Below are positions 1 to 64,000 of a DNA stretch of 64,000 bases, piece after piece. Source of the DNA: Candidatus Zixiibacteriota bacterium (GTDB lineage Bacteria; Zixibacteria; MSB-5A5; GN15; FEB-12); contig JAVEYB010000015.1 in NCBI GenBank assembly GCA_034003725.1, forward strand, positions 1 through 64,000, in the 5' to 3' direction. The notes beneath the pieces are model-generated. The model was not told the origin of the DNA, did no database searches, and saw only the letters and a program-made list of their open reading frames with translations. Every line of letters begins with the position of its first letter. The stretch's first letter is position 1. Made by a program: the position numbers and the translations under genes.

Positions 1-73
1 GCGGGAGTAACTCAGTTGGTAGAGTCACAGCCTTCCAAGCTGTTGGTCGCGAGTTCGAGTCTCGTCTCCCGCT
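1..73 (+). tRNA. tRNA-Gly (anticodon TCC)
   Basis: A full cloverleaf can be folded. The acceptor stem pairs GCGGGAG (1-7) with CTCCCGC (66-72), and the anticodon stem ACAGC/GCTGT holds a seven-base loop with TCC at 34-36. The discriminator is T73 and CCA is not encoded. The gene starts at the first base of the window, so its promoter and any upstream tRNA genes lie outside. In many bacteria tRNA-Tyr, Gly and Thr precede tuf; here only Gly and Thr are visible. Confidence 0.97.
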
Positions 74-106
74 TTTTAATTTGTCTGCCAACCCGGGGTC
101 AATCGA

Positions 107-697
107 TTGAGATTTAACAGGATAGTCGTTCGAATCGGTATGTGCGGCATTGTTGCGGGGATTCTTGTCGCGCAGGGGTGTATCGAACGCAAGCCGTTGC
201 AGGTTGCCAAGAAAGAGAGCCCGGTGACGGCCCGTCTGGCGGAGATGATCGAGTCGGAACGCCGACTAAAAGATGCCCCGACTACGACGCCGCAGGGCTT
301 CCAGGCCCTCAACCGGAAGCATCGCGCCGAGATCTATCATTTTCTGGCACAAGCGGTTATTGTGATGCCCGAGGACCTGTACGCGGCCTCTGAGATTCTC
401 GGCCGAGCCGATGTCGAGGCTCCGGATGCCATTCTGCTGGCCCACCACCTTGCCGCGACAGCCGCTGACAAGGGGCTGGACAGCGCCCGCCTCAAAGCCG
501 CAATGCTCATCGACCGCTACCACGCCATTATCGGCAGGCCGCAATTGTATGGCACGCAATACATTACCGACAGCCTCGGAGTCCCGATTCTTTATCCGGT
601 CGACTCTTCCGTGTCCGATTCACAACGGGTGGCGTGGGGGGTGCAACCGCTGGATTCGCTGCGGGCAAATCTCGAGCGGAGCGGCGGGGGCAAATAA
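107..697 (+). CDS. Putative lipoprotein of unknown function
   Basis: The 196-residue product starts at a TTG and has an Arg-rich N-terminus, a short hydrophobic stretch and a lipobox ending in VAQGC (Cys25), so it should be exported and lipid-anchored. An ATG at 140 would leave a shorter signal with no positive n-region, so the TTG is preferred. The mature part is hydrophilic and probably helical, with no domain I recognise. It lies between tRNA-Gly and tRNA-Thr, where most bacteria have only tRNA genes before tuf. Function unknown. Confidence 0.75.
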   Translation: MRFNRIVVRIGMCGIVAGILVAQGCIERKPLQVAKKESPVTARLAEMIESERRLKDAPTTTPQGFQALNRKHRAEIYHFLAQAVIVMPEDLYAASEILGRADVEAPDAILLAHHLAATAADKGLDSARLKAAMLIDRYHAIIGRPQLYGTQYITDSLGVPILYPVDSSVSDSQRVAWGVQPLDSLRANLERSGGGK

Positions 698-799
698 GCT
701 GCCAACCGCCCGCCGGGGGGTGAATTCGGACTCCACCAAAACGGTCTAACCGTCGACCATTTCGCTAGATCGACCCACTTCACGTGGGAAAGAAATTTC

Positions 800-827
800 T
801 TGACATCGGGGGGGCTCGTTTTATATT
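800..827 (+). promoter_or_regulatory. Sigma-70-type promoter for tRNA-Thr/tuf transcription
   Basis: TTGACA (800-805) is followed after 16 bases by TATATT (822-827), a near-consensus housekeeping promoter. It lies about 75 bases upstream of tRNA-Thr. A perfect 12-base palindrome, CCGGTATACCGG (854-865), lies between the expected start point and the tRNA. Confidence 0.75.
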
Positions 828-903
828 GACGGCTCGCCTTTTAGGCGTGAAATCCGGTATACCGGCCGGAATGACAGGCACGATAAGATATTTTCTAAGC
901 GTA

Positions 904-976
904 GCCCAGATAGCTCAGTCGGTAGAGCACGTCCTTGGTAAGGACGAGGTCACCAGTTCGATCCTGGTTCTGGGCT
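904..976 (+). tRNA. tRNA-Thr (anticodon GGT)
   Basis: The acceptor stem pairs GCCCAGA (904-910) with TCTGGGC (969-975). The anticodon GGT is at 937-939 and the T-loop contains GTTCGATC. CCA is not encoded. It ends 36 bases before the first tuf gene, the usual thrT-tuf arrangement, and is probably cotranscribed with it. Confidence 0.97.
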
Positions 977-1012
977 CATTATATGCGAACCTGATGGAGG
1001 GACACCTCAGCC

Positions 1013-2215
1013 ATGGCGAAGGAGAAGTTTGATCGTTCGAAGCCGCACGTGAACGTTGGCACGATAGGTCACGTGGATCACGGGAAGACGACGTTGACGG
1101 CGGCGATCACGATGGTGATGGCGAGCCGTACGGGTACGGCGATACGGTCGTTTGATTCGATTGACAATGCTCCGGAGGAGCGTGAGCGGGGTATCACGAT
1201 CGCGACGTCTCATGTGGAGTACCAGTCGGCGAATCGTCATTATGCTCATGTGGACTGTCCGGGTCATGCGGATTACGTGAAGAACATGATAACGGGTGCG
1301 GCGCAGATGGACGGTGCGATACTGGTGGTATCGGCGGCGGACGGTCCGATGCCTCAGACGCGCGAGCACATTTTGTTGGCTCGTCAGGTGGGTGTTCCGT
1401 ACATCGTGGTGTTCATGAACAAGGTTGACATGGTTGACGATCCGGAGCTTTTGGATTTGGTGGAGTTAGAGGTCCGAGACCTGTTGAGTTCGTATGATTT
1501 TCCTGGGGATGAGATCCCGGTGATCCGGGGTTCGGCGTTGAAGGCGATGCAGGCGGGAGCGGACGGGAAGACGGAGGACGATTCGTTCAAGGCGGTATTG
1601 GAGTTGGTGGAGGCCTTGGACACGTACGTACCGGAGCCGAAGCGGGAGATGGACAAGCCGTTTTTGATGCCGGTGGAGGACGTTTTTTCGATTACGGGAC
1701 GCGGGACGGTGGGGACGGGCCGAATCGAGCGTGGGATCGTGAAGCAGGGAGAGGAAGTGGAGATCGTCGGATTTGGGGAGACGAAGAAGACGGTGTGCAC
1801 GGGGGTGGAGATGTTCCGGAAGATCCTTGATGAGGGTCGCGCGGGGGACAACGTGGGATTGTTGCTTCGCGGGGTTGATAAGGAGGAGCTGGAGCGGGGG
1901 ATGGTGATCGCGAAGCCGGGTTCGGTGACGCCGCACAAGAAGTTTACGGCGGAGGTGTACGTCTTGACGAAGGAGGAGGGAGGTCGTCACACGCCGTTTT
2001 TCACGGGGTATCGTCCGCAGTTTTATTTTCGGACGACGGACGTGACGGGGGTAGCGCATCTACCGCAGAATGTGGAGATGGTGATGCCGGGTGACAACAT
2101 CCAGATGGAAGTGGAGTTGATCACGCCGATCGCGATGGAAGAAGGTCTTCGGTTTGCGATCCGGGAAGGCGGCCGCACGATCGGCGCCGGTGTGATCGCC
2201 AAGATTGTCGAGTAA
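1013..2215 (+). CDS. tuf: Elongation factor Tu, copy 1
   Basis: This GTPase delivers aminoacyl-tRNA to the ribosomal A site. The 400-residue product has GHVDHGKT (19-26), DCPGH (81-85), NKVD (136-139) and SAL (174-176), followed by the two beta-barrel domains. The ATG at 1013 is preceded by a GGAGGG ribosome site. The reading frame appears base-for-base the same as the second copy at 16937-18139. Its codon choice (TTG for most leucines, GCG for nearly all alanines, many GGG and GGT) differs from neighbouring genes, except in the last 50 or so bases. The gene order tRNA-Thr, tuf, rpmG, tRNA-Trp, secE, nusG is conserved in many bacteria. Confidence 0.99.
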
Positions 2216-2244
2216 CGAGCGATTTGAGATAAGCGAGGCAGAAA

Positions 2245-2397
2245 GTGCCCAGAGACCGAATCACGCTGGCCTGCGGCGAGTGCAAGCGGCGCAACTACAA
2301 TACGAAAAAGAACAAGCGCCTGCATCCGGAACGGGTGGAGTACCGCAAGTACTGCCCCTTTTGTAACAAGCACACGTCGCATAAAGAAACCAGGTAA
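2245..2397 (+). CDS. rpmG: 50S ribosomal protein L33
   Basis: This is a 50-residue protein read from a GTG start 29 bases after tuf. Two cysteine pairs, C10/C13 and C37/C40, make a zinc ribbon, so this is the zinc-binding (C+) form of L33. The sequence is Lys/Arg-rich and of normal length. It lies between tuf and tRNA-Trp, the usual place for rpmG. Confidence 0.95.
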
Positions 2398-2418
2398 GAC
2401 GGACACGAGTGTTACCGA

Positions 2419-2491
2419 AGGCCAGTAGCTCGAATGGTAGAGCGCCGGTCTCCAAAACCGGATGTTGGGGGTTCGAGTCCCTCCTGGCCTG
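2419..2491 (+). tRNA. tRNA-Trp (anticodon CCA)
   Basis: The acceptor stem pairs AGGCCAG (2419-2425) with CTGGCCT (2484-2490), the discriminator is G2491, and the anticodon CCA is at 2452-2454. The 3' CCA is not encoded. It lies between rpmG and secE with short spacers on both sides, so it is probably processed from the polycistronic transcript. Confidence 0.97.
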
Positions 2492-2515
2492 TTACTTACA
2501 GAGGTGTCGACGATT

Positions 2516-2713
2516 TTGGAAAAGCTAAAGAAATACCTCAAGGAAACGGTGGGTGAGCTTCGCAAGATGACCTGGCCTACCAAGGACGAGTTGATCGGAT
2601 CGACGATCGTCACGGTCGTGGTGTCTCTAATCGTCGCGATTTTTATCGGGATCGTTGATCGCGGCCTGACGTTTGTCGTGAAGTTGGTGTTTGGAGGAGG
2701 CGTTGGAGGCTGA
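2516..2713 (+). CDS. secE: Preprotein translocase subunit SecE
   Basis: SecE clamps SecY in the Sec translocon. The 65-residue product has the short bacterial layout: an amphipathic N-terminal helix, the conserved RKMTWPTKDEL hinge, and one transmembrane helix (about residues 25-50). I chose TTG 2516 because GAGGTG (2501-2506) sits nine bases upstream as a ribosome site; a GTG at 2504 would add four residues but has no ribosome site. The stop ends one base before nusG. Confidence 0.93.
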   Translation: MEKLKKYLKETVGELRKMTWPTKDELIGSTIVTVVVSLIVAIFIGIVDRGLTFVVKLVFGGGVGG

Positions 2714-2714
2714 T

Positions 2715-3257
2715 ATGGCCCTTCGCTGGTACGTCGCGCACACCTACTCGGGTCACGAGCAGAAAGCGAAACGGTACCTGGAGTCCGCCGTCGTTAACGA
2801 GGGGCTTCAGGACAAGTTTGGCCAGATTCTCGTGCCGACCGAGCAGGTGACCGAGATGAAGCAGGGGAAGCGATCGACCTCTACGCGGAAATTCCTCCCC
2901 AGCTACATATTAATAGAGATGGAGCTGGACAAGCAGACGCAGAATCTCGTCGTGAACACGCCGGGAATCACCAATTTCGTCGGCGCCGGCGGCAAACCGC
3001 AGGCGCTTCGTCAAAGCGAAGTGGAGCGGATTGTCGGCCAAATCGACCGCAGCCGGGAAGAGGAAAGTGATGACATTCCGTTCCAGGCCGGCGATGCCGT
3101 GAAAGTGAACGATGGGCCGTTTGCCGACTTTTCGGGGACGGTCAGTGAAGTGAATTTGGAGCGCAGGAAAGTCAAGGTGATGGTGTCGATATTCGGTCGT
3201 CCCACACCAGTGGAACTCGACTTCCTGCAGGTTGAACCAGTAAAGGCAAAATCCTGA
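2715..3257 (+). CDS. nusG: Transcription termination/antitermination factor NusG
   Basis: NusG binds the RNA polymerase clamp and links transcription to translation or Rho. The 180-residue product has the NGN domain starting LRWYVAHTYSGHE and a C-terminal KOW domain (about residues 125-160). A TTG further upstream would overlap secE, so the ATG at 2715 is preferred, with GGAGGC just before it. The pairing with secE is the normal one. Confidence 0.98.
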   Translation: MALRWYVAHTYSGHEQKAKRYLESAVVNEGLQDKFGQILVPTEQVTEMKQGKRSTSTRKFLPSYILIEMELDKQTQNLVVNTPGITNFVGAGGKPQALRQSEVERIVGQIDRSREEESDDIPFQAGDAVKVNDGPFADFSGTVSEVNLERRKVKVMVSIFGRPTPVELDFLQVEPVKAKS

Positions 3258-3283
3258 CAGGGTGAGCGGGAGCGAAACTACTC

Positions 3284-3709
3284 GTGGCAAAGAAACCGGT
3301 AGCTGAAATCAAATTGCAGATCCCGGCCGGGCAGGCCAATCCGGCGCCGCCGGTAGGTCCGGCGCTCGGCCAGCGCGGGGTCAATATCATGGAATTCTGC
3401 AAGGCGTTTAACGCTCGCACGCAGGGCGGCAACGGGATTCTCACCCCCGTCATTATTACCGTCTTCAGCGACAAGTCGTTTACGTTTATCACCAAGACCC
3501 CGCCGGCATCGACGCTTCTCAAGATGGCCGCAAAAGTCAAGAAAGGTTCGGGCGTTCCGAACCGGGACAAGATCGGCCAGGTGACGATCCAGCAGGTGAA
3601 AGAGATCGCCGAGCAGAAAATGCAGGACTTGAACGCCGCCAGCGTTGAGGCGGCCATTAAAATGGTTGCGGGGACTGCCCGCTCCATGGGAATAGAAGTG
3701 GTCGGCTGA
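3284..3709 (+). CDS. rplK: 50S ribosomal protein L11
   Basis: L11 forms the base of the GTPase-associated centre with 23S rRNA. The product has 141 residues, the standard length, and starts at a GTG. It carries the usual Pro-rich N-terminal stretch ([19 protein letters not shown]) and a C-terminal rRNA-binding domain. It is first in the rplK-A-J-L run, 26 bases after nusG. Confidence 0.98.
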
Positions 3710-3786
3710 TCGCCGACTGCGAACACAACCACATTCGCTGGCACCTGTCCGGGGCGTATGAACCCGGTCGGGGAGAATAGGAGGTT

Positions 3787-4491
3787 ATGAAACGATCAAA
3801 GAAGTATCGGGATTTCCGCGCCAAAGTTGATCGGCAGAAGAAGTACCCGGTAGCTGAAGCGGTCAAGCTCCTGAAAGAAAACCACTACGTCAAGTTTGAC
3901 GAGTCGGTGGAGCTGGCCATCCGCCTGGGGGTCGATCCCAAACACGCCGACCAGATGGTCCGCGGCACGGTCTCCCTTCCCAATGGAACGGGCAAGTCGG
4001 TGCGCGTAGCCGTGTTTGCGGCCGGCGAGAAGGCGGAAGAGGCGCGCCGGGCCGGTGCTGACTTTGTCGGCGCCGAAGATCTGGCCGAGAAGGTCAAGGG
4101 TGGCTGGACCGATTTCGAGGTTGCGGTTGCAACCCCGGATATGATGCGGATCCTCGGCCCGTTGGGGAAGGTACTTGGTCCCCGCGGGTTGATGCCGAAC
4201 CCGAAGACCGGTACGGTCACGATGGATATCGAGCGCACGGTCAAGGAGTTGAAGGCGGGACGTATCGAGTTCCGTGTTGACAAACTGGCGAATGTGGCCG
4301 TCTCGATCGGCAAGATCTCGTTCGACGAAGCCAAGCTGATCGAGAACATTCACGCGTTTGTCGACGCCATTCTTCGGGCCAAGCCCGCGTCGGCGAAGGG
4401 GTCATATGTCCTCGGCGTCGCACTCTGTTCGACCATGAGCCCCGGTATAAAACTCGATTATGCCGAACTAACCTCGGCTCTGCGGAAGTAG
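3787..4491 (+). CDS. rplA: 50S ribosomal protein L1
   Basis: L1 forms the mobile L1 stalk at the E site. The 234-residue product is full length and includes the conserved segment [15 protein letters not shown] near residues 135-150. The ATG is preceded by an AGGAGG ribosome site. In many bacteria L1 represses its own operon by binding leader mRNA; the 77-base spacer after rplK may hold that site, but I could not assign it. Confidence 0.98.
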
Positions 4492-4505
4492 AGGAGTTGG
4501 ATATC

Positions 4506-5033
4506 ATGCCGAAACCTGACAAACTCGAAAAGGTCGCTGAGCTGAAAAAGCTCTTCGAAGAATCCAGCTCCTTTTTTGTCACGGATTACCAGGGCCTGAA
4601 CGTGGCTCATGTCACGGAACTGCGCCGGAATCTGCGCAAGGGTCACGTCACCTACGTGGTGGCTAAGAACACCCTGCTGAAGATTGCGGCCAGAGAGGCC
4701 GGGGTAACCGATGACATTCGGGCATCGCTGGAAGGGCCGACGGCCGTGGCGTTTTGCTACGACGATCCGAGCGTCCCGGCGAAAATTCTCCACGAGTCCT
4801 ACAAGGAACGGGAGATGCCGCGCATCAAGGTGTTCGTCGTTGACGACCACGTGCATGCGGGCACTGAGATCAAGCGGCTGGCCGACCTGCCGTCGCGCGA
4901 AGTCCTCCTGTCCCAGGTGATAGCGGCCGTCGAATCGCCGCTGACTGCGGTGATCGGGACGATCGATGCTATCATGCGGGATTTGGTGGGGACTATCGAC
5001 GCGCTGGCGAGAAAACGCGAGAGCGAAAGTTGA
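4506..5033 (+). CDS. rplJ: 50S ribosomal protein L10
   Basis: L10 anchors L7/L12 dimers to the ribosomal stalk. I start the protein at ATG 4506, nine bases after GAGGAG (4491-4496), giving 175 residues; TTG 4497 would add three residues and leave no spacing for the ribosome site. The N-terminal RNA-binding domain and the C-terminal helix that holds L12 are both recognisable. It is followed by rplL after 66 bases. Confidence 0.97.
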   Translation: MPKPDKLEKVAELKKLFEESSSFFVTDYQGLNVAHVTELRRNLRKGHVTYVVAKNTLLKIAAREAGVTDDIRASLEGPTAVAFCYDDPSVPAKILHESYKEREMPRIKVFVVDDHVHAGTEIKRLADLPSREVLLSQVIAAVESPLTAVIGTIDAIMRDLVGTIDALARKRESES

Positions 5034-5099
5034 GCCGGGTCGATCCGCGTATACGAAAGACACGAAACGTAAACATAGTAGTATTGAGAGGTTTGTGAC

Positions 5100-5486
5100 G
5101 TGGCAAACGCAGCAATTGATGAAATCGTCGACAAGATTTCTGTCTTGAGCGCAATGGACCTGGCCGACCTGTCGAAGGCGCTGCAGGAGAAGTTCGGCGT
5201 TACCGCCGCAGCTCCGGTGGCCATGATGCCGGGTATGATGGCCGGTGGTGGCGGCGAAGCCGCCGTTGAAGAGAAGACTGAGTTCGACGTGGAACTGCAG
5301 GCCGCCGGCGACAAGAAGATCCAGGTCATTAAAGTTGTGCGTGAGTTGACCTCCCTGGGCCTGAAAGAGGCCAAGGACCTGGTTGACGGCGCTCCGGCCA
5401 AGGTGAAGGAAGGCGTCTCCAAGGAAGAGGCCGAGTCCATCAAGGCCAAGCTTGAAGAAGTCGGCGCCTCCGTTCAGATCAAATAG
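5100..5486 (+). CDS. rplL: 50S ribosomal protein L7/L12
   Basis: This stalk protein recruits translation GTPases. The 128-residue product starts at GTG 5100. It has an N-terminal dimerisation helix, an Ala/Gly/Met-rich hinge (about residues 36-56) and the conserved C-terminal domain with [14 protein letters not shown]. Two candidate attenuator hairpins follow before rpoB, as expected where ribosomal and polymerase expression must be uncoupled. Confidence 0.98.
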
Positions 5487-5502
5487 CCGGCTCCGAGTGT
5501 GT

Positions 5503-5534
5503 GACGGCCGGGAACCAAACGGGTCCCGGCCCGT
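5503..5534 (+). promoter_or_regulatory. rplL-rpoB hairpin 1 (candidate attenuator)
   Basis: A stem of about ten pairs forms between ACGGCCGGGA and TCCCGGCCCGT, with one bulge and a short AACCAAACGGG-type loop region. No uridine run follows, so it is not a standard intrinsic terminator. Its place, 17 bases after rplL in the 267-base gap before rpoB, matches where other bacteria attenuate or process the L7/L12-rpoB transcript. Confidence 0.5.
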
Positions 5535-5703
5535 TATCAGGTGGTAGATGCGCAGGTAGCGCAGTTTCCCATAGTTTTTTTCTGGTTGGTCGATTGACTG
5601 CAGAACCGGCTCCCTTTAGAGAAGACTCTGGGGAGAAAACATGACGTTGATGACAGAATCGTCCACGCGTACACAGACTTTCGCATCCAGGAAATCCCCT
5701 CGC

Positions 5704-5733
5704 CGGAGGAGTACGTCCTCCGCGGGCCTTTTT
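5704..5733 (+). promoter_or_regulatory. rpoB leader hairpin 2 with T-run (candidate attenuator)
   Basis: GGAGGA pairs with TCCTCC around a short loop, and CTTTTTCT follows within seven bases. The hairpin sits about 20 bases before the rpoB start, immediately upstream of its AGGAGG ribosome site (5740-5745). It could act as a partial terminator. A 44-codon reading frame (5641-5775) runs straight through it. The stem is short, so this is a candidate only. Confidence 0.4.
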
Positions 5734-5753
5734 CTATTTAGGAGGGATTCGAT

Positions 5754-9524
<3,771 letters not shown>

Positions 9525-9544
9525 GCGGGCAGGCAGTGCTGAGA

Positions 9545-9570
9545 CAGGCGGGGTGTCGAACCCCCGCCTG
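9545..9570 (+). promoter_or_regulatory. Perfect hairpin between rpoB and rpoC
   Basis: CAGGCGGGG (9545-9553) pairs over nine bases with CCCCGCCTG (9562-9570) around an eight-base loop. No T-run follows, so termination is unlikely. It may stabilise or mark a processing point in the rpoBC mRNA. It ends seven bases before the rpoC ribosome site AAGGAG. Confidence 0.5.
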
Positions 9571-9589
9571 ATGAATAAAGGAGTCTGAA

Positions 9590-13692
<4,103 letters not shown>

Positions 13693-13696
<4 letters not shown>

Positions 13697-13720
13697 CATG
13701 CAGGCGGTTTCGTCTAAATT
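13693..13720 (+). promoter_or_regulatory. Promoter of the str (rpsL) operon, overlapping the rpoC stop
   Basis: TTGACA (13693-13698) and TAAATT (13715-13720) are separated by 16 bases. The -35 element contains the rpoC stop codon TGA. The next gene is rpsL, 53 bases downstream, so the S12-S7-EF-G genes can be transcribed apart from the polymerase genes. Confidence 0.75.
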
Positions 13721-13772
13721 GCGAGTCTCTTTTGCGTATGCAGCAACAGATGACAGGTAAGCAGGAGAAGTT

Positions 13773-14147
13773 TTGCCGACTATTAACCAGTTGATCCGCA
13801 AGGGCCGCAAGCAGGTCGTTGACAAAAACAAAGTGCCGGCCCTGAATGCGTCGCCGCAGAAGCGGGGCGTGTGCACGCGCGTGTATACGTCGACGCCCAA
13901 GAAGCCGAATTCGGCGCTTCGGAAGGTAGCCCGCGTCCGTCTGACGAACCAGATCGAAGTGACGGCCTACATTCCGGGCGAAGGACACAACCTGCAGGAG
14001 CACTCGATTGTGCTTATTCGCGGCGGTCGTGTGAAGGACCTGCCCGGCGTCCGCTACCATGTCATCCGCGGCACGATGGATACGGCTGGCGTGGCCGAAC
14101 GGAAACGCGGCCGTTCAAAATACGGCACCAAGAAGCCCAAGGCGTAA
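13773..14147 (+). CDS. rpsL: 30S ribosomal protein S12
   Basis: S12 monitors codon-anticodon pairing at the decoding centre. The 124-residue product starts at TTG 13773 after CAGGAG. K43 and K44 in [11 protein letters not shown] and K88-D89 in [13 protein letters not shown] are the residues usual for streptomycin-sensitive ribosomes. It is the first gene of the str operon here, with its own promoter upstream. Confidence 0.98.
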
Positions 14148-14156
14148 GTAGATAAT

Positions 14157-14627
14157 ATGCCGAGAAGAAGAAAGCGACCGAAAAGACCAATCCAGCCGGA
14201 CTTCCGGTATCAGGATACGCTGGTCACACAGTTTGTCTCGTCGTTGATGAAGCGCGGCAAGCGCTCCACCGCCGAGCAGTTGTTTTATGATGCCTGCGAT
14301 CTGATGGAGAAAAAGACGGGCGACAACGCGCTCGACGTTTTCCGCAAGGCGATGAACAACGTTAAGCCGGTGCTCGAGGTGCGCTCCCGCCGTGTCGGTG
14401 GCGCCACCTATCAGGTACCGGTCGAAGTTCGCCAGGATCGCCGCACCGCGCTGGCTATCCGCTGGCTCATCCAGTACGCCACGGCCCGGAACGAGAAGTC
14501 AATGGCCGACAAGCTGGCCGCGGAATTCATGGCCGCCGCCAACAACGATGGTGGATCTGTTAAGAAGAAGGAGGACACTCACAAGATGGCTGAGGCCAAT
14601 AAGGCCTTCGCGCATTTCCGGTGGTAA
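14157..14627 (+). CDS. rpsG: 30S ribosomal protein S7
   Basis: S7 starts assembly of the 30S head and lines the E site. The 156-residue product begins PRRRKRPKRP and ends KAFAHFRW, the typical full-length form. It lies nine bases after rpsL. The next 211 bases before fusA hold only a small six-pair hairpin (14636-14651); I see no clear terminator or promoter there. Confidence 0.98.
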   Translation: MPRRRKRPKRPIQPDFRYQDTLVTQFVSSLMKRGKRSTAEQLFYDACDLMEKKTGDNALDVFRKAMNNVKPVLEVRSRRVGGATYQVPVEVRQDRRTALAIRWLIQYATARNEKSMADKLAAEFMAAANNDGGSVKKKEDTHKMAEANKAFAHFRW

Positions 14628-14838
14628 GCGGTTTGCCTCTCCACTGAGAGGAACAGCTGTATGGAACCTCAGGAATCCAAACACCCTCGAGTATGATGAT
14701 TGCGCGCCTTCTGTCTGAAACACGCTGATTAGCTGCTCCAAACTGACCGTTGCCAAAACCTGCTGATTGTCAACGATCGCTGCAGCTTCTCGGGACTCAG
14801 TCAAATTGTTGTAGTGGACTATCAGTCAGGGATTTTTT

Positions 14839-16917
14839 ATGCCCGGCAGCGAGAAGTTACATACCGTCCGTAACATCGGCATTATGGCCCATATTGACGC
14901 CGGTAAGACCACTACGACCGAGCGTATTCTCTTTTATACGGGCAAAACGCACCGTCTCGGCGAAGTGCACGAGGGTGCGGCGACGATGGACTGGATGGAA
15001 CAGGAGAAAGAGCGCGGCATCACGATCACGTCGGCCGCCACGACTTGCTTCTGGCGCGACCACACCATCAATATTATCGATACGCCGGGTCATGTGGACT
15101 TTACTGTCGAGGTGGAGCGTTCACTGCGCGTTCTCGATGGCGCCGTAGCTCTGTTTTGCGCCGTGGGCGGAGTGGAGCCGCAGTCCGAAGCCGTTTGGCG
15201 ACAGGCCGACAAATACGGCGTTCCCCGTATCGCCTATATCAATAAGATGGACCGGGTCGGAGCCAGCTTTGAACACACCCTGCAGATGATGCGCGACCGG
15301 TTTGCCACCACCTGTGTGGCGATCGCTATTCCGGCGGGCGAAGGGGAGATGTTTTCCGGGATTATAGATTTGCTCAATATGAAATTCCGTGTTTACCACG
15401 AGGAATCCCAGGGAACGACGTTCGAGGATCTGGATGTCCCCGACGACATGCTCCACACCGCGAACGAGTACCGCGAGAAGATGCTCGAGGCGGTCGCGGA
15501 TTTCGACGACCACCTGCTGGAGCAGTTTTTGCACGACGAGCCGATCGATCCGAAACAGGTCATGGCGGCCGTTCGCAAGGCCACCATCGCCGGCAAGATG
15601 GTCCCGGTCATGTGCGGTTCCTCGTTCAAGAACAAGGGCGTTCAGAAACTGCTCGACACCATTGTCGACTTTCTGCCGTCACCGCTCGACATGCCTCCGA
15701 TCGAAGGGCACGATGTCCATCACCGCGACAAGACACTGGTCCGCAAACCGTCGGTTGATGAGCCGACTTCGGCGCTGGCCTTCAAAATCATGACCGACCC
15801 ATTTGTCGGTCGCCTGACATATTTGCGCGTCTATTCCGGTTCCGTCAACGCCGGTTCGTATTTGCTCAATCCGGCCAGCGGCATCAAGGAGCGTATCGCC
15901 CGGCTCTTGCGGATGCACTCCAATAAGCGCGAGGACATCAAGGTCGCCAACGCCGGCGATATTGTTGCTGCCATCGGGCTGCGCAAAACCACCACCGGGG
16001 ATACGCTGTGTGATGTCAAACACCCGATCGTCCTCGAACGCATGTCATTCCCCGAACCGGTGGTGATGGTGTCGATCGAGCCGAAGACGAAGGCCGACCA
16101 GGACAAACTCACCGATGCGTTGATAAAGCTCTCGGAGGAGGACCCGACTTTCAAGATCCGTCAGGACGAAGAGACGGGCCAGACGGTCATCTCGGGCATG
16201 GGAGAGTTGCATCTGGAGATTCTCGTCGACCGCCTCATGCGCGAGTTTGGCGTTGATGCGTCCGTCGGTCGTCCGTCGGTCGCGTACAAGGAAACGATTA
16301 CGCGCGAGGTTGAGGCCGAAGGCAAGTTTGTCCGCCAGAGCGGCGGCAAGGGTCAGTACGGACACGTGATGATGCGGTTCCGGCCCGCTGCCGAAGGCGA
16401 AGAGTTCGTGTTTGAAAACAAGCTGATTGGCGGTACCGTCCCGCGCGAGTATGTGCCTGCGGTGGAAAAGGGCGTCAAAGACGCGCTTCAGAATGGGATT
16501 ATCGCCGGGTATCCTGTGGTCGGCGTGCATGCAGAGATCTACGACGGTTCCTACCACGAAGTTGATTCCAACGAAATGGCTTTCCGGATCGCCGGGTCTA
16601 TGGCCTTTCAGGCCGGCGCCAAGAAGGCGGGACCGCTTCTGCTTGAGCCCATCATGGATGTCGAAGTGGTAGTGCCCGAGGCGTATATGGGTTCGGTGGT
16701 CGGCGATTTGAACTCCCGGCGCGGCAAAATCAATGGCATGGTACCGCGAAACGACGTTACGGTTATCGCCGTTTCCGTGCCGCTGTCCGAGATGTTCGGC
16801 TATGCCAACACGTTGCGCAATATTTCACAGGGCCGGGCTGTTTTTACCATGCAGTTCGCACGGTACTCGCCGGTTCCCCAGGAAGTTTCGAAGAAGATAA
16901 TGGAAAACGTACTATAG
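14839..16917 (+). CDS. fusA: Elongation factor G
   Basis: EF-G drives ribosomal translocation using GTP. The 692-residue product has AHIDAGKT (17-24), DTPGH near residue 81, NKMD near residue 136, and the later beta-barrel and C-terminal domains with normal spacing. It is of the housekeeping length and lies in the conserved rpsL-rpsG-fusA-tuf order. tuf copy 2 follows after 19 bases. Confidence 0.99.
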
Positions 16918-16932
16918 AGCGGAGGCGTGAGA

Positions 16933-18139
16933 AGCCATGGCGAAGGAGAAGTTTGATCGTTCGAAGCCGCACGTGAACGTTGGCACGATAGGTCACGTGG
17001 ATCACGGGAAGACGACGTTGACGGCGGCGATCACGATGGTGATGGCGAGCCGTACGGGTACGGCGATACGGTCGTTTGATTCGATTGACAATGCTCCGGA
17101 GGAGCGTGAGCGGGGTATCACGATCGCGACGTCTCATGTGGAGTACCAGTCGGCGAATCGTCATTATGCTCATGTGGACTGTCCGGGTCATGCGGATTAC
17201 GTGAAGAACATGATAACGGGTGCGGCGCAGATGGACGGTGCGATACTGGTGGTATCGGCGGCGGACGGTCCGATGCCTCAGACGCGCGAGCACATTTTGT
17301 TGGCTCGTCAGGTGGGTGTTCCGTACATCGTGGTGTTCATGAACAAGGTTGACATGGTTGACGATCCGGAGCTTTTGGATTTGGTGGAGTTAGAGGTCCG
17401 AGACCTGTTGAGTTCGTATGATTTTCCTGGGGATGAGATCCCGGTGATCCGGGGTTCGGCGTTGAAGGCGATGCAGGCGGGAGCGGACGGGAAGACGGAG
17501 GACGATTCGTTCAAGGCGGTATTGGAGTTGGTGGAGGCCTTGGACACGTACGTACCGGAGCCGAAGCGGGAGATGGACAAGCCGTTTTTGATGCCGGTGG
17601 AGGACGTTTTTTCGATTACGGGACGCGGGACGGTGGGGACGGGCCGAATCGAGCGTGGGATCGTGAAGCAGGGAGAGGAAGTGGAGATCGTCGGATTTGG
17701 GGAGACGAAGAAGACGGTGTGCACGGGGGTGGAGATGTTCCGGAAGATCCTTGATGAGGGTCGCGCGGGGGACAACGTGGGATTGTTGCTTCGCGGGGTT
17801 GATAAGGAGGAGCTGGAGCGGGGGATGGTGATCGCGAAGCCGGGTTCGGTGACGCCGCACAAGAAGTTTACGGCGGAGGTGTACGTCTTGACGAAGGAGG
17901 AGGGAGGTCGTCACACGCCGTTTTTCACGGGGTATCGTCCGCAGTTTTATTTTCGGACGACGGACGTGACGGGGGTAGCGCATCTACCGCAGAATGTGGA
18001 GATGGTGATGCCGGGTGACAACATCCAGATGGAAGTGGAGTTGATCACGCCGATCGCGATGGAAGAAGGTCTTCGGTTTGCGATCCGGGAAGGCGGCCGC
18101 ACGATCGGCGCCGGTGTGATCGCCAAGATTGTCGAGTAA
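16933..18139 (+). repeat. Second copy of the tuf repeat (pairs with 1009-2215)
   Basis: About 1.2 kb is duplicated in direct orientation, 15.9 kb apart. By eye the copies match from AGCC just before the ATG to the TAA stop. The flanks differ at once on both sides (CTC versus GAA before; CGAGC versus GGCAG after). The identity therefore stops at the gene borders, as expected from gene conversion between paralogues rather than a recent segmental duplication. Confidence 0.9.
16937..18139 (+). CDS. tuf: Elongation factor Tu, copy 2
   Basis: The 400-residue product is the same as copy 1 at 1013-2215, so both genes add to a single EF-Tu pool. It sits in the str-S10 position, 19 bases after fusA and 18 before rpsJ, the tufA place of classical operons. 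A GGAG ribosome site precedes it. It has the same unusual codon choice as copy 1, in sharp contrast to fusA and rpsJ on either side. Confidence 0.99.
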
Positions 18140-18157
18140 GGCAGAGGCAGGCACGCC

Positions 18158-18466
18158 ATGGATGTACAAAAGATTCGAATCCGGCTGAAAGCGTACGATC
18201 ACTGGTCGCTTGACAAGTCGACGAAAGAAATCGCCCGCACGGTTGTTCGCACCGGTGCGCGGATCGTGGGTCCCGTGCCGCTGCCGACAAAGCGGACGGT
18301 TTACACGGTCCTTCGTTCGCCCCATGTCGACAAAAAGTCACGGGAGCAGTTCGAGACACGCGTGCACAAGCGTTTGATCGATATTTACGACTCCACGCCG
18401 CAGACGGTGGACGCGCTGATGAAGCTCGATTTGCCGGCCGGTGTCGACGTGGAGATCAAAACCTGA
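18158..18466 (+). CDS. rpsJ: 30S ribosomal protein S10
   Basis: S10 belongs to the 30S head and also pairs with NusB or NusG in transcription complexes. The 102-residue product is standard length, with the conserved [10 protein letters not shown] loop and [11 protein letters not shown]. It opens the S10 gene run. I see no separate promoter in the 18 bases after tuf, so it is probably cotranscribed with it. Confidence 0.98.
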
Positions 18467-18481
18467 TAGGTTTGTGCTGAT

Positions 18482-19114
18482 ATGAAAGAGATTCTCGGAA
18501 CAAAGATCGGGATGACCCGGATCTTCCAGGAGAACGGCGAGTCGGTTCCGGTAACGGTGATCGAGGCCGGTCCCTGCCCGGTGATCGCCCGCAAGACCGT
18601 CGAAAAGGACGGGTACGAGGCGTACCAGGTCGGATTCGGCGCGAGCAAGAAGCAGCGGGTAACGAAGCCCACGGCCGGTCAGTTCGCCAAGGCGGGCGTG
18701 GAACCGGCCCGGTATCTTCGCGAAATCAGGGTGACCGAAGGGCAGTTCGAGGTTGGTTCGGCCATCACGGTTGACCTTTTTAAACCCGGTGACCGCGTCG
18801 ACGTGACCGGCACTTCGCGCGGCCTCGGATTCGCCGGAGGCATGAAGCGGCATCATTTTAATGGCGCCAACAAAACCCACGGTCAGTCCGACCGGTGGCG
18901 CGCTCCCGGGTCACTGGGACAGTCCTCATACCCGTCGCGCGTCCTGAAGGGTCTGCGAATGGCGGGTCGGATGGGCCGTGAACGCGTCACCGTCCTCAAT
19001 CTCGAAGTCGTCAAGGTCATTCAGGGAGAGAACCTGTTGTTGGTCAAGGGCGCGATTCCCGGTCACCGTGGCGCGCTGGTGAAAGTTCGGTCGACCAATC
19101 GAGGAGTGCGATAG
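18482..19114 (+). CDS. rplC: 50S ribosomal protein L3
   Basis: L3 initiates 50S assembly and reaches toward the peptidyl transferase centre. The 210-residue product has the conserved [16 protein letters not shown] region with the Gln that PrmB methylates in other bacteria. It lies 15 bases after rpsJ and 10 before rplD, in the usual S10-operon order. Confidence 0.98.
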
Positions 19115-19124
19115 GTAAGTACTC

Positions 19125-19748
19125 ATGAATGTCAAAGTATACAACCAGGAAGGCGCCGAGGTTGGAACGGTTGAGCTGGATCCGAACGTTTTCGGGATCG
19201 AGCCTAATGACGATATCGTTCACCACTATATCGTCAACTACCTCGCTCGCCAGCGCCAGGGCACCGTGGATACGCGCACGCGCACCGATGTTCGCGGCGG
19301 TGGACGCAAGCCGTGGCGGCAGAAGGGGACCGGGCGCGCCCGGTCGGGCACCATTCGTTCACCCCTGTGGCGCGGCGGCGGCACCGTGTTCGGCCCGCAC
19401 CCGCGTTCCTATGGTTCGAGAATGCCGCACAAGATGAAGCAGTTGGCGATCCGGTCGGTCTTCTCCGACAAGGCCCGCGGCGAGCGGATCAAGGTGCTTG
19501 ACAAAATCACGTTGGACGAAATCAAAACGCGTAACGTGGTCGGCATCCTCAGCAAGCTCGATCTGCAGGGCAAGAAGTGCGTGATCCTGGACGAGGGACG
19601 CAACGACAATCTTCACCTGTCGTGTCGCAACCTCCAAAGTGTCAAGTACGCCCGCGCCGCGCTTGCCAACGGTTATGACCTGCTCTATGCCGATTTTGTG
19701 GTGATCACGAAAGCCGGGCTGGAGAAGGTCAAGGAGGTGTTCGGATGA
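19125..19748 (+). CDS. rplD: 50S ribosomal protein L4
   Basis: L4 lines the upper exit tunnel opposite L22. The 207-residue product has the tunnel loop with the KPWRQKGTGRAR motif (about residues 64-75) and the conserved FGPHPRSY. In enteric bacteria L4 represses the S10 operon; nothing here shows that directly. Its stop overlaps the rplW start (ATGA at 19745-19748). Confidence 0.98.
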   Translation: MNVKVYNQEGAEVGTVELDPNVFGIEPNDDIVHHYIVNYLARQRQGTVDTRTRTDVRGGGRKPWRQKGTGRARSGTIRSPLWRGGGTVFGPHPRSYGSRMPHKMKQLAIRSVFSDKARGERIKVLDKITLDEIKTRNVVGILSKLDLQGKKCVILDEGRNDNLHLSCRNLQSVKYARAALANGYDLLYADFVVITKAGLEKVKEVFG

Positions 19749-20035
19749 GAGACTCCCGCGACATCCTCAAGACCCACATCACGACCGAACGGTCGACGAT
19801 GCTTCGCGAGAAGAACAACGAGTATGTGTTCGAGGTCGACAAGAAGGCCAGCAAGCACCAGATTCGGGCGGCCGTAGAGCGCGCCTTTAAGGTGAAGGTG
19901 GAAGAAGTGCGGACCGTGATCGTTCCCGGCAAACCGCGCCGGATGGGGCGGTTCGAAGGAAAGACGGCGGCCTGGAAGAAGGCTATCGTCCGTCTCAAAA
20001 AGGACCAGGTTATCTCGATATTCGAGAACGTGTAA
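19745..20035 (+). CDS. rplW: 50S ribosomal protein L23
   Basis: L23 sits at the tunnel exit and docks trigger factor and SRP. The 96-residue product has the typical [21 protein letters not shown] segment and the [18 protein letters not shown]-terminal part. It overlaps rplD by four bases, which suggests translational coupling. Confidence 0.97.
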
Positions 20036-20051
20036 ACAGTGGTATCGGATT

Positions 20052-20885
20052 ATGGCTGTTAAGAAGTTTCGTCCTGTGACCCCGTCGTCGCGGTTCCGGC
20101 AGATCTCGACTTTCGAGGAGATAACCTCGGCGGTTCCGGAAAGATCACTGCTGGAGCCGATCAAGAAGTCCGGTGGTCGCAATAACAAGGGCCGCGTCAC
20201 CGCGCGTCATCGTGGCGGCGGACACAAGCGGTATTATCGCATCATAGACTTCAAGCGCAACAAGCGCGATATTCCGGCCCGTGTGGCGTCGATCGAATAC
20301 GATCCGAACCGGTCGGCCCGGATAGCGCTGCTGCATTATGTCGACGGCGAGAAGCGTTACATCCTGGCCCCGTTGGGTGTGCAGGTGAATGACCAGCTCA
20401 TGTCCGGCGAGATGGCGGATATTCGCACCGGCAATGCCATGCCGTTGTGGCGGATGCCGCTCGGCACGGTTGCGCACAATATCGAGATGCGCCCGGGAAA
20501 GGGCGGCCAGCTCGCCCGCTCCGCGGGGTCGTTTGTCCAGGTGGTCGCCAAGGAAGGTCCGAAAGTGACAGTCAAGATGCCGTCGGGCGAAGTCCGCACG
20601 GTGCCGCGCGACTGCTATGGAACGGTCGGCCAGCTTGCCAATGTCGACCACAAAAACGAAGTGCTCGGCAAGGCCGGCGCGTCGCGCTGGCGCGGCATTC
20701 GTCCCCGGGTCCGTGGCGTCGCCATGAATCCGATTGATCATCCGATGGGCGGCGGCGAAGGCAAGAGTTCCGGCGGGCGTCACCCCTGCACGCCGTGGGG
20801 TAAGCCGACCAAGGGGTTCAAGACCCGTCGGAAACGTAAATCGACGGCGCACCTGGTTGAAGATCGCCGGAAGAAGAAGCAGTAA
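20052..20885 (+). CDS. rplB: 50S ribosomal protein L2
   Basis: L2 bridges the subunits and supports the peptidyl transferase centre. The 277-residue product is full length, with the conserved [17 protein letters not shown] block containing the functionally important histidine, and a basic C-terminus. It is in the normal place between L23 and S19. Confidence 0.99.
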
Positions 20886-20900
20886 TCGTGGAGTGATGCT

Positions 20901-21191
20901 ATGCCTCGTTCGTTGAAAAAAGGTCCGTTTATAGACGACCACTTGCTCGAGAAGATAGAGAAGCTCAATGCGAGCGGCGAGAAGCGGGTCATCAAGACTT
21001 GGTCGCGGCGCTCCACGATCAGTCCGGAGTTCGTCGGGCATACGGTAGCCGTCCATAACGGCAACAAGTTCGTTCCGGTGTACGTGACTGAGAACATGGT
21101 CGGACACAAGCTCGGCGAGTTTGCCCCCACCCGCACGTACCGCGGTCACGGCGGAAAGCTGGTTGAACGAGCCTCAAGTGTGAAAGGCTAA
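20901..21191 (+). CDS. rpsS: 30S ribosomal protein S19
   Basis: S19 binds 16S rRNA in the 30S head beside S13. The 96-residue product is complete: [10 protein letters not shown] at the N-terminus, [22 protein letters not shown] (residues 43-54), MVGHKLGEF and the C-terminal TYRGH tail. The next gene, rplV, starts 12 bases later and encodes a second, divergent S19-like domain fused to L22, so this region codes for two S19-type domains in a row. Confidence 0.98.
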
Positions 21192-21203
21192 GCGGGAAAC
21201 GCC

Positions 21204-22019
21204 ATGTCGGTAAGAAGTCATCTAGAGATCAGCCGCGCGATGCTGGTGCCCACGGTGAAAGGGCTCAACGGCGACGGCAAAAAGAAACTGATCAAGACCG
21301 CCGCACGGCAGGTCAAGATCACGTCCGACTTTGTCGGCCACACTCTCGACATCTTCAACGGCTCTCGGTATGTCCGGGTTCGCGTCACCGAGGAGATGGT
21401 GGGGCGCCGGCTGGCTGATGTCGCCAAGCGCGACAGCGCCACGGCGAAGCTGCGGTTCGTGAGCATACCGCCTCGCAAGATGCGTTTGGTGGCTGAAATG
21501 GTCAAAGGGATGAAAGTGCAGCAGGCGCTCGACGTGCTCAACTTCACGCCGCGCATCGCCGCCCGGCACCTCGCCAAGACCGTCAAGGCGGCTGCCGCCA
21601 ACATCCTTTCCGAACAAGGGACGGATCATATCAATGCCGAGGACCTGTACGTGGCCAACGTGACGGTCGACTCCGCCCCGACCCAGAAGCGCATACGCTT
21701 CCAGTCGATGGGGCGGGTGTTCCGTATCCGGAAGCGTTTCTGTCATGTGTCGGTCTGGGTGGCGGAGCACGAAGACGCGGTGAAGGCGCGTGAAGCGGCG
21801 GCCGAAGCCGAGCGGGCCAAGGGCAAAGCGAAAGTCGCGGCTCCGAAGGCGAAACGTCCGACACGGAAGACCGCCGGCAAAGCAACCAAGAAGACCGCGG
21901 CTGCCAAGACGGCAAAAAAGAAGACAACCAAGTCGACTGCCGCGCGGACCGGTGCTAAGTCCGCTGCTAAATCGAAGTCGACCGAACCGTCCATCGATAC
22001 GCAGGAATCGAAAGAATAA
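21204..22019 (+). CDS. rplV: L22 with N-terminal S19-like domain and Lys/Ala-rich tail
   Basis: L22 normally has about 110 residues; this product has 271. Residues about 80-190 are ordinary L22 ([20 protein letters not shown] to [17 protein letters not shown]). Residues 14-76 align without gaps to S19 from the gene just upstream: [12 protein letters not shown] with [18 protein letters not shown] with EFVGHT, and [10 protein letters not shown] with [11 protein letters not shown] count about 27 identical residues of 64 by eye. The S19 C-terminal TYRGH tail is missing. Residues 191-271 are a Lys/Ala/Thr-rich, histone-H1-like tail. The frame is open throughout. Internal starts near L22 (for example GTG 21459) lack a good ribosome site, so I infer one fused protein, although internal initiation is possible. 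Confidence 0.9.
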
Positions 22020-22042
22020 CCGGTAGGTTTGAGGAGATACCG

Positions 22043-22933
22043 TTGGGTCAGAAGACACATCCGATAGGATTTCGTCTGGGTGTAATCAGACACTGGAACA
22101 ACCGGTGGTTTGCCCCGGATCGCAATTTCGCGGACCTGGTGCACGAGGACATGATGGTCAAGCGCTACATCAACCGGCGTCTTGACAACGCCGGTATCGC
22201 CAATGTCATCATTTCCCGGCAGCCGAAGAAGGTGACGGTCGATATCATGACCTCGCGCCCTGGTATCGTGATCGGACGCCGCGGTGCGGAAGTCGACAAG
22301 CTCCGCGAAGAATTGCAGATGCTGACGAACAAAGAGATCATGCTCAACATCGTCGAAGTGCGCAAGCCGGAGCTCGACGCCAAGCTGGTGGCCGATTCGA
22401 TCGCCCGCCAGATTGAAGGGCGTGTTTCTTTTCGTCGGGCACTCAAGAAGGCGGTGGCGGCAACCATGAAAATGGGCGCCGAGGGTATCAAGGTCCAGTG
22501 CGGCGGTCGTCTCGGCGGCGCTGAAATCGCCCGCACCGAGAAGTACAAGGACGGGCGGACTCCGCTGCACACGCTTCGCGCCGACATCGATTACGCCACG
22601 GCTACGGCCAACACGACCTACGGTACGATCGGAATCAAAGTGTGGATTTGCCGCGGCGAGGTGCTCGATCCGTCGCGCGTGTTCCGCGAAGACGAGGCCG
22701 AGCAGCCCCAACTTCGCGAGCCTACGCCGCAGCAGCGGCCGCGTCGCGATCGGCGAGGCGGTCCGGACCAGCGGAAACGGCCGCGCGGCCGGGTCCGTCG
22801 GCAGGTCACCGGCGACACACCGCCGCCGCGCGGACGTCGTCCGGAAGGACCACGGGGCGGGCGCGGTGACGATCGCCCCTCCAACAGGACGGATCGTCAG
22901 GAGAATCATGGCGGCCGTGAGGACGGAGAATAA
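22043..22933 (+). CDS. rpsC: 30S ribosomal protein S3 with Arg/Gly-rich C-terminal extension
   Basis: S3 forms the mRNA entry site and has helicase activity with S4 and S5. The 296-residue product starts at TTG 22043 after GAGGAG. Residues 1-215 match ordinary S3, with the KH-domain loop [14 protein letters not shown] (74-87). Residues 216-296 are an added tail rich in Arg, Gly, Pro and Asp with RGGR- and PRGRR-type repeats, and look disordered. Most bacterial S3 proteins end near 210-235 residues. Confidence 0.97.
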
Positions 22934-22964
22934 GCTCGGCCGGCGGCCGGTGGAGAGATAAGCT

Positions 22965-23390
22965 ATGTTGATGCCCAATCGGACAAAGTACCGCAAGCAG
23001 CAGCGCGGCCGGATGACCGGCAAGGCCAAAGGCGGCGTCTCGGTCGATTTCGGCGAGTTTGGATTGAAGGCGATGGAACCCTGCTGGTTGACAAACCGGC
23101 AGATCGAAGCGGCTCGTGTGGCGCTCACCCGCCACCTCAAGCGCGGCGGCAAGATCTGGATCCGCGTCTTCCCCGACAAGCCGGTGACCAAAAAGCCCGC
23201 CGAAACCCGCATGGGCAAGGGCAAGGGCGCCCCGGAATTCTGGGTGGCGGTCATCAAGCCCGGCCGGATCCTCTTCGAGATCGAAGGGGTGTCGGAGCAG
23301 TTGGCCCGGTCGGCGTTTCGCCTGGCCGCCAATAAGCTGCCGATGAAAACGAAATTTGTCAGCCGCACGGATACGGAAGGAGTAGTCTAG
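22965..23390 (+). CDS. rplP: 50S ribosomal protein L16
   Basis: L16 helps accommodate A-site tRNA. The 141-residue product starts [17 protein letters not shown], the usual L16 N-terminus, and includes the conserved [19 protein letters not shown]. The ATG at 22965 is kept because MLMP is common in the family; ATG 22971 is an alternative. Its stop codon overlaps the rpmC start by one base. Confidence 0.98.
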
Positions 23391-23659
23391 TGAAGATCGG
23401 GTCATTGCGTGAACTCACACGCGACGAACTGGTGCAGCGCAGGCGCGACCTGGAAGACGAGCTGTTCAACCTGAACATGCGCCGGTCGCTCAAATCACTG
23501 GACAACCCCCTTCGTCTGCGCACGGTGCGCCGTGATATCGCCCGTATCCAGACGGTGTTGCATGAAGACGATCGGGGCATCCGGTCGCTGGCGCAGTCCA
23601 AGACCAGCGTTCTGGGCCAGGCCACAAAACCGGATACCGGCACCAGCGCGGGTGAATAA
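23390..23659 (+). CDS. rpmC: 50S ribosomal protein L29 with C-terminal extension
   Basis: L29 lies at the tunnel exit next to L23. The product has 89 residues, against the usual 60-70. The first 60 form the expected helical pair (LRELTRDELVQRRRDLEDELFNLNMRR and so on). The last 25 or so are a polar Ser/Thr/Gly-rich extension with no domain I recognise. It starts at a GTG that shares one base with the rplP stop. Confidence 0.94.
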   Translation: MKIGSLRELTRDELVQRRRDLEDELFNLNMRRSLKSLDNPLRLRTVRRDIARIQTVLHEDDRGIRSLAQSKTSVLGQATKPDTGTSAGE

Positions 23660-23670
23660 GGGAGTGTTGA

Positions 23671-23937
23671 ATGACTGAGACGGTACAGCGCAACCGACGG
23701 AAAGTGCGTTTCGGGACGGTTGTCTCCGACAAGATGGACAAGGGGATTGTCGTTCGTGTCGACCGCACCATGAAGCACCCGTTGTATCTCAAGACGGTGC
23801 GCACGTTTTCCAAGCTGTATGCGCATGATGAAAACAACGATGCGCATGTCGGTGACAAGGTGCGCGTCATGGAAACACGCAAGCTGTCCAAGTTGAAACA
23901 CTGGCGGCTGATTGAAATCGTCGAACGCGCCAAGTAA
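23671..23937 (+). CDS. rpsQ: 30S ribosomal protein S17
   Basis: S17 is a primary 16S rRNA-binding protein with an OB fold. The 88-residue product has the conserved [18 protein letters not shown] and [20 protein letters not shown] blocks. It lies 11 bases after rpmC, in normal order. Confidence 0.98.
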
Positions 23938-23980
23938 CGCGCGGCACGAGGCGAGCAGAGCAGGGAAAGGTATAGAGGCG

Positions 23981-24349
23981 ATGATTCAGGAGTTCACCAA
24001 TCTGACGGTGGCCGACAACTCGGGCGCCAAGCGCGTCATGTGCTTCCGGCTGCTGGGCGGCAGCAAAAAGAAATATGCCTCGATCGGTGACATCATTGTC
24101 GTCACCGTCAAAGAAGCCATACCGGGCGGCACGGTGAAGAAGTCCGAGGTGTGCAAGGCGGTGGTCGTACGGCAGAAGGCAGAACTCCGCCGCAAGGACG
24201 GCTCGCTGATCCGCTTCTCCGACAACGCCGCCGTGATCATCAACGAACAGAAAGAGCCGCGCGGCACCCGTATTTTCGGGCCCGTCGCTCGCGAACTTCG
24301 CGACAAGCAGTTCATGAAAATAGTGTCTCTCGCCCCCGAGGTGATATAA
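23981..24349 (+). CDS. rplN: 50S ribosomal protein L14
   Basis: L14 contacts the 30S subunit and ribosome silencing factors. I start at ATG 23981 ([17 protein letters not shown]), the universal L14 N-terminus, giving 122 residues. A longer frame from 23912 would overlap rpsQ and is rejected. The family block [15 protein letters not shown] is present. Confidence 0.98.
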
Positions 24350-24364
24350 GGAAACGATGGGATC

Positions 24365-24685
24365 ATGCTGATACGTAAAGGTGATACGGTCTACGTGCGA
24401 ACCGGCTCCGACAAGGGCAAGACCGGCCGCGTCCTGCACGTGTTTCCGAAAAAGAACCAGATCCTGGTGGAAGGCGTCAATATGCGCAAGAAACACCAGC
24501 GGCCGAGCCAGAAAGCGCGCAAAGGCGGCATCGTGACCAAGGAGGCTCCGATCCACATCTCCAACGTCGCATTGTACAGCAACGCGCTCGGCGGACCGAC
24601 CAAGATCTCCAGCCGTACCATCACCGAGTCCGGCGGCGTCAAACGGCGGATTCGTGTCGACGCCAGAACCGGCGAGGAGATCTAA
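24365..24685 (+). CDS. rplX: 50S ribosomal protein L24
   Basis: L24 starts 50S assembly and borders the tunnel exit. The 106-residue product has the N-terminal KOW motif (KGDTVYVRTGSDKGKTGRVL) and the usual PSQKARKGGIVTKEAPIHISNV segment. It lies 15 bases after rplN. Confidence 0.98.
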   Translation: MLIRKGDTVYVRTGSDKGKTGRVLHVFPKKNQILVEGVNMRKKHQRPSQKARKGGIVTKEAPIHISNVALYSNALGGPTKISSRTITESGGVKRRIRVDARTGEEI

Positions 24686-24697
24686 AGGGATAGCACC

Positions 24698-25237
24698 ATG
24701 GCAAGATTAAAGGACAGATACATGAACGAGATTCGGCCGAAGCTGATGACTGAAAACGGCTATCGGTCGATCATGGAAGTGCCGGCGCTGACCAAGATCA
24801 CCGTTAACATCGGTGTGGGCGAGGCGACGCAGAATTCGAAGACGCTGGATGCCGCGGTCGCAGATCTGACCGCGATCACCGGACAGAAGCCGCTGGTTAC
24901 GCGGGCCCGCAAGTCGATCTCGAATTTCAAGCTGCGTCAGGGCATGCCTATCGGCTGCATGGTGACGCTGCGGCGCGAAAAGATGTACGAGTTTCTCGAC
25001 CGGCTCATCAACGTCGCCATGCCGAGAATTCGCGACTTTCGCGGTATCAACCCCAAGGGATTCGACGGCCGCGGCAATTTCAACCTCGGGCTCCGCGAGC
25101 AACTGGTGTTTCCGGAAATCGAGTACGACAAAATCGACAAAATCCGTGGTATGACCATCACGTTCACCACGACCGCGCGCACCGACGACGAGGCGCGGCA
25201 GTTGTTGACCGAGCTGGGCATGCCGTTCCGTCAGTAG
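24698..25237 (+). CDS. rplE: 50S ribosomal protein L5
   Basis: L5 binds 5S rRNA and bridges to the 30S head. The 179-residue product has [30 protein letters not shown] and the C-terminal [19 protein letters not shown] blocks. It is of standard length. Confidence 0.98.
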
Positions 25238-25245
25238 GGATATAG

Positions 25246-25431
25246 ATGGCTAAAAAGTGTTTGATCGAGAAGCAGAAGCGTTCGCCGAAGTACAAGGTGC
25301 GCGGTTACAACCGCTGCCGCCGGTGTGGTCGCCCCCGCGCGTTCCTGCGCCGGTTCGGCATTTGCCGTATCTGTTTTCGTGAGATGGCCCTGGCCGGTGA
25401 ATTGCCCGGCGTGGTGAAGGCCAGCTGGTAA
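25246..25431 (+). CDS. rpsN: 30S ribosomal protein S14, zinc-binding short form
   Basis: S14 belongs to the 30S head. The 61-residue product has the zinc ribbon C24/C27 and C40/C43 (RCRRCGRP and GICRICF), the short C+ form rather than the 100-residue zinc-free form. It starts eight bases after rplE. Confidence 0.98.
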
Positions 25432-25466
25432 AGCGGCCCAGAAGATAGGCTGAGGAGTATCGTACT

Positions 25467-25868
25467 ATGAGTATGACCGATCCGGTCGCGGACCTGTTGA
25501 CCAGGATTCGCAATGGAGCGCAGGCAAAGAAACCGGCAGTCGACGTTCCGGCGTCGAAGCTGAAACGCGAAATCACGCGCATTCTCAAGGAGCATGGTTT
25601 CATTCGCGATTACATTGACCTGCCGGACAACAAGCAGGGGATCCTGCGAGTGTATCTGCGCTACAGCGCGGGCGACGTGCCCGTCATCCGCGGTCTTCAG
25701 CGGGTTTCGACGCCGGGCCTGCGTCGCTACCTGGACGCCGAAGCAGTGCGACTCTCGACCAAAAACACACGCGGCATCTCCGTCGTCTCGACGTCGTCGG
25801 GCGTGATGACGAATTACGACGCCGCCAAGAAAAACGTCGGCGGCGAAGTTCTGCTGCGGTGCTGGTAA
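25467..25868 (+). CDS. rpsH: 30S ribosomal protein S8
   Basis: S8 binds the central domain of 16S rRNA and represses the spc operon in enteric bacteria. The 133-residue product begins with MTDPVADLLTRIRN and contains the STSSGVMTNYDAA-type C-terminal block. A GAGGAG-like ribosome site precedes ATG 25467; a second in-frame ATG at 25473 is possible. Confidence 0.97.
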   Translation: MSMTDPVADLLTRIRNGAQAKKPAVDVPASKLKREITRILKEHGFIRDYIDLPDNKQGILRVYLRYSAGDVPVIRGLQRVSTPGLRRYLDAEAVRLSTKNTRGISVVSTSSGVMTNYDAAKKNVGGEVLLRCW

Positions 25869-25883
25869 CGAGAGGAAGCCAAG

Positions 25884-26423
25884 ATGTCGCGAGTAGGTAA
25901 ATTACCGGTTCCGATCCCGGGCAAGGCGAAAGTCGAAGTGTCCGGGCGGACTGTCAAGGTCACCGGGCCCAAAGGAGTCCTTTCCAGGGAAATCCATCCG
26001 AACGTCTCGGTGGCGGTCGAGGGCTCCGAGGTGGTCGTGACACGGTCAAGCGATCTCAAGAAGGACCGTGCCCTGCACGGGCTGACCCGCGCGCTGATCA
26101 ACAACATGATCGTCGGCTGCACGCAGGGGTATACCCGCGAGTTGCAGATCGTCGGTATCGGCTATCGCGCCGAGATCAAAGACAAGGCGCTGGTGCTGTA
26201 TCTCGGCTATTCGCACGCGATCGCGCTGATTCCGCCCGACGGAATCTCGATTAACGTGCTGCCGAAAGAGAACAAGATTATCGTTGAAGGCATTGACAAG
26301 GAACTGGTCGGATGGACCGCGGCCAAGGTCCGCTCGTTCCGCAAACCGGAGCCGTACAAAGGCAAAGGCATCCGGTATGTCGACGAGCAGGTCCGTCATA
26401 AGGCCGGCAAGACCGCGGGTTAA
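25884..26423 (+). CDS. rplF: 50S ribosomal protein L6
   Basis: L6 sits near the sarcin-ricin loop. The 179-residue product has two similar alpha/beta domains and the conserved ending RKPEPYKGKGIRYVDEQVRHKAGK. Start and spacing are normal (15 bases after rpsH). Confidence 0.98.
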   Translation: MSRVGKLPVPIPGKAKVEVSGRTVKVTGPKGVLSREIHPNVSVAVEGSEVVVTRSSDLKKDRALHGLTRALINNMIVGCTQGYTRELQIVGIGYRAEIKDKALVLYLGYSHAIALIPPDGISINVLPKENKIIVEGIDKELVGWTAAKVRSFRKPEPYKGKGIRYVDEQVRHKAGKTAG

Positions 26424-26447
26424 GCCGCATCCGAGGTATAGGCGAGT

Positions 26448-26819
26448 ATGGCTGACAAAAACATCGTCAAATTCAAGAAGGCTGAACGCCGTCGCAGTCG
26501 CGTTCGCGGCAAAGTCGTCGGTACCCCCGATCGGCCCCGGCTGACCGTCGCCAAGTCTCTCAACAACGTGTTCGTGCAGATTGTCGACGACCGCAACCGG
26601 ACTACGCTCGTGGGACTGGCGACCAACTCGAAGGACATGCGCGACGCGCTGGAGGCGAAGTCAAAGACCGAGGCCGCCAAAGAGGTCGGCAAGAAGATCG
26701 CCGAACTGGCGAAAGCCAAAGGCATCGAAACCGTGGTGTTTGATCGCAACCGTTATCTCTTTCACGGGCGGGTCAAGGCGGTGGCCGACGGCGCCCGTGA
26801 GGGCGGTTTGAAGTTCTGA
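26448..26819 (+). CDS. rplR: 50S ribosomal protein L18
   Basis: L18 binds 5S rRNA with L5. The 123-residue product has the basic N-terminus (KKAERRRSRVRGKV), RPRLTVAKSLNNVFVQIVDD and the family ending FDRNRYLFHGRVKAVADGAREGGL. It is of normal length and order. Confidence 0.98.
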   Translation: MADKNIVKFKKAERRRSRVRGKVVGTPDRPRLTVAKSLNNVFVQIVDDRNRTTLVGLATNSKDMRDALEAKSKTEAAKEVGKKIAELAKAKGIETVVFDRNRYLFHGRVKAVADGAREGGLKF

Positions 26820-26857
26820 ACCGGTACGCAGAGATCTGGAAATAGAGCGAGGTAAGC

Positions 26858-27340
26858 TTGGCACGTTTCGAAATGGACAGCCTCGAACTCGAGGAGAAAG
26901 TAATCAACGTCAACCGCGTGGCCAAAGTGGTGAAGGGCGGCCGTCGCTTCAGCTTCACCGCGCTGGTGACCGTGGGCGACAAGAAGGGGAAAGTCGGCGT
27001 CGGGCTCGGCAAAGCCCCGGAAGTGTCCGAGGCGATTCGGAAAGGGACCGATGCCGCGCGGCGCAACATGCAGCGGATCAACCTGGTTGAGGGCACGATT
27101 CCGCACCAGATCGACGGCGTCTACGGCGCATCGACCGTGGTGATGCGTCCGGCCGCGCCCGGAACCGGTGTTATCGCGGGCGGCGCCGTACGCGCCGTAC
27201 TCGAGACACTCGGCGTTCAGGATATCCTGGCCAAGACGCTGGGCAGCCGTAATCCCAACAACGTGGTCAAGGCCACGATGAACGGTTTGATGGAACTGCG
27301 CACCCGTGAACAGGAGCAGGAGTTCCGCAACCAGGCGTAG
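26858..27340 (+). CDS. rpsE: 30S ribosomal protein S5
   Basis: S5 lies at the mRNA entry and affects decoding fidelity. The 160-residue product starts at TTG 26858 and has the dsRNA-binding-like N-terminal fold ([20 protein letters not shown]) and the [23 protein letters not shown] block. It is slightly shorter than E. coli S5 but complete. Confidence 0.98.
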
Positions 27341-27366
27341 CCTGGCCGCGTGAGAGGATGATCGTT

Positions 27367-27552
27367 ATGGGCAAACTCAAAATCACCCAGATCCGGAGCA
27401 CGATCGACCGTAAAGAACCGCAGAAGCGCACTATCAAGGCGCTCGGTCTGGGCCGCATCCGCCGCTCGGTTGTGCACTCCGATACGCCGCAGATTCGCGG
27501 CATGGTCAGGGCCGTGAGTCACCTGGTCACGGTCGAAGAGGTCAACGAATAG
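27367..27552 (+). CDS. rpmD: 50S ribosomal protein L30
   Basis: This small protein of the 50S has 61 residues when started at ATG 27367, nine bases after GAGAGG (27352-27357). An ATG at 27358 touches the ribosome site and is less likely. The sequence KLKITQIRSTIDRKEPQKRTIKALGLGRI is typical for the family. Confidence 0.96.
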   Translation: MGKLKITQIRSTIDRKEPQKRTIKALGLGRIRRSVVHSDTPQIRGMVRAVSHLVTVEEVNE

Positions 27553-27581
27553 CAACGCACGAAATTGGATAGAGGCTGACG

Positions 27582-28018
27582 ATGGATTTACACTCCCTGA
27601 AACCGCCGACGGGTGCGACGAAGGATCGCAAGCGCGTCGGCCGCGGCGCCGGCTCGGGGCTGGGCGAGACATCCGGGCGCGGGCACAAGGGACAGAAGGC
27701 CCGCAGCGGCAACCGGCGCAGACACGCCAGCGAGGGCGGACAGATGCCCCTGCATCGCCGGCTGCCCAAATACGGTTTTACCAATATCTTCAAGAAAGAA
27801 TACCAGATCGTCAACGTGGCCGACCTGGCACGGTGTGATACCGGCGAAGTGACCATCGAAACGCTCAAGCAGGCCGGACTCGTGAAAAAGACCGACATGC
27901 CGGTCAAGATTCTCGGTAACGGTTCTCTCGATAAAGCGCTCACCGTGAAAGCGAGCGCCTTCTCCAAGTCGGCTGTCGCCAAGATTGAAGCTGCAGGTGG
28001 AAAAGCCGAGGTGGTCGC

Positions 28019-28022
<4 letters not shown>
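27582..28022 (+). CDS. rplO: 50S ribosomal protein L15
   Basis: L15 is a late-assembly core protein. The 146-residue product has the Gly-rich basic N-terminus ([26 protein letters not shown]) that threads through 23S rRNA and the conserved C-terminal fold. Its stop overlaps the secY start (GTGA at 28019-28022), which suggests translational coupling. Confidence 0.98.
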
Positions 28023-29335
<1,313 letters not shown>

Positions 29336-29337
29336 CC

Positions 29338-29898
29338 ATGAATCTGGTGTTTCTGGGCCCACCGGGGTCAGGGAAGGGCACTCAGGCCGTTCGCGTCGCG
29401 CGGCAACTTGGAGTCACGCACCTCTCGACGGGTGACGTACTCCGGGAGGCGGTCAAAAACGGCACCGCCCTCGGCAAGCAGGCCGAAGGATATATGAAGC
29501 GAGGCGAACTGGTCCCCGATGACCTGATCATCGGTCTGATCGAGAACAAGATTACCGGCGGCGCGCTCGACAACGGCTTCATACTTGACGGTTTTCCGCG
29601 CACGATGGAACAGGCGCGCAGCCTCAAGACAATGTTCGAGAAGAACAAGATTCGTCTCGACAAGGCGATCCTGCTGAAGGTTTCCGACCAGGAGATCATC
29701 AAGCGCATCGCCGGACGGGCGGCAGCCGAAGGGCGCGCCGACGACACCGAAGACGTCGTGCGCAACCGTTTGGACGTATACAATAAGCAGACTAAGCCGA
29801 TCGAAGTGTTTTACCGGGAAGAGTCGATCCTGACGGAAATCCAGGGTGAGGACACCATGGAAAACGTCTTCCAGAAGGTGATGTCTGCGCTGAAATGA
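29338..29898 (+). CDS. adk: Adenylate kinase, short-lid form
   Basis: This enzyme converts AMP and ATP to two ADP. The 186-residue product has the P-loop GPPGSGKGTQA (8-18), the AMP-site STGDVLREAV and the DGFPRT motif. The lid region is replaced by a short GRAAAEGRADDTED loop, so it lacks the zinc-type or long lid of E. coli Adk (214 residues). It starts two bases after the secY stop. Confidence 0.98.
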   Translation: MNLVFLGPPGSGKGTQAVRVARQLGVTHLSTGDVLREAVKNGTALGKQAEGYMKRGELVPDDLIIGLIENKITGGALDNGFILDGFPRTMEQARSLKTMFEKNKIRLDKAILLKVSDQEIIKRIAGRAAAEGRADDTEDVVRNRLDVYNKQTKPIEVFYREESILTEIQGEDTMENVFQKVMSALK

Positions 29899-29914
29899 CG
29901 AATGCGGATCCGGC

Positions 29915-30661
29915 GTGATCATTCTGAAGTCGACAGAGGAAATCGAGATGATGCGGCAGGCCGGTCGGGTAGTCGGCATGACACTCGACATGGTCGGGCA
30001 GAAGATCAGGCCGGGCATGACTACGAAAGAACTGGATACGTTGATCGAAACCTTTTTGACAGATAATGGCGCGATACCGGCTTTCAAGGGTTATCACGGT
30101 TTCCCGGCATCGGCCTGCATCTCGGTCAACGACGAGGTCGTGCACGGCATACCGGGTATCCGGGTCATCCGCGAGGGTGACATCGTGTCGGTTGATGTCG
30201 GTTCGATTGTGGACGGCTGGTACGGCGACTCGGCCCGCACCTATGCGGTGGGCACGGTCCCCAAGGCCTGGTCAAACCTGCTGGAGGATACGCGGCTGGC
30301 CCTTATGGCTGGTATTGACAAAGCACGAAAAGGCCATAAATTGGGTGAGATTTCTTCGACCGTGCAGCGGGCAGCCGAATCCAAAGGCTACGGCGTTGTG
30401 CGTCAGCTCGTCGGCCACGGCATTGGCCGTTCCATGCACGAGGAACCTCAGGTACCGAACTTCGGTTCCCGCAACGAGGGTCCCGTACTGAAAACCGGGC
30501 TCGTCATAGCGATCGAGCCGATGATCAACCTCGGCACTCGCGAGGTCAAGACGCTTGCTGACGGGTGGACGGTCGTGACGGCTGATGGACAGCCGTCGGC
30601 CCATTTTGAACATACGGTCGCGATAACCGACAATGGGCCCGACATCTTAACCGTCGCGTAA
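29915..30661 (+). CDS. map: Methionine aminopeptidase, type I
   Basis: This enzyme removes initiator methionine from nascent proteins. The 248-residue product starts at a GTG. The five metal ligands fall in recognisable motifs: two Asp ([18 protein letters not shown]), His in [12 protein letters not shown], and Glu in IAIEPMI and HFEHTVAI. The adk-map-infA order is common in Firmicutes, FCB groups and others. Confidence 0.98.
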
Positions 30662-30672
30662 ACAGGGAGCGT

Positions 30673-30891
30673 ATGGCCAAAGAAGAAACAATTACGGTGG
30701 AAGGAAAGGTAATCGAGCCGTTGCCGAACGCCATGTTTCGTGTGGAACTGGACAACGGTCACGTCGTTCTCGCTCACATCTCCGGCAAGATGCGCATGCA
30801 TTTTATCAAAATTCTGCCGGGCGACAAGGTGACGCTTGAGTTGTCACCGTACGATCTGAGCCGGGGACGCATTACCTACCGCTATAAATAG
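30673..30891 (+). CDS. infA: Translation initiation factor IF-1
   Basis: IF-1 blocks the A site during initiation. The 72-residue OB-fold protein has [33 protein letters not shown] and the ending [14 protein letters not shown], all family hallmarks. It lies 11 bases after map. Confidence 0.99.
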
Positions 30892-30915
30892 TCTGAGTAA
30901 GGACGGGTTGAGGCG

Positions 30916-31032
30916 ATGAGAGTAAAATCGTCGGTCAAAAAGCGCTGCGAACATTGCAAGATTATCAAGCGGCGCGGCGTCCTGCGCGTGATTTGTTCCA
31001 AGAACCCAAATCACAAGCAGCGCCAGGGCTAA
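30916..31032 (+). CDS. rpmJ: 50S ribosomal protein L36, zinc-binding form
   Basis: This 38-residue protein has the zinc site C11, C14, C27 and H33 ([12 protein letters not shown] and [12 protein letters not shown]). The ATG at 30916 follows GGTTGAGG. It lies between infA and rpsM in the usual place. Confidence 0.97.
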
Positions 31033-31070
31033 AGAGAAGTATATTCGGCTGGAGATAAAGGAGAGTTTCA

Positions 31071-31457
31071 TTGGCTCGTATTGCCGGGGTAGATTTACCC
31101 AAAAACAAGCGCATTGAAGTCGGCCTGCGCTACATCTACGGGATCGGCCCGCGTATCGCAAGCGAGATTCTGAAAAAGACGGGTGTGAACCCAGATACGC
31201 GCGTTCACGCATTGACCGATGAAGATGTCGCCAAGCTCCGCAGTGTGATCGAAAACGATTACACGGTTGAAGGCTCCCTGCGTGGCCAGGTATCCATGCA
31301 TATCAAGCGCCTGATCGACATCGGCTCCTATCGCGGCTTGCGACACCGTCGCGGCCTGCCGGTTCGTGGACAGCGCACCAAAACGAACGCACGGACCCGG
31401 AAGGGCCCCAAACGTTCGATCGGCGGACTGAAAAAGAAACCGGCCGGCAAAACTTGA
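31071..31457 (+). CDS. rpsM: 30S ribosomal protein S13
   Basis: S13 lies at the top of the 30S head, beside S19. The 128-residue product starts at TTG 31071 with AAGGAG upstream. It has [13 protein letters not shown] at the N-terminus, a helix-two-turn-helix, and the basic tail [17 protein letters not shown]. It is first of the alpha-operon genes. Confidence 0.98.
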
Positions 31458-31488
31458 TCGGCAGTGATTCAATATAAAGAGGTTACCA

Positions 31489-31881
31489 GTGGCTAATCCG
31501 AAAAAAGGGCGCCCCAAAAAAGCGAAACGGCATATCGAGTCGAGTGGCGTCGTCCATATAAAAGCGACCTTTAACAACACCCTTATCTCCATTACCGACT
31601 CGTCCGGGCGGACCCTCTCCTGGGGTACCGCCGGCAAGGTAGGGTTCAAGGGTTCGAAGAAGTCGACGCCGTTCGCCGCCCAGATGGCGGCTGCCGAAGC
31701 GGCGAAAGAAGCGATGGACATGGGTCTTCGCAGGGTTGAAGTTTGGGTGAAGGGTCCGGGTTCCGGCCGCGAAGCCGCGATCCGGTCGCTGTCGGCCGCC
31801 GGGCTCGAGATCACCTTGATCAAGGATGTCACGCCGATTCCGCACAATGGCTGTCGTCCTCCCAAGCGTCGTCGCGTCTGA
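31489..31881 (+). CDS. rpsK: 30S ribosomal protein S11
   Basis: S11 lies on the 30S platform at the mRNA exit. The 130-residue product starts at GTG 31489. It has [20 protein letters not shown] and the ending [17 protein letters not shown], which are diagnostic. Confidence 0.98.
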
Positions 31882-31918
31882 TGTGAACTGTTTGGTGAAG
31901 TAGTATAGAGGAGAGTCA

Positions 31919-32545
31919 ATGGCTCGTTATCGTGATGCCAACTGCAAGCTGTGCCGTCGTGAAGGCGAGAAGCTCTTTCTGAAGGGCTCGCGCTGCCTGA
32001 GCGAAAAGTGCGCGATCGAACGGCGGCAGTTCCCGCCCGGTCAGCACGGCCAGAACATCCGTCGTAAGATCTCGGCGTACGGTCTGCAGTTGCGCGAGAA
32101 GCAGAAAGTCAAGCGGACGTACGGTGTCCTCGAGCAGCAGTTCCGGAATTACTTCCGCCGAGCGGCCGCCGGGACCGGCGTGACCGGTGAAGCGTTGTTG
32201 CAGTTGCTCGAACGCCGCCTTGATAATCTGGTTTACCGGCTCGGGTTCGCCCCGTCGAGAAAGGCAGCCCGCCAGCTCGTTCGGCACCGGCACATTCTCG
32301 TCGGCGGCAGAATTGTCGATATCCCGTCCTACCAGGTCAGGCCGAACGAGGTCATCCGGGTCAAGGATGCATCCAAGAACCTCGATCTCATCCACGACTC
32401 GCTGAAGTTCAGCCGGGGCGACGAAATCCCGTGGCTGCGACTGAATAAGGCGGCGCTTGAGGGTGAACTGCTGGAAATCCCGAAGCGCTCGGATATCCCG
32501 CTGGTCGCCAACGAACAGCTCATCGTGGAGTTGTATTCCAAGTAA
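31919..32545 (+). CDS. rpsD: 30S ribosomal protein S4, zinc-binding form
   Basis: S4 nucleates 16S rRNA folding and represses the alpha operon in E. coli. The 208-residue product has four N-terminal cysteines (C9, C12, C26, C31) that form the zinc site known from Thermus S4, and the C-terminal S4 RNA-binding domain ([22 protein letters not shown]). Length is normal. Confidence 0.98.
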
Positions 32546-32578
32546 GATCATAACCCCCTGTGGGAGGTCTGTTCAGGT

Positions 32579-33562
32579 ATGAAGTGGAAGCCAATTACTA
32601 TGCCCAAGGAGGTCGTATCCGACCAGTCCTCGGCGACCGAGAACTACTCGCGCTTTATTGTCGAACCGCTGGAGCGCGGCTTCGGGGTCACGCTCGGCAA
32701 CTCGCTGCGCCGGGTTCTCCTGTCCTCGATTCAGGGCGCCGCGGTTGTGTCGATACGCATCAAGGGCTGTCTGCACGAATTCGCCACTATTCCCGGGGTG
32801 TATGAAGACGTTACCAACATCGTGCTCAACATCAAGAATCTCATCATACGCATGCACGCCGATGAGATGCAGACGCTGTCGCTGAAGGCCAATCAGAAAG
32901 GCAAGCTGACCGCCGGCATGTTCACCGGAACTCCGGACATCGAGATTCTCAATCCCGACGTGCACGTCTGCGAACTGACGGACGACGTCGAGTTCGACAT
33001 GGAGATCGATATCACCTCCGGTCGCGGCTATCATGTCGCCGAAATGAACAAGCGCATGGATGCCCCGGTCGGGACCATTTATGTCGACTCGCTGTTTTCG
33101 CCGGTGACAAAGGCGTCGTACCAGGTGGAGAACACCCGCCTCGGTCAGAAGACCGATTATGACCGGCTGATCATGGAGCTGTCGACCAACGGCGCCATCA
33201 CGCCCGAGGATGCCCTCAGTTTCGCGGCCAAACTCCTCAAGGATCACCTCCAGTTGTTCATTCACATGGACGAAGAGATCATGGTCGAAGAAGAGCAGGC
33301 CGAGGATGAAGAGGTCCTCCGTATCCGCACCCTGCTGAAGACGCGGGTCGATGAACTGGAGCTGTCGGTGCGCTCATCCAATTGTCTGCGCGCCGCCAAT
33401 ATTCAGACACTTGCGGATCTGGTCACCAAGACCGAATCGGAAATGCTCAAGTACCGCAATTTCGGCCGGAAGTCCCTCAATGAGATATCCACCCTGCTCG
33501 AGCAGATGGATCTCCATTTCGGGATGGACATCGACAAATTTATGGAAACGCAAAAGGCTTAA
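32579..33562 (+). CDS. rpoA: DNA-directed RNA polymerase subunit alpha
   Basis: Alpha starts polymerase assembly and binds UP elements and activators. The 327-residue product has the N-terminal dimerisation domain (LERGFGVTLGNSLRRVLLSS), an acidic linker (about 236-250) and the C-terminal domain with helix-hairpin-helix (LADLVTKTESEMLKYRNFG). It sits between rpsD and rplQ. Confidence 0.99.
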   Translation: MKWKPITMPKEVVSDQSSATENYSRFIVEPLERGFGVTLGNSLRRVLLSSIQGAAVVSIRIKGCLHEFATIPGVYEDVTNIVLNIKNLIIRMHADEMQTLSLKANQKGKLTAGMFTGTPDIEILNPDVHVCELTDDVEFDMEIDITSGRGYHVAEMNKRMDAPVGTIYVDSLFSPVTKASYQVENTRLGQKTDYDRLIMELSTNGAITPEDALSFAAKLLKDHLQLFIHMDEEIMVEEEQAEDEEVLRIRTLLKTRVDELELSVRSSNCLRAANIQTLADLVTKTESEMLKYRNFGRKSLNEISTLLEQMDLHFGMDIDKFMETQKA

Positions 33563-33583
33563 GCCACGAGTTGAGAGTCAGTC

Positions 33584-34015
33584 ATGGGACATCAGGATAA
33601 AGTCAAGAAGCTCGGCCGCACCAAACCACACCGGGAGGCGATGCTGGCCAATATGGCCATGTCGCTGTTCACCCATCGGGTGATCAAGACGACCGACGCC
33701 AAGGCCAAGGCCCTTCGGCCTGTGGTCGATCGCATTATCACCCTTGCCAAAAAGGACACGCTGGCGTCGAAACGGCAGGTGGCCCGCACTATCCACGTCA
33801 AGGAAGTGTTTAAGAAGCTCTACACCGATATCCTGCCGAATCTGGCTGATCGCAATTCGGGCTATACCCGGGTCGTCAAGCTGGGAGTGCGGCGGGGCGA
33901 TGGGGCCCCGGTGTCGGTCGTGGAACTGCTGACCCCGGCGCCGGTAGTAACCGAAGACAAGAAAGACAAGAAGGCGAAGAAGCAGGCGTCGGCCGCCGCC
34001 AAAACGCCCTCATGA
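33584..34015 (+). CDS. rplQ: 50S ribosomal protein L17
   Basis: L17 borders the tunnel exit with L22 and L32. The 143-residue product has the usual core (KLGRTKPHREAMLANMAMSLF to VVKLGVRRGDGAPVSVVELL) plus a roughly 20-residue Lys/Asp/Ala tail. It is the last gene of the ribosomal super-cluster, and a strong terminator lies about 70 bases downstream. Confidence 0.97.
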   Translation: MGHQDKVKKLGRTKPHREAMLANMAMSLFTHRVIKTTDAKAKALRPVVDRIITLAKKDTLASKRQVARTIHVKEVFKKLYTDILPNLADRNSGYTRVVKLGVRRGDGAPVSVVELLTPAPVVTEDKKDKKAKKQASAAAKTPS

Positions 34016-34084
34016 GAGAAGGCGGGCGTCCCAACCGGGATATTCCGCCCAGAGTCAACCGCCGCCTGGCCGTACAGACATCGC

Positions 34085-34112
34085 GAGCCCGCCTTGAGCG
34101 GGCTCTTTTTTT
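34085..34112 (+). terminator. Intrinsic terminator ending the ribosomal super-operon
   Basis: GAGCCCGC pairs perfectly with GCGGGCTC around CTTGA, and seven T follow. It lies 70 bases after rplQ. Confidence 0.93.
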
Positions 34113-34128
34113 ACCCGCGTCTATTTAC

Positions 34129-34157
34129 TTGCACGGCATCAATCGAACCCGTATATA
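34129..34157 (+). promoter_or_regulatory. Sigma-70-type promoter for the small membrane protein and plsY-gpsA
   Basis: TTGCAC (34129-34134) and TATATA (34152-34157) are 17 bases apart. It begins 17 bases after the rplQ terminator and about 105 bases before the next start codon. Confidence 0.6.
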
Positions 34158-34261
34158 CTGTTGAAGAAGAGCATGACATTGGGTGGCAAACTGGTTGTCC
34201 CCGATCCGGTTGAACGTCGACACGCTTCATAACCGATCAGTGAATGGAAGGGAGTCTGCAC

Positions 34262-34732
34262 ATGGCTGAGGGGAAAGGTATGTCGAAGGGCTGCACGGTC
34301 GCGCTGATCGTCGCCGGCGTTATTCTCATTCTGATCATCGCGTTGGCGGTGACATGCTATTTCTACTGGGGCGACGTAGTCAAGTCCTCCACCACCGCAC
34401 TGGTCGGAGAGGTGAAGTCGGTGCTCGCCGCAAATCCGCCAGAAGGGGTCGATACGACGCAGTTCGACGCACTTGCCGATGCTTTTGTCGAGCGCTTTGA
34501 TCCCGGCAATATGAAAGCTGAAGATTACGCTCCGGTGGTCGCTCAGCTCAGCGAAGTTCTTCGTGATAAACAACTTACGGCCGACGAAGTGAGCCGGTTG
34601 AGCGAATCGATGGTTGCCCTGTATCCTGATCTGGACCGGTTTCTCCCGTCTTCCACGGCTGAGCCTGCCGAAGTTGACATTGCGGATCCGGACTCCACCG
34701 ACGCGGTTATGGACACCGCCTCAGGACTGTAG
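34262..34732 (+). CDS. Membrane-anchored protein of unknown function
   Basis: The 156-residue product starts at ATG 34262, eight bases after GGAAGGGAG; ATG 34244 lies within that site and is rejected. One hydrophobic span (about residues 12-36, with VALIVAGVILILIIALAV) is followed by a soluble, acidic, helical part and a Pro/Asp/Ser-rich end. I do not recognise a domain. It lies between the ribosomal terminator and plsY. Confidence 0.75.
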   Translation: MAEGKGMSKGCTVALIVAGVILILIIALAVTCYFYWGDVVKSSTTALVGEVKSVLAANPPEGVDTTQFDALADAFVERFDPGNMKAEDYAPVVAQLSEVLRDKQLTADEVSRLSESMVALYPDLDRFLPSSTAEPAEVDIADPDSTDAVMDTASGL

Positions 34733-34799
34733 CGGCCGAATCAGTGCACAGGTCGGCCGGGCGTGTCCGCGCGCCTGCCGACTCGGCTTTTAGGACTCG

Positions 34800-35456
34800 A
34801 TGGAGCTGGCCCGAACCATTCTGCCCGTCCTGGCGGCGTATCTGCTGGGGGCGATTCCCTTTGCCCTCATCATCACGCGCCTGGCCGGGATCGACGACCT
34901 GCGAAAACACGGATCGGGCAACCTGGGGGCAACCAATGTCTGGCGGGTCGCGGGCGGCAAAGTAGCCGCCGTTGTCTTCGCGCTTGATATCGGAAAAGGA
35001 GTGCTCGCAATCATGCTCGCCCGGCTTGCCGGGCAATCGCTGATCGATCAAGATTTGTTTCTTGTCATCTGTGCCGCTGCAGCCGTGATCGGCCATATCT
35101 TCCCGGTCTACATCGGGTTCAAAGGCGGCAAAGGTGTCAATACTGCATTGGGCGTCATGATCATGTTGTTGCCGCTTGAAACGCTTATCGCACTCGTTGT
35201 ATTCCTGATTGTGGTGATCTTGTCGCGTATGATATCGCTCGGTTCGATAGTCGCCGCGCTGGTGCTGCCCGTGGCGGTAACACTCGAGAGATTTGTCTTG
35301 GAGCGCCCCGTGGCCCTTACATACCTCGTGCTGACCGTGTTTCTTAGCCTCGCGGTTGTTGTGGCGCATCGGTCGAATATCGCTCGTATCGCTGCCGGGA
35401 CGGAGAACCGCCTGACCTTCGGTACGAAGCCGCGAAAGGATGCCCCCGATGGCTGA
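34800..35456 (+). CDS. plsY: Acyl-phosphate:glycerol-3-phosphate acyltransferase PlsY
   Basis: PlsY transfers acyl groups from acyl phosphate to glycerol-3-phosphate, the first step of phospholipid synthesis in most bacteria. The 218-residue membrane protein has the family motifs SGNLGATN (about 40-47), GHIFPVYIGFKGGKGV (about 98-113) and HRSNI near residue 182. Its substrate comes from the enzyme encoded next (gpsA), whose start overlaps the plsY stop. Confidence 0.96.
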   Translation: MELARTILPVLAAYLLGAIPFALIITRLAGIDDLRKHGSGNLGATNVWRVAGGKVAAVVFALDIGKGVLAIMLARLAGQSLIDQDLFLVICAAAAVIGHIFPVYIGFKGGKGVNTALGVMIMLLPLETLIALVVFLIVVILSRMISLGSIVAALVLPVAVTLERFVLERPVALTYLVLTVFLSLAVVVAHRSNIARIAAGTENRLTFGTKPRKDAPDG

Positions 35457-36459
35457 GCGCATCACCATTCTCGGCGCCGGATCGTGGGGCATGGCGATGG
35501 CCGCGCACCTCGATCGTTGTGGCCATCGCGTCGTTCTTTGGGAGTATGACCGCGCGGCTTATGAGCAATTGCGCACCTCCCGTACGCAGCCGGATAAGCT
35601 TCCGGGCGTGCAGTTGGCCGATTCCGTCGAGATCACGAACGATCTCGCCCGTGCCGTCAAGCGGTCTGACATCCTCGTACTCGCGACCCCGGCCCAGTAT
35701 CTCAGCAGCCTCATTCGTAACAACGTCGACGTGTGCAGTCATGCCGGTGTCATCGTCAACCTCGCCAAGGGCGTCGAAAACGGCAGCCTCCGGCGAATGT
35801 CGGAGATCATCAGAGATGAAACGCACCGCGCCGAACGGCTGCGTATCGTGACCCTTTCCGGGCCGTCGCATGCCGAGGAGGTGGCGATGGACATGCCGAC
35901 TACGGTCGTGTGCGCCGGCACCGATGAAGATGCAGCGCGCCGGATACAGGAGATGTTCAGCGGGGGTAACTTCCGCGTCTACTACTGCGCCGACTTGATC
36001 GGTGTCGAGTTGGGCGGTTCGCTCAAAAACGTGATCGCGATTGCTGCAGGGATCGCCGACGGTCTTGGCATGGGAGACAACGCCAAGGGCGCGCTGATTA
36101 CGCGCGGTCTGGCGGAAATCACGCGCCTGGGGGTGAGCATGGGGGCCGCGGCCGAAACGTTTGCCGGGCTCTCCGGCGTAGGTGACCTCGTTGCCACCTG
36201 TTTCTCCCGCCATAGCCGAAATCGGTCGGTAGGCGAACGCATCGGTAAAGGTGAGAAGCTCGCGGACGTTCTGAAGAGCATGACGATGATCGCGGAAGGG
36301 GTGGCTACGTGCCGATCTGCCTGGGAACTGGCCATCCGGTATGGTGTCGAGATGCCCATCACCGCCCAAACCTACCAGGTGCTGTTCGACGGCAAGGCGC
36401 CTGCAGAAGCGGTTGCTGATCTTATGGGGCGAAGTCTCAAAGCGGAAATATGGCAGTGA
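35449..36459 (+). CDS. gpsA: Glycerol-3-phosphate dehydrogenase [NAD(P)+]
   Basis: This enzyme reduces dihydroxyacetone phosphate to glycerol-3-phosphate for lipid synthesis. I start at ATG 35449, nine bases after AAAGGA, giving 336 residues; ATG 35440 touches that site. The Rossmann motif GAGSWG is at 9-14, and GGSLKNVIAIAAGIADGLGMGDNAK carries the catalytic lysine. The start overlaps the plsY stop by eight bases, so the two are probably coupled. Confidence 0.97.
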   Translation: MAERITILGAGSWGMAMAAHLDRCGHRVVLWEYDRAAYEQLRTSRTQPDKLPGVQLADSVEITNDLARAVKRSDILVLATPAQYLSSLIRNNVDVCSHAGVIVNLAKGVENGSLRRMSEIIRDETHRAERLRIVTLSGPSHAEEVAMDMPTTVVCAGTDEDAARRIQEMFSGGNFRVYYCADLIGVELGGSLKNVIAIAAGIADGLGMGDNAKGALITRGLAEITRLGVSMGAAAETFAGLSGVGDLVATCFSRHSRNRSVGERIGKGEKLADVLKSMTMIAEGVATCRSAWELAIRYGVEMPITAQTYQVLFDGKAPAEAVADLMGRSLKAEIWQ

Positions 36460-36484
36460 CGATAGCACTAAACAGGTGTCCACT

Positions 36485-36835
36485 ATGACTACCAAAAGCG
36501 CCGAAGACAAGCGATACTACTCGATCAGCGAGGTGTCGCAGATGACCGGACTCGAGGCGTACGTCCTGCGGTACTGGGAAAAGGAGTTCCCGACTCTCCA
36601 CCCCCGGAAGAATCGACGCGGGTCACGCCTCTATACCGTCAAGGATATCGAGTTGATCAACCAGATCAACCACCTGCGGACGAAAGAAAAGCTCACGATC
36701 GCCGGCGCCCGCAACAAGTTGATGCTGCGTCGTCCGTCCGAAGAAAAGACGGAATTGGTCAAAACGGCCCGGGCGCAGACGCTGATCAAGCAGATCAAGA
36801 AGGACATCGAGGATCTTCTCAAACTTTTCCCTTGA
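36485..36835 (+). CDS. MerR-family transcriptional regulator
   Basis: The 116-residue product begins at ATG 36485. Residues 10-80 form a MerR-type winged helix-turn-helix (YYSISEVSQMTGLEAYVLRYWEKEF and SRLYTVKDIELI), followed by a helical C-terminus that probably dimerises. No cysteine-rich metal site is visible, so it is not a classic metal sensor. Regulators of this type often follow gpsA in FCB-group and delta-proteobacterial genomes; the target is unknown. Confidence 0.9.
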   Translation: MTTKSAEDKRYYSISEVSQMTGLEAYVLRYWEKEFPTLHPRKNRRGSRLYTVKDIELINQINHLRTKEKLTIAGARNKLMLRRPSEEKTELVKTARAQTLIKQIKKDIEDLLKLFP

Positions 36836-36859
36836 ATTCTGTCGGTCAGCTTGTAGATT
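36832..36859 (+). promoter_or_regulatory. Promoter for tRNA-Pro(GGG)
   Basis: TTGAAT (36832-36837) overlaps the MerR stop codon and is followed after 16 bases by TAGATT (36854-36859). The tRNA begins 44 bases downstream. Confidence 0.5.
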
Positions 36860-36903
36860 GAAAGGCTGTCGGCGCAACGGTGCCGGTAGAGTCGCGATGA
36901 TGT

Positions 36904-36981
36904 CGGAGCGTAGCGCAGTCTGGTTAGCGCACTCGCTTGGGGTGCGAGAGGTCGGCCGTTCGAATCGGCTCGCTCCGACCA
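36904..36981 (+). tRNA. tRNA-Pro (anticodon GGG), CCA encoded
   Basis: The acceptor stem pairs CGGAGCG (36904-36910) with CGCTCCG (36971-36977). The anticodon loop TTGGGGT gives GGG at 36939-36941. A discriminator A and a genomically encoded CCA (36979-36981) follow. It is the only tRNA in this window with CCA encoded. Confidence 0.96.
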
Positions 36982-37035
36982 TTTCTCGACGGTGAACCCT
37001 GCCGATGGTACAGAACTTCCGCGTCCAAAAGCACC

Positions 37036-37725
37036 ATGAGCAATGACCCCCGTCTTCCTGCTCCCGTTCTCTGGTCGCTGATCATTTTCGACTGTGACGG
37101 CGTACTGGTCGACAGCGAGCCCATTACCAATCGTATCTTCCGCCGAATGCTCAACGAGATTGGTCTCGAAATCAGTCTCGAAGAAACGATGTCGGTTTTT
37201 TTGGGACGGACCATGGATGACTGCGTCGGAATAATCGAAGATCGCCTCGGCCACGCCGTTCCCGACAACTTCATCGAGCAGTATCATCGACGCATTATAC
37301 CGGCGTTTGAGAGGGAGCTCAAGGCCGTTCCGGGAGTCGAGACTGTTCTCGACGCCATCCCGGGGCCGACCTGCGTGGCGTCAAGCGGCGCTCACGAGAA
37401 GATGCGCGCGACGCTCGGGGTTACCGGGCTGCTGTCGCGATTCGAAGGGCGACTTTTCAGCGCAACGGAAGTTCCCCGGGGCAAGCCGTTTCCCGATCTC
37501 TTCCTGCATGCCGCAAAGACCTTTGGCGCCGAACCGTCGCGATGCGCCGTGATTGAGGACTCCGTCCCCGGTGTTCAGGCGGGCCGGGCGGCGGGAATGC
37601 ATGTGTTTGGATACGCGGGGTTCACGCCGTCGGCACGACTGGAGCAGGCCGGCGCCCTCGTGTTTCACCACATGCGTGAACTGCCCGTTCTACTCGAAGA
37701 ACACGGTCGCAGGCTCCTGCTCTGA
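37036..37725 (+). CDS. HAD-superfamily phosphatase (subfamily IA, beta-PGM-like)
   Basis: The 229-residue product starts at ATG 37036. A longer frame runs back through the tRNA and is rejected. The nucleophile motif is FDCDGVLVD (D19 and D21), followed by a helical cap, VASSGAHEK (motif II), the motif III lysine in RGKPFPDLF, and IEDSVPGVQAGRAAG (motif IV). It resembles phosphoglucomutase-like and sugar-phosphate phosphatases. The substrate cannot be told from sequence. Confidence 0.9.
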   Translation: MSNDPRLPAPVLWSLIIFDCDGVLVDSEPITNRIFRRMLNEIGLEISLEETMSVFLGRTMDDCVGIIEDRLGHAVPDNFIEQYHRRIIPAFERELKAVPGVETVLDAIPGPTCVASSGAHEKMRATLGVTGLLSRFEGRLFSATEVPRGKPFPDLFLHAAKTFGAEPSRCAVIEDSVPGVQAGRAAGMHVFGYAGFTPSARLEQAGALVFHHMRELPVLLEEHGRRLLL

Positions 37726-37735
37726 TGGTGTGACG

Positions 37736-38416
37736 ATGGTTGCCGATCACGCCAATGACACGCTCGTTCTCGTCCCCGCCTACAACGCTTCCGAACACCT
37801 TCATGAATTGGTCTCCCGAATACGTGTGTATGTGTGTGACACGAACCTGCTCGTCGTGAACGACGGCTCCACCGACAATACGGAGGCCATTCTACAGCGC
37901 GAAAACATAACGCATCTGACGCTGCCCGTAAACAGGGGAAAGGGAACCGCCCTCCGCGCCGGATTTCGGTATGCCTGTGACCACGGGTATCGTTCGGTTC
38001 TGGCGCTTGATGCCGACCTGCAGCACCTGCCCGAGGAGATTCCTCGCTTCTTCGCCGTTGACGACGGTACGCGGATTGTCCTTGGCGTGCGACAGTTCGA
38101 TCCGGCCGTGATGCCGTGGCACCGGCGGTGCTCGAATAACCTTACTTCGCTGATCATCTCGGTTTTCAGCGGTCGACAGATTCGTGACAGCCAATGCGGG
38201 TACCGCCTGCTGCCGGTCGAGTTCATCCGTCGAGTTCGTCTCAGCGGCGCCAACTACGATCTGGAGTCGCAGGTGCTTTTGCAGGCGTGCGCACTCGGGT
38301 ACCCGATAGTGGAAATCCCCGTCACCACAGTCTACAATAACGCGCGCTCCCACGTCCAACCGGTGTGGGACATCGCGCGATTTGTGCGCCAAATCTGGCG
38401 GCGAATCTGGCTTTAG
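37736..38416 (+). CDS. Family 2 glycosyltransferase (polyprenyl-phosphate sugar transferase-like)
   Basis: The 226-residue product starts at ATG 37736 (GTG 37730 is possible). It has the GT-A layout: VLVPAYNASEHLHELV, VVNDGSTDNTEAI, and LDADLQHLPEEI with the DxD-type metal site. There is no transmembrane tail. It resembles the dolichyl/polyprenyl-phosphate mannose or glucose synthase group, so an activated lipid-linked sugar product is likely, but the sugar is unknown. It starts ten bases after the HAD gene. Confidence 0.88.
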   Translation: MVADHANDTLVLVPAYNASEHLHELVSRIRVYVCDTNLLVVNDGSTDNTEAILQRENITHLTLPVNRGKGTALRAGFRYACDHGYRSVLALDADLQHLPEEIPRFFAVDDGTRIVLGVRQFDPAVMPWHRRCSNNLTSLIISVFSGRQIRDSQCGYRLLPVEFIRRVRLSGANYDLESQVLLQACALGYPIVEIPVTTVYNNARSHVQPVWDIARFVRQIWRRIWL

Positions 38417-38430
38417 CGGCGCAAATGTGC

Positions 38431-38459
38431 TTGCCTTTCGGTTGTCGGCGGACTAAATA
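38431..38459 (+). promoter_or_regulatory. Promoter upstream of surE
   Basis: TTGCCT (38431-38436) and TAAATA (38454-38459) are separated by 17 bases, in the 167-base gap between the glycosyltransferase and surE. Confidence 0.55.
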
Positions 38460-38583
38460 CGGTCTATGCTCCACGCGACATCGCACTCACAATGCACGGT
38501 ATGGCGGCATCACATGGCTTTGAGGATGGATCGAGGGGGATGTGTCTCACGGCGAATGCTCGCGCACGTGTCGGAGTGGCCGC

Positions 38584-39348
38584 ATGCCTAAACGTGAACT
38601 CCGCATCCTGCTGACCAACGACGACGGTTACTTTTCCGACGGTATTAACGCGCTGTTCGACGAATTGTCGCAGTTTGCGACTGTCTTCATCGTAGCGCCC
38701 GACCGTGAGCAGTCAGCCAGTTCGCATTCCCTGACGCTGAACCGACCGCTGCGAGTACATAAGATCGACGCCCATCGGTACACCACCGACGGCACGCCGA
38801 CCGACTGCGTTATGCTCGCCATGCACCTGATATTCAGTAAGCGCAAACCCGACATGATATTGTCCGGCATAAACCACGGCGCCAATATGGGTGACGACGT
38901 TACCTATTCGGGGACTATCGCTGCCACCATCGAAGGCTCCATCCTCAAGATCCCCTCCATCGCCGTCTCCATGGCCAACTACGAACCCGGGATGTCGATG
39001 GCATTCGCGGCCCAGTTCGTCAGCCGGGTTGTCCGGGCCTACCCGGCACTGGGACTGACGCCGAGCACGTTTCTGAACATCAATCTCCCGGCTGACAACG
39101 GTCGCCCGTATTCCCGGTATGAATTCACGAGACAGGGGATACGCCAATATAAGGATATTATTGTCCATAAACGCGATCCCCGGGGCAAACCGTACTACTG
39201 GATAGGTGGTCGCCCCAAGTGGCGTCGATTGAAGGGCTCGGACTTCTCGGCGGTGGCTCGCGGTATCGTATCGATCACGCCCTTGCGGCTCAATTTTACC
39301 GATCAGGACTCCCTCGACCGTTTCCGGGCCGGAACGTACAAGCTGTGA
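38584..39348 (+). CDS. surE: 5'/3'-nucleotidase SurE
   Basis: SurE dephosphorylates nucleoside monophosphates and is linked to stationary-phase survival. I start at ATG 38584, giving 254 residues. The N-terminal LLTNDDGY (8-15) supplies metal-binding Asp residues. The SASSHSLTL and SGINHGANMGDDVTYSGTIAA motifs complete the active site. An upstream GTG-type extension lacks a family match. Confidence 0.96.
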   Translation: MPKRELRILLTNDDGYFSDGINALFDELSQFATVFIVAPDREQSASSHSLTLNRPLRVHKIDAHRYTTDGTPTDCVMLAMHLIFSKRKPDMILSGINHGANMGDDVTYSGTIAATIEGSILKIPSIAVSMANYEPGMSMAFAAQFVSRVVRAYPALGLTPSTFLNINLPADNGRPYSRYEFTRQGIRQYKDIIVHKRDPRGKPYYWIGGRPKWRRLKGSDFSAVARGIVSITPLRLNFTDQDSLDRFRAGTYKL

Positions 39349-39386
39349 TACTGGATCTGGTTGCCCGTCCGTTGGAGGAAAATCTG

Positions 39387-39414
39387 TTGACAAATCCGAA
39401 GGCGGGTGTATCAT
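39387..39414 (+). promoter_or_regulatory. Promoter for tRNA-Pro(CGG)
   Basis: A consensus TTGACA (39387-39392) is followed after 16 bases by TATCAT (39409-39414). The tRNA begins 18 bases later. Confidence 0.72.
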
Positions 39415-39431
39415 ATAGCTCTGTTTTGATT

Positions 39432-39505
39432 CGGGGCGTAGCGCAGTTTGGTAGCGCGCTTGGTTCGGGACTAAGAAGTCGCTGGTTCAAATCCAGTCGC
39501 CCCGA
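39432..39505 (+). tRNA. tRNA-Pro (anticodon CGG)
   Basis: The acceptor stem pairs CGGGGCG (39432-39438) with CGCCCCG (39498-39504). The anticodon loop TTCGGGA gives CGG. The discriminator is A, and CCA is not encoded. This is the second proline isoacceptor within 2.6 kb. Confidence 0.96.
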
Positions 39506-39603
39506 TTTTTTCACCGGTGTTCGGCCCGAACAACATCGGAAGCCGCAGTATCCTTGTCTCATGTTCATTTCATTGGATCAACCTGTACAAAAAGGGCCAG
39601 TTC

Positions 39604-40077
39604 ATGCCTGCAAGCCGAAAGCCGATCATCGCGGTGGTGGGGGCGGGCAAGTGTTCTCGCAAGCTGCGGGACCGGGCCGCCGAGGTTGGGCGCTATGTCG
39701 CCGAACACGGCGGTGTCGTAGTCTGCGGGGGCCTGGGGGGGATCATGGAAGGAGCCGCCAAGGGGGCGAAAGAGGCAGGGGGCACGACCATTGGAATCCT
39801 GCCGACCAGCGAGCGCAGCGATGCCAATGACTACATTGATTTCGCCATACCGACCGGGCTCGGCGAAGTGCGCAACGTGCTCGTGGTACGAACCGCCGAC
39901 GTTGTTGTGGCCTTCCCCGGCAAGTACGGCACACTTACCGAGATTGCGTATGCCCTTCACGCGGGCAAGCCTGTGATCTCGATAAACGCCTGGCGATTGG
40001 GCGACGAAATGACGTATGTGGAAGACCCGGTTGAGGCCGCCCGACTTGCTATGGAAATGGCGGAGAAACGCCTATGA
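39604..40077 (+). CDS. LOG-like / TIGR00725-type Rossmann protein
   Basis: The 157-residue product starts at ATG 39604. It has GAGKCS near the start, CGGLGGIMEGAAKGA and PGKYGTLTEIAYAL, the GGxxGxM and PGxxGTxxE signatures shared by LOG phosphoribohydrolases and related nucleotide-binding proteins. It is shorter than typical LOG enzymes and fits the TIGR00725 group, whose activity is not well established. The stop overlaps the acylphosphatase start (ATGA, 40074-40077). Confidence 0.85.
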   Translation: MPASRKPIIAVVGAGKCSRKLRDRAAEVGRYVAEHGGVVVCGGLGGIMEGAAKGAKEAGGTTIGILPTSERSDANDYIDFAIPTGLGEVRNVLVVRTADVVVAFPGKYGTLTEIAYALHAGKPVISINAWRLGDEMTYVEDPVEAARLAMEMAEKRL

Positions 40078-40358
40078 AACAAACGGCCGCCGCCGAACTG
40101 CATATCACTGGTCTGGTTCAAGGAGTTGGCTATCGATACTTCTGCAGTCGCGAGGCCTCGCGCCTCGGTATCACGGGGTGGGTCAAGAATCTCTCCGACG
40201 GTTCGGTGCGCGTCATGGCGGAGGGAGAGAGACAAGATATCGAGACGCTGATAGAACGACTCCGCGTTGGTCCGTTTGGCGCCCACGTCGACACCATTGA
40301 AATCACCTGGCGGTCGCCTGGCGGTTGTTATGACACATTCGCAATCACCCACTACTGA
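40074..40358 (+). CDS. acyP: Acylphosphatase
   Basis: This small enzyme hydrolyses acyl phosphates such as acetyl phosphate. The 94-residue product has the catalytic loop GLVQGVGYRYFC (Arg binds the phosphate) and the catalytic Asn in GWVKNLSDGSV. Length is typical. It overlaps the upstream gene by four bases. Confidence 0.96.
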   Translation: MKQTAAAELHITGLVQGVGYRYFCSREASRLGITGWVKNLSDGSVRVMAEGERQDIETLIERLRVGPFGAHVDTIEITWRSPGGCYDTFAITHY

Positions 40359-40369
40359 GTTTGAGGTTT

Positions 40370-40894
40370 ATGGAGTATCTCAAATCGTATATACGCGAGG
40401 TCCCGGACTTCCCCAAGAAGGGAATCCTCTTCTATGACATCACCACGCTGATGGAGAATCCCACGGGCTTTAAGACGGCACTTGATGAGATGGAGAAGTA
40501 CGTACGATCCGTGAAGGCCGACAAAATCGTGGCGATAGAATCGCGCGGATTTATCTTTGGTGCAGCGCTGGCGGATCGTCTCGCCCTTCCGTTTGTGTCG
40601 GCTCGGAAACCGGGGAAGCTGCCCGCCCGTACGATATCCCAGGAGTACGCGCTCGAATATGGCACTGACCGGCTCGAAATGCACGCGGATAGCGTGAACG
40701 CCGGTGAACGGGTGGTGGTGGTCGACGATCTGATTGCGACCGGCGGTACGCTGAAAGCCGTCTGCGCTATGGTGGAGCGTCTCGGCGGTGAGGTGGCCGG
40801 TATCTCGTCCGTCATCGCGCTCACCTTTCTCCCGTTCGAGGCGACTCTCTCCGGCTACGATCTGAACTACCTGATATCGTACGACAGCGAGTAA
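40370..40894 (+). CDS. apt: Adenine phosphoribosyltransferase
   Basis: Apt salvages adenine to AMP using PRPP. The product has 174 residues from ATG 40370; TTG 40361 would add three. The PRPP motif VVVVDDLIATGGTL is near residues 119-132, and DFPKKGILFYDITTLM and ESRGFIFGAALA are diagnostic. It lies 11 bases after the acylphosphatase gene. Confidence 0.97.
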   Translation: MEYLKSYIREVPDFPKKGILFYDITTLMENPTGFKTALDEMEKYVRSVKADKIVAIESRGFIFGAALADRLALPFVSARKPGKLPARTISQEYALEYGTDRLEMHADSVNAGERVVVVDDLIATGGTLKAVCAMVERLGGEVAGISSVIALTFLPFEATLSGYDLNYLISYDSE

Positions 40895-40901
40895 ACCGCG
40901 C

Positions 40902-40930
40902 TTGCCGCACCGCGTCAGGTGTGCTACATT
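40902..40930 (+). promoter_or_regulatory. Promoter for tRNA-Arg(CCT)
   Basis: TTGCCG (40902-40907) and TACATT (40925-40930) are 17 bases apart. The tRNA begins 34 bases later. Confidence 0.6.
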
Positions 40931-40963
40931 CTGAGATACGGCCGCCGGGCCGTGTGCAAATTC

Positions 40964-41037
40964 GCCCCCGTAGCTCAGTTGGATAGAGCGACGGTTTCCT
41001 AAACCGCAGGTCGCAGGTTCGATTCCTGCCGGGGGTA
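40964..41037 (+). tRNA. tRNA-Arg (anticodon CCT)
   Basis: The acceptor stem pairs GCCCCCG (40964-40970) with CGGGGGT, including a G-U at the end. The anticodon loop TTCCTAA gives CCT. The discriminator is A, and CCA is not encoded. The DHFR/VOC pair follows after 190 bases that hold a short repeat and a weak hairpin but no gene I can support. Confidence 0.95.
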
Positions 41038-41051
41038 TTCCTTCCGGGCGC

Positions 41052-41073
41052 CCAGGGAGGCGCTGCCGCTCCG
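41052..41073 (+). repeat. Short repeat, left copy (partner 42585-42605)
   Basis: A 22-base stretch beginning CCAGGGAGGCGC recurs as a 21-base stretch at 42585-42605 with one substitution and one missing base, in the same orientation. The two copies bracket the DHFR-like and VOC genes. This could mark an inserted cassette or simply two members of a dispersed intergenic repeat. Confidence 0.6.
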
Positions 41074-41227
41074 AACCAGCGTCGTTCGGGCTCCGCACTG
41101 TCTTCGGCATCAGATGGAAAGGAGGGCCTCGTTGAATCTGAAATCGTTTTAGCGACCTCTGCTTCGGCCCCACACTCGTTGAAAACGAGAAGTTGTCACC
41201 AAACACCAATAGCCATGAACTAATCAC

Positions 41228-41830
41228 ATGAGAAAAATAATCGCCCAAGAATTTGTTACTCTGAACGGAGTGATGCAGGCGCCCGGTGGAACTGAGGAAG
41301 ATAAGTCCAGTGGCTTCAAGTACGGCGGCTGGACGGCGCCATATTTCTACGAAGCTGACGACGAGGCCGGCGAATTGATGCAAAAATGGTTGAAATCCAC
41401 GGATCTGCTTCTGGGACGGAAAACATTCGAAATCTTTGCCGCCTACTGGCCAAAACACGCGCACATGTGGCCAGGTATTATGGATGTCAGCAAATACTGC
41501 GTCAGCACTACAACAGAGAAATCAGACTGGCAAAACTCAGTGTTCCTGAAAAACGTCGATGACATCAAAAAACTCAAGAAGTCAGGAGAGGCTGATATCC
41601 AGGTTATCGGTAGCGGTAACTTGTGTCAATCTCTTCTCCAACACGATCTGATCGATGAACTGCGGCTCATGATATTTCCGATCACACTCGGCACGGGCAA
41701 ACGTCTGTTTGGCGAAGGCACTATCGCCGCTGCCTTTACTCTTACGGAGAGCCTCGTTTCTTCAAACGGCGTCATTTTCGCCGGTTACAAGCGAGCCGGA
41801 GACGTCATGACGGGTACTATCGGAGGTTGA
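41228..41830 (+). CDS. DHFR / RibD C-terminal domain family protein
   Basis: The 200-residue product has the fold signatures of the dihydrofolate reductase-like (RibD_C) family: KIIAQEFVTLNGVMQAPGG at the N-terminus, LLLGRKTFEIFAAYWP, VIGSGNLCQSLLQHDLIDELRLMIFPITLGTGKRLF near the C-terminus. Such proteins are NADPH-dependent reductases, mostly uncharacterised. It uses AAA, ATA and AAC more than its neighbours and lies beside a tRNA, so transfer is plausible. A VOC gene follows after 46 bases. Confidence 0.9.
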   Translation: MRKIIAQEFVTLNGVMQAPGGTEEDKSSGFKYGGWTAPYFYEADDEAGELMQKWLKSTDLLLGRKTFEIFAAYWPKHAHMWPGIMDVSKYCVSTTTEKSDWQNSVFLKNVDDIKKLKKSGEADIQVIGSGNLCQSLLQHDLIDELRLMIFPITLGTGKRLFGEGTIAAAFTLTESLVSSNGVIFAGYKRAGDVMTGTIGG

Positions 41831-41876
41831 ACGCCAGGAGCTTTTCGTCCACACAAGACGTAATGTACTCACGAAA

Positions 41877-42365
41877 ATGAAATCAAGAAAATCCACGTTG
41901 CTAAGAATGGACAACGTTGGGATAGCGGTGGAATCCCTCGATGAGGCCATCACTTTTTTCGCCGAACTTGGCCTGAAGTTCGAAGCGCGGGCAATGATCG
42001 AAGGAGAGTGGGCCGGGCGTGTCACAGGACTGGGCACCCAGCGTGTCGAGATTGCCGTGATGGTCACTCCCGACAGTCACGGCCGGATCGAACTTTCGCG
42101 ATATCTCACCCCGCCGGTAATCGCCGACCACCGGAACGCACCCGTAAACTCCCTGGGGTACCTGCGCGTTATGTTCGCCGTCAGTGACATCGATGACACT
42201 CTTGGTCGCCTCAAGAAACTTGGAGCGGAACTCATCGGCGAGGTGGTGAACTTCGAGAATAGGAATTTGCTCTGCTATCTCCGTGGCCCTGAAGGGATTA
42301 TCATAGCGCTGGCCGAACAGCTCGGTGATGAATCGGTAACGGATTTTTTGGAGAACTCCGAATAA
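41877..42365 (+). CDS. VOC-family (glyoxalase/bleomycin-resistance fold) protein
   Basis: The 162-residue product has two beta-alpha-beta-beta-beta units: LLRMDNVGIAVESLDEAITFFAELGL and YLRVMFAVSDIDDTLGRLKKLG. Candidate metal ligands fall in the usual places, including Glu in the ending GPEGIIIALAE. The reaction is unknown. ATG 41907 is an alternative start. It and the preceding gene may form a small accessory operon. Confidence 0.88.
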   Translation: MKSRKSTLLRMDNVGIAVESLDEAITFFAELGLKFEARAMIEGEWAGRVTGLGTQRVEIAVMVTPDSHGRIELSRYLTPPVIADHRNAPVNSLGYLRVMFAVSDIDDTLGRLKKLGAELIGEVVNFENRNLLCYLRGPEGIIIALAEQLGDESVTDFLENSE

Positions 42366-42660
42366 AAGCAGCTGCCGCTGGAAGCTCCGTCCGTGCAAGC
42401 GAGGGCGCGGCGAAAAAGGGTGTGAGGGGGAAACCCGCCGAACTCAAGTCAGGAAGCGATGCCCCGCCGCCAGCTGGCTGGCAGGCGTCCGCCATCGGCG
42501 GCGGTGTGGAGCCGCCGGTATCGGAAAGGGAGTTCGGGCAGTATGAGAGTGGGCGGTATTGTTCAGATAGCTCTCTATCAGGGGCCAGGAGGCGCCGCCG
42601 CTCCGGACAGGTGCCGCTCGAGACCTCCAACTTCTTTCCCGTCAAATGGATAGAGCAGTC
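42366..42660. other. Non-coding GC-rich block with inverted and direct repeats
   Basis: No gene is supported here. The block has a GGCGGC/GCCGCC hairpin near 42498-42520 and other short self-complementary stretches, and it contains the right copy (42585-42605) of the repeat seen at 41052. Open frames on both strands have low-complexity, Pro/Arg-rich translations without a ribosome site. It looks like intergenic repeat DNA rather than coding sequence. Confidence 0.5.
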
Positions 42661-42679
42661 TAATAATGCCGGAAATCGT

Positions 42680-42708
42680 TTGACAGGGGGGACGGTCGGG
42701 CATATATT
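42680..42708 (+). promoter_or_regulatory. Strong sigma-70-type promoter of the outer-membrane protein gene
   Basis: TTGACA (42680-42685) and TATATT (42703-42708) are separated by 17 bases, close to ideal. The start codon lies 71 bases downstream, with a TAAGGAG ribosome site. Confidence 0.8.
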
Positions 42709-42778
42709 CGTTAACTATTTCCTGTGGGAACTTCGTCTATTGTGAAAAGTGCGACTTAGGATATAAGGAGTCTCGAGC

Positions 42779-44164
42779 ATGATGCGGTCTTTGGTCAGGT
42801 CTGCCATTCTCGTCTTCGCTCTTGCCGCGACGGGTTTCACCCAAATCTCCTTCGATTTCACCGGCTCCGGTGCACGAGCCAGAGGGATGGGCGGCGCGTT
42901 TATCGGCGTTTCTGACGACATTACCGGCGGCACGTGGAATCCTGCCGGATTGTGGGTCCACGAAGGTCCGAAATTCGGTCTGGATTACGGCGCGCTGCTG
43001 CCTCGCGGCGAGTCCGAAGTTGGTGCGCTGACGCAAAGTCAGTCCGGGTCATGGAATTCTGTCGGTGCTCTCAGTTTTCTTGCACCGCTGCGAATCCGCG
43101 GCCACCAGTTTGTCGCGTCCGTAAGCTACTCGAGTTTGTTCGAGGACTTTAGCGCCGCGTACGCCCGTCGCGACGACACGTACGAACTGCCCGACATGCT
43201 CACGCCCGAAGCCTACTACCTGACCGTCGAGCAGGAGGCTCACTGGGATCCCCGCGCGCTTGTCCTGGGCATGGGAACTCGCCTTTCCGAGAAGGTGTCA
43301 TTTGGCGTCAGCGCCGATATCTATCTCGGAAGCGCCGTGGCCCGTACGGAGAGAATCACCATCGCCGAGAACTTTCCGGACTTCGACTCGCCGCAGACCG
43401 CCACTGCGTCTCAGCGCGTGCTCGGACTCGATACCGTCAAGTACTCCGGGTTCGGCCTGACCGGCGGCCTCAAATATACGGGAGAGAAGTATGGTGTTGG
43501 CCTCATTGTTCGTGCGCCCTTCACGTTTAAATCAGAGACCGATTCCAAGATCTTCACAAATGTGAAGTACGCCGGGCTCGATCAACCCGACCAGTCCGAT
43601 ACGACGTTCGTCGACGACCAGTTGGTCAAGTATGACCTCCCGCTCATGTTCGGTGTCGGTGTGAGCTACCAGTTGACCGAGAGACTGATGTGGGCATTGG
43701 ACGCTGAGTATCGCGGCTTCGAAGGGCGTGATGCCGAAGTGCGCGTCTCTCGTAACCTGTCGGAGGACACCGAAACTTACGAGAAGGTCGAAACCGAGTG
43801 GCGTAACGTCTTTACCGTCAGGACCGGTGCGGAGTACATGTGGGAGACGGGCAAGTCAGCCTTCCCGCTGGTGCCGCTACGCGCAGGATTTGCTTACGTG
43901 CCGATCCCGAGTCCCGACATAGCGCTGGATGCGATGGACGCAGAACCGACCTATTCGTCCGCCGCCGGATACCGATTCTCGGCCGGCTTCGGCCTGTGGT
44001 GGGAACAGATCAACCTTGATTTCGCCTACAGCCTGAGCGTTCTCGACCGTGAGTCGTATTTCGCGCTGGGCGACCTGGGACTCAACGAAGATTTCGTTCC
44101 GGTTCCGGTCGAGGCGCGTGATCGGAGCCACAGCCTGAGTGTTACGTTCACCGGTCATTTTTAG
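42779..44164 (+). CDS. Outer-membrane beta-barrel protein (OmpP1/FadL-like)
   Basis: The 461-residue product has a signal peptide (about residues 1-21) followed by a segment like those of FadL/PorV barrels: GSGARARGMGGAFIGVSDD and TWNPAGL. Alternating hydrophobic strands continue to an aromatic C-terminus (SLSVTFTGHF) that fits BAM targeting. A role in uptake of hydrophobic compounds is possible by family, but the ligand is unknown. A hairpin terminator follows. Confidence 0.85.
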   Translation: MMRSLVRSAILVFALAATGFTQISFDFTGSGARARGMGGAFIGVSDDITGGTWNPAGLWVHEGPKFGLDYGALLPRGESEVGALTQSQSGSWNSVGALSFLAPLRIRGHQFVASVSYSSLFEDFSAAYARRDDTYELPDMLTPEAYYLTVEQEAHWDPRALVLGMGTRLSEKVSFGVSADIYLGSAVARTERITIAENFPDFDSPQTATASQRVLGLDTVKYSGFGLTGGLKYTGEKYGVGLIVRAPFTFKSETDSKIFTNVKYAGLDQPDQSDTTFVDDQLVKYDLPLMFGVGVSYQLTERLMWALDAEYRGFEGRDAEVRVSRNLSEDTETYEKVETEWRNVFTVRTGAEYMWETGKSAFPLVPLRAGFAYVPIPSPDIALDAMDAEPTYSSAAGYRFSAGFGLWWEQINLDFAYSLSVLDRESYFALGDLGLNEDFVPVPVEARDRSHSLSVTFTGHF

Positions 44165-44230
44165 CGAATTTCGGCGGGGCTGGACAATTCCGGCTCCGCT
44201 GCCCTTATCCCTGTGTACCAAGAAAGCGGT

Positions 44231-44259
44231 AAAGCCGATACCTGTAACGATCGGCTTTT
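44231..44259 (+). terminator. Probable intrinsic terminator after the outer-membrane protein gene
   Basis: AAAGCCGAT (44231-44239) pairs perfectly with ATCGGCTTT (44250-44258) around a ten-base loop. A short T-rich end follows. It lies 18 bases before the next start codon, so it may also work as a leaky terminator or leader hairpin. Confidence 0.65.
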
Positions 44260-44276
44260 CTACGGAGTAATGGCAG

Positions 44277-44957
44277 ATGCAGAGCAAAGTCAAACTGAGC
44301 AAACGTCAGATCAAAGAAGATAAGTTCACCAGCTTCATGCTGAACGCCAAGGATCGGTTCCTTGAGAACTGGCAGTACTGGGTGATCAGCGCGGTTGTCG
44401 TGGCCCTGGTGGTTGTGGCGGTATCGTATTACGCAACCTCTCAGTCAAACAAGGAACGGGAAGCCAGCGCCCGATATTCGACTGCAGTTTTGGAGTTCCG
44501 GAACGGTCAGTCGGACATCGCGATTCTGAGCCTTCAGCAGGTAGTCGACAACTACGGTTCGACCACTATCGCCGAACAGGCCCGCTTCATGCTCGGAACG
44601 ATCAATTTCGAAGAGAGAAACTACGCCGAGGCAATCACGCACTTCGAGAAGTACCTCGAGCGCTTCAAAAACAACAAGCTCAATCGGGCCGGGGCCCATG
44701 CCGGTCTGGCGGCCTGCTATGAGAACCAGGGCGACTACGAGCAGGCAGCCGCCAACTTCGAAGAGGCGGTCAACGTCTATGCGGACGGACCACTGGCCGG
44801 CGACTATATGGTCGGCGCCATGCGTTGCTATCTCTATCTCGGCAACGTCGAAAAAGCCCGTGGCTTCCGCGATCGCATAGCCGATGAGTTCCCGCAAACA
44901 GAACTGGCCAATCGCGCCGAGCGGCTCTTCACCGAGATGAGCGCGGCGGCAGGGTAA
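44277..44957 (+). CDS. TPR protein with N-terminal membrane anchor (YfgM-like)
   Basis: The 226-residue product has a basic N-terminus, one transmembrane span (about residues 37-56), and four or so helical tetratricopeptide units (for example AEQARFMLGTINFEERNYAEAITHFEKYL). The layout matches the YfgM/TPR_21 type, in which the repeats lie in the periplasm and assist protein export or assembly. It is followed closely by the GH57 gene; a functional link is not evident. Confidence 0.85.
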   Translation: MQSKVKLSKRQIKEDKFTSFMLNAKDRFLENWQYWVISAVVVALVVVAVSYYATSQSNKEREASARYSTAVLEFRNGQSDIAILSLQQVVDNYGSTTIAEQARFMLGTINFEERNYAEAITHFEKYLERFKNNKLNRAGAHAGLAACYENQGDYEQAAANFEEAVNVYADGPLAGDYMVGAMRCYLYLGNVEKARGFRDRIADEFPQTELANRAERLFTEMSAAAG

Positions 44958-44977
44958 GACAGCCGAGTCGCTATCTC

Positions 44978-47104
44978 GTGGGTGACCGCACCGCCATACG
45001 CGTCGCAATTCTCTGGCACATGCACCAGCCGGACTATCGTGAGCCGGGTTCGAACCGGCTTTCGATGCCGTGGGTGCGATTCCACGCGCTCAAAGATTAC
45101 CTCGACATGCCGCTGCGCGCCGCGGCCCACGCCGGCACGACAGTCACCTTCAATCTCGTACCGTCTCTGCTCGACCAGATCGAGTTTTACGTGAACGGCG
45201 GGCTCGACCGCCATCTCGAACTCAGCCGTATTCCCGCCGACCATCTCACCGATGCCGACAAGATGGAGATCCTCGACACGTTTTTCTCGGCGCACCTCAA
45301 GCACATGGTCGAGCCGTACGAACGATACCGGGAGCTGCACCAGAAGTATACCGTCTCGCTTGCCCGCAAAGAACTGCTGCCCGCTTTATTCTCGACGGCC
45401 GAGATGCTCGACCTGCAGGTCTGGTCGAACCTCGCCTGGATCGATCCAATGTTTCGCAGGGAGGAGCCGATCGGGCGACTGTTCGCCCAGGGGCGGTACT
45501 ACAACGAAGAAGACAAGCAGGCGCTTCTGGACTGGCAGATTGTACTGCTCCGTCGCATCATCCCGACCTATCGCGACCTCTATCAGCAGGGCAAAATCGA
45601 TCTGTCCTTCACGCCCTACTACCATCCTATCCTGCCGCTGTTGTGCGACACCGATGTCGCTCGAGAGGCGCTGCCTGGCATCCATTTGCCCCAGCAGCGA
45701 TTTGTGCATCCCGAAGATGCCGAGGCGCAAGTTAGAATGGCCGCCGGGCGGTTTCGCGAGCTGTTCGACCGGCCGCTGACGGGCATGTGGCCTTCAGAGG
45801 GATCGGTTTCCGAACAAGCGCTGGCCATCATTGCGCAGCAGGGCATTCGATGGGCGGCCAGTGACGAAGAGATTCTGTTTCAGTCTCTGATGAAGTCCGG
45901 CCTGGATCGAAGTTCTCATCCTCTCCACGCCGTCTACGAATACAACGGACTCAAACTGTGCTTCCGCGACCACACCCTATCGGACAAGATCGGGTTTGTC
46001 TACTCCGGGTGGTCGGCGGCGGAAGCGGTTCGCGATTTTATCGGCCACATCCACCAGCTTCGCTCGCTCTATGCTGATCGACTCGACCGGACCGTTGTTC
46101 CCGTCATCCTCGACGGTGAAAACGCCTGGGAGTACTTTCCCGATGACGGGTCGGAATTTCTCGATCTGCTATACCGTGAATTGGCCGCCGATGAGTTCAT
46201 TAAAACAGTCGGTTACTCCGAAGCCGCAACGCTGCCCTCCGAAAAGCTGCACGCGGTATTCGCCGGGTCATGGATCAACCACAACTTCCGCATCTGGATC
46301 GGTCACTCGGAGGACAACCTCGCCTGGGACCTGCTGTCGCGAACACGGGACATGCTTCGGCGTCGCGAACAGGCCGAGCCGCCGCTGGACGAGTCTGTCC
46401 GGCGTGACTGTTGGAATCAGATATACATCGCCGAAGGCTCCGACTGGTGCTGGTGGTACGGTGATGAGCATCGCGGGCTGCACAACAAGCAGTTCGACCG
46501 GACTTTTCGTCGCCACCTGATGCGCGTCTACGAGCTGGTCGACCAACCGCCGCCCGTTGAATTGCTCCAACCTATTCATGGGGAAACTGCTGCGTCGTAT
46601 ACCTCGATGCCCGACGATATCCTCACCGCACAAATCGACGGTCGCATCACCCATTTCTACGAGTGGACCGGCGCGGGATACTTCGATTGCCTTAAGGCAG
46701 GCGGCGCAATGCACCGCGTCGAACGTTATCTTGCGGGAATCCACTTCGCCTATGACCACAATCGCTTCTATATTCGGCTTGACTTCCACGATAGAAAAGG
46801 ACTAGACTTGATTGACGCGCCGGTGGTGGAAGTCGCATGCTTCACACCATCGCCGCGAGTGATTCGATTAGAAACGGGCACGGACAGGCGGTCCGGCGAC
46901 TCGCCGGACCACTACCAATGGGCTCTCGGGGAAATTCTGGAACTCGGCATTGAGCGCGGTTTCCTCTGGCCCGAGCAATTCGGACCGCTCAGCTTTACCG
47001 TATCGCTGATCGATCAGAAGCGACGTCTGGAAACATGGCCGGAGAATGACCCGATCCACATCGATATCCCGGAGCGTAATTCCGAGATCTTCTGGCCATC
47101 GTAG
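44978..47104 (+). CDS. Glycoside hydrolase family 57 (alpha-glucan active)
   Basis: GH57 enzymes hydrolyse or transfer alpha-glucans. The 708-residue product starts at GTG 44978. Motif 1 is HMHQPDY (14-20). The likely nucleophile is E274 in GMWPSEGS. The DGENAWE motif (D379 to E385) supplies the likely acid/base Asp. A C-terminal beta-rich part (about 540-700) resembles the domain found in GH57 amylases. There is no signal peptide, so it probably acts in the cytoplasm on glycogen-like glucan. Confidence 0.93.
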   Translation: MGDRTAIRVAILWHMHQPDYREPGSNRLSMPWVRFHALKDYLDMPLRAAAHAGTTVTFNLVPSLLDQIEFYVNGGLDRHLELSRIPADHLTDADKMEILDTFFSAHLKHMVEPYERYRELHQKYTVSLARKELLPALFSTAEMLDLQVWSNLAWIDPMFRREEPIGRLFAQGRYYNEEDKQALLDWQIVLLRRIIPTYRDLYQQGKIDLSFTPYYHPILPLLCDTDVAREALPGIHLPQQRFVHPEDAEAQVRMAAGRFRELFDRPLTGMWPSEGSVSEQALAIIAQQGIRWAASDEEILFQSLMKSGLDRSSHPLHAVYEYNGLKLCFRDHTLSDKIGFVYSGWSAAEAVRDFIGHIHQLRSLYADRLDRTVVPVILDGENAWEYFPDDGSEFLDLLYRELAADEFIKTVGYSEAATLPSEKLHAVFAGSWINHNFRIWIGHSEDNLAWDLLSRTRDMLRRREQAEPPLDESVRRDCWNQIYIAEGSDWCWWYGDEHRGLHNKQFDRTFRRHLMRVYELVDQPPPVELLQPIHGETAASYTSMPDDILTAQIDGRITHFYEWTGAGYFDCLKAGGAMHRVERYLAGIHFAYDHNRFYIRLDFHDRKGLDLIDAPVVEVACFTPSPRVIRLETGTDRRSGDSPDHYQWALGEILELGIERGFLWPEQFGPLSFTVSLIDQKRRLETWPENDPIHIDIPERNSEIFWPS

Positions 47105-47131
47105 CGCGGCTGACCCGGCCACGGAGGCAAA

Positions 47132-47551
47132 ATGACCGATTCTTTTTTCGACAATGATCCGCAGCAAAAGCCGAAGGGCGATATTCCCGAACTCAACGGT
47201 CGTGGGCAGGAGCGGCAGTCTGCCGGTCCCGACGAGGATCATTCTGAATTGCGCACCGATGAGGGTCGGCTTGCAGCCATCATGTCCTACATTCCGTTGC
47301 TGTGCTTCATTCCGTTGCTGAGTATGAAAGAGAACCCCGAAGCGCGCTTCCACGCCCGTCAGGGCATCGTGCTGTTCATCATAGAGCTAGTGGCTGTCCT
47401 GTTCCTGCTGCCGGGCGTATCGAGCCTTGTGTTCCGGGTGGTTCTCATCGGCGCCGCGGGCCTCGCCATAGCCGGTATTTACTTCGCCCTGCAAGGGAAG
47501 AACTACAAGTTGCCGGTGGTTGGTGACCTGGCGGAAAAGACCAAGCTTTGA
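47132..47551 (+). CDS. DUF4870/Tic20-like small membrane protein
   Basis: The 139-residue product has a polar, acidic N-terminus (about residues 1-45) and then three hydrophobic spans. The segment AAIMSYIPLLCFIPLL and FHARQGIVLFIIEL is characteristic of DUF4870-type proteins. Function unknown. It begins 28 bases after the GH57 gene. Confidence 0.8.
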   Translation: MTDSFFDNDPQQKPKGDIPELNGRGQERQSAGPDEDHSELRTDEGRLAAIMSYIPLLCFIPLLSMKENPEARFHARQGIVLFIIELVAVLFLLPGVSSLVFRVVLIGAAGLAIAGIYFALQGKNYKLPVVGDLAEKTKL

Positions 47552-48065
47552 TTTGACAGGAATGCAGTGAGGGGAAATCTTTATCCGCTTGACAGCTGCT
47601 GACCATGCCCGCTCTGGAAAATATTTCCCAAAACGCCATTGTTTTTGTTGACTTGCTAAGGGGATAACTGTACCTATCCGATCAGATTTTTGTGGGGCTA
47701 TTCCCACAGGTGACGGAGGTGAGTGATCAAATAGCGGGCATATGCCAGATGCCTGTTCAGGATCTGAATACCGGTTACAAGCGCATGCCAGACGCTCGGT
47801 TACGGCGACTGAACGGGATGTCCCGCACAACAGTGTTCACTCGCTGGTCAAACTGCAGAAACATTTGAGGAGACCCCGCCACGCGCGCGCAGCCCGCGCC
47901 CGTCGGGCGACTCCACGGAAGGAGTGCGAACCCATTGACCAGTAAGTTTTTACGCGGTAGCTCCAACCTCACTTCAGCTTCCCTCTGCAATCGTTATTAC
48001 GGCCAACGGTCCGGCATCGGCGTTGCCCTTTCTAATGCCAGACAGCTACAGAAAGGGAAACGATA
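47552..48065. other. 514-base intergenic region before the PorV-like gene
   Basis: No gene is supported. I see a weak possible promoter (TTGACT 47648-47653, 17 bases, TACCTA 47671-47676), a six-pair hairpin TGTGGG/CCCACA (47691-47708), and an imperfect AT palindrome (47616-47628). A sigma-54-like promoter lies at its end. A 67-codon frame at 47742-47945 lacks a ribosome site and has a low-complexity Arg-rich product. Confidence 0.5.
48012..48027 (+). promoter_or_regulatory. Candidate sigma-54 (-24/-12) promoter of the PorV-like gene
   Basis: CGGCAT-CGGCG-TTGCC matches the sigma-54 consensus TGGCAC-N5-TTGCW, with GG and GC exactly 12 bases apart. It lies 38 bases before the start codon. An enhancer-binding protein of the required type is encoded at 53821-55251. 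The first base is C rather than T. Confidence 0.55.
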
Positions 48066-49010
48066 ATGGCTAGACGAACCGTAGACAGGATTATACTCGG
48101 CTGGGTCATCCTGCTGATTATAGCGGCTCTCATCGGCGATGTAACGCTGGCAGCCTCTGACGGTGGCCGCACCGCGGCAGACTTCTTACAGATCGGAGTC
48201 GGAGCTCGCGCTGCCGGCATGGGCGGCGCATACACCGCTCTCTCCGAGGGGTCTGAAGCATCCTACTGGAACCCCGCCGGCATGGCTGGCCTGCAAGGCT
48301 ATGAAGTGTCGTTTTCGCACTTCGCCTGGTATCAGGATGTAACCCTCGAGCAGGGTGCATTTGCCTTCGCGCTCAACGAGCGGACCACTCTGGCCGCCTC
48401 CATCATCTATCTGAATTACGGCGACATCAATGGATATGACGCCTCCGACAACCCCATCGGCGAAATCACTGCCTATGACTGGGCCGGTGGAGTCTCCCTG
48501 GGCTATCAGGTCAACGATGACCTGAGCGTTGGCGCCACAGGCAAGTACATCAATCAGAAGTTCGATGACATCTCGGGTTCTGCGTTTGCCGTCGATCTTG
48601 GGGCACGCTACCAGATCGGCCGCTGGACCATCGCTGCCATGGCGGGAAACCTCGGGTCGGCGATGACATTCGACTCGGAAAAGGAGGACCTTCCGTCAAC
48701 GCTCCGCGTTGGTGTTGCCGTCACCGAGTTGATTGGCGGGCTCCGCGCCGCCGTTGAATACGACAACCGTTTCAACGGGGCAAGTGTCCTGCATAATGGG
48801 TTGGAAATGATGTTCTACGACCGCTACTTCCTGCGCACCGGCTACGATGTCGATCTCGATGGTGAGGACCACTCCTTTGACGACGGTATGTCGTTTGGGG
48901 CCGGCGTTCGATTTGGCGTAGCCGAGATCAACTACGCCTACTCCCTGAAGGATCAGTACTCCTCAGAGGATTTGCATCGCTTTTCGATGCTCTTTCACAT
49001 GGGCAATTAA
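48066..49010 (+). CDS. PorV/PorQ-family outer-membrane protein
   Basis: The 314-residue product has a signal segment (about residues 10-30) and the family hallmark FLQIGVGARAAGMGGAYTALSEG with SYWNPAGMA, followed by a small beta-barrel pattern. In Bacteroidetes such proteins shuttle or anchor type IX secretion cargo; in related phyla the role is less clear. No other type IX component is seen in the window. A perfect terminator follows at 49051. Confidence 0.92.
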   Translation: MARRTVDRIILGWVILLIIAALIGDVTLAASDGGRTAADFLQIGVGARAAGMGGAYTALSEGSEASYWNPAGMAGLQGYEVSFSHFAWYQDVTLEQGAFAFALNERTTLAASIIYLNYGDINGYDASDNPIGEITAYDWAGGVSLGYQVNDDLSVGATGKYINQKFDDISGSAFAVDLGARYQIGRWTIAAMAGNLGSAMTFDSEKEDLPSTLRVGVAVTELIGGLRAAVEYDNRFNGASVLHNGLEMMFYDRYFLRTGYDVDLDGEDHSFDDGMSFGAGVRFGVAEINYAYSLKDQYSSEDLHRFSMLFHMGN

Positions 49011-49050
49011 GCCATTTCGGATATCCGGTCAGCGATGATCGGAACTCTTC

Positions 49051-49079
49051 AAAAACCGACCTATTTAGGTCGGTTTTTT
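49051..49079 (+). terminator. Intrinsic terminator after the PorV-like gene
   Basis: AAAAACCGACCTA pairs with TAGGTCGGTTTTT around a three-base loop, with T-run on the plus side and A-run on the other, so it could end transcription in both directions. Confidence 0.93.
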
Positions 49080-49229
49080 CTTATTGTCGAATTGTGACTT
49101 ACGCACAAGTGCGCACCGCACTGCACTCGAACGTGCATATGTTGCGTGATTATGCATATCCGCGGCGTTTGGCATACTGAACAAGGGCGCAATGTCCGAA
49201 TATCTACTCCTTTTTATCCTGTGTAACCT

Positions 49230-49242
49230 ATTGTTTAACAAT
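49230..49242. promoter_or_regulatory. Palindromic candidate enhancer site for a sigma-54 activator
   Basis: ATTGTT-T-AACAAT is a perfect 13-base palindrome, 64 bases upstream of the sigma-54-like promoter. A second inverted repeat, TGCATA/TATGCA, lies about 90 bases further upstream (near 49135-49157). Sites at such distances are typical for NtrC-type activators. The 372 bases between 49011 and 49382 otherwise hold no gene I can support. Confidence 0.4.
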
Positions 49243-49306
49243 CCGTTGCCGATGCCTACGTGATGCCTTTCGGGCGTCTGAAATTGGATCAAGACGGCGG
49301 GAAGGT

Positions 49307-49322
49307 TGGCAATGCATTTGCT
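49307..49322 (+). promoter_or_regulatory. Candidate sigma-54 (-24/-12) promoter of the sugar transferase gene
   Basis: TGGCAA-TGCAT-TTGCT matches TGGCAC-N5-TTGCW at every strongly conserved base, with GG and GC spaced by exactly 12. The expected start point is near 49333, about 50 bases before the ATG at 49383. No good sigma-70 promoter was seen in this gap. Confidence 0.72.
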
Positions 49323-49382
49323 TCTCACATCCCAGAACGAAACGGACGCGTTTTTAGGTAACCATCTCACATTGACAGGATA

Positions 49383-50315
49383 ATGGAACAGAACAACAAC
49401 CAGCTCAATTACTCCGGCGAGCAAACACTCACCCTGAACCGCCGCAACGTCTCCTACGGATACGCGACCGTGCGAGAGGCCGTAGTGCCGCGCTCCGTCG
49501 CGCCGTCGTACGCGCCTGACGTCGCTTTCAAAAGCCGGTTTCTCCTCGCCGAAGTACTTGGATTGTTGTTTGTCGCTTTCTCGACCATGTATATATTCGG
49601 GCTGCCGTCAGTGCTGACCAAGCCGGGCCAGTTCAAGCTCATGATACAGAAAGCGGTGAAACGGACATACGATATTGTCGGGGCCACGGTCGGTCTGCTG
49701 CTGTGCCTGCCGATACTGGTTTTCGTGCCGATTTTCATCAAGCTGGATTCGCGCGGACCTGTCTTTTACACTCAGATGCGGATAGGCATTAATCGTCGTC
49801 GTACCGAACGCCGTTATCACCAGAAGACCGACATCGACAACCGTCGCTCCAACGATCGCCGCAAGGAAGACCTTTTGGGCAAGCCATTCCGTGTAATCAA
49901 GTTTCGCACCATGGTCCAGAATGCCGAGACGAAGAGCGGCCCTGTGTGGGCGACCAAGGACGATCCCCGGATCACTCGGTTGGGCAAGTTCCTGCGGAAG
50001 ACCCGAATCGACGAGATTCCGCAGTTCATAAACGTCCTGAAAGGCGATATGGCACTGGTCGGTCCTCGTCCGGAGCGCCCCACCTTCGTCAAAGACCTCG
50101 CGACGAAGATTGAGGGGTACGAAGAGCGCCTTCGCGTGAAGCCGGGTATCACCGGTCTGGCGCAAGTCGAGTCCGGCTACGATTGTGACATCGATTCGGT
50201 GAAGGACAAGGTCAACTACGACGTGACTTACATTCGCACCATGTCGTTGTGGTCGGATATCAAGATCATGGCCAGGACGGTTGTGGTGGTGTTCACGGGC
50301 AGAGGGGCGTGCTGA
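49383..50315 (+). CDS. Bacterial sugar transferase (undecaprenyl-phosphate sugar-1-phosphate transferase)
   Basis: Enzymes of this type put the first sugar-phosphate on undecaprenyl phosphate to start exopolysaccharide or O-antigen units. The 310-residue product has one hydrophobic span near 50-70, another at about 100-122 and the catalytic domain with FRVIKFRTM, RKTRIDEIPQFINVLKGDM, VGPRPERP and KPGITGLAQV. An Arg-rich insertion (about 139-165) lies between the membrane helix and FRVIKFRTM. It lacks the long multi-span N-terminus of WbaP. UppP, which regenerates the lipid carrier, is encoded at 57972. Confidence 0.93.
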   Translation: MEQNNNQLNYSGEQTLTLNRRNVSYGYATVREAVVPRSVAPSYAPDVAFKSRFLLAEVLGLLFVAFSTMYIFGLPSVLTKPGQFKLMIQKAVKRTYDIVGATVGLLLCLPILVFVPIFIKLDSRGPVFYTQMRIGINRRRTERRYHQKTDIDNRRSNDRRKEDLLGKPFRVIKFRTMVQNAETKSGPVWATKDDPRITRLGKFLRKTRIDEIPQFINVLKGDMALVGPRPERPTFVKDLATKIEGYEERLRVKPGITGLAQVESGYDCDIDSVKDKVNYDVTYIRTMSLWSDIKIMARTVVVVFTGRGAC

Positions 50316-50352
50316 GTTACGTGAACGCTTGAAAGCAATGAGCCAATTTCCG

Positions 50353-50381
50353 AGAGCCGCTTCGCGCGGCTCTTCTTTTTT
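50353..50381 (+). terminator. Intrinsic terminator after the sugar transferase gene
   Basis: AGAGCCGC pairs with GCGGCTCT around TTCGC and is followed by TCTTTTTT. It makes the sugar transferase a single-gene unit with the sigma-54-like promoter. Confidence 0.9.
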
Positions 50382-50395
50382 CGCAGAAATTCAAC

Positions 50396-50424
50396 TTGTA
50401 TCGGCTATGCGATTGATCTACATT
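50396..50424 (+). promoter_or_regulatory. Possible promoter of the PEGA/DUF5683 gene
   Basis: TTGTAT (50396-50401) and TACATT (50419-50424) are 17 bases apart, just after a terminator and 48 bases before the start codon. Confidence 0.5.
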
Positions 50425-50471
50425 TCCGATACTCTTTTTAAGCAGTCACGTAACCGACATACAAAGGGGAT

Positions 50472-51209
50472 ATGTTGTTAAAACGGATTTTGGCGACAGT
50501 CCTGTTCTGCTCGCTTCCCGGTTTGGTGGCGCACGCGCAGACCACGACCGGGTCCGTCACGGTTGAATCAGACCCCGGCGGCGCAGAAGTCGTGCTCAAG
50601 GGGGATGCCACCGTTGCCGGCGTTACTCCCACGACGTTCCGCCAGATGCTGATTGGTCGATACGACGTGACCGTGAAAAAGCGGGGATACGAAACGTATC
50701 GCACGGATGTCGTGCTCGACCCGGCCCGACCGACGCGCCTTGATATCCGGTTGTCGCCCAAGACCCGGCTCAAAGCGGCGGTCCGATCCATGTTTGTACC
50801 CGGATGGGGGCAGCGCTACGGCGATCAGAAGGGAAAGGCCTGGCTGTTTCATGTCCTCGGCGCCGGGTCCATCGCCGCATATCTGATTGCCGATCACAAT
50901 TTCGATATTAAGTACGAAAAGTACGAACGACGACTCGATGAATTCGACGCCGCCGTCGCGGACGGCGCCTCGCGTGAGGAACTCGATAGGCGACTCGATG
51001 CGCTATCGGACGCGCAGGACGAGGCCTTCGATTACGAAGACTATCGACGGATCACGATCGGGGCCGCCATCGGCGTGTGGGGATTGTCGGTCCTCGACGC
51101 ACTGCTGTTTTCTCCCGGTGATCGAACTGCCTTCTCGGTTGAAGGCGTCGACATTCAGCCCGCAGCCGATCTGGATCAGGTCGGTTTGACCCTGTCATAC
51201 TCGTTTTGA
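50472..51209 (+). CDS. PEGA-domain protein with DUF5683-type membrane part
   Basis: The 245-residue product has a signal peptide (cleavage after AHA, about residue 22), a PEGA-type beta domain (about 25-95, with SDPGGAEVVLKG and GRYDVTVKKRGYETY), and then the DUF5683 signature FVPGWGQRYGDQKGKAW with two or so hydrophobic spans. The end SLSYSF suggests an envelope location. Function is unknown. The fibronectin-type lipoprotein gene follows 14 bases later. Confidence 0.85.
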   Translation: MLLKRILATVLFCSLPGLVAHAQTTTGSVTVESDPGGAEVVLKGDATVAGVTPTTFRQMLIGRYDVTVKKRGYETYRTDVVLDPARPTRLDIRLSPKTRLKAAVRSMFVPGWGQRYGDQKGKAWLFHVLGAGSIAAYLIADHNFDIKYEKYERRLDEFDAAVADGASREELDRRLDALSDAQDEAFDYEDYRRITIGAAIGVWGLSVLDALLFSPGDRTAFSVEGVDIQPAADLDQVGLTLSYSF

Positions 51210-51223
51210 GGCGGAGAAGTGTG

Positions 51224-52753
51224 ATGACTCGTACAGCCGTCATTGCAGGCGCCATTGTCGCCCTGACACTGCTCATTTCATGTGACCGTTATATCGATTC
51301 ACGGGATCCGGTTCGCTCTTTGCCCGATGCGCCTCCCGTGCCCACTAATGTTCTCGCGCAATTGAACAGCCGGTCGGTGACGCTCAGTTGGGATATTGAT
51401 AATCCGGCAGCGGTCAGTCGGTATCGTGTTTATCTGGCGACGGACACGGTCCAGGGCTTTACCGTGAAGGACTCGACTGCGCAGACGTCAATCGTGATTG
51501 AGGGACTTGCACTTAACCGTGAGTACTTCTTCGAAGTCGCCGCTGTCGACGGGAACGGCTATGAAGGCCCCCGGTCGGCTACTGTCTCGGCCGTCACGGC
51601 GTTGTTGTCGCTTACCATAAACAACAATGCCCGATACACCAATTCGCGAAACGTGCAGGTACAACTGATTGCGAACAGCGCCGCCACACATGTGTACCTG
51701 TCGGAGGATTCGACGTTTGCCGATGCGGTCGCCCAGACGTTTTCAGCTCAGCGAGGCTTTGAGTTGAGTCCCGGCGATGGCACCAAAATCGTCTTCGGTC
51801 GTTATATCTTCCTCGATGGTTCCGAATCGCAGCAGCCATTGTCCGATTCGATCATCCTCGATACACGTGCACGCATCGATTCGGCCTGGTACCTTCCCGG
51901 TGGGGGAGGAACCTTCACGGCCGGTGACACAATTACGTTTTTTGTCGATGCCGCCGAAGTTGACGGGGAAGCCCAGGTCGTTCTCAGCGGAATCGACCCG
52001 GTGCGGCTGTTTGACGACGGTACGAACGGCGATGTGGCTGCGGGTGACGGCATTTATTCGGCCGAGTGGGTGGTGCCCGGTGATGTTACACTGAACAACG
52101 GATCGGTGGTGGGTGAGTTTACGGATGCCGCCGGCAATGAAGCCGATTTTCTGTCCGATGTCACGTTGACAATATTCAGCGCGCCGTTGCCGGTCCAGTT
52201 GACTCTGGTCGAGCCGGTCTCGAGTTACCAAATGTCCCTCACCTGGAGTCAGGCCGCGTCAGCGGACTTTGCCAGCTACCGCATCTACCGGTCGTCAAGT
52301 GCCACCGTCAGCGACGCTGACCTGTTAGTTGCAACGATCACGAACCGTTCGACGGTGTCGTATACCGATACGACAGTTGCGGCGAGCACGACGTATTACT
52401 ACCGCGTTTACGTCCGTAACAGCCTCGGAATGACCGCTGCCTCCAACACGGCCAGCGCGACCACTCTCGCCAATACGGCGCCCGCGGCTGTGGTGCTGGC
52501 AGGTGCGCTGTCCGATGCCACCACGGTCAGGCTGACTTGGACGCAAAATGCCGACGCCGACTTCCAATCGTACCGGATTTATCGGGGGAATTCATCCGGC
52601 GTCAGCAGCTCTGACGAGTTGATCGACATTATCACTTCCCGGACCTCGATTTCCGCCACGTTCGGTCTGACCACCAACCGCTGGTACCGGGTGTACGTGT
52701 TCGACAAACAGGGTCTTTCCACAGGATCCAACGCTATCCAGATTACGGATTGA
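51224..52753 (+). CDS. Lipoprotein with fibronectin type III domains
   Basis: The 509-residue product has a signal with lipobox LTLLISC. Three fibronectin-III-like units are visible, starting with VTLSWDIDNPAAVSRYRVYLATD, SLTWSQAASADFASYRIYRSS and RLTWTQNADADFQSYRIYRGN. Between the first and second lies a region like those that measure acceleration or drug-type propellers: GDTITFFVDAAEVDGEA and DDGTNGDVAAGDGIYSAEW. ATG 51224 with GGAG upstream is preferred to TTG 51206. It is probably surface-exposed and binds something at the envelope. Confidence 0.82.
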   Translation: MTRTAVIAGAIVALTLLISCDRYIDSRDPVRSLPDAPPVPTNVLAQLNSRSVTLSWDIDNPAAVSRYRVYLATDTVQGFTVKDSTAQTSIVIEGLALNREYFFEVAAVDGNGYEGPRSATVSAVTALLSLTINNNARYTNSRNVQVQLIANSAATHVYLSEDSTFADAVAQTFSAQRGFELSPGDGTKIVFGRYIFLDGSESQQPLSDSIILDTRARIDSAWYLPGGGGTFTAGDTITFFVDAAEVDGEAQVVLSGIDPVRLFDDGTNGDVAAGDGIYSAEWVVPGDVTLNNGSVVGEFTDAAGNEADFLSDVTLTIFSAPLPVQLTLVEPVSSYQMSLTWSQAASADFASYRIYRSSSATVSDADLLVATITNRSTVSYTDTTVAASTTYYYRVYVRNSLGMTAASNTASATTLANTAPAAVVLAGALSDATTVRLTWTQNADADFQSYRIYRGNSSGVSSSDELIDIITSRTSISATFGLTTNRWYRVYVFDKQGLSTGSNAIQITD

Positions 52754-52765
52754 TCGGGCCGGACT

Positions 52766-53632
52766 ATGACCGTTCTGCGGAATCTGAACCATTTCATTAC
52801 CCTGTTTCTGGAGACTTTTCGCCAGTTCGGTCGGTGGCGCATTTGGAGCCTCCTGGCGGCCTATTTCGCCATACAATGGATCATCCTCTACGCCCATTAT
52901 GATTTCCTCTCTCCGGCCTTCTATGGACTCGTGCAGGCCTGGCTGGGACTGGCCCAGGCCCTCGGGCTGATCACCGGACAGGAACGAACCGTTTTCGGTC
53001 ATTACCCGGGGCAGTTTCTGGTGCTGCCGACCATATTCGGGTGGGCACGCACGCTGCTCGGCGTGATAGTAGAAGGGCTGGTGCTCGGAATGGTTGCAAG
53101 CATGTTCCGCAACATCCATCTGCGCAGCGCCCGAGAACCGGAACTCGCCCTCTCTTCGGTCGTCAAGCTGTGGCTGCATCTCGCGGTCATTTGGGTAGTC
53201 ATCAACGGCATAATCCTTGTCCTTAACCTGTTTGTTCCCGAGCTGTTGAAGGCCTGGATGATCGGTTCCCCCCGTCGGCAGCAGGTGATTGAGTTCATTA
53301 TCATGCCGGGGCTGCATTCTCTCACTCTGGGCCTGTTGTTTTTCGCTATACCATCGGTCGTGCTCTATCGCGAGGATGCGGTACGTAGTATGGGCCGATC
53401 TGTTCGGCTGTTTCTGCGCCGGCCGTTCACCTCCTTTTTCCTCGCCGTGGCCGTCCTGTTTCTGCCGATTCTGGTGGCGTCGATCGCCACCCGAAGTCAG
53501 GATATAATCGCCAAGTTTCGGCCCGAGTTGGTCTTTTGGGTCTTGTCCGCCGGCTTGGTGCTGGAGATGATCGCGTATTTCTTCTGGATGGGTACCTCCA
53601 CCAGGTATCTGTACGACCTTGTCGACGAATAG
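52766..53632 (+). CDS. Multi-span membrane protein of unknown function
   Basis: The 288-residue product shows about six hydrophobic spans, including FAIQWIILYAHYDF, LWLHLAVIWVVINGIILVL and FFLAVAVLFLPILVASIAT. I do not recognise the family. It starts 12 bases after the lipoprotein gene and is probably in the same operon as the PEGA protein. The 188 bases after it hold no clear promoter. Confidence 0.78.
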   Translation: MTVLRNLNHFITLFLETFRQFGRWRIWSLLAAYFAIQWIILYAHYDFLSPAFYGLVQAWLGLAQALGLITGQERTVFGHYPGQFLVLPTIFGWARTLLGVIVEGLVLGMVASMFRNIHLRSAREPELALSSVVKLWLHLAVIWVVINGIILVLNLFVPELLKAWMIGSPRRQQVIEFIIMPGLHSLTLGLLFFAIPSVVLYREDAVRSMGRSVRLFLRRPFTSFFLAVAVLFLPILVASIATRSQDIIAKFRPELVFWVLSAGLVLEMIAYFFWMGTSTRYLYDLVDE

Positions 53633-53820
53633 TCGGTCTTCCCGAACAGCTCCCGCCAGGATTGTCAGGTCACCGTCTCTCGCGCCTCGGTTGCACCCGT
53701 GATCCGCCGGTTCCATGCCCCGTCAACCGTTTCCCTGCTTAATTTGCGAACACTTTACCCCTATACCTTTCGCCGAATCCGCCGATAAAAAACAGTGTAC
53801 CATCAGGGACACTGCGAGTA

Positions 53821-55251
53821 ATGAAAAACATACTGCTGGTTGACGACGACAGAGAGGTATCGCAATCACTGGCGAACCTGTTCGATCCCGAGAAGTTCAC
53901 GTTCGAGTTTCTCGAGGACGGGGCCGACGTTTCCCACTTTCTTTCGGAGACGGAAAACATCGACCTCGTAATGCTTGATGTAAACCTCCCGACTCTTTCG
54001 GGGCTCGACGTGCTCAAGCAGATCAAACAGATCGACGGCGATATCCCCGTGATTATGATCTCGGGGTTCGTATCGACCGAGAACGCGATTGAGGCGATGC
54101 GGGAAGGGGCCTACGAGTATCTGACCAAGCCGTTTCAGATCGAGAAACTGATCGACACGGTCAATAAGGCCTGTGGTTTCCATTCTCATCTTCGCCCTCA
54201 GCAAGTCCCGGTCGCGGAGCCGGGCAGGGTAGAGGGGCTCGACGAGATTGTCGGCCGCTCGCCGGAGATTGTCGAAATCGCCAAACTGATCGGCCAGGTC
54301 GCCAAGACCGACGCCGCTGTACTGATATTCGGCGAGTCCGGCACCGGCAAGGAATTGGTGGCTCGCGCCATACACCGCAATTCCAAGCGAAAGAACAACG
54401 CGTTTTTGTCCGTCAACTGCGCCGCGCTGACCGAGACTTTGTTGGAGTCCGAGCTGTTCGGGCACGAAAAGGGCGCCTTCACCGGCGCATATTACAAGCG
54501 GATCGGAAAATTCGAGCAGGCCGACGCCGGTACGCTGTTTCTCGATGAAATCGGCGATATGAGCATGCTGACGCAGTCCAAACTGCTGCGCGTTCTGCAG
54601 GAAAAGCAGTTCGAGCGAGTCGGCGGCAACGAATCGATCAATGTCGACGTCCGAATAATCGCCGCTACCAACAAATCGCTGGTTCAGTGTATGAAAGACG
54701 GCTCCTTCCGTGTGGACTTGTTCTACCGCCTGAAGGTTGTGTCCGTTTACATACCACCGCTGCGCGATCGCCGCTCCGATATACCGTTGCTCATCGACTA
54801 CTTCATGAACAAGTTTTCCGCGCAGCTGGGCGTTCCGGTCAAGCAGGTTTCCAAGAAGGCCATGCAGGCGCTGGGCCGATACCACTGGCCGGGCAATGTT
54901 CGCGAACTCGATAACAACGTCCACACCGCGATGGTGATGTCGAAAAACGAGGCGCTCCAGCCGGAAGACTTCCCGTCACTGGCCGAAGAAAGCCCCCGCG
55001 TCGAACTCGATTTGTCGGAGTTGCAGGAAGACTATTTCGAAACCTTCAAGAAGATCGTGGATCCCATAATGCCGCGCCTCATCGGTAACTCGCCGGGGCA
55101 GATATACCACTTCCTGAATTCGGCGCTGGAGCGGGCCATCATCTCGTCGTGCTTGAAACACTTCGACGGGAACCAGGTCAAGACCTCGGAAACACTCGGG
55201 ATTTCGCGCAATACGCTACGCGATCGTATCGCCAAATACTCTATCTATTGA
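53821..55251 (+). CDS. Sigma-54-dependent response regulator (NtrC family)
   Basis: The 476-residue product has a receiver domain (D8-D9-D10, phosphoacceptor D53 in VMLDVNLP, K in YLTKPF), an AAA+ domain with Walker A GESGTGKE near residue 172 and the sigma-54 loop GAFTGA, and a Fis-type helix-turn-helix at the end (TSETLGISRNTLRDRIAKY). No sensor kinase gene is next to it. Two sigma-54-like promoters lie 4-6 kb upstream (48012 and 49307), so envelope genes are possible targets. Confidence 0.95.
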   Translation: MKNILLVDDDREVSQSLANLFDPEKFTFEFLEDGADVSHFLSETENIDLVMLDVNLPTLSGLDVLKQIKQIDGDIPVIMISGFVSTENAIEAMREGAYEYLTKPFQIEKLIDTVNKACGFHSHLRPQQVPVAEPGRVEGLDEIVGRSPEIVEIAKLIGQVAKTDAAVLIFGESGTGKELVARAIHRNSKRKNNAFLSVNCAALTETLLESELFGHEKGAFTGAYYKRIGKFEQADAGTLFLDEIGDMSMLTQSKLLRVLQEKQFERVGGNESINVDVRIIAATNKSLVQCMKDGSFRVDLFYRLKVVSVYIPPLRDRRSDIPLLIDYFMNKFSAQLGVPVKQVSKKAMQALGRYHWPGNVRELDNNVHTAMVMSKNEALQPEDFPSLAEESPRVELDLSELQEDYFETFKKIVDPIMPRLIGNSPGQIYHFLNSALERAIISSCLKHFDGNQVKTSETLGISRNTLRDRIAKYSIY

Positions 55252-55275
55252 TTGCCACGCACACCTGCAAATACG

Positions 55276-55309
55276 AAGGCCGGCCGCGGATCATTCCGCC
55301 GCCGGCCTT
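55276..55309. terminator. Bidirectional terminator-like hairpin between convergent genes
   Basis: AAGGCCGGC pairs with GCCGGCCTT, and the stem continues inside with one mismatch (CGCGGA/TCCGCC) around TCAT. It lies between the response regulator and the minus-strand transporter unit, 24 bases after the regulator stop. Confidence 0.65.
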
Positions 55310-55345
55310 GCCATTTTGCGACACCGGGCACTATCGCCCCCTTGA

Positions 55346-55462
55346 CTACTTGTCGTCCTCCGCTTGTGGCTTGCAGGTGATCGTACGCACGTAGGTGAAC
55401 ACCATGAGCGACAGAATCACTCCCCAGCTTATCAGCATGAATATCCAGCCGCCGGTGGTCAT
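55346..55462 (-). CDS. Small single-span protein resembling transporter subunit MetS
   Basis: The 38-residue product reads MTTGGWIFMLISWGVILSLM and continues with VFTYVRTI to a charged end KPQAEDDK. It has one transmembrane helix. Its ATG overlaps the transporter stop as ATGA (minus strand), and AGGAG sits upstream at the usual distance. Short proteins of this kind (MetS in Corynebacterium MetPS) accompany NSS-type transporters and are needed for transport. The identification rests on size, topology and position, not on a search. Confidence 0.75.
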   Translation of the reverse strand: MTTGGWIFMLISWGVILSLMVFTYVRTITCKPQAEDDK

Positions 55463-57033
55463 ATATTCGCTCCTTTCTGCGTCGTACGGTCGCCTTCAGG
55501 ACGCCGTCTCCACGCGACCCAGACGAGTACGGCAATCGTGGCGATCAATGCGAGAAGAATCAGGCGGATACCCAACACATACGGGACATTTTGATCGGGC
55601 ACTCCGTCCATTGTGATGACCGCCCACCAGTCCGTCGCCAGCCACCAGATCAGCATGGCGATTAGCAGGGTCGGGGACACGTATTTGATGATATAGCGGA
55701 ATATTCGTGGAACGCGCATCCGGCAGCCGCAGTGCAGTTCATCCCAGGCCTTGTCGATTCCGAATACCCATGCCAGCAGGATTAACTCGAATAGTGCCCC
55801 GATAACGATAATAAACGTACCGCCCCAGAAATTCAGTTCGTCGAGCACCCCGCGATGAAGAAACCAGACCGCGGGTTGACACAGGACGAAGGCAGCCACG
55901 CCGAAAATGCGCACTGCCTTCTGGCGGGAGAGGTTGAATTCATCTTCCAGGAAGGCTACGGTCGGTTGCGCGACCGAAATAGACGAGGTTATTCCGGCCA
56001 GGAAGAGGATGAAAAACCACAGGAATCCCCAGAAGGCGCCACCCGGAATTCCGGCGAAGATCTGTGGCATTGCCAGAAACCCGAGATCAAACGATCCGAG
56101 GTTGTTCGCGTTCATGAGAAAGTCCTGACCAAAGAAGACGAATGCCGCCGGGATGACAATCGATCCCCCCAATACAACTTCGGCGAATTCATTGGTTGTT
56201 GCCGCCGTCAGACCCGACAAGGCAATGTCGTCGTTGCGGGTGAGGTAGCTTGAATACGTCAGGATAACACCCATCCCGACCGAGAGCGTGAAGAAGACCT
56301 GTCCGGCGGCGGCCAGCCAGACCGATGGTTTACCGAGTGCCGAGAGGTCCGGGTTCCACAAAAAGCCGAGGCCGCCGATCGAATCCCGACCGTCAGCCGC
56401 ACCGACTGGAGCGTCGAGCGTCAAGACCCGGATCGCCAGCACCACCGCCATGATAAACAGCGCTGGCAGCGCAATATTGCACAGCCTCTCCACGCCACCG
56501 CGAATACCGGAATACGTGACCGCCAGGTTCAGTACAAGCGTGATCAGGAAAAAGACGATGCCGGGGACTGATCCGGAGAAGAAACCACTGTCACTCACGC
56601 CCTGATACCACTGAAGAAACTGGATGTACCCGTCGGGCGACGAAAAGTGAAGCTTGCCCGCAAGAGAGTAGTAAGCGAATGCCAGACACCACGACTCCAG
56701 ATACACATAGAACATGTAGATCACAAACGGTCCGAAAATGCCCATGACCCCGAAATATTTCACGAATCGGTTCTTCCTGTACATGCTATGGAAGATGCCC
56801 GGCGCCGACGAGTGGCCGAAGCCGCCGCCGAATCGTCCCGCCGTCCATTCGGCCCACATGAGGGGGACGCCGATCAGGACCAGAGCGACGAAGTAAGGAA
56901 TCATAAACGCGCCGCCGCCGTTTTGCGCCGCCTCGGACGGAAAACGAAGAAAGTTTCCCAGACCCACCGCGGAGCCGGCGACCGCCAGGATAATACCCAG
57001 GCGCGACCCCCAGCGCTCTCTTGTTTTTGTCAT
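55459..57033 (-). CDS. Neurotransmitter:sodium symporter (NSS/SNF) family transporter
   Basis: NSS proteins import amino acids or related amines with sodium. The 524-residue product begins WGSRLGIILAVAGSAVGLGNFLRFP, the unwound TM1 motif with sodium- and substrate-binding residues. Eleven or twelve spans follow, including TAATTNEFAEVVLGGSIVIPA and TSSISVAQP near TM8. GAGGAG precedes the ATG at 57033. It overlaps a small MetS-like gene downstream, so methionine or another neutral amino acid is a reasonable guess at substrate. Confidence 0.94.
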   Translation of the reverse strand: MTKTRERWGSRLGIILAVAGSAVGLGNFLRFPSEAAQNGGGAFMIPYFVALVLIGVPLMWAEWTAGRFGGGFGHSSAPGIFHSMYRKNRFVKYFGVMGIFGPFVIYMFYVYLESWCLAFAYYSLAGKLHFSSPDGYIQFLQWYQGVSDSGFFSGSVPGIVFFLITLVLNLAVTYSGIRGGVERLCNIALPALFIMAVVLAIRVLTLDAPVGAADGRDSIGGLGFLWNPDLSALGKPSVWLAAAGQVFFTLSVGMGVILTYSSYLTRNDDIALSGLTAATTNEFAEVVLGGSIVIPAAFVFFGQDFLMNANNLGSFDLGFLAMPQIFAGIPGGAFWGFLWFFILFLAGITSSISVAQPTVAFLEDEFNLSRQKAVRIFGVAAFVLCQPAVWFLHRGVLDELNFWGGTFIIVIGALFELILLAWVFGIDKAWDELHCGCRMRVPRIFRYIIKYVSPTLLIAMLIWWLATDWWAVITMDGVPDQNVPYVLGIRLILLALIATIAVLVWVAWRRRPEGDRTTQKGANI

Positions 57034-57165
57034 TGATGCGACTCCTCAATAAACACGGACGATTCATATCTTTGGGAACGAACCCCGGCATTGCCGGGTA
57101 CAATTGCACGTCCGATCCCGAGGTCCATGAATGCCAACACGATCAAAGGATGCATCGAGGAGTGA

Positions 57166-57211
57166 ACGTGTCAACAATTAATAGAGTGATGGCTTTTTTA
57201 GGTTGACACGT
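57166..57211. promoter_or_regulatory. Inverted repeat between divergent genes (candidate operator)
   Basis: ACGTGTCAAC (57166-57175) and GTTGACACGT (57202-57211) are perfect ten-base inverted repeats 26 bases apart. Each contains TTGACA, one per strand. The right one is the -35 element of the promoter at 57203; the left one has no convincing -10 element on the minus strand. A regulator bound here could affect both the transporter and the outer-membrane gene. Confidence 0.5.
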
Positions 57212-57231
57212 CTGTCGGGGCAGGATACTTT
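57203..57231 (+). promoter_or_regulatory. Sigma-70-type promoter of the outer-membrane barrel gene
   Basis: TTGACA (57203-57208) and TACTTT (57226-57231) are 17 bases apart; the start codon is 48 bases further on. Confidence 0.7.
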
Positions 57232-57278
57232 CTGCGCACCACTCGAAAAACAGAAACGGACAATAAGGATCTACTTGC

Positions 57279-57920
57279 ATGAAAAAGATAATTGCTACTG
57301 CCATAGCACTAGTCTTCATCGGTACGAGCGGCGGCTACTCCATCGATGCGGCCGGCTCGGCCTTCGGCAATTTGTCGACCGCGCAGCCGGTCGGGGCCGG
57401 AAAGGCCAACTTCATGGGCGGTGTCGGTATAGCTGATGCTACGTCATTCTTCGGAGCGCTGACCTACGGGTTGTCCACGTACATGGACGGCCGGCTAAAG
57501 CTTGGCCTCATCGATGCTGACGGTGCAGATACGAAATTCACGATTGGCGCTGATATGAAGTGGCAGATCTGGAACTATCAGCCCAACGGCAAATACCCCT
57601 TCGATATGGCTATCGGCGGCCTGTTCGAGTATGTCGACTACGACGCGGTATCGGTGCTGCAGCTTGGCACCTTCGCGCTCGGCTCCTATCCCGTCGCCCT
57701 GAGATCGGGGGGGACGCTAAGCCCGTATGCACGGGTCGGAATTCGCCTGGAAAGCATCAGCGTTGATTTGCCGGTAGGTGACGACAGTGACTCCAATCTT
57801 GAATTCGGGTTCCACGGCGGAGTTTCGTGGGCACCGAGCAAAGCAACCACCTTGTACGGCGAGTTCCAGCTCGACGGCAACGACGGTGTCTTTTTCGGTA
57901 TTGACTTCAACGTTATGTGA
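57279..57920 (+). CDS. Small outer-membrane beta-barrel protein
   Basis: The 213-residue product has a signal peptide (about residues 1-24) and a mature part of alternating polar and hydrophobic strands with Gly and aromatic residues, including FNVM at the end. It looks like an eight- or ten-strand barrel of the OmpW/OmpX size class. No family-specific motif is visible. Expression may be linked to the divergent transporter through the shared inverted repeat. Confidence 0.78.
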   Translation: MKKIIATAIALVFIGTSGGYSIDAAGSAFGNLSTAQPVGAGKANFMGGVGIADATSFFGALTYGLSTYMDGRLKLGLIDADGADTKFTIGADMKWQIWNYQPNGKYPFDMAIGGLFEYVDYDAVSVLQLGTFALGSYPVALRSGGTLSPYARVGIRLESISVDLPVGDDSDSNLEFGFHGGVSWAPSKATTLYGEFQLDGNDGVFFGIDFNVM

Positions 57921-57943
57921 GAACAACCGGAGAAAATTGTATT

Positions 57944-57967
57944 GGCCCCGCCTGCGGCGGGGCCTTC
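57944..57967 (+). terminator. Terminator-like hairpin directly before uppP
   Basis: GGCCCCGCC (57944-57952) pairs perfectly with GGCGGGGCC (57956-57964) around TGC and is followed by TTCTTG, only a weak T-run. It ends seven bases before the uppP start codon, where a ribosome site would be expected. Confidence 0.7.
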
Positions 57968-57971
57968 TTGT

Positions 57972-58745
57972 ATGAGCTATCTTGACGCCATCCTGCTCGG
58001 CATTTTGCAGGGATTGACTGAGTTTTTACCGGTATCCTCATCCGGTCACCTCGTTATCGCGCAAGCGCTGCTTGGCGTCAGTGATCCCGGTGTGACTTTC
58101 GAAGTGCTCGCCCACCTGGGAACGCTTTTTTCTGTGGTCGTGTATTTCCGTCGTCGAATCACCCGCCTGATCCAATCTCTGTACACACCGTCGATGCTGG
58201 AAGAACGCCGCATGCTGCTTCTGCTCATTATTGGTTCGATACCGGCAGGACTTGCCGGTATATTGTTCAAGGACTTTTTTGAGGCCGCCTTCAACGATCC
58301 GCTGTCGACCGCTGCCATGCTCTTTGTTACCGGCGCCATTTTGCTTGCCACGAGATTCGTTCATAAGGGAGACAAATCGGTGCAGTGGTTATCGGCGCTT
58401 ATCATGGGTGCAGGTCAGGCCTGCGCTATACTCCCGGGCATTTCTCGCTCCGGGTCGACAATCGCCGCCGGCATGTTTGTCGGCGTGAATCCCGCACTTG
58501 CTGCGGAGTTTTCCTTCCTTATGGCCATTCCGGCGATTGCAGGCGCGGCCGTGCTCCAAATCGGCGACGTGCTGACGGCCGATTCCGCTCACCTCTTACC
58601 CTATCTGCTTGGAACCGTCTTGTCGTTTCTGACCGGACTCGTTGCCGTGTACGCCGTTCTTGCAACGATTCGCAGGGGAGCATTTGACTACTTCGCCTAT
58701 TATTGCTTTGCCGCCGGTGCGCTTGCTCTGTATCTTTTTCTGTAA
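57972..58745 (+). CDS. uppP: Undecaprenyl-diphosphatase UppP (BacA)
   Basis: UppP converts undecaprenyl diphosphate to the monophosphate used as carrier for peptidoglycan and polysaccharide units. The 257-residue membrane protein begins MSYLDAILLGILQG and has EFLPVSSSGHL (about 17-27) and PGISRSGSTIA, the two active-site motifs. I see no ribosome site; the hairpin at 57944-57964 occupies that place. The heptosyltransferase gene starts directly after the stop codon. Confidence 0.96.
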   Translation: MSYLDAILLGILQGLTEFLPVSSSGHLVIAQALLGVSDPGVTFEVLAHLGTLFSVVVYFRRRITRLIQSLYTPSMLEERRMLLLLIIGSIPAGLAGILFKDFFEAAFNDPLSTAAMLFVTGAILLATRFVHKGDKSVQWLSALIMGAGQACAILPGISRSGSTIAAGMFVGVNPALAAEFSFLMAIPAIAGAAVLQIGDVLTADSAHLLPYLLGTVLSFLTGLVAVYAVLATIRRGAFDYFAYYCFAAGALALYLFL

Positions 58746-60317
58746 ATGAACGAACGCATTCTGGTTATCAGATTCTCGTCACTCGGCGATATTCTGCTCA
58801 CAACGCCGGTGATCGTCAACCTGCGCATCGCCTTCCCGCACGGGCACATCGTGTTCCTCACAAAGGAATCGTTTCGTCCGGTGGTAGAGCTGTTCGATGG
58901 CGTGGACGAGATTGCGACTATACCCGATCACGCGTCGGTTGCCGCGTTGTACGGCTCGTTAATGCGACTTGACTCGCGTTCGTACACGCACGTAGTTGAT
59001 CTGCACGGCAATCAACGGTCGTGGTTGGCTCGGAAGGTGATTTCGGCCGATCAAACGGCTGTTTATCCCAAGCGCCGACTGGAGAGGCGTCGAATGGTGA
59101 GTCGACGTCATAAGCAAATTCCTGCGCATATCCCACACACCATCGATCTGTACAATCAGGCACTAGTGTCCCTGGGTGTCTCGGTGCACGCTCGTCGGCC
59201 GATCCTGTCGACGGAGCGGATAGCTCGGCATGGGACCGGCCATCATCCCCGTGTATTGGTCGCCCCCGGTGCAGCCCATCCCCCAAAGCAGTGGGGATTG
59301 GAACGATTCCGCGACACCGCCGTCGAGATGCAACGACGGCACGGTGCATCCATCGTGTGGGCCGTGACACAGGACATTCGGCCAACATGGCAGATCGGTG
59401 ATTACATACCGACAACCCACCTGGTCGAGTGCGTTGATTGTCCGATTCCGGATTTGGCCGCCGAACTCGCCACGTGCGATCTTGCGGTCGCCAACGACTC
59501 CGGGATCGCACATCTATCATCGGCAGTCGGCACGCCTGTGGCGGCGTTGTTCGGTCCCACTCACACCGCCCTTGGTTTTGCCCCCCGGGGATTGCTCGAC
59601 CGCGTCATTGATGTGGACGAGTGGTGCCGGCCCTGTTCTCTGCACGGCCGAACGCCCTGTTTCCGCGATGAGCAATACTGCTTCACGCGGCTGTCCGTGG
59701 ATGGTGTAGTAAATGAACTGACTCAGATGCTGGAACACGCACGGAATCTGCGCCCCGCCCTCTTTGTTGATCGCGACGGTACGGTCATCGTGGAGAAGGA
59801 GTTCCCGTCTGATCCGGACAGCGTCGAGCTGGAGCGCGGCGCGGCGAAGGCGCTTCGCACGGCGCGGTCGCTGGGTTATCGAATTGTCGTCGTCTCCAAC
59901 CAGTCCGGTGTGGCGCGCGGCTATTTCACCACTGAGACTGTGGAGATCGTAAACGCACGCATGCGCGAATTGCTGTCAGCCGAACACGTTGATGTCGACG
60001 GTGTATATTACTGCCCATTTCACAAAGATGGCGCCGTTCGTGAGTATGCAACCGACGCCGACTGCCGGAAACCGTCGCCCGGCATGCCCGAGCAAGCTGC
60101 ATCGGAGCTAGGTATCGATTTGAGGCGCTCTGTGGTCGTCGGCGACCGCGAGAGCGATGTATTCCTGGGCAAAACCATTGGCGCCCGTTCCTTTCTCGTG
60201 CGTACCGGATACGGCAGGGAAGCCGAAAAGCGCCTTTTCGGAGCCCTGCCGCCGCACAGCGTATTCGACGATCTCGCCGCTGTAACCGACTATCTGGCGC
60301 GGGAGCGAGAGCCATGA
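58746..60317 (+). CDS. Heptosyltransferase (GT9) fused to a GmhB-like HAD phosphatase
   Basis: The 523-residue product combines two enzymes. Residues 1 to about 335 are a GT9 glycosyltransferase: ILVIRFSSLGDILLTTPV, LVAPGAAHPPKQW, CDLAVANDSGIAHLSSAVGTPV. Residues about 338-515 are a histidinol-phosphatase/GmhB-type HAD domain: ALFVDRDGTVIVEKEF, VVVSNQSGVARGYF, CRKPSPGM and VVGDRESDV. GmhB removes the 7-phosphate of heptose bisphosphate in ADP-heptose synthesis, so the fusion would join an early and a late step of LPS-core heptose addition. The start directly follows the uppP stop, and the stop overlaps the next gene by ATGA. Confidence 0.93.
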   Translation: MNERILVIRFSSLGDILLTTPVIVNLRIAFPHGHIVFLTKESFRPVVELFDGVDEIATIPDHASVAALYGSLMRLDSRSYTHVVDLHGNQRSWLARKVISADQTAVYPKRRLERRRMVSRRHKQIPAHIPHTIDLYNQALVSLGVSVHARRPILSTERIARHGTGHHPRVLVAPGAAHPPKQWGLERFRDTAVEMQRRHGASIVWAVTQDIRPTWQIGDYIPTTHLVECVDCPIPDLAAELATCDLAVANDSGIAHLSSAVGTPVAALFGPTHTALGFAPRGLLDRVIDVDEWCRPCSLHGRTPCFRDEQYCFTRLSVDGVVNELTQMLEHARNLRPALFVDRDGTVIVEKEFPSDPDSVELERGAAKALRTARSLGYRIVVVSNQSGVARGYFTTETVEIVNARMRELLSAEHVDVDGVYYCPFHKDGAVREYATDADCRKPSPGMPEQAASELGIDLRRSVVVGDRESDVFLGKTIGARSFLVRTGYGREAEKRLFGALPPHSVFDDLAAVTDYLAREREP

Positions 60318-61303
60318 TTAGACCTGCCGCGTACTGGGAAGAAACACAGTCCGGACTCGTGCGGTGCCTGCTGTGTCCGGCTAATTGCCGTATGAAAGAG
60401 GGCCAGCAAGGTATCTGCCGCAGCCGGTACAACCGACATGGGGAGCTGGTTACTGACAACTATGGCGAGCTGGTTACACTCGCGGTCGATCCGATCGAAA
60501 AAAAGCCGCTATACCATTTCTATCCCGGCTCCACAATTCTGTCCACTGGAGCCAACTGCTGCAACCTCGGATGCCGCCACTGCCAGAACTGGTCAATTTC
60601 ACAGGTGCGTACACGCACCACCTATTGTCCGCCGGAGCAGCTTGCCCTGCTGGCGCATGAACACGACTCTGTCGGTGTGGCCTTCACGTACACGGAACCC
60701 ATGGTCTGGTTCGAGTACATCCGCGATACGGCGCCGTTGCTTCGCGAGAACGGCAAGAAGGTGGTACTTGTATCCAACGGGTATATCAATCCGGCCCCGC
60801 TTGCGGAGTTGATCCCCCTGGTCGACGCCGCCAACATCGACCTGAAGGGAATGCGTCCGGATTTCTATCGCCGCATTTGCAGAGGCAGACTTGAACCGGT
60901 GCTGGACACCATCCGGGCAATGTCTGAGGCCGGGGTACATCTTGAAATCACCAATTTGGTCATACCGGGGTACAATGACTCCGACCACGATTTCGGCGCC
61001 CTGACTGATTTCATTATCTCGGTGAATCCGCGGATCCCGTTGCACTTTTCGGCCTATCATCCGGACTACCAGTTCGACGCGCCGCCCACCCCGAAAAACA
61101 CCCTGCGGCGTGCCTTCGATTTGGCGCGAAAGAGCCTGGCGTACGTATTTGTCGGTAATCTTTCCGTTGAGGGAACGTCCGACAGCCACTGCCCTTCGTG
61201 CGGTGCGGTTCTGATCGAACGCTCCGGCTTCCGCGCGCGCAAACGCTCGCTTCGCGCCGGACGCTGCCTTGAATGCGGCGCAGAAACCGGTATTATTGAA
61301 TAG
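60314..61303 (+). CDS. amrS: AmrS-type radical SAM protein (AmmeMemoRadiSam system)
   Basis: The 329-residue product has the radical SAM cluster motif CNLGCRHC (three cysteines binding 4Fe-4S), an N-terminal cysteine pair with CLLCPANC and a C-terminal zinc-ribbon-like part (CPSCG and CLECG). It resembles pyruvate formate-lyase activases and the AmrS group found with AMMECR1 and MEMO proteins. Neither partner is in this window. The gene overlaps the heptosyltransferase gene by four bases. The reaction is not established here. Confidence 0.9.
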   Translation: MIRPAAYWEETQSGLVRCLLCPANCRMKEGQQGICRSRYNRHGELVTDNYGELVTLAVDPIEKKPLYHFYPGSTILSTGANCCNLGCRHCQNWSISQVRTRTTYCPPEQLALLAHEHDSVGVAFTYTEPMVWFEYIRDTAPLLRENGKKVVLVSNGYINPAPLAELIPLVDAANIDLKGMRPDFYRRICRGRLEPVLDTIRAMSEAGVHLEITNLVIPGYNDSDHDFGALTDFIISVNPRIPLHFSAYHPDYQFDAPPTPKNTLRRAFDLARKSLAYVFVGNLSVEGTSDSHCPSCGAVLIERSGFRARKRSLRAGRCLECGAETGIIE

Positions 61304-61459
61304 CTAAGTGATCGGCGCTCCTTGTCCGACAACAGAATAACAGGACCGGTGGAGGCCCGGAGCGGCCCCGCATGGTCTTTCCAAATGGACAAAACCAGAA
61401 ACTGATTCGTCGTTACGAGTGTTACCGATACGGACCTCACCACAGGAGCCAGTGACCGT

Positions 61460-64000
61460 ATGAGCGGCCATCCAGGCACAGCATTCGTTCTCTTCCTGAA
61501 CCGAACGCTGGTCGTCGGCATCTTCATCCTGACCGTTGCTCTGTTTGCCGGGCCGGCCCGGGCCCAGTTCTACTTCGGAAAGAACAAGGTCAATTACACT
61601 CATTTCGACTGGCAGGTCATGACCACCGAGCATTTCCACATCTATTTTTATACTGAAGGGGCGGAAATAGCAAAGATCGCCGCGTACGAAGCCGAAAAGT
61701 CCTATCGGGAACTGGCGATCGAGTTCGGCCATGAAGTGGACGAGTACATTCCCCTGATCATATACAGCGCCCCCAACTATTTTTCGCAAACCAATATCCT
61801 TCCCCAGTTGATACCGGAAGAAGTGGCCGGTTTCACCGAGTTCCTCAAGGGACGAGTTGTCGTGCCGTTCCACGGTTCTTACCACGATTTCGCTCACGTC
61901 ATTCGTCATGAACTCGTGCATGTGTTCACGCTGTCGAAACTGAGCGCTGTCGTGGACCGGCAGGCCCGCATCCGTTACAGCTATCCGCCGCTGTGGTTCA
62001 CCGAAGGTATCGCGGAGTACTGGTCCAAGCGGTGGGACACCGAAGCGGATATGATCGTGAAAGACATGGTCGTGACCGGCAACCTGCCGACGATCGACCA
62101 GCTCTGGATCGTGCACGGCACGTATTTCATGTACAAGCTCGGCGAGTCGATTTGCACCTTCATCGACACCACGTACGGTGAGGACAAATTGCTTCTGCTC
62201 TTCGAGAACTGGCATCGGGGACGATCCTTCGATGAAGTGGTTAAGGTGACGCTGGGTGAAGATCTCAACGAGGTCTCGCGCAAATGGGAGTATTCGCTGA
62301 AAAAGCGCTACTTCCCGGAGATATCCGATCTTGATCTTCCCAAAATGGAAGCTGAAAGGCTCACGCCCGATGGATATGCCGTGGAAGGCGTGCCCATACG
62401 CTGGGATGATGGCCACGGGGAACAGGATTGGATAGTCTTCAAGGCCAACCGCGTCGGTTACAGCGGCATCTACATGAAACCCGCGCGCAAAGACAAAAAC
62501 GGCATAAAGACGCTCGTGAAGGGCGAGCGCTCCGCCCAGTTTGAGTCCCTGTACCTCCTTCGCTCAGGTATCGATGCCTCCAGAAACGGCAAGATTGTCT
62601 TTTCTTCGAAGTCTCGCGAGCGGGACGTTATCAACATCTACGATCTCAGAGAAGGAAAAGTGACGAATCGATATGGCTTCGACCACCTCGTCGCCGCCCG
62701 TTCGCCGCGATTCTCACCCGATGGAAGGCACGTGGTCTTTTCCGGTATGGAGATGTCGGGGTTCTCCGATCTCTATCTGCTCGACCTTGGTTCCGGTGAT
62801 CTGACTCCGCTGACGGACGATGTATACTACGACATCGATCCAGCCTTTACGCCCGACGGCTCCGCAATTGTCTTTTCGTCGGATCGGTGTGCCGACGGGC
62901 ACGCTGGAGCTCTCAATCTCTACAGGCTAGAATTGTCTACACGCTCACTGACACAGCTTACGTTTGGCCCGTTCAAGGACCAGTCTCCCGAAATCACCGC
63001 ACACGGAATTTACTTCTCGTCTGATCGCGAGGGGTCTTTCAATCTTTTCCTGCTTGAGTCCAACGGCGTACTGACGCGCCAGTCCACGTATATCACGGGT
63101 GCCTTCGATCCCCGCCTGTCTCCCGACGGCAAGTACCTGACGTTTACCGGGTATCAGGATGCGGCGTTCCAGATCTACCGGATGAAACTGACGACCGAAC
63201 CCGAACCGGTCACTCACACTATCGCTCCCGGTATTGCGCAGTGGGCGCCCAAAACGATCGATCAGAAGTACAGCGCGTCCTCGATCAAGTATGATACCGA
63301 GTATTCGTTCGACATCGCGCAGTCAATGGTCGTATATGATCCCGTCTACGGATCGGCGGGCGGTCTGCAGGTTGCCCTCAGCGACATCCTCGGCAACCAC
63401 ATTTACTACCTGCTCCTGACGAACACGGCCGAGACCAAAGATGAGATCCTGTCGTCGTTCAACGTCGGTCTCACCTATATCAACCAGGAACGACAGCTCA
63501 ACTGGGGGCTGGGCGCGATTCACCTCTACGACGAGTACTACAACGATTTCGACCAGTATTATGATGAGCGCCAGGCGGGCCTGATCGGATTTCTCAGTTA
63601 CCCCGTGTCCAAGTTTCAGCGGATCGAATACACGAACTACGCCCGTTACTCGAAGAAGGAACGTCGCTTTGGGCTGCGTGACCGGGAAGGCTTCCTGGTT
63701 ACGAACTATCTCCGCTGGGTATACGACAACTCCTTCTGGGATATTTCGGGACCGATTGAGGGCCGACGCTACAACGTGACGGTGGGCCTGACGACATCAC
63801 TTACCGAAGGTCGCAATTATAACCGGCAGGCACTGGTGGACATCCGCCATTACTTCCGGCTCGGGCGCGTGTCAGCATATGCCAACCGGCTTTTTGCGTT
63901 TACGTCCTCGGGTCTCGAGCCGCAGCGGATCTATTTCGGCGGCAGCTGGTCCTTCCGTGGTTACGATCGGCGGCAATGGTACGCGCGCAACGTCCTGTTT
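61460..64000 (+). CDS. Secreted metallopeptidase with PD40-type propeller and BamA-like barrel (partial)
   Basis: The frame is open from ATG 61460 to the window end (847 residues) and is incomplete. Residues 1 to about 36 are a signal peptide ending near ARAQ. HELVH at 150-154 with FTEGIAEYW (E182 and E186) forms a gluzincin zinc site. Residues about 300-600 have repeats such as SPRFSPDGRHVVFSG, DPAFTPDGSAIVFSSD and DPRLSPDGKYLTFTG, typical of TolB/PD40 propellers. From about 610 on, strands resemble an Omp85 barrel, including GGSWSFRGYDRR near the end. It is probably anchored in the outer membrane with its protease outside or in the periplasm. Confidence 0.88.
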   Translation, partial: MSGHPGTAFVLFLNRTLVVGIFILTVALFAGPARAQFYFGKNKVNYTHFDWQVMTTEHFHIYFYTEGAEIAKIAAYEAEKSYRELAIEFGHEVDEYIPLIIYSAPNYFSQTNILPQLIPEEVAGFTEFLKGRVVVPFHGSYHDFAHVIRHELVHVFTLSKLSAVVDRQARIRYSYPPLWFTEGIAEYWSKRWDTEADMIVKDMVVTGNLPTIDQLWIVHGTYFMYKLGESICTFIDTTYGEDKLLLLFENWHRGRSFDEVVKVTLGEDLNEVSRKWEYSLKKRYFPEISDLDLPKMEAERLTPDGYAVEGVPIRWDDGHGEQDWIVFKANRVGYSGIYMKPARKDKNGIKTLVKGERSAQFESLYLLRSGIDASRNGKIVFSSKSRERDVINIYDLREGKVTNRYGFDHLVAARSPRFSPDGRHVVFSGMEMSGFSDLYLLDLGSGDLTPLTDDVYYDIDPAFTPDGSAIVFSSDRCADGHAGALNLYRLELSTRSLTQLTFGPFKDQSPEITAHGIYFSSDREGSFNLFLLESNGVLTRQSTYITGAFDPRLSPDGKYLTFTGYQDAAFQIYRMKLTTEPEPVTHTIAPGIAQWAPKTIDQKYSASSIKYDTEYSFDIAQSMVVYDPVYGSAGGLQVALSDILGNHIYYLLLTNTAETKDEILSSFNVGLTYINQERQLNWGLGAIHLYDEYYNDFDQYYDERQAGLIGFLSYPVSKFQRIEYTNYARYSKKERRFGLRDREGFLVTNYLRWVYDNSFWDISGPIEGRRYNVTVGLTTSLTEGRNYNRQALVDIRHYFRLGRVSAYANRLFAFTSSGLEPQRIYFGGSWSFRGYDRRQWYARNVLF

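Follow-up and report, generated by a model that had tools for sequence, protein, structure and literature searches.

A conserved predicted sigma-54 promoter with a putative upstream enhancer at a single-gene sugar transferase unit in Zixibacteria, and a candidate NtrC-type activator

The window analysed here, a whole stretch of 64,000 nucleotides, contains a sugar transferase gene at 49383–50315, situated within a cluster of genes that are all encoded on the plus strand. The upstream neighbour (48066–49010) encodes a PorV/PorQ-family outer-membrane protein (NCBIfam PorV_fam, 194.6 bits, cut-off 90), is syntenic in most relatives and forms a separate unit, closed by an intrinsic terminator at 49051–49078 (plus strand) with a 12-pair stem and a T-run. 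A likely ribosome-binding site, CAGGA, is read at 49376–49380 (plus strand), and an intrinsic terminator with a 9-pair stem and a T-run ends the transferase unit at 50352–50382 (plus strand). Further downstream lie the conserved cluster genes for a PEGA/DUF5683 protein (50472–51209), which has no sigma-54-like site upstream, for a fibronectin type III lipoprotein-like protein (51206–52753), and for a syntenic membrane protein of unknown family (52766–53632) with no match in Pfam or NCBIfam. Next comes a gene for an NtrC-type activator (53821–55251), starting 3.5 kb past the end of the transferase gene. Across Zixibacteria, these genes retain the order GH57–PorV–transferase–PEGA–fn3–membrane protein–activator. 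T-run hairpins are found on both sides of the transferase gene in most orthologous loci; therefore, the gene constitutes a conserved single-gene unit. Within 48900–50600, nothing scores above the gathering threshold of any Rfam family. The arrangement of a sigma-54 element, two terminators and an activator gene around the transferase, as reported by the first-pass annotation from the sequence of the window, is confirmed. Elsewhere in the window, 1013–2215 and 16937–18139 are two identical EF-Tu genes; duplication of tuf is usual.

The transferase is a monotopic phosphoglycosyl transferase of 310 residues (Pfam Bac_transf, E = 2.7e-65, over the cut-off), homologous to the structures of WbaP and PglC. 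The catalytic Asp–Glu dyad (D210 and E211) is invariant in 41 sequences. Against the exopolysaccharide family TIGR03025, the enzyme scores 293.5 bits, marginally below the cut-off of 295.55. An Arg-rich insert, NRRRxxRR...RRxxxRR, occupies residues 136–166 (49788–49880, plus strand) between RVG and GKPF, and appears in the structure model as a low-confidence loop flanked by two strands. The insert is conserved across Zixibacteria and also occurs in relatives from Krumholzibacteriota, Latescibacterota and KSB1, but it is absent in other relatives; a role in binding a lipid or an anionic ligand is conceivable. Only one other such enzyme exists in the genome (C7:24181), with 538 residues, approximately 4 kb from a Wza-like gene.

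Upstream of the transferase gene, the −24/−12 element recognised by the first-pass annotation, TTGGCAATGCATTTGCT, is located at 49306–49322 (plus strand), with the GG-N10-GC spacing required for sigma-54. The exact pattern TTGGCAR-N4-TTTGCT has a single copy in the 3.73-Mb genome, namely this element, and a reversed-pattern control for YTGGCAN5TTTGCT gave 0 matches in the genome. With a matrix trained on relatives only, the window being left out, the element scores 23.0 bits, compared with 11.5 bits for the second-best site in the 64 kb and 8.1–15.6 bits for shuffled windows. Matches with at most two mismatches are no commoner in the 64 kb than in shuffles, and a lone match of this kind would not exceed chance; the element is significant because it is conserved among relatives. 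The best orthologs place the genome near candidate division GN15/Zixibacteria. Upstream regions of orthologous transferase genes were taken from public contigs and 60 relatives, and 36 distinct Zixibacteria regions were left after the removal of duplicates and other phyla. All 36 carry GGCA-N5-YTTGCT, while the looser TGG[CA]-N7-TTGC is present in 40 of 49 upstream regions, against approximately 1% expected per region by chance. The distance from promoter to gene is 25–134 bp in the regions carrying the strict form. In the majority of the relative loci scanned (approximately 19.5 kb each), the transferase promoter is the sole outstanding sigma-54 site; it is still the top site in the two most divergent loci (L254 and L256), but weaker. 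No such promoter was found upstream of the related transferases of Krumholzibacteriota and Latescibacterota. In addition, the genome carries one rpoN gene (Sigma54_DBD, E = 6.2e-58), which excludes the absence of rpoN named by the first-pass annotation as a refuting condition. The predicted transcription start, derived from sigma-54 geometry, is at 49333 (plus strand), approximately 12 bases past the −12 GC. A sigma-54 reading of this promoter is thus strongly supported at the level of sequence.

The upstream regions of the relatives also share a palindrome, TGCGCAA-N4-TTGCA, followed four to six bases on by TATG. Of 35 regions, 33 have the pattern GCA-N5-[TC]TGC[AG] at 170–230 bp upstream of the −24 GG, against 0.25% per region in shuffles; in most of them, the distance to the −24 element is confined to 179–218 bp. 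By this pattern, the other two regions have no enhancer. In the window, the whole putative enhancer spans 49110–49156 on the plus strand and comprises two copies. Copy 1, TGCGCACCGCACTGCA (49110–49125), which does not appear in the first-pass annotation, matches the conserved palindrome; it starts 198 bp and its GCA core lies 195 bp upstream of the −24 GG. Copy 2, an array of half-sites (GTGCATATGTTGCG...TATGCA, 49133–49156), has the same half-sites with a spacing one base shorter, and the array is common to a locus of the same genus (L002). Two inverted repeats had previously been proposed as enhancers; the distal one (approximately 49133–49156) overlaps the conserved enhancer, whereas the proximal one (ATTGTTTAACAAT, 49230–49242) is a real repeat without a conserved counterpart in relatives and was rejected as a conserved element. 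Between −140 and −5, no shared word beats shuffles. The relatives contain 40 further strict matches to the enhancer, of which only three have TGG[CA]-N7-TTGC nearby, approximately the chance level; one of these three led to the RNA locus described below. In the window's own genome, a sigma-54-like site on the minus strand of C1 (L351, approximately position 2010) has an enhancer-like palindrome 166 bp upstream and precedes a gene whose secreted product carries a sorting-type domain at its C-terminus. As a third candidate target, this site is within chance and was set aside.

The product of 53821–55251 contains a receiver, an AAA+ domain and a Fis-type helix-turn-helix by Pfam, and the GAFTGA motif, Walker A and a predicted phosphorylation site (Asp53) are read from the sequence, in agreement with the NtrC-type activator originally noted 3.5 kb downstream. 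Of 61 genomes, 54 have exactly one ortholog of the activator (59–94% identity); it is more conserved than its cluster neighbours and has a near-invariant recognition helix. In relatives, it is usually encoded 4–6 kb downstream of the transferase on the same strand. Both genes are found in 49 genomes and neither in four, while three and five genomes have one only (Fisher p = 0.007). Most of these exceptions are short contigs or incomplete genomes; the activator genes without a transferase in G025, G045, G058 and G049 are at contig ends, and an apparent separation in G057, where activator fragments at both places look like an assembly or rearrangement break, was not used. G030 is a real exception, in which the activator is kept and the transferase was not found in its single contig; either the activator has other work there or the assembly (84% complete) is incomplete. 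At this locus (L245), the activator, fn3 and membrane-protein genes are retained, and the transferase, PorV and GH57 genes are replaced by unrelated upstream genes, with no outstanding sigma-54 site in the scan. Such a locus offers a natural test of the activator's other roles. The genome of the window has approximately 24 genes with a sigma-54 activator domain, and within the window the activator gene has no gene for a cognate kinase next to it. Synteny, GAFTGA and the Fis-type helix-turn-helix point to the 53821 product as the best candidate and likely activator of the transferase unit, as first suggested. Assignments to two named types were rejected: the product scores 469.1 bits against the NCBIfam equivalog for the strict nitrogen regulator NR(I) NtrC (cut-off 558.6) and 394 bits against that for PrsR (cut-off 502.6). 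The over-cut-off PrsR of a relative is 36% identical to it.

Comparison among the relatives shows that the predicted promoter, the enhancer, the single-gene architecture and the activator gene in the cluster are conserved. Taken together, the transferase gene probably forms a single-gene sigma-54 unit, in which the NtrC-type activator encoded at 53821 would bind the palindromes at 49110–49156 to open the promoter. Sigma-54 RNA polymerase would be held as a closed complex at 49306–49322, and the activator would occupy the palindromes through its Fis-type helix-turn-helix. Phosphorylation of the receiver, presumably at Asp53, would lead to activator assembly, and the assembled activator would loop over approximately 180–200 bp of DNA. 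Subsequently, the GAFTGA loop and the ATPase of the activator would drive promoter opening, so that the transferase could be made and could form the lipid-linked sugar with which a surface glycan begins. This circuit is supported by the promoter in 36 of 36 regions, the enhancer in 33 of 35, the terminators, the synteny and co-occurrence of the activator, its near-invariant helix and the presence of rpoN; the weight on the other side comes from the approximately 24 activators, any of which may be able to bind, from G030, from the two regions of 35 without the enhancer and from the lack of an adjacent kinase. We infer the activator–enhancer pairing, the phosphorylation, the looping and the surface glycan as output; for the pairing, the reason is the exceptions to co-occurrence, of which G030 is a real one. 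For sigma-54 control of a stand-alone transferase gene, as originally proposed, the footprint, the enhancer and the terminators all speak in favour. The accompanying idea, that the enzyme begins exopolysaccharide and that a lone phosphorylation signal would switch the polymer on, is more tentative, as the genome has a second transferase elsewhere and no kinase gene adjoins the activator in the window.

It is extremely improbable that the −24/−12 and enhancer matches are coincidental and that the transferase gene is transcribed from a sigma-70 promoter. Alone, a single match with mismatches allowed would indeed carry no significance in 64 kb, but the fixed layout recurs in every distinct relative region, and a sequence scan of the intergenic region 49080–49382 found no sigma-70-like promoter; this reading is strongly disfavoured. 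An unlikely alternative retains the sigma-54 dependence and assigns the enhancer to another activator, for example a PrsR-like one, with the 53821 activator controlling something else. The approximately 24 activator genes of the genome leave room for it, as does G030 with its 53821-type activator and no transferase. Furthermore, about nine of the 61 genomes encode a PrsK-like kinase, in several cases in the same cluster as the transferase. In one of these loci, L257, positions 10976–14447 encode a PrsK-like kinase of 287.6 bits (cut-off 300) together with a PrsR over its cut-off, inserted after the membrane-protein gene and before the 53821-type activator, so that both regulators can coexist. 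However, most enhancer-bearing genomes have no PrsK-like kinase while the 53821 type is nearly universal, the recognition helix of the latter is conserved to the same degree as the enhancer, and the enhancer is present and unchanged where a PrsK-like kinase coexists (L013 and L014). No PrsK over the cut-off occurs in the window's genome, where the best match has 105.7 bits against 300. Exosortase is found in 53 of 61 genomes independently of the transferase unit, occurring without the unit in G001 and G027 and being absent beside it in G010, G014 and G036. Membership of the unit in the XrtA/PEP-CTERM regulatory system was therefore rejected, given the PrsK and PrsR scores below their cut-offs and an exosortase distribution that does not track the unit.

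Two further proposals concern the reach of the activator and the nature of the glycan. One of the other enhancer matches (L178) precedes a histidine kinase gene, and the same locus exists in relatives. Between its sigma-54-like site and the kinase gene lies an RNA-like element of approximately 80 nt, GGGAGUGGUG...CACCUGACGUUAGAGUCGGGCAUCCCCCCUCC...CACUCCC, ahead of two histidine-kinase genes; it is near-identical in five Zixibacteria genomes, one of which (G002) belongs to the genus of the window, and diverged in a sixth. Copies are located on the plus strand in L282 (1000–1070) and L284 (approximately 960–1035) and on the minus strand in L283, L285/L295 and L289, and the diverged copy is in L286. 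The predicted fold has an outer stem around two hairpins and a C-rich strand, with two base pairs changed on both sides, and there is no credible Rfam match. The activator may run a small regulon consisting of the transferase and this structured small RNA, an unproven second target; we place this idea only a little short of an even chance. It draws on the occurrence of the RNA behind a sigma-54-like site in six relatives, and on the palindrome 151–176 bp upstream of its −24 element; the strict pattern finds this palindrome in four of six, against a chance level of 0.7% per region, and a relaxed spacer finds it in six of six. Against this, the relaxed pattern was chosen after the sequences had been viewed, the first base of the −24 element is often C or A, the RNA is present in few genomes, and approximately 1.2 Mb of the own genome, about a third of it, contains no match. 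Somewhat more speculatively, an envelope-building switch common to the whole phylum could be organised around the activator, with the transferase and the undescribed RNA as its sigma-54 targets, if not others as well, and one of the two histidine kinases behind the RNA would then be the activator's missing kinase. As for the product of the transferase, it is somewhat less likely than not that the enzyme starts something different from exopolysaccharide, for instance a protein glycan or a lipopolysaccharide-like anchor: the gene lies outside any polysaccharide gene cluster and adjoins the PorV-family gene, and it is the second transferase that lies near the Wza-like gene, yet the top NCBIfam match of the enzyme is the exopolysaccharide family, slightly below its cut-off.

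The closest described design to the probable single-gene circuit is the PEP-CTERM cis-regulatory motif pair with PrsK/PrsR in Proteobacteria (Haft 2006, PMC1569441). In Aquincola, RpoN-dependent pepA has been tested, and a sugar transferase gene adjoins prsK-prsR (PMC9850573). Like the Zixibacteria unit, the PEP-CTERM pair involves single-gene units in large intergenic gaps, a sigma-54 motif, an NtrC-type response regulator, an upstream activator motif that is sometimes repeated, and a link to exopolysaccharide, which is putative in Zixibacteria. In Zixibacteria, however, the transferase's own gene is the putative target, the candidate activator differs from PrsR, and the enhancer reads TGCGCAA-N4-TTGCA, whereas the PEP-CTERM motif ends in TTTACA; the spacing is approximately 180–200 bp, compared with approximately 63. 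In Burkholderia cenocepacia, exopolysaccharide is under NtrC-dependent control (PMC5491218), and the Bep exopolysaccharide of Burkholderia is controlled by RpoN/BerB (PMC9684580). As proposed for Zixibacteria, both place polysaccharide genes under sigma-54 and an enhancer-binding protein. These systems reportedly act on polysaccharide clusters or globally, whereas in Zixibacteria the transferase gene stands alone and unlinked, as a unit of its own.

In the case of EpsW–EpsZ in Myxococcus, an initiating transferase is controlled by a two-component signal (PMC12802240). There, as proposed for Zixibacteria, the initiating transferase is the control point of the polysaccharide, but control is post-translational via protein contact, whereas it would be transcriptional in Zixibacteria. 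For the RNA/kinase locus, QseE/QseF (GlrR) and the small RNA GlmY provide a comparison, with a sigma-54 small-RNA promoter before a histidine kinase gene (PMC8745638, PMC6075780). Activator sites lie upstream of the GlmY promoter, as the putative enhancer does at the Zixibacteria locus, and GlmY is tied to cell-envelope supply; the Zixibacteria RNA differs in having no Rfam match and in its candidate activator, which is encoded elsewhere in the genome. If the envelope switch exists, it would be a counterpart of the GlmY–QseEGF circuit among bacteria of which few have been cultured.

The literature searched describes neither this enhancer nor this activator group, and no sigma-54 unit made up of a lone transferase gene. 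Government of the bacterial exterior by sigma-54 is a general theme (PMC3162934), and the present results would extend it to Zixibacteria, a poorly known phylum, through an enhancer and a type of activator that were not found in that literature. The circuit would place the control of a surface glycan at the committing enzyme, and it is testable and complete from sequence, comprising an enhancer, a promoter, one target gene and a candidate activator, conserved across the phylum. Outside this phylum, at a Krumholzibacteriota locus without the Zixibacteria promoter (L018, 5821–10285), a related transferase gene is directly followed by genes for a histidine kinase and an NtrC-type activator (AtoS/AtoC-like).
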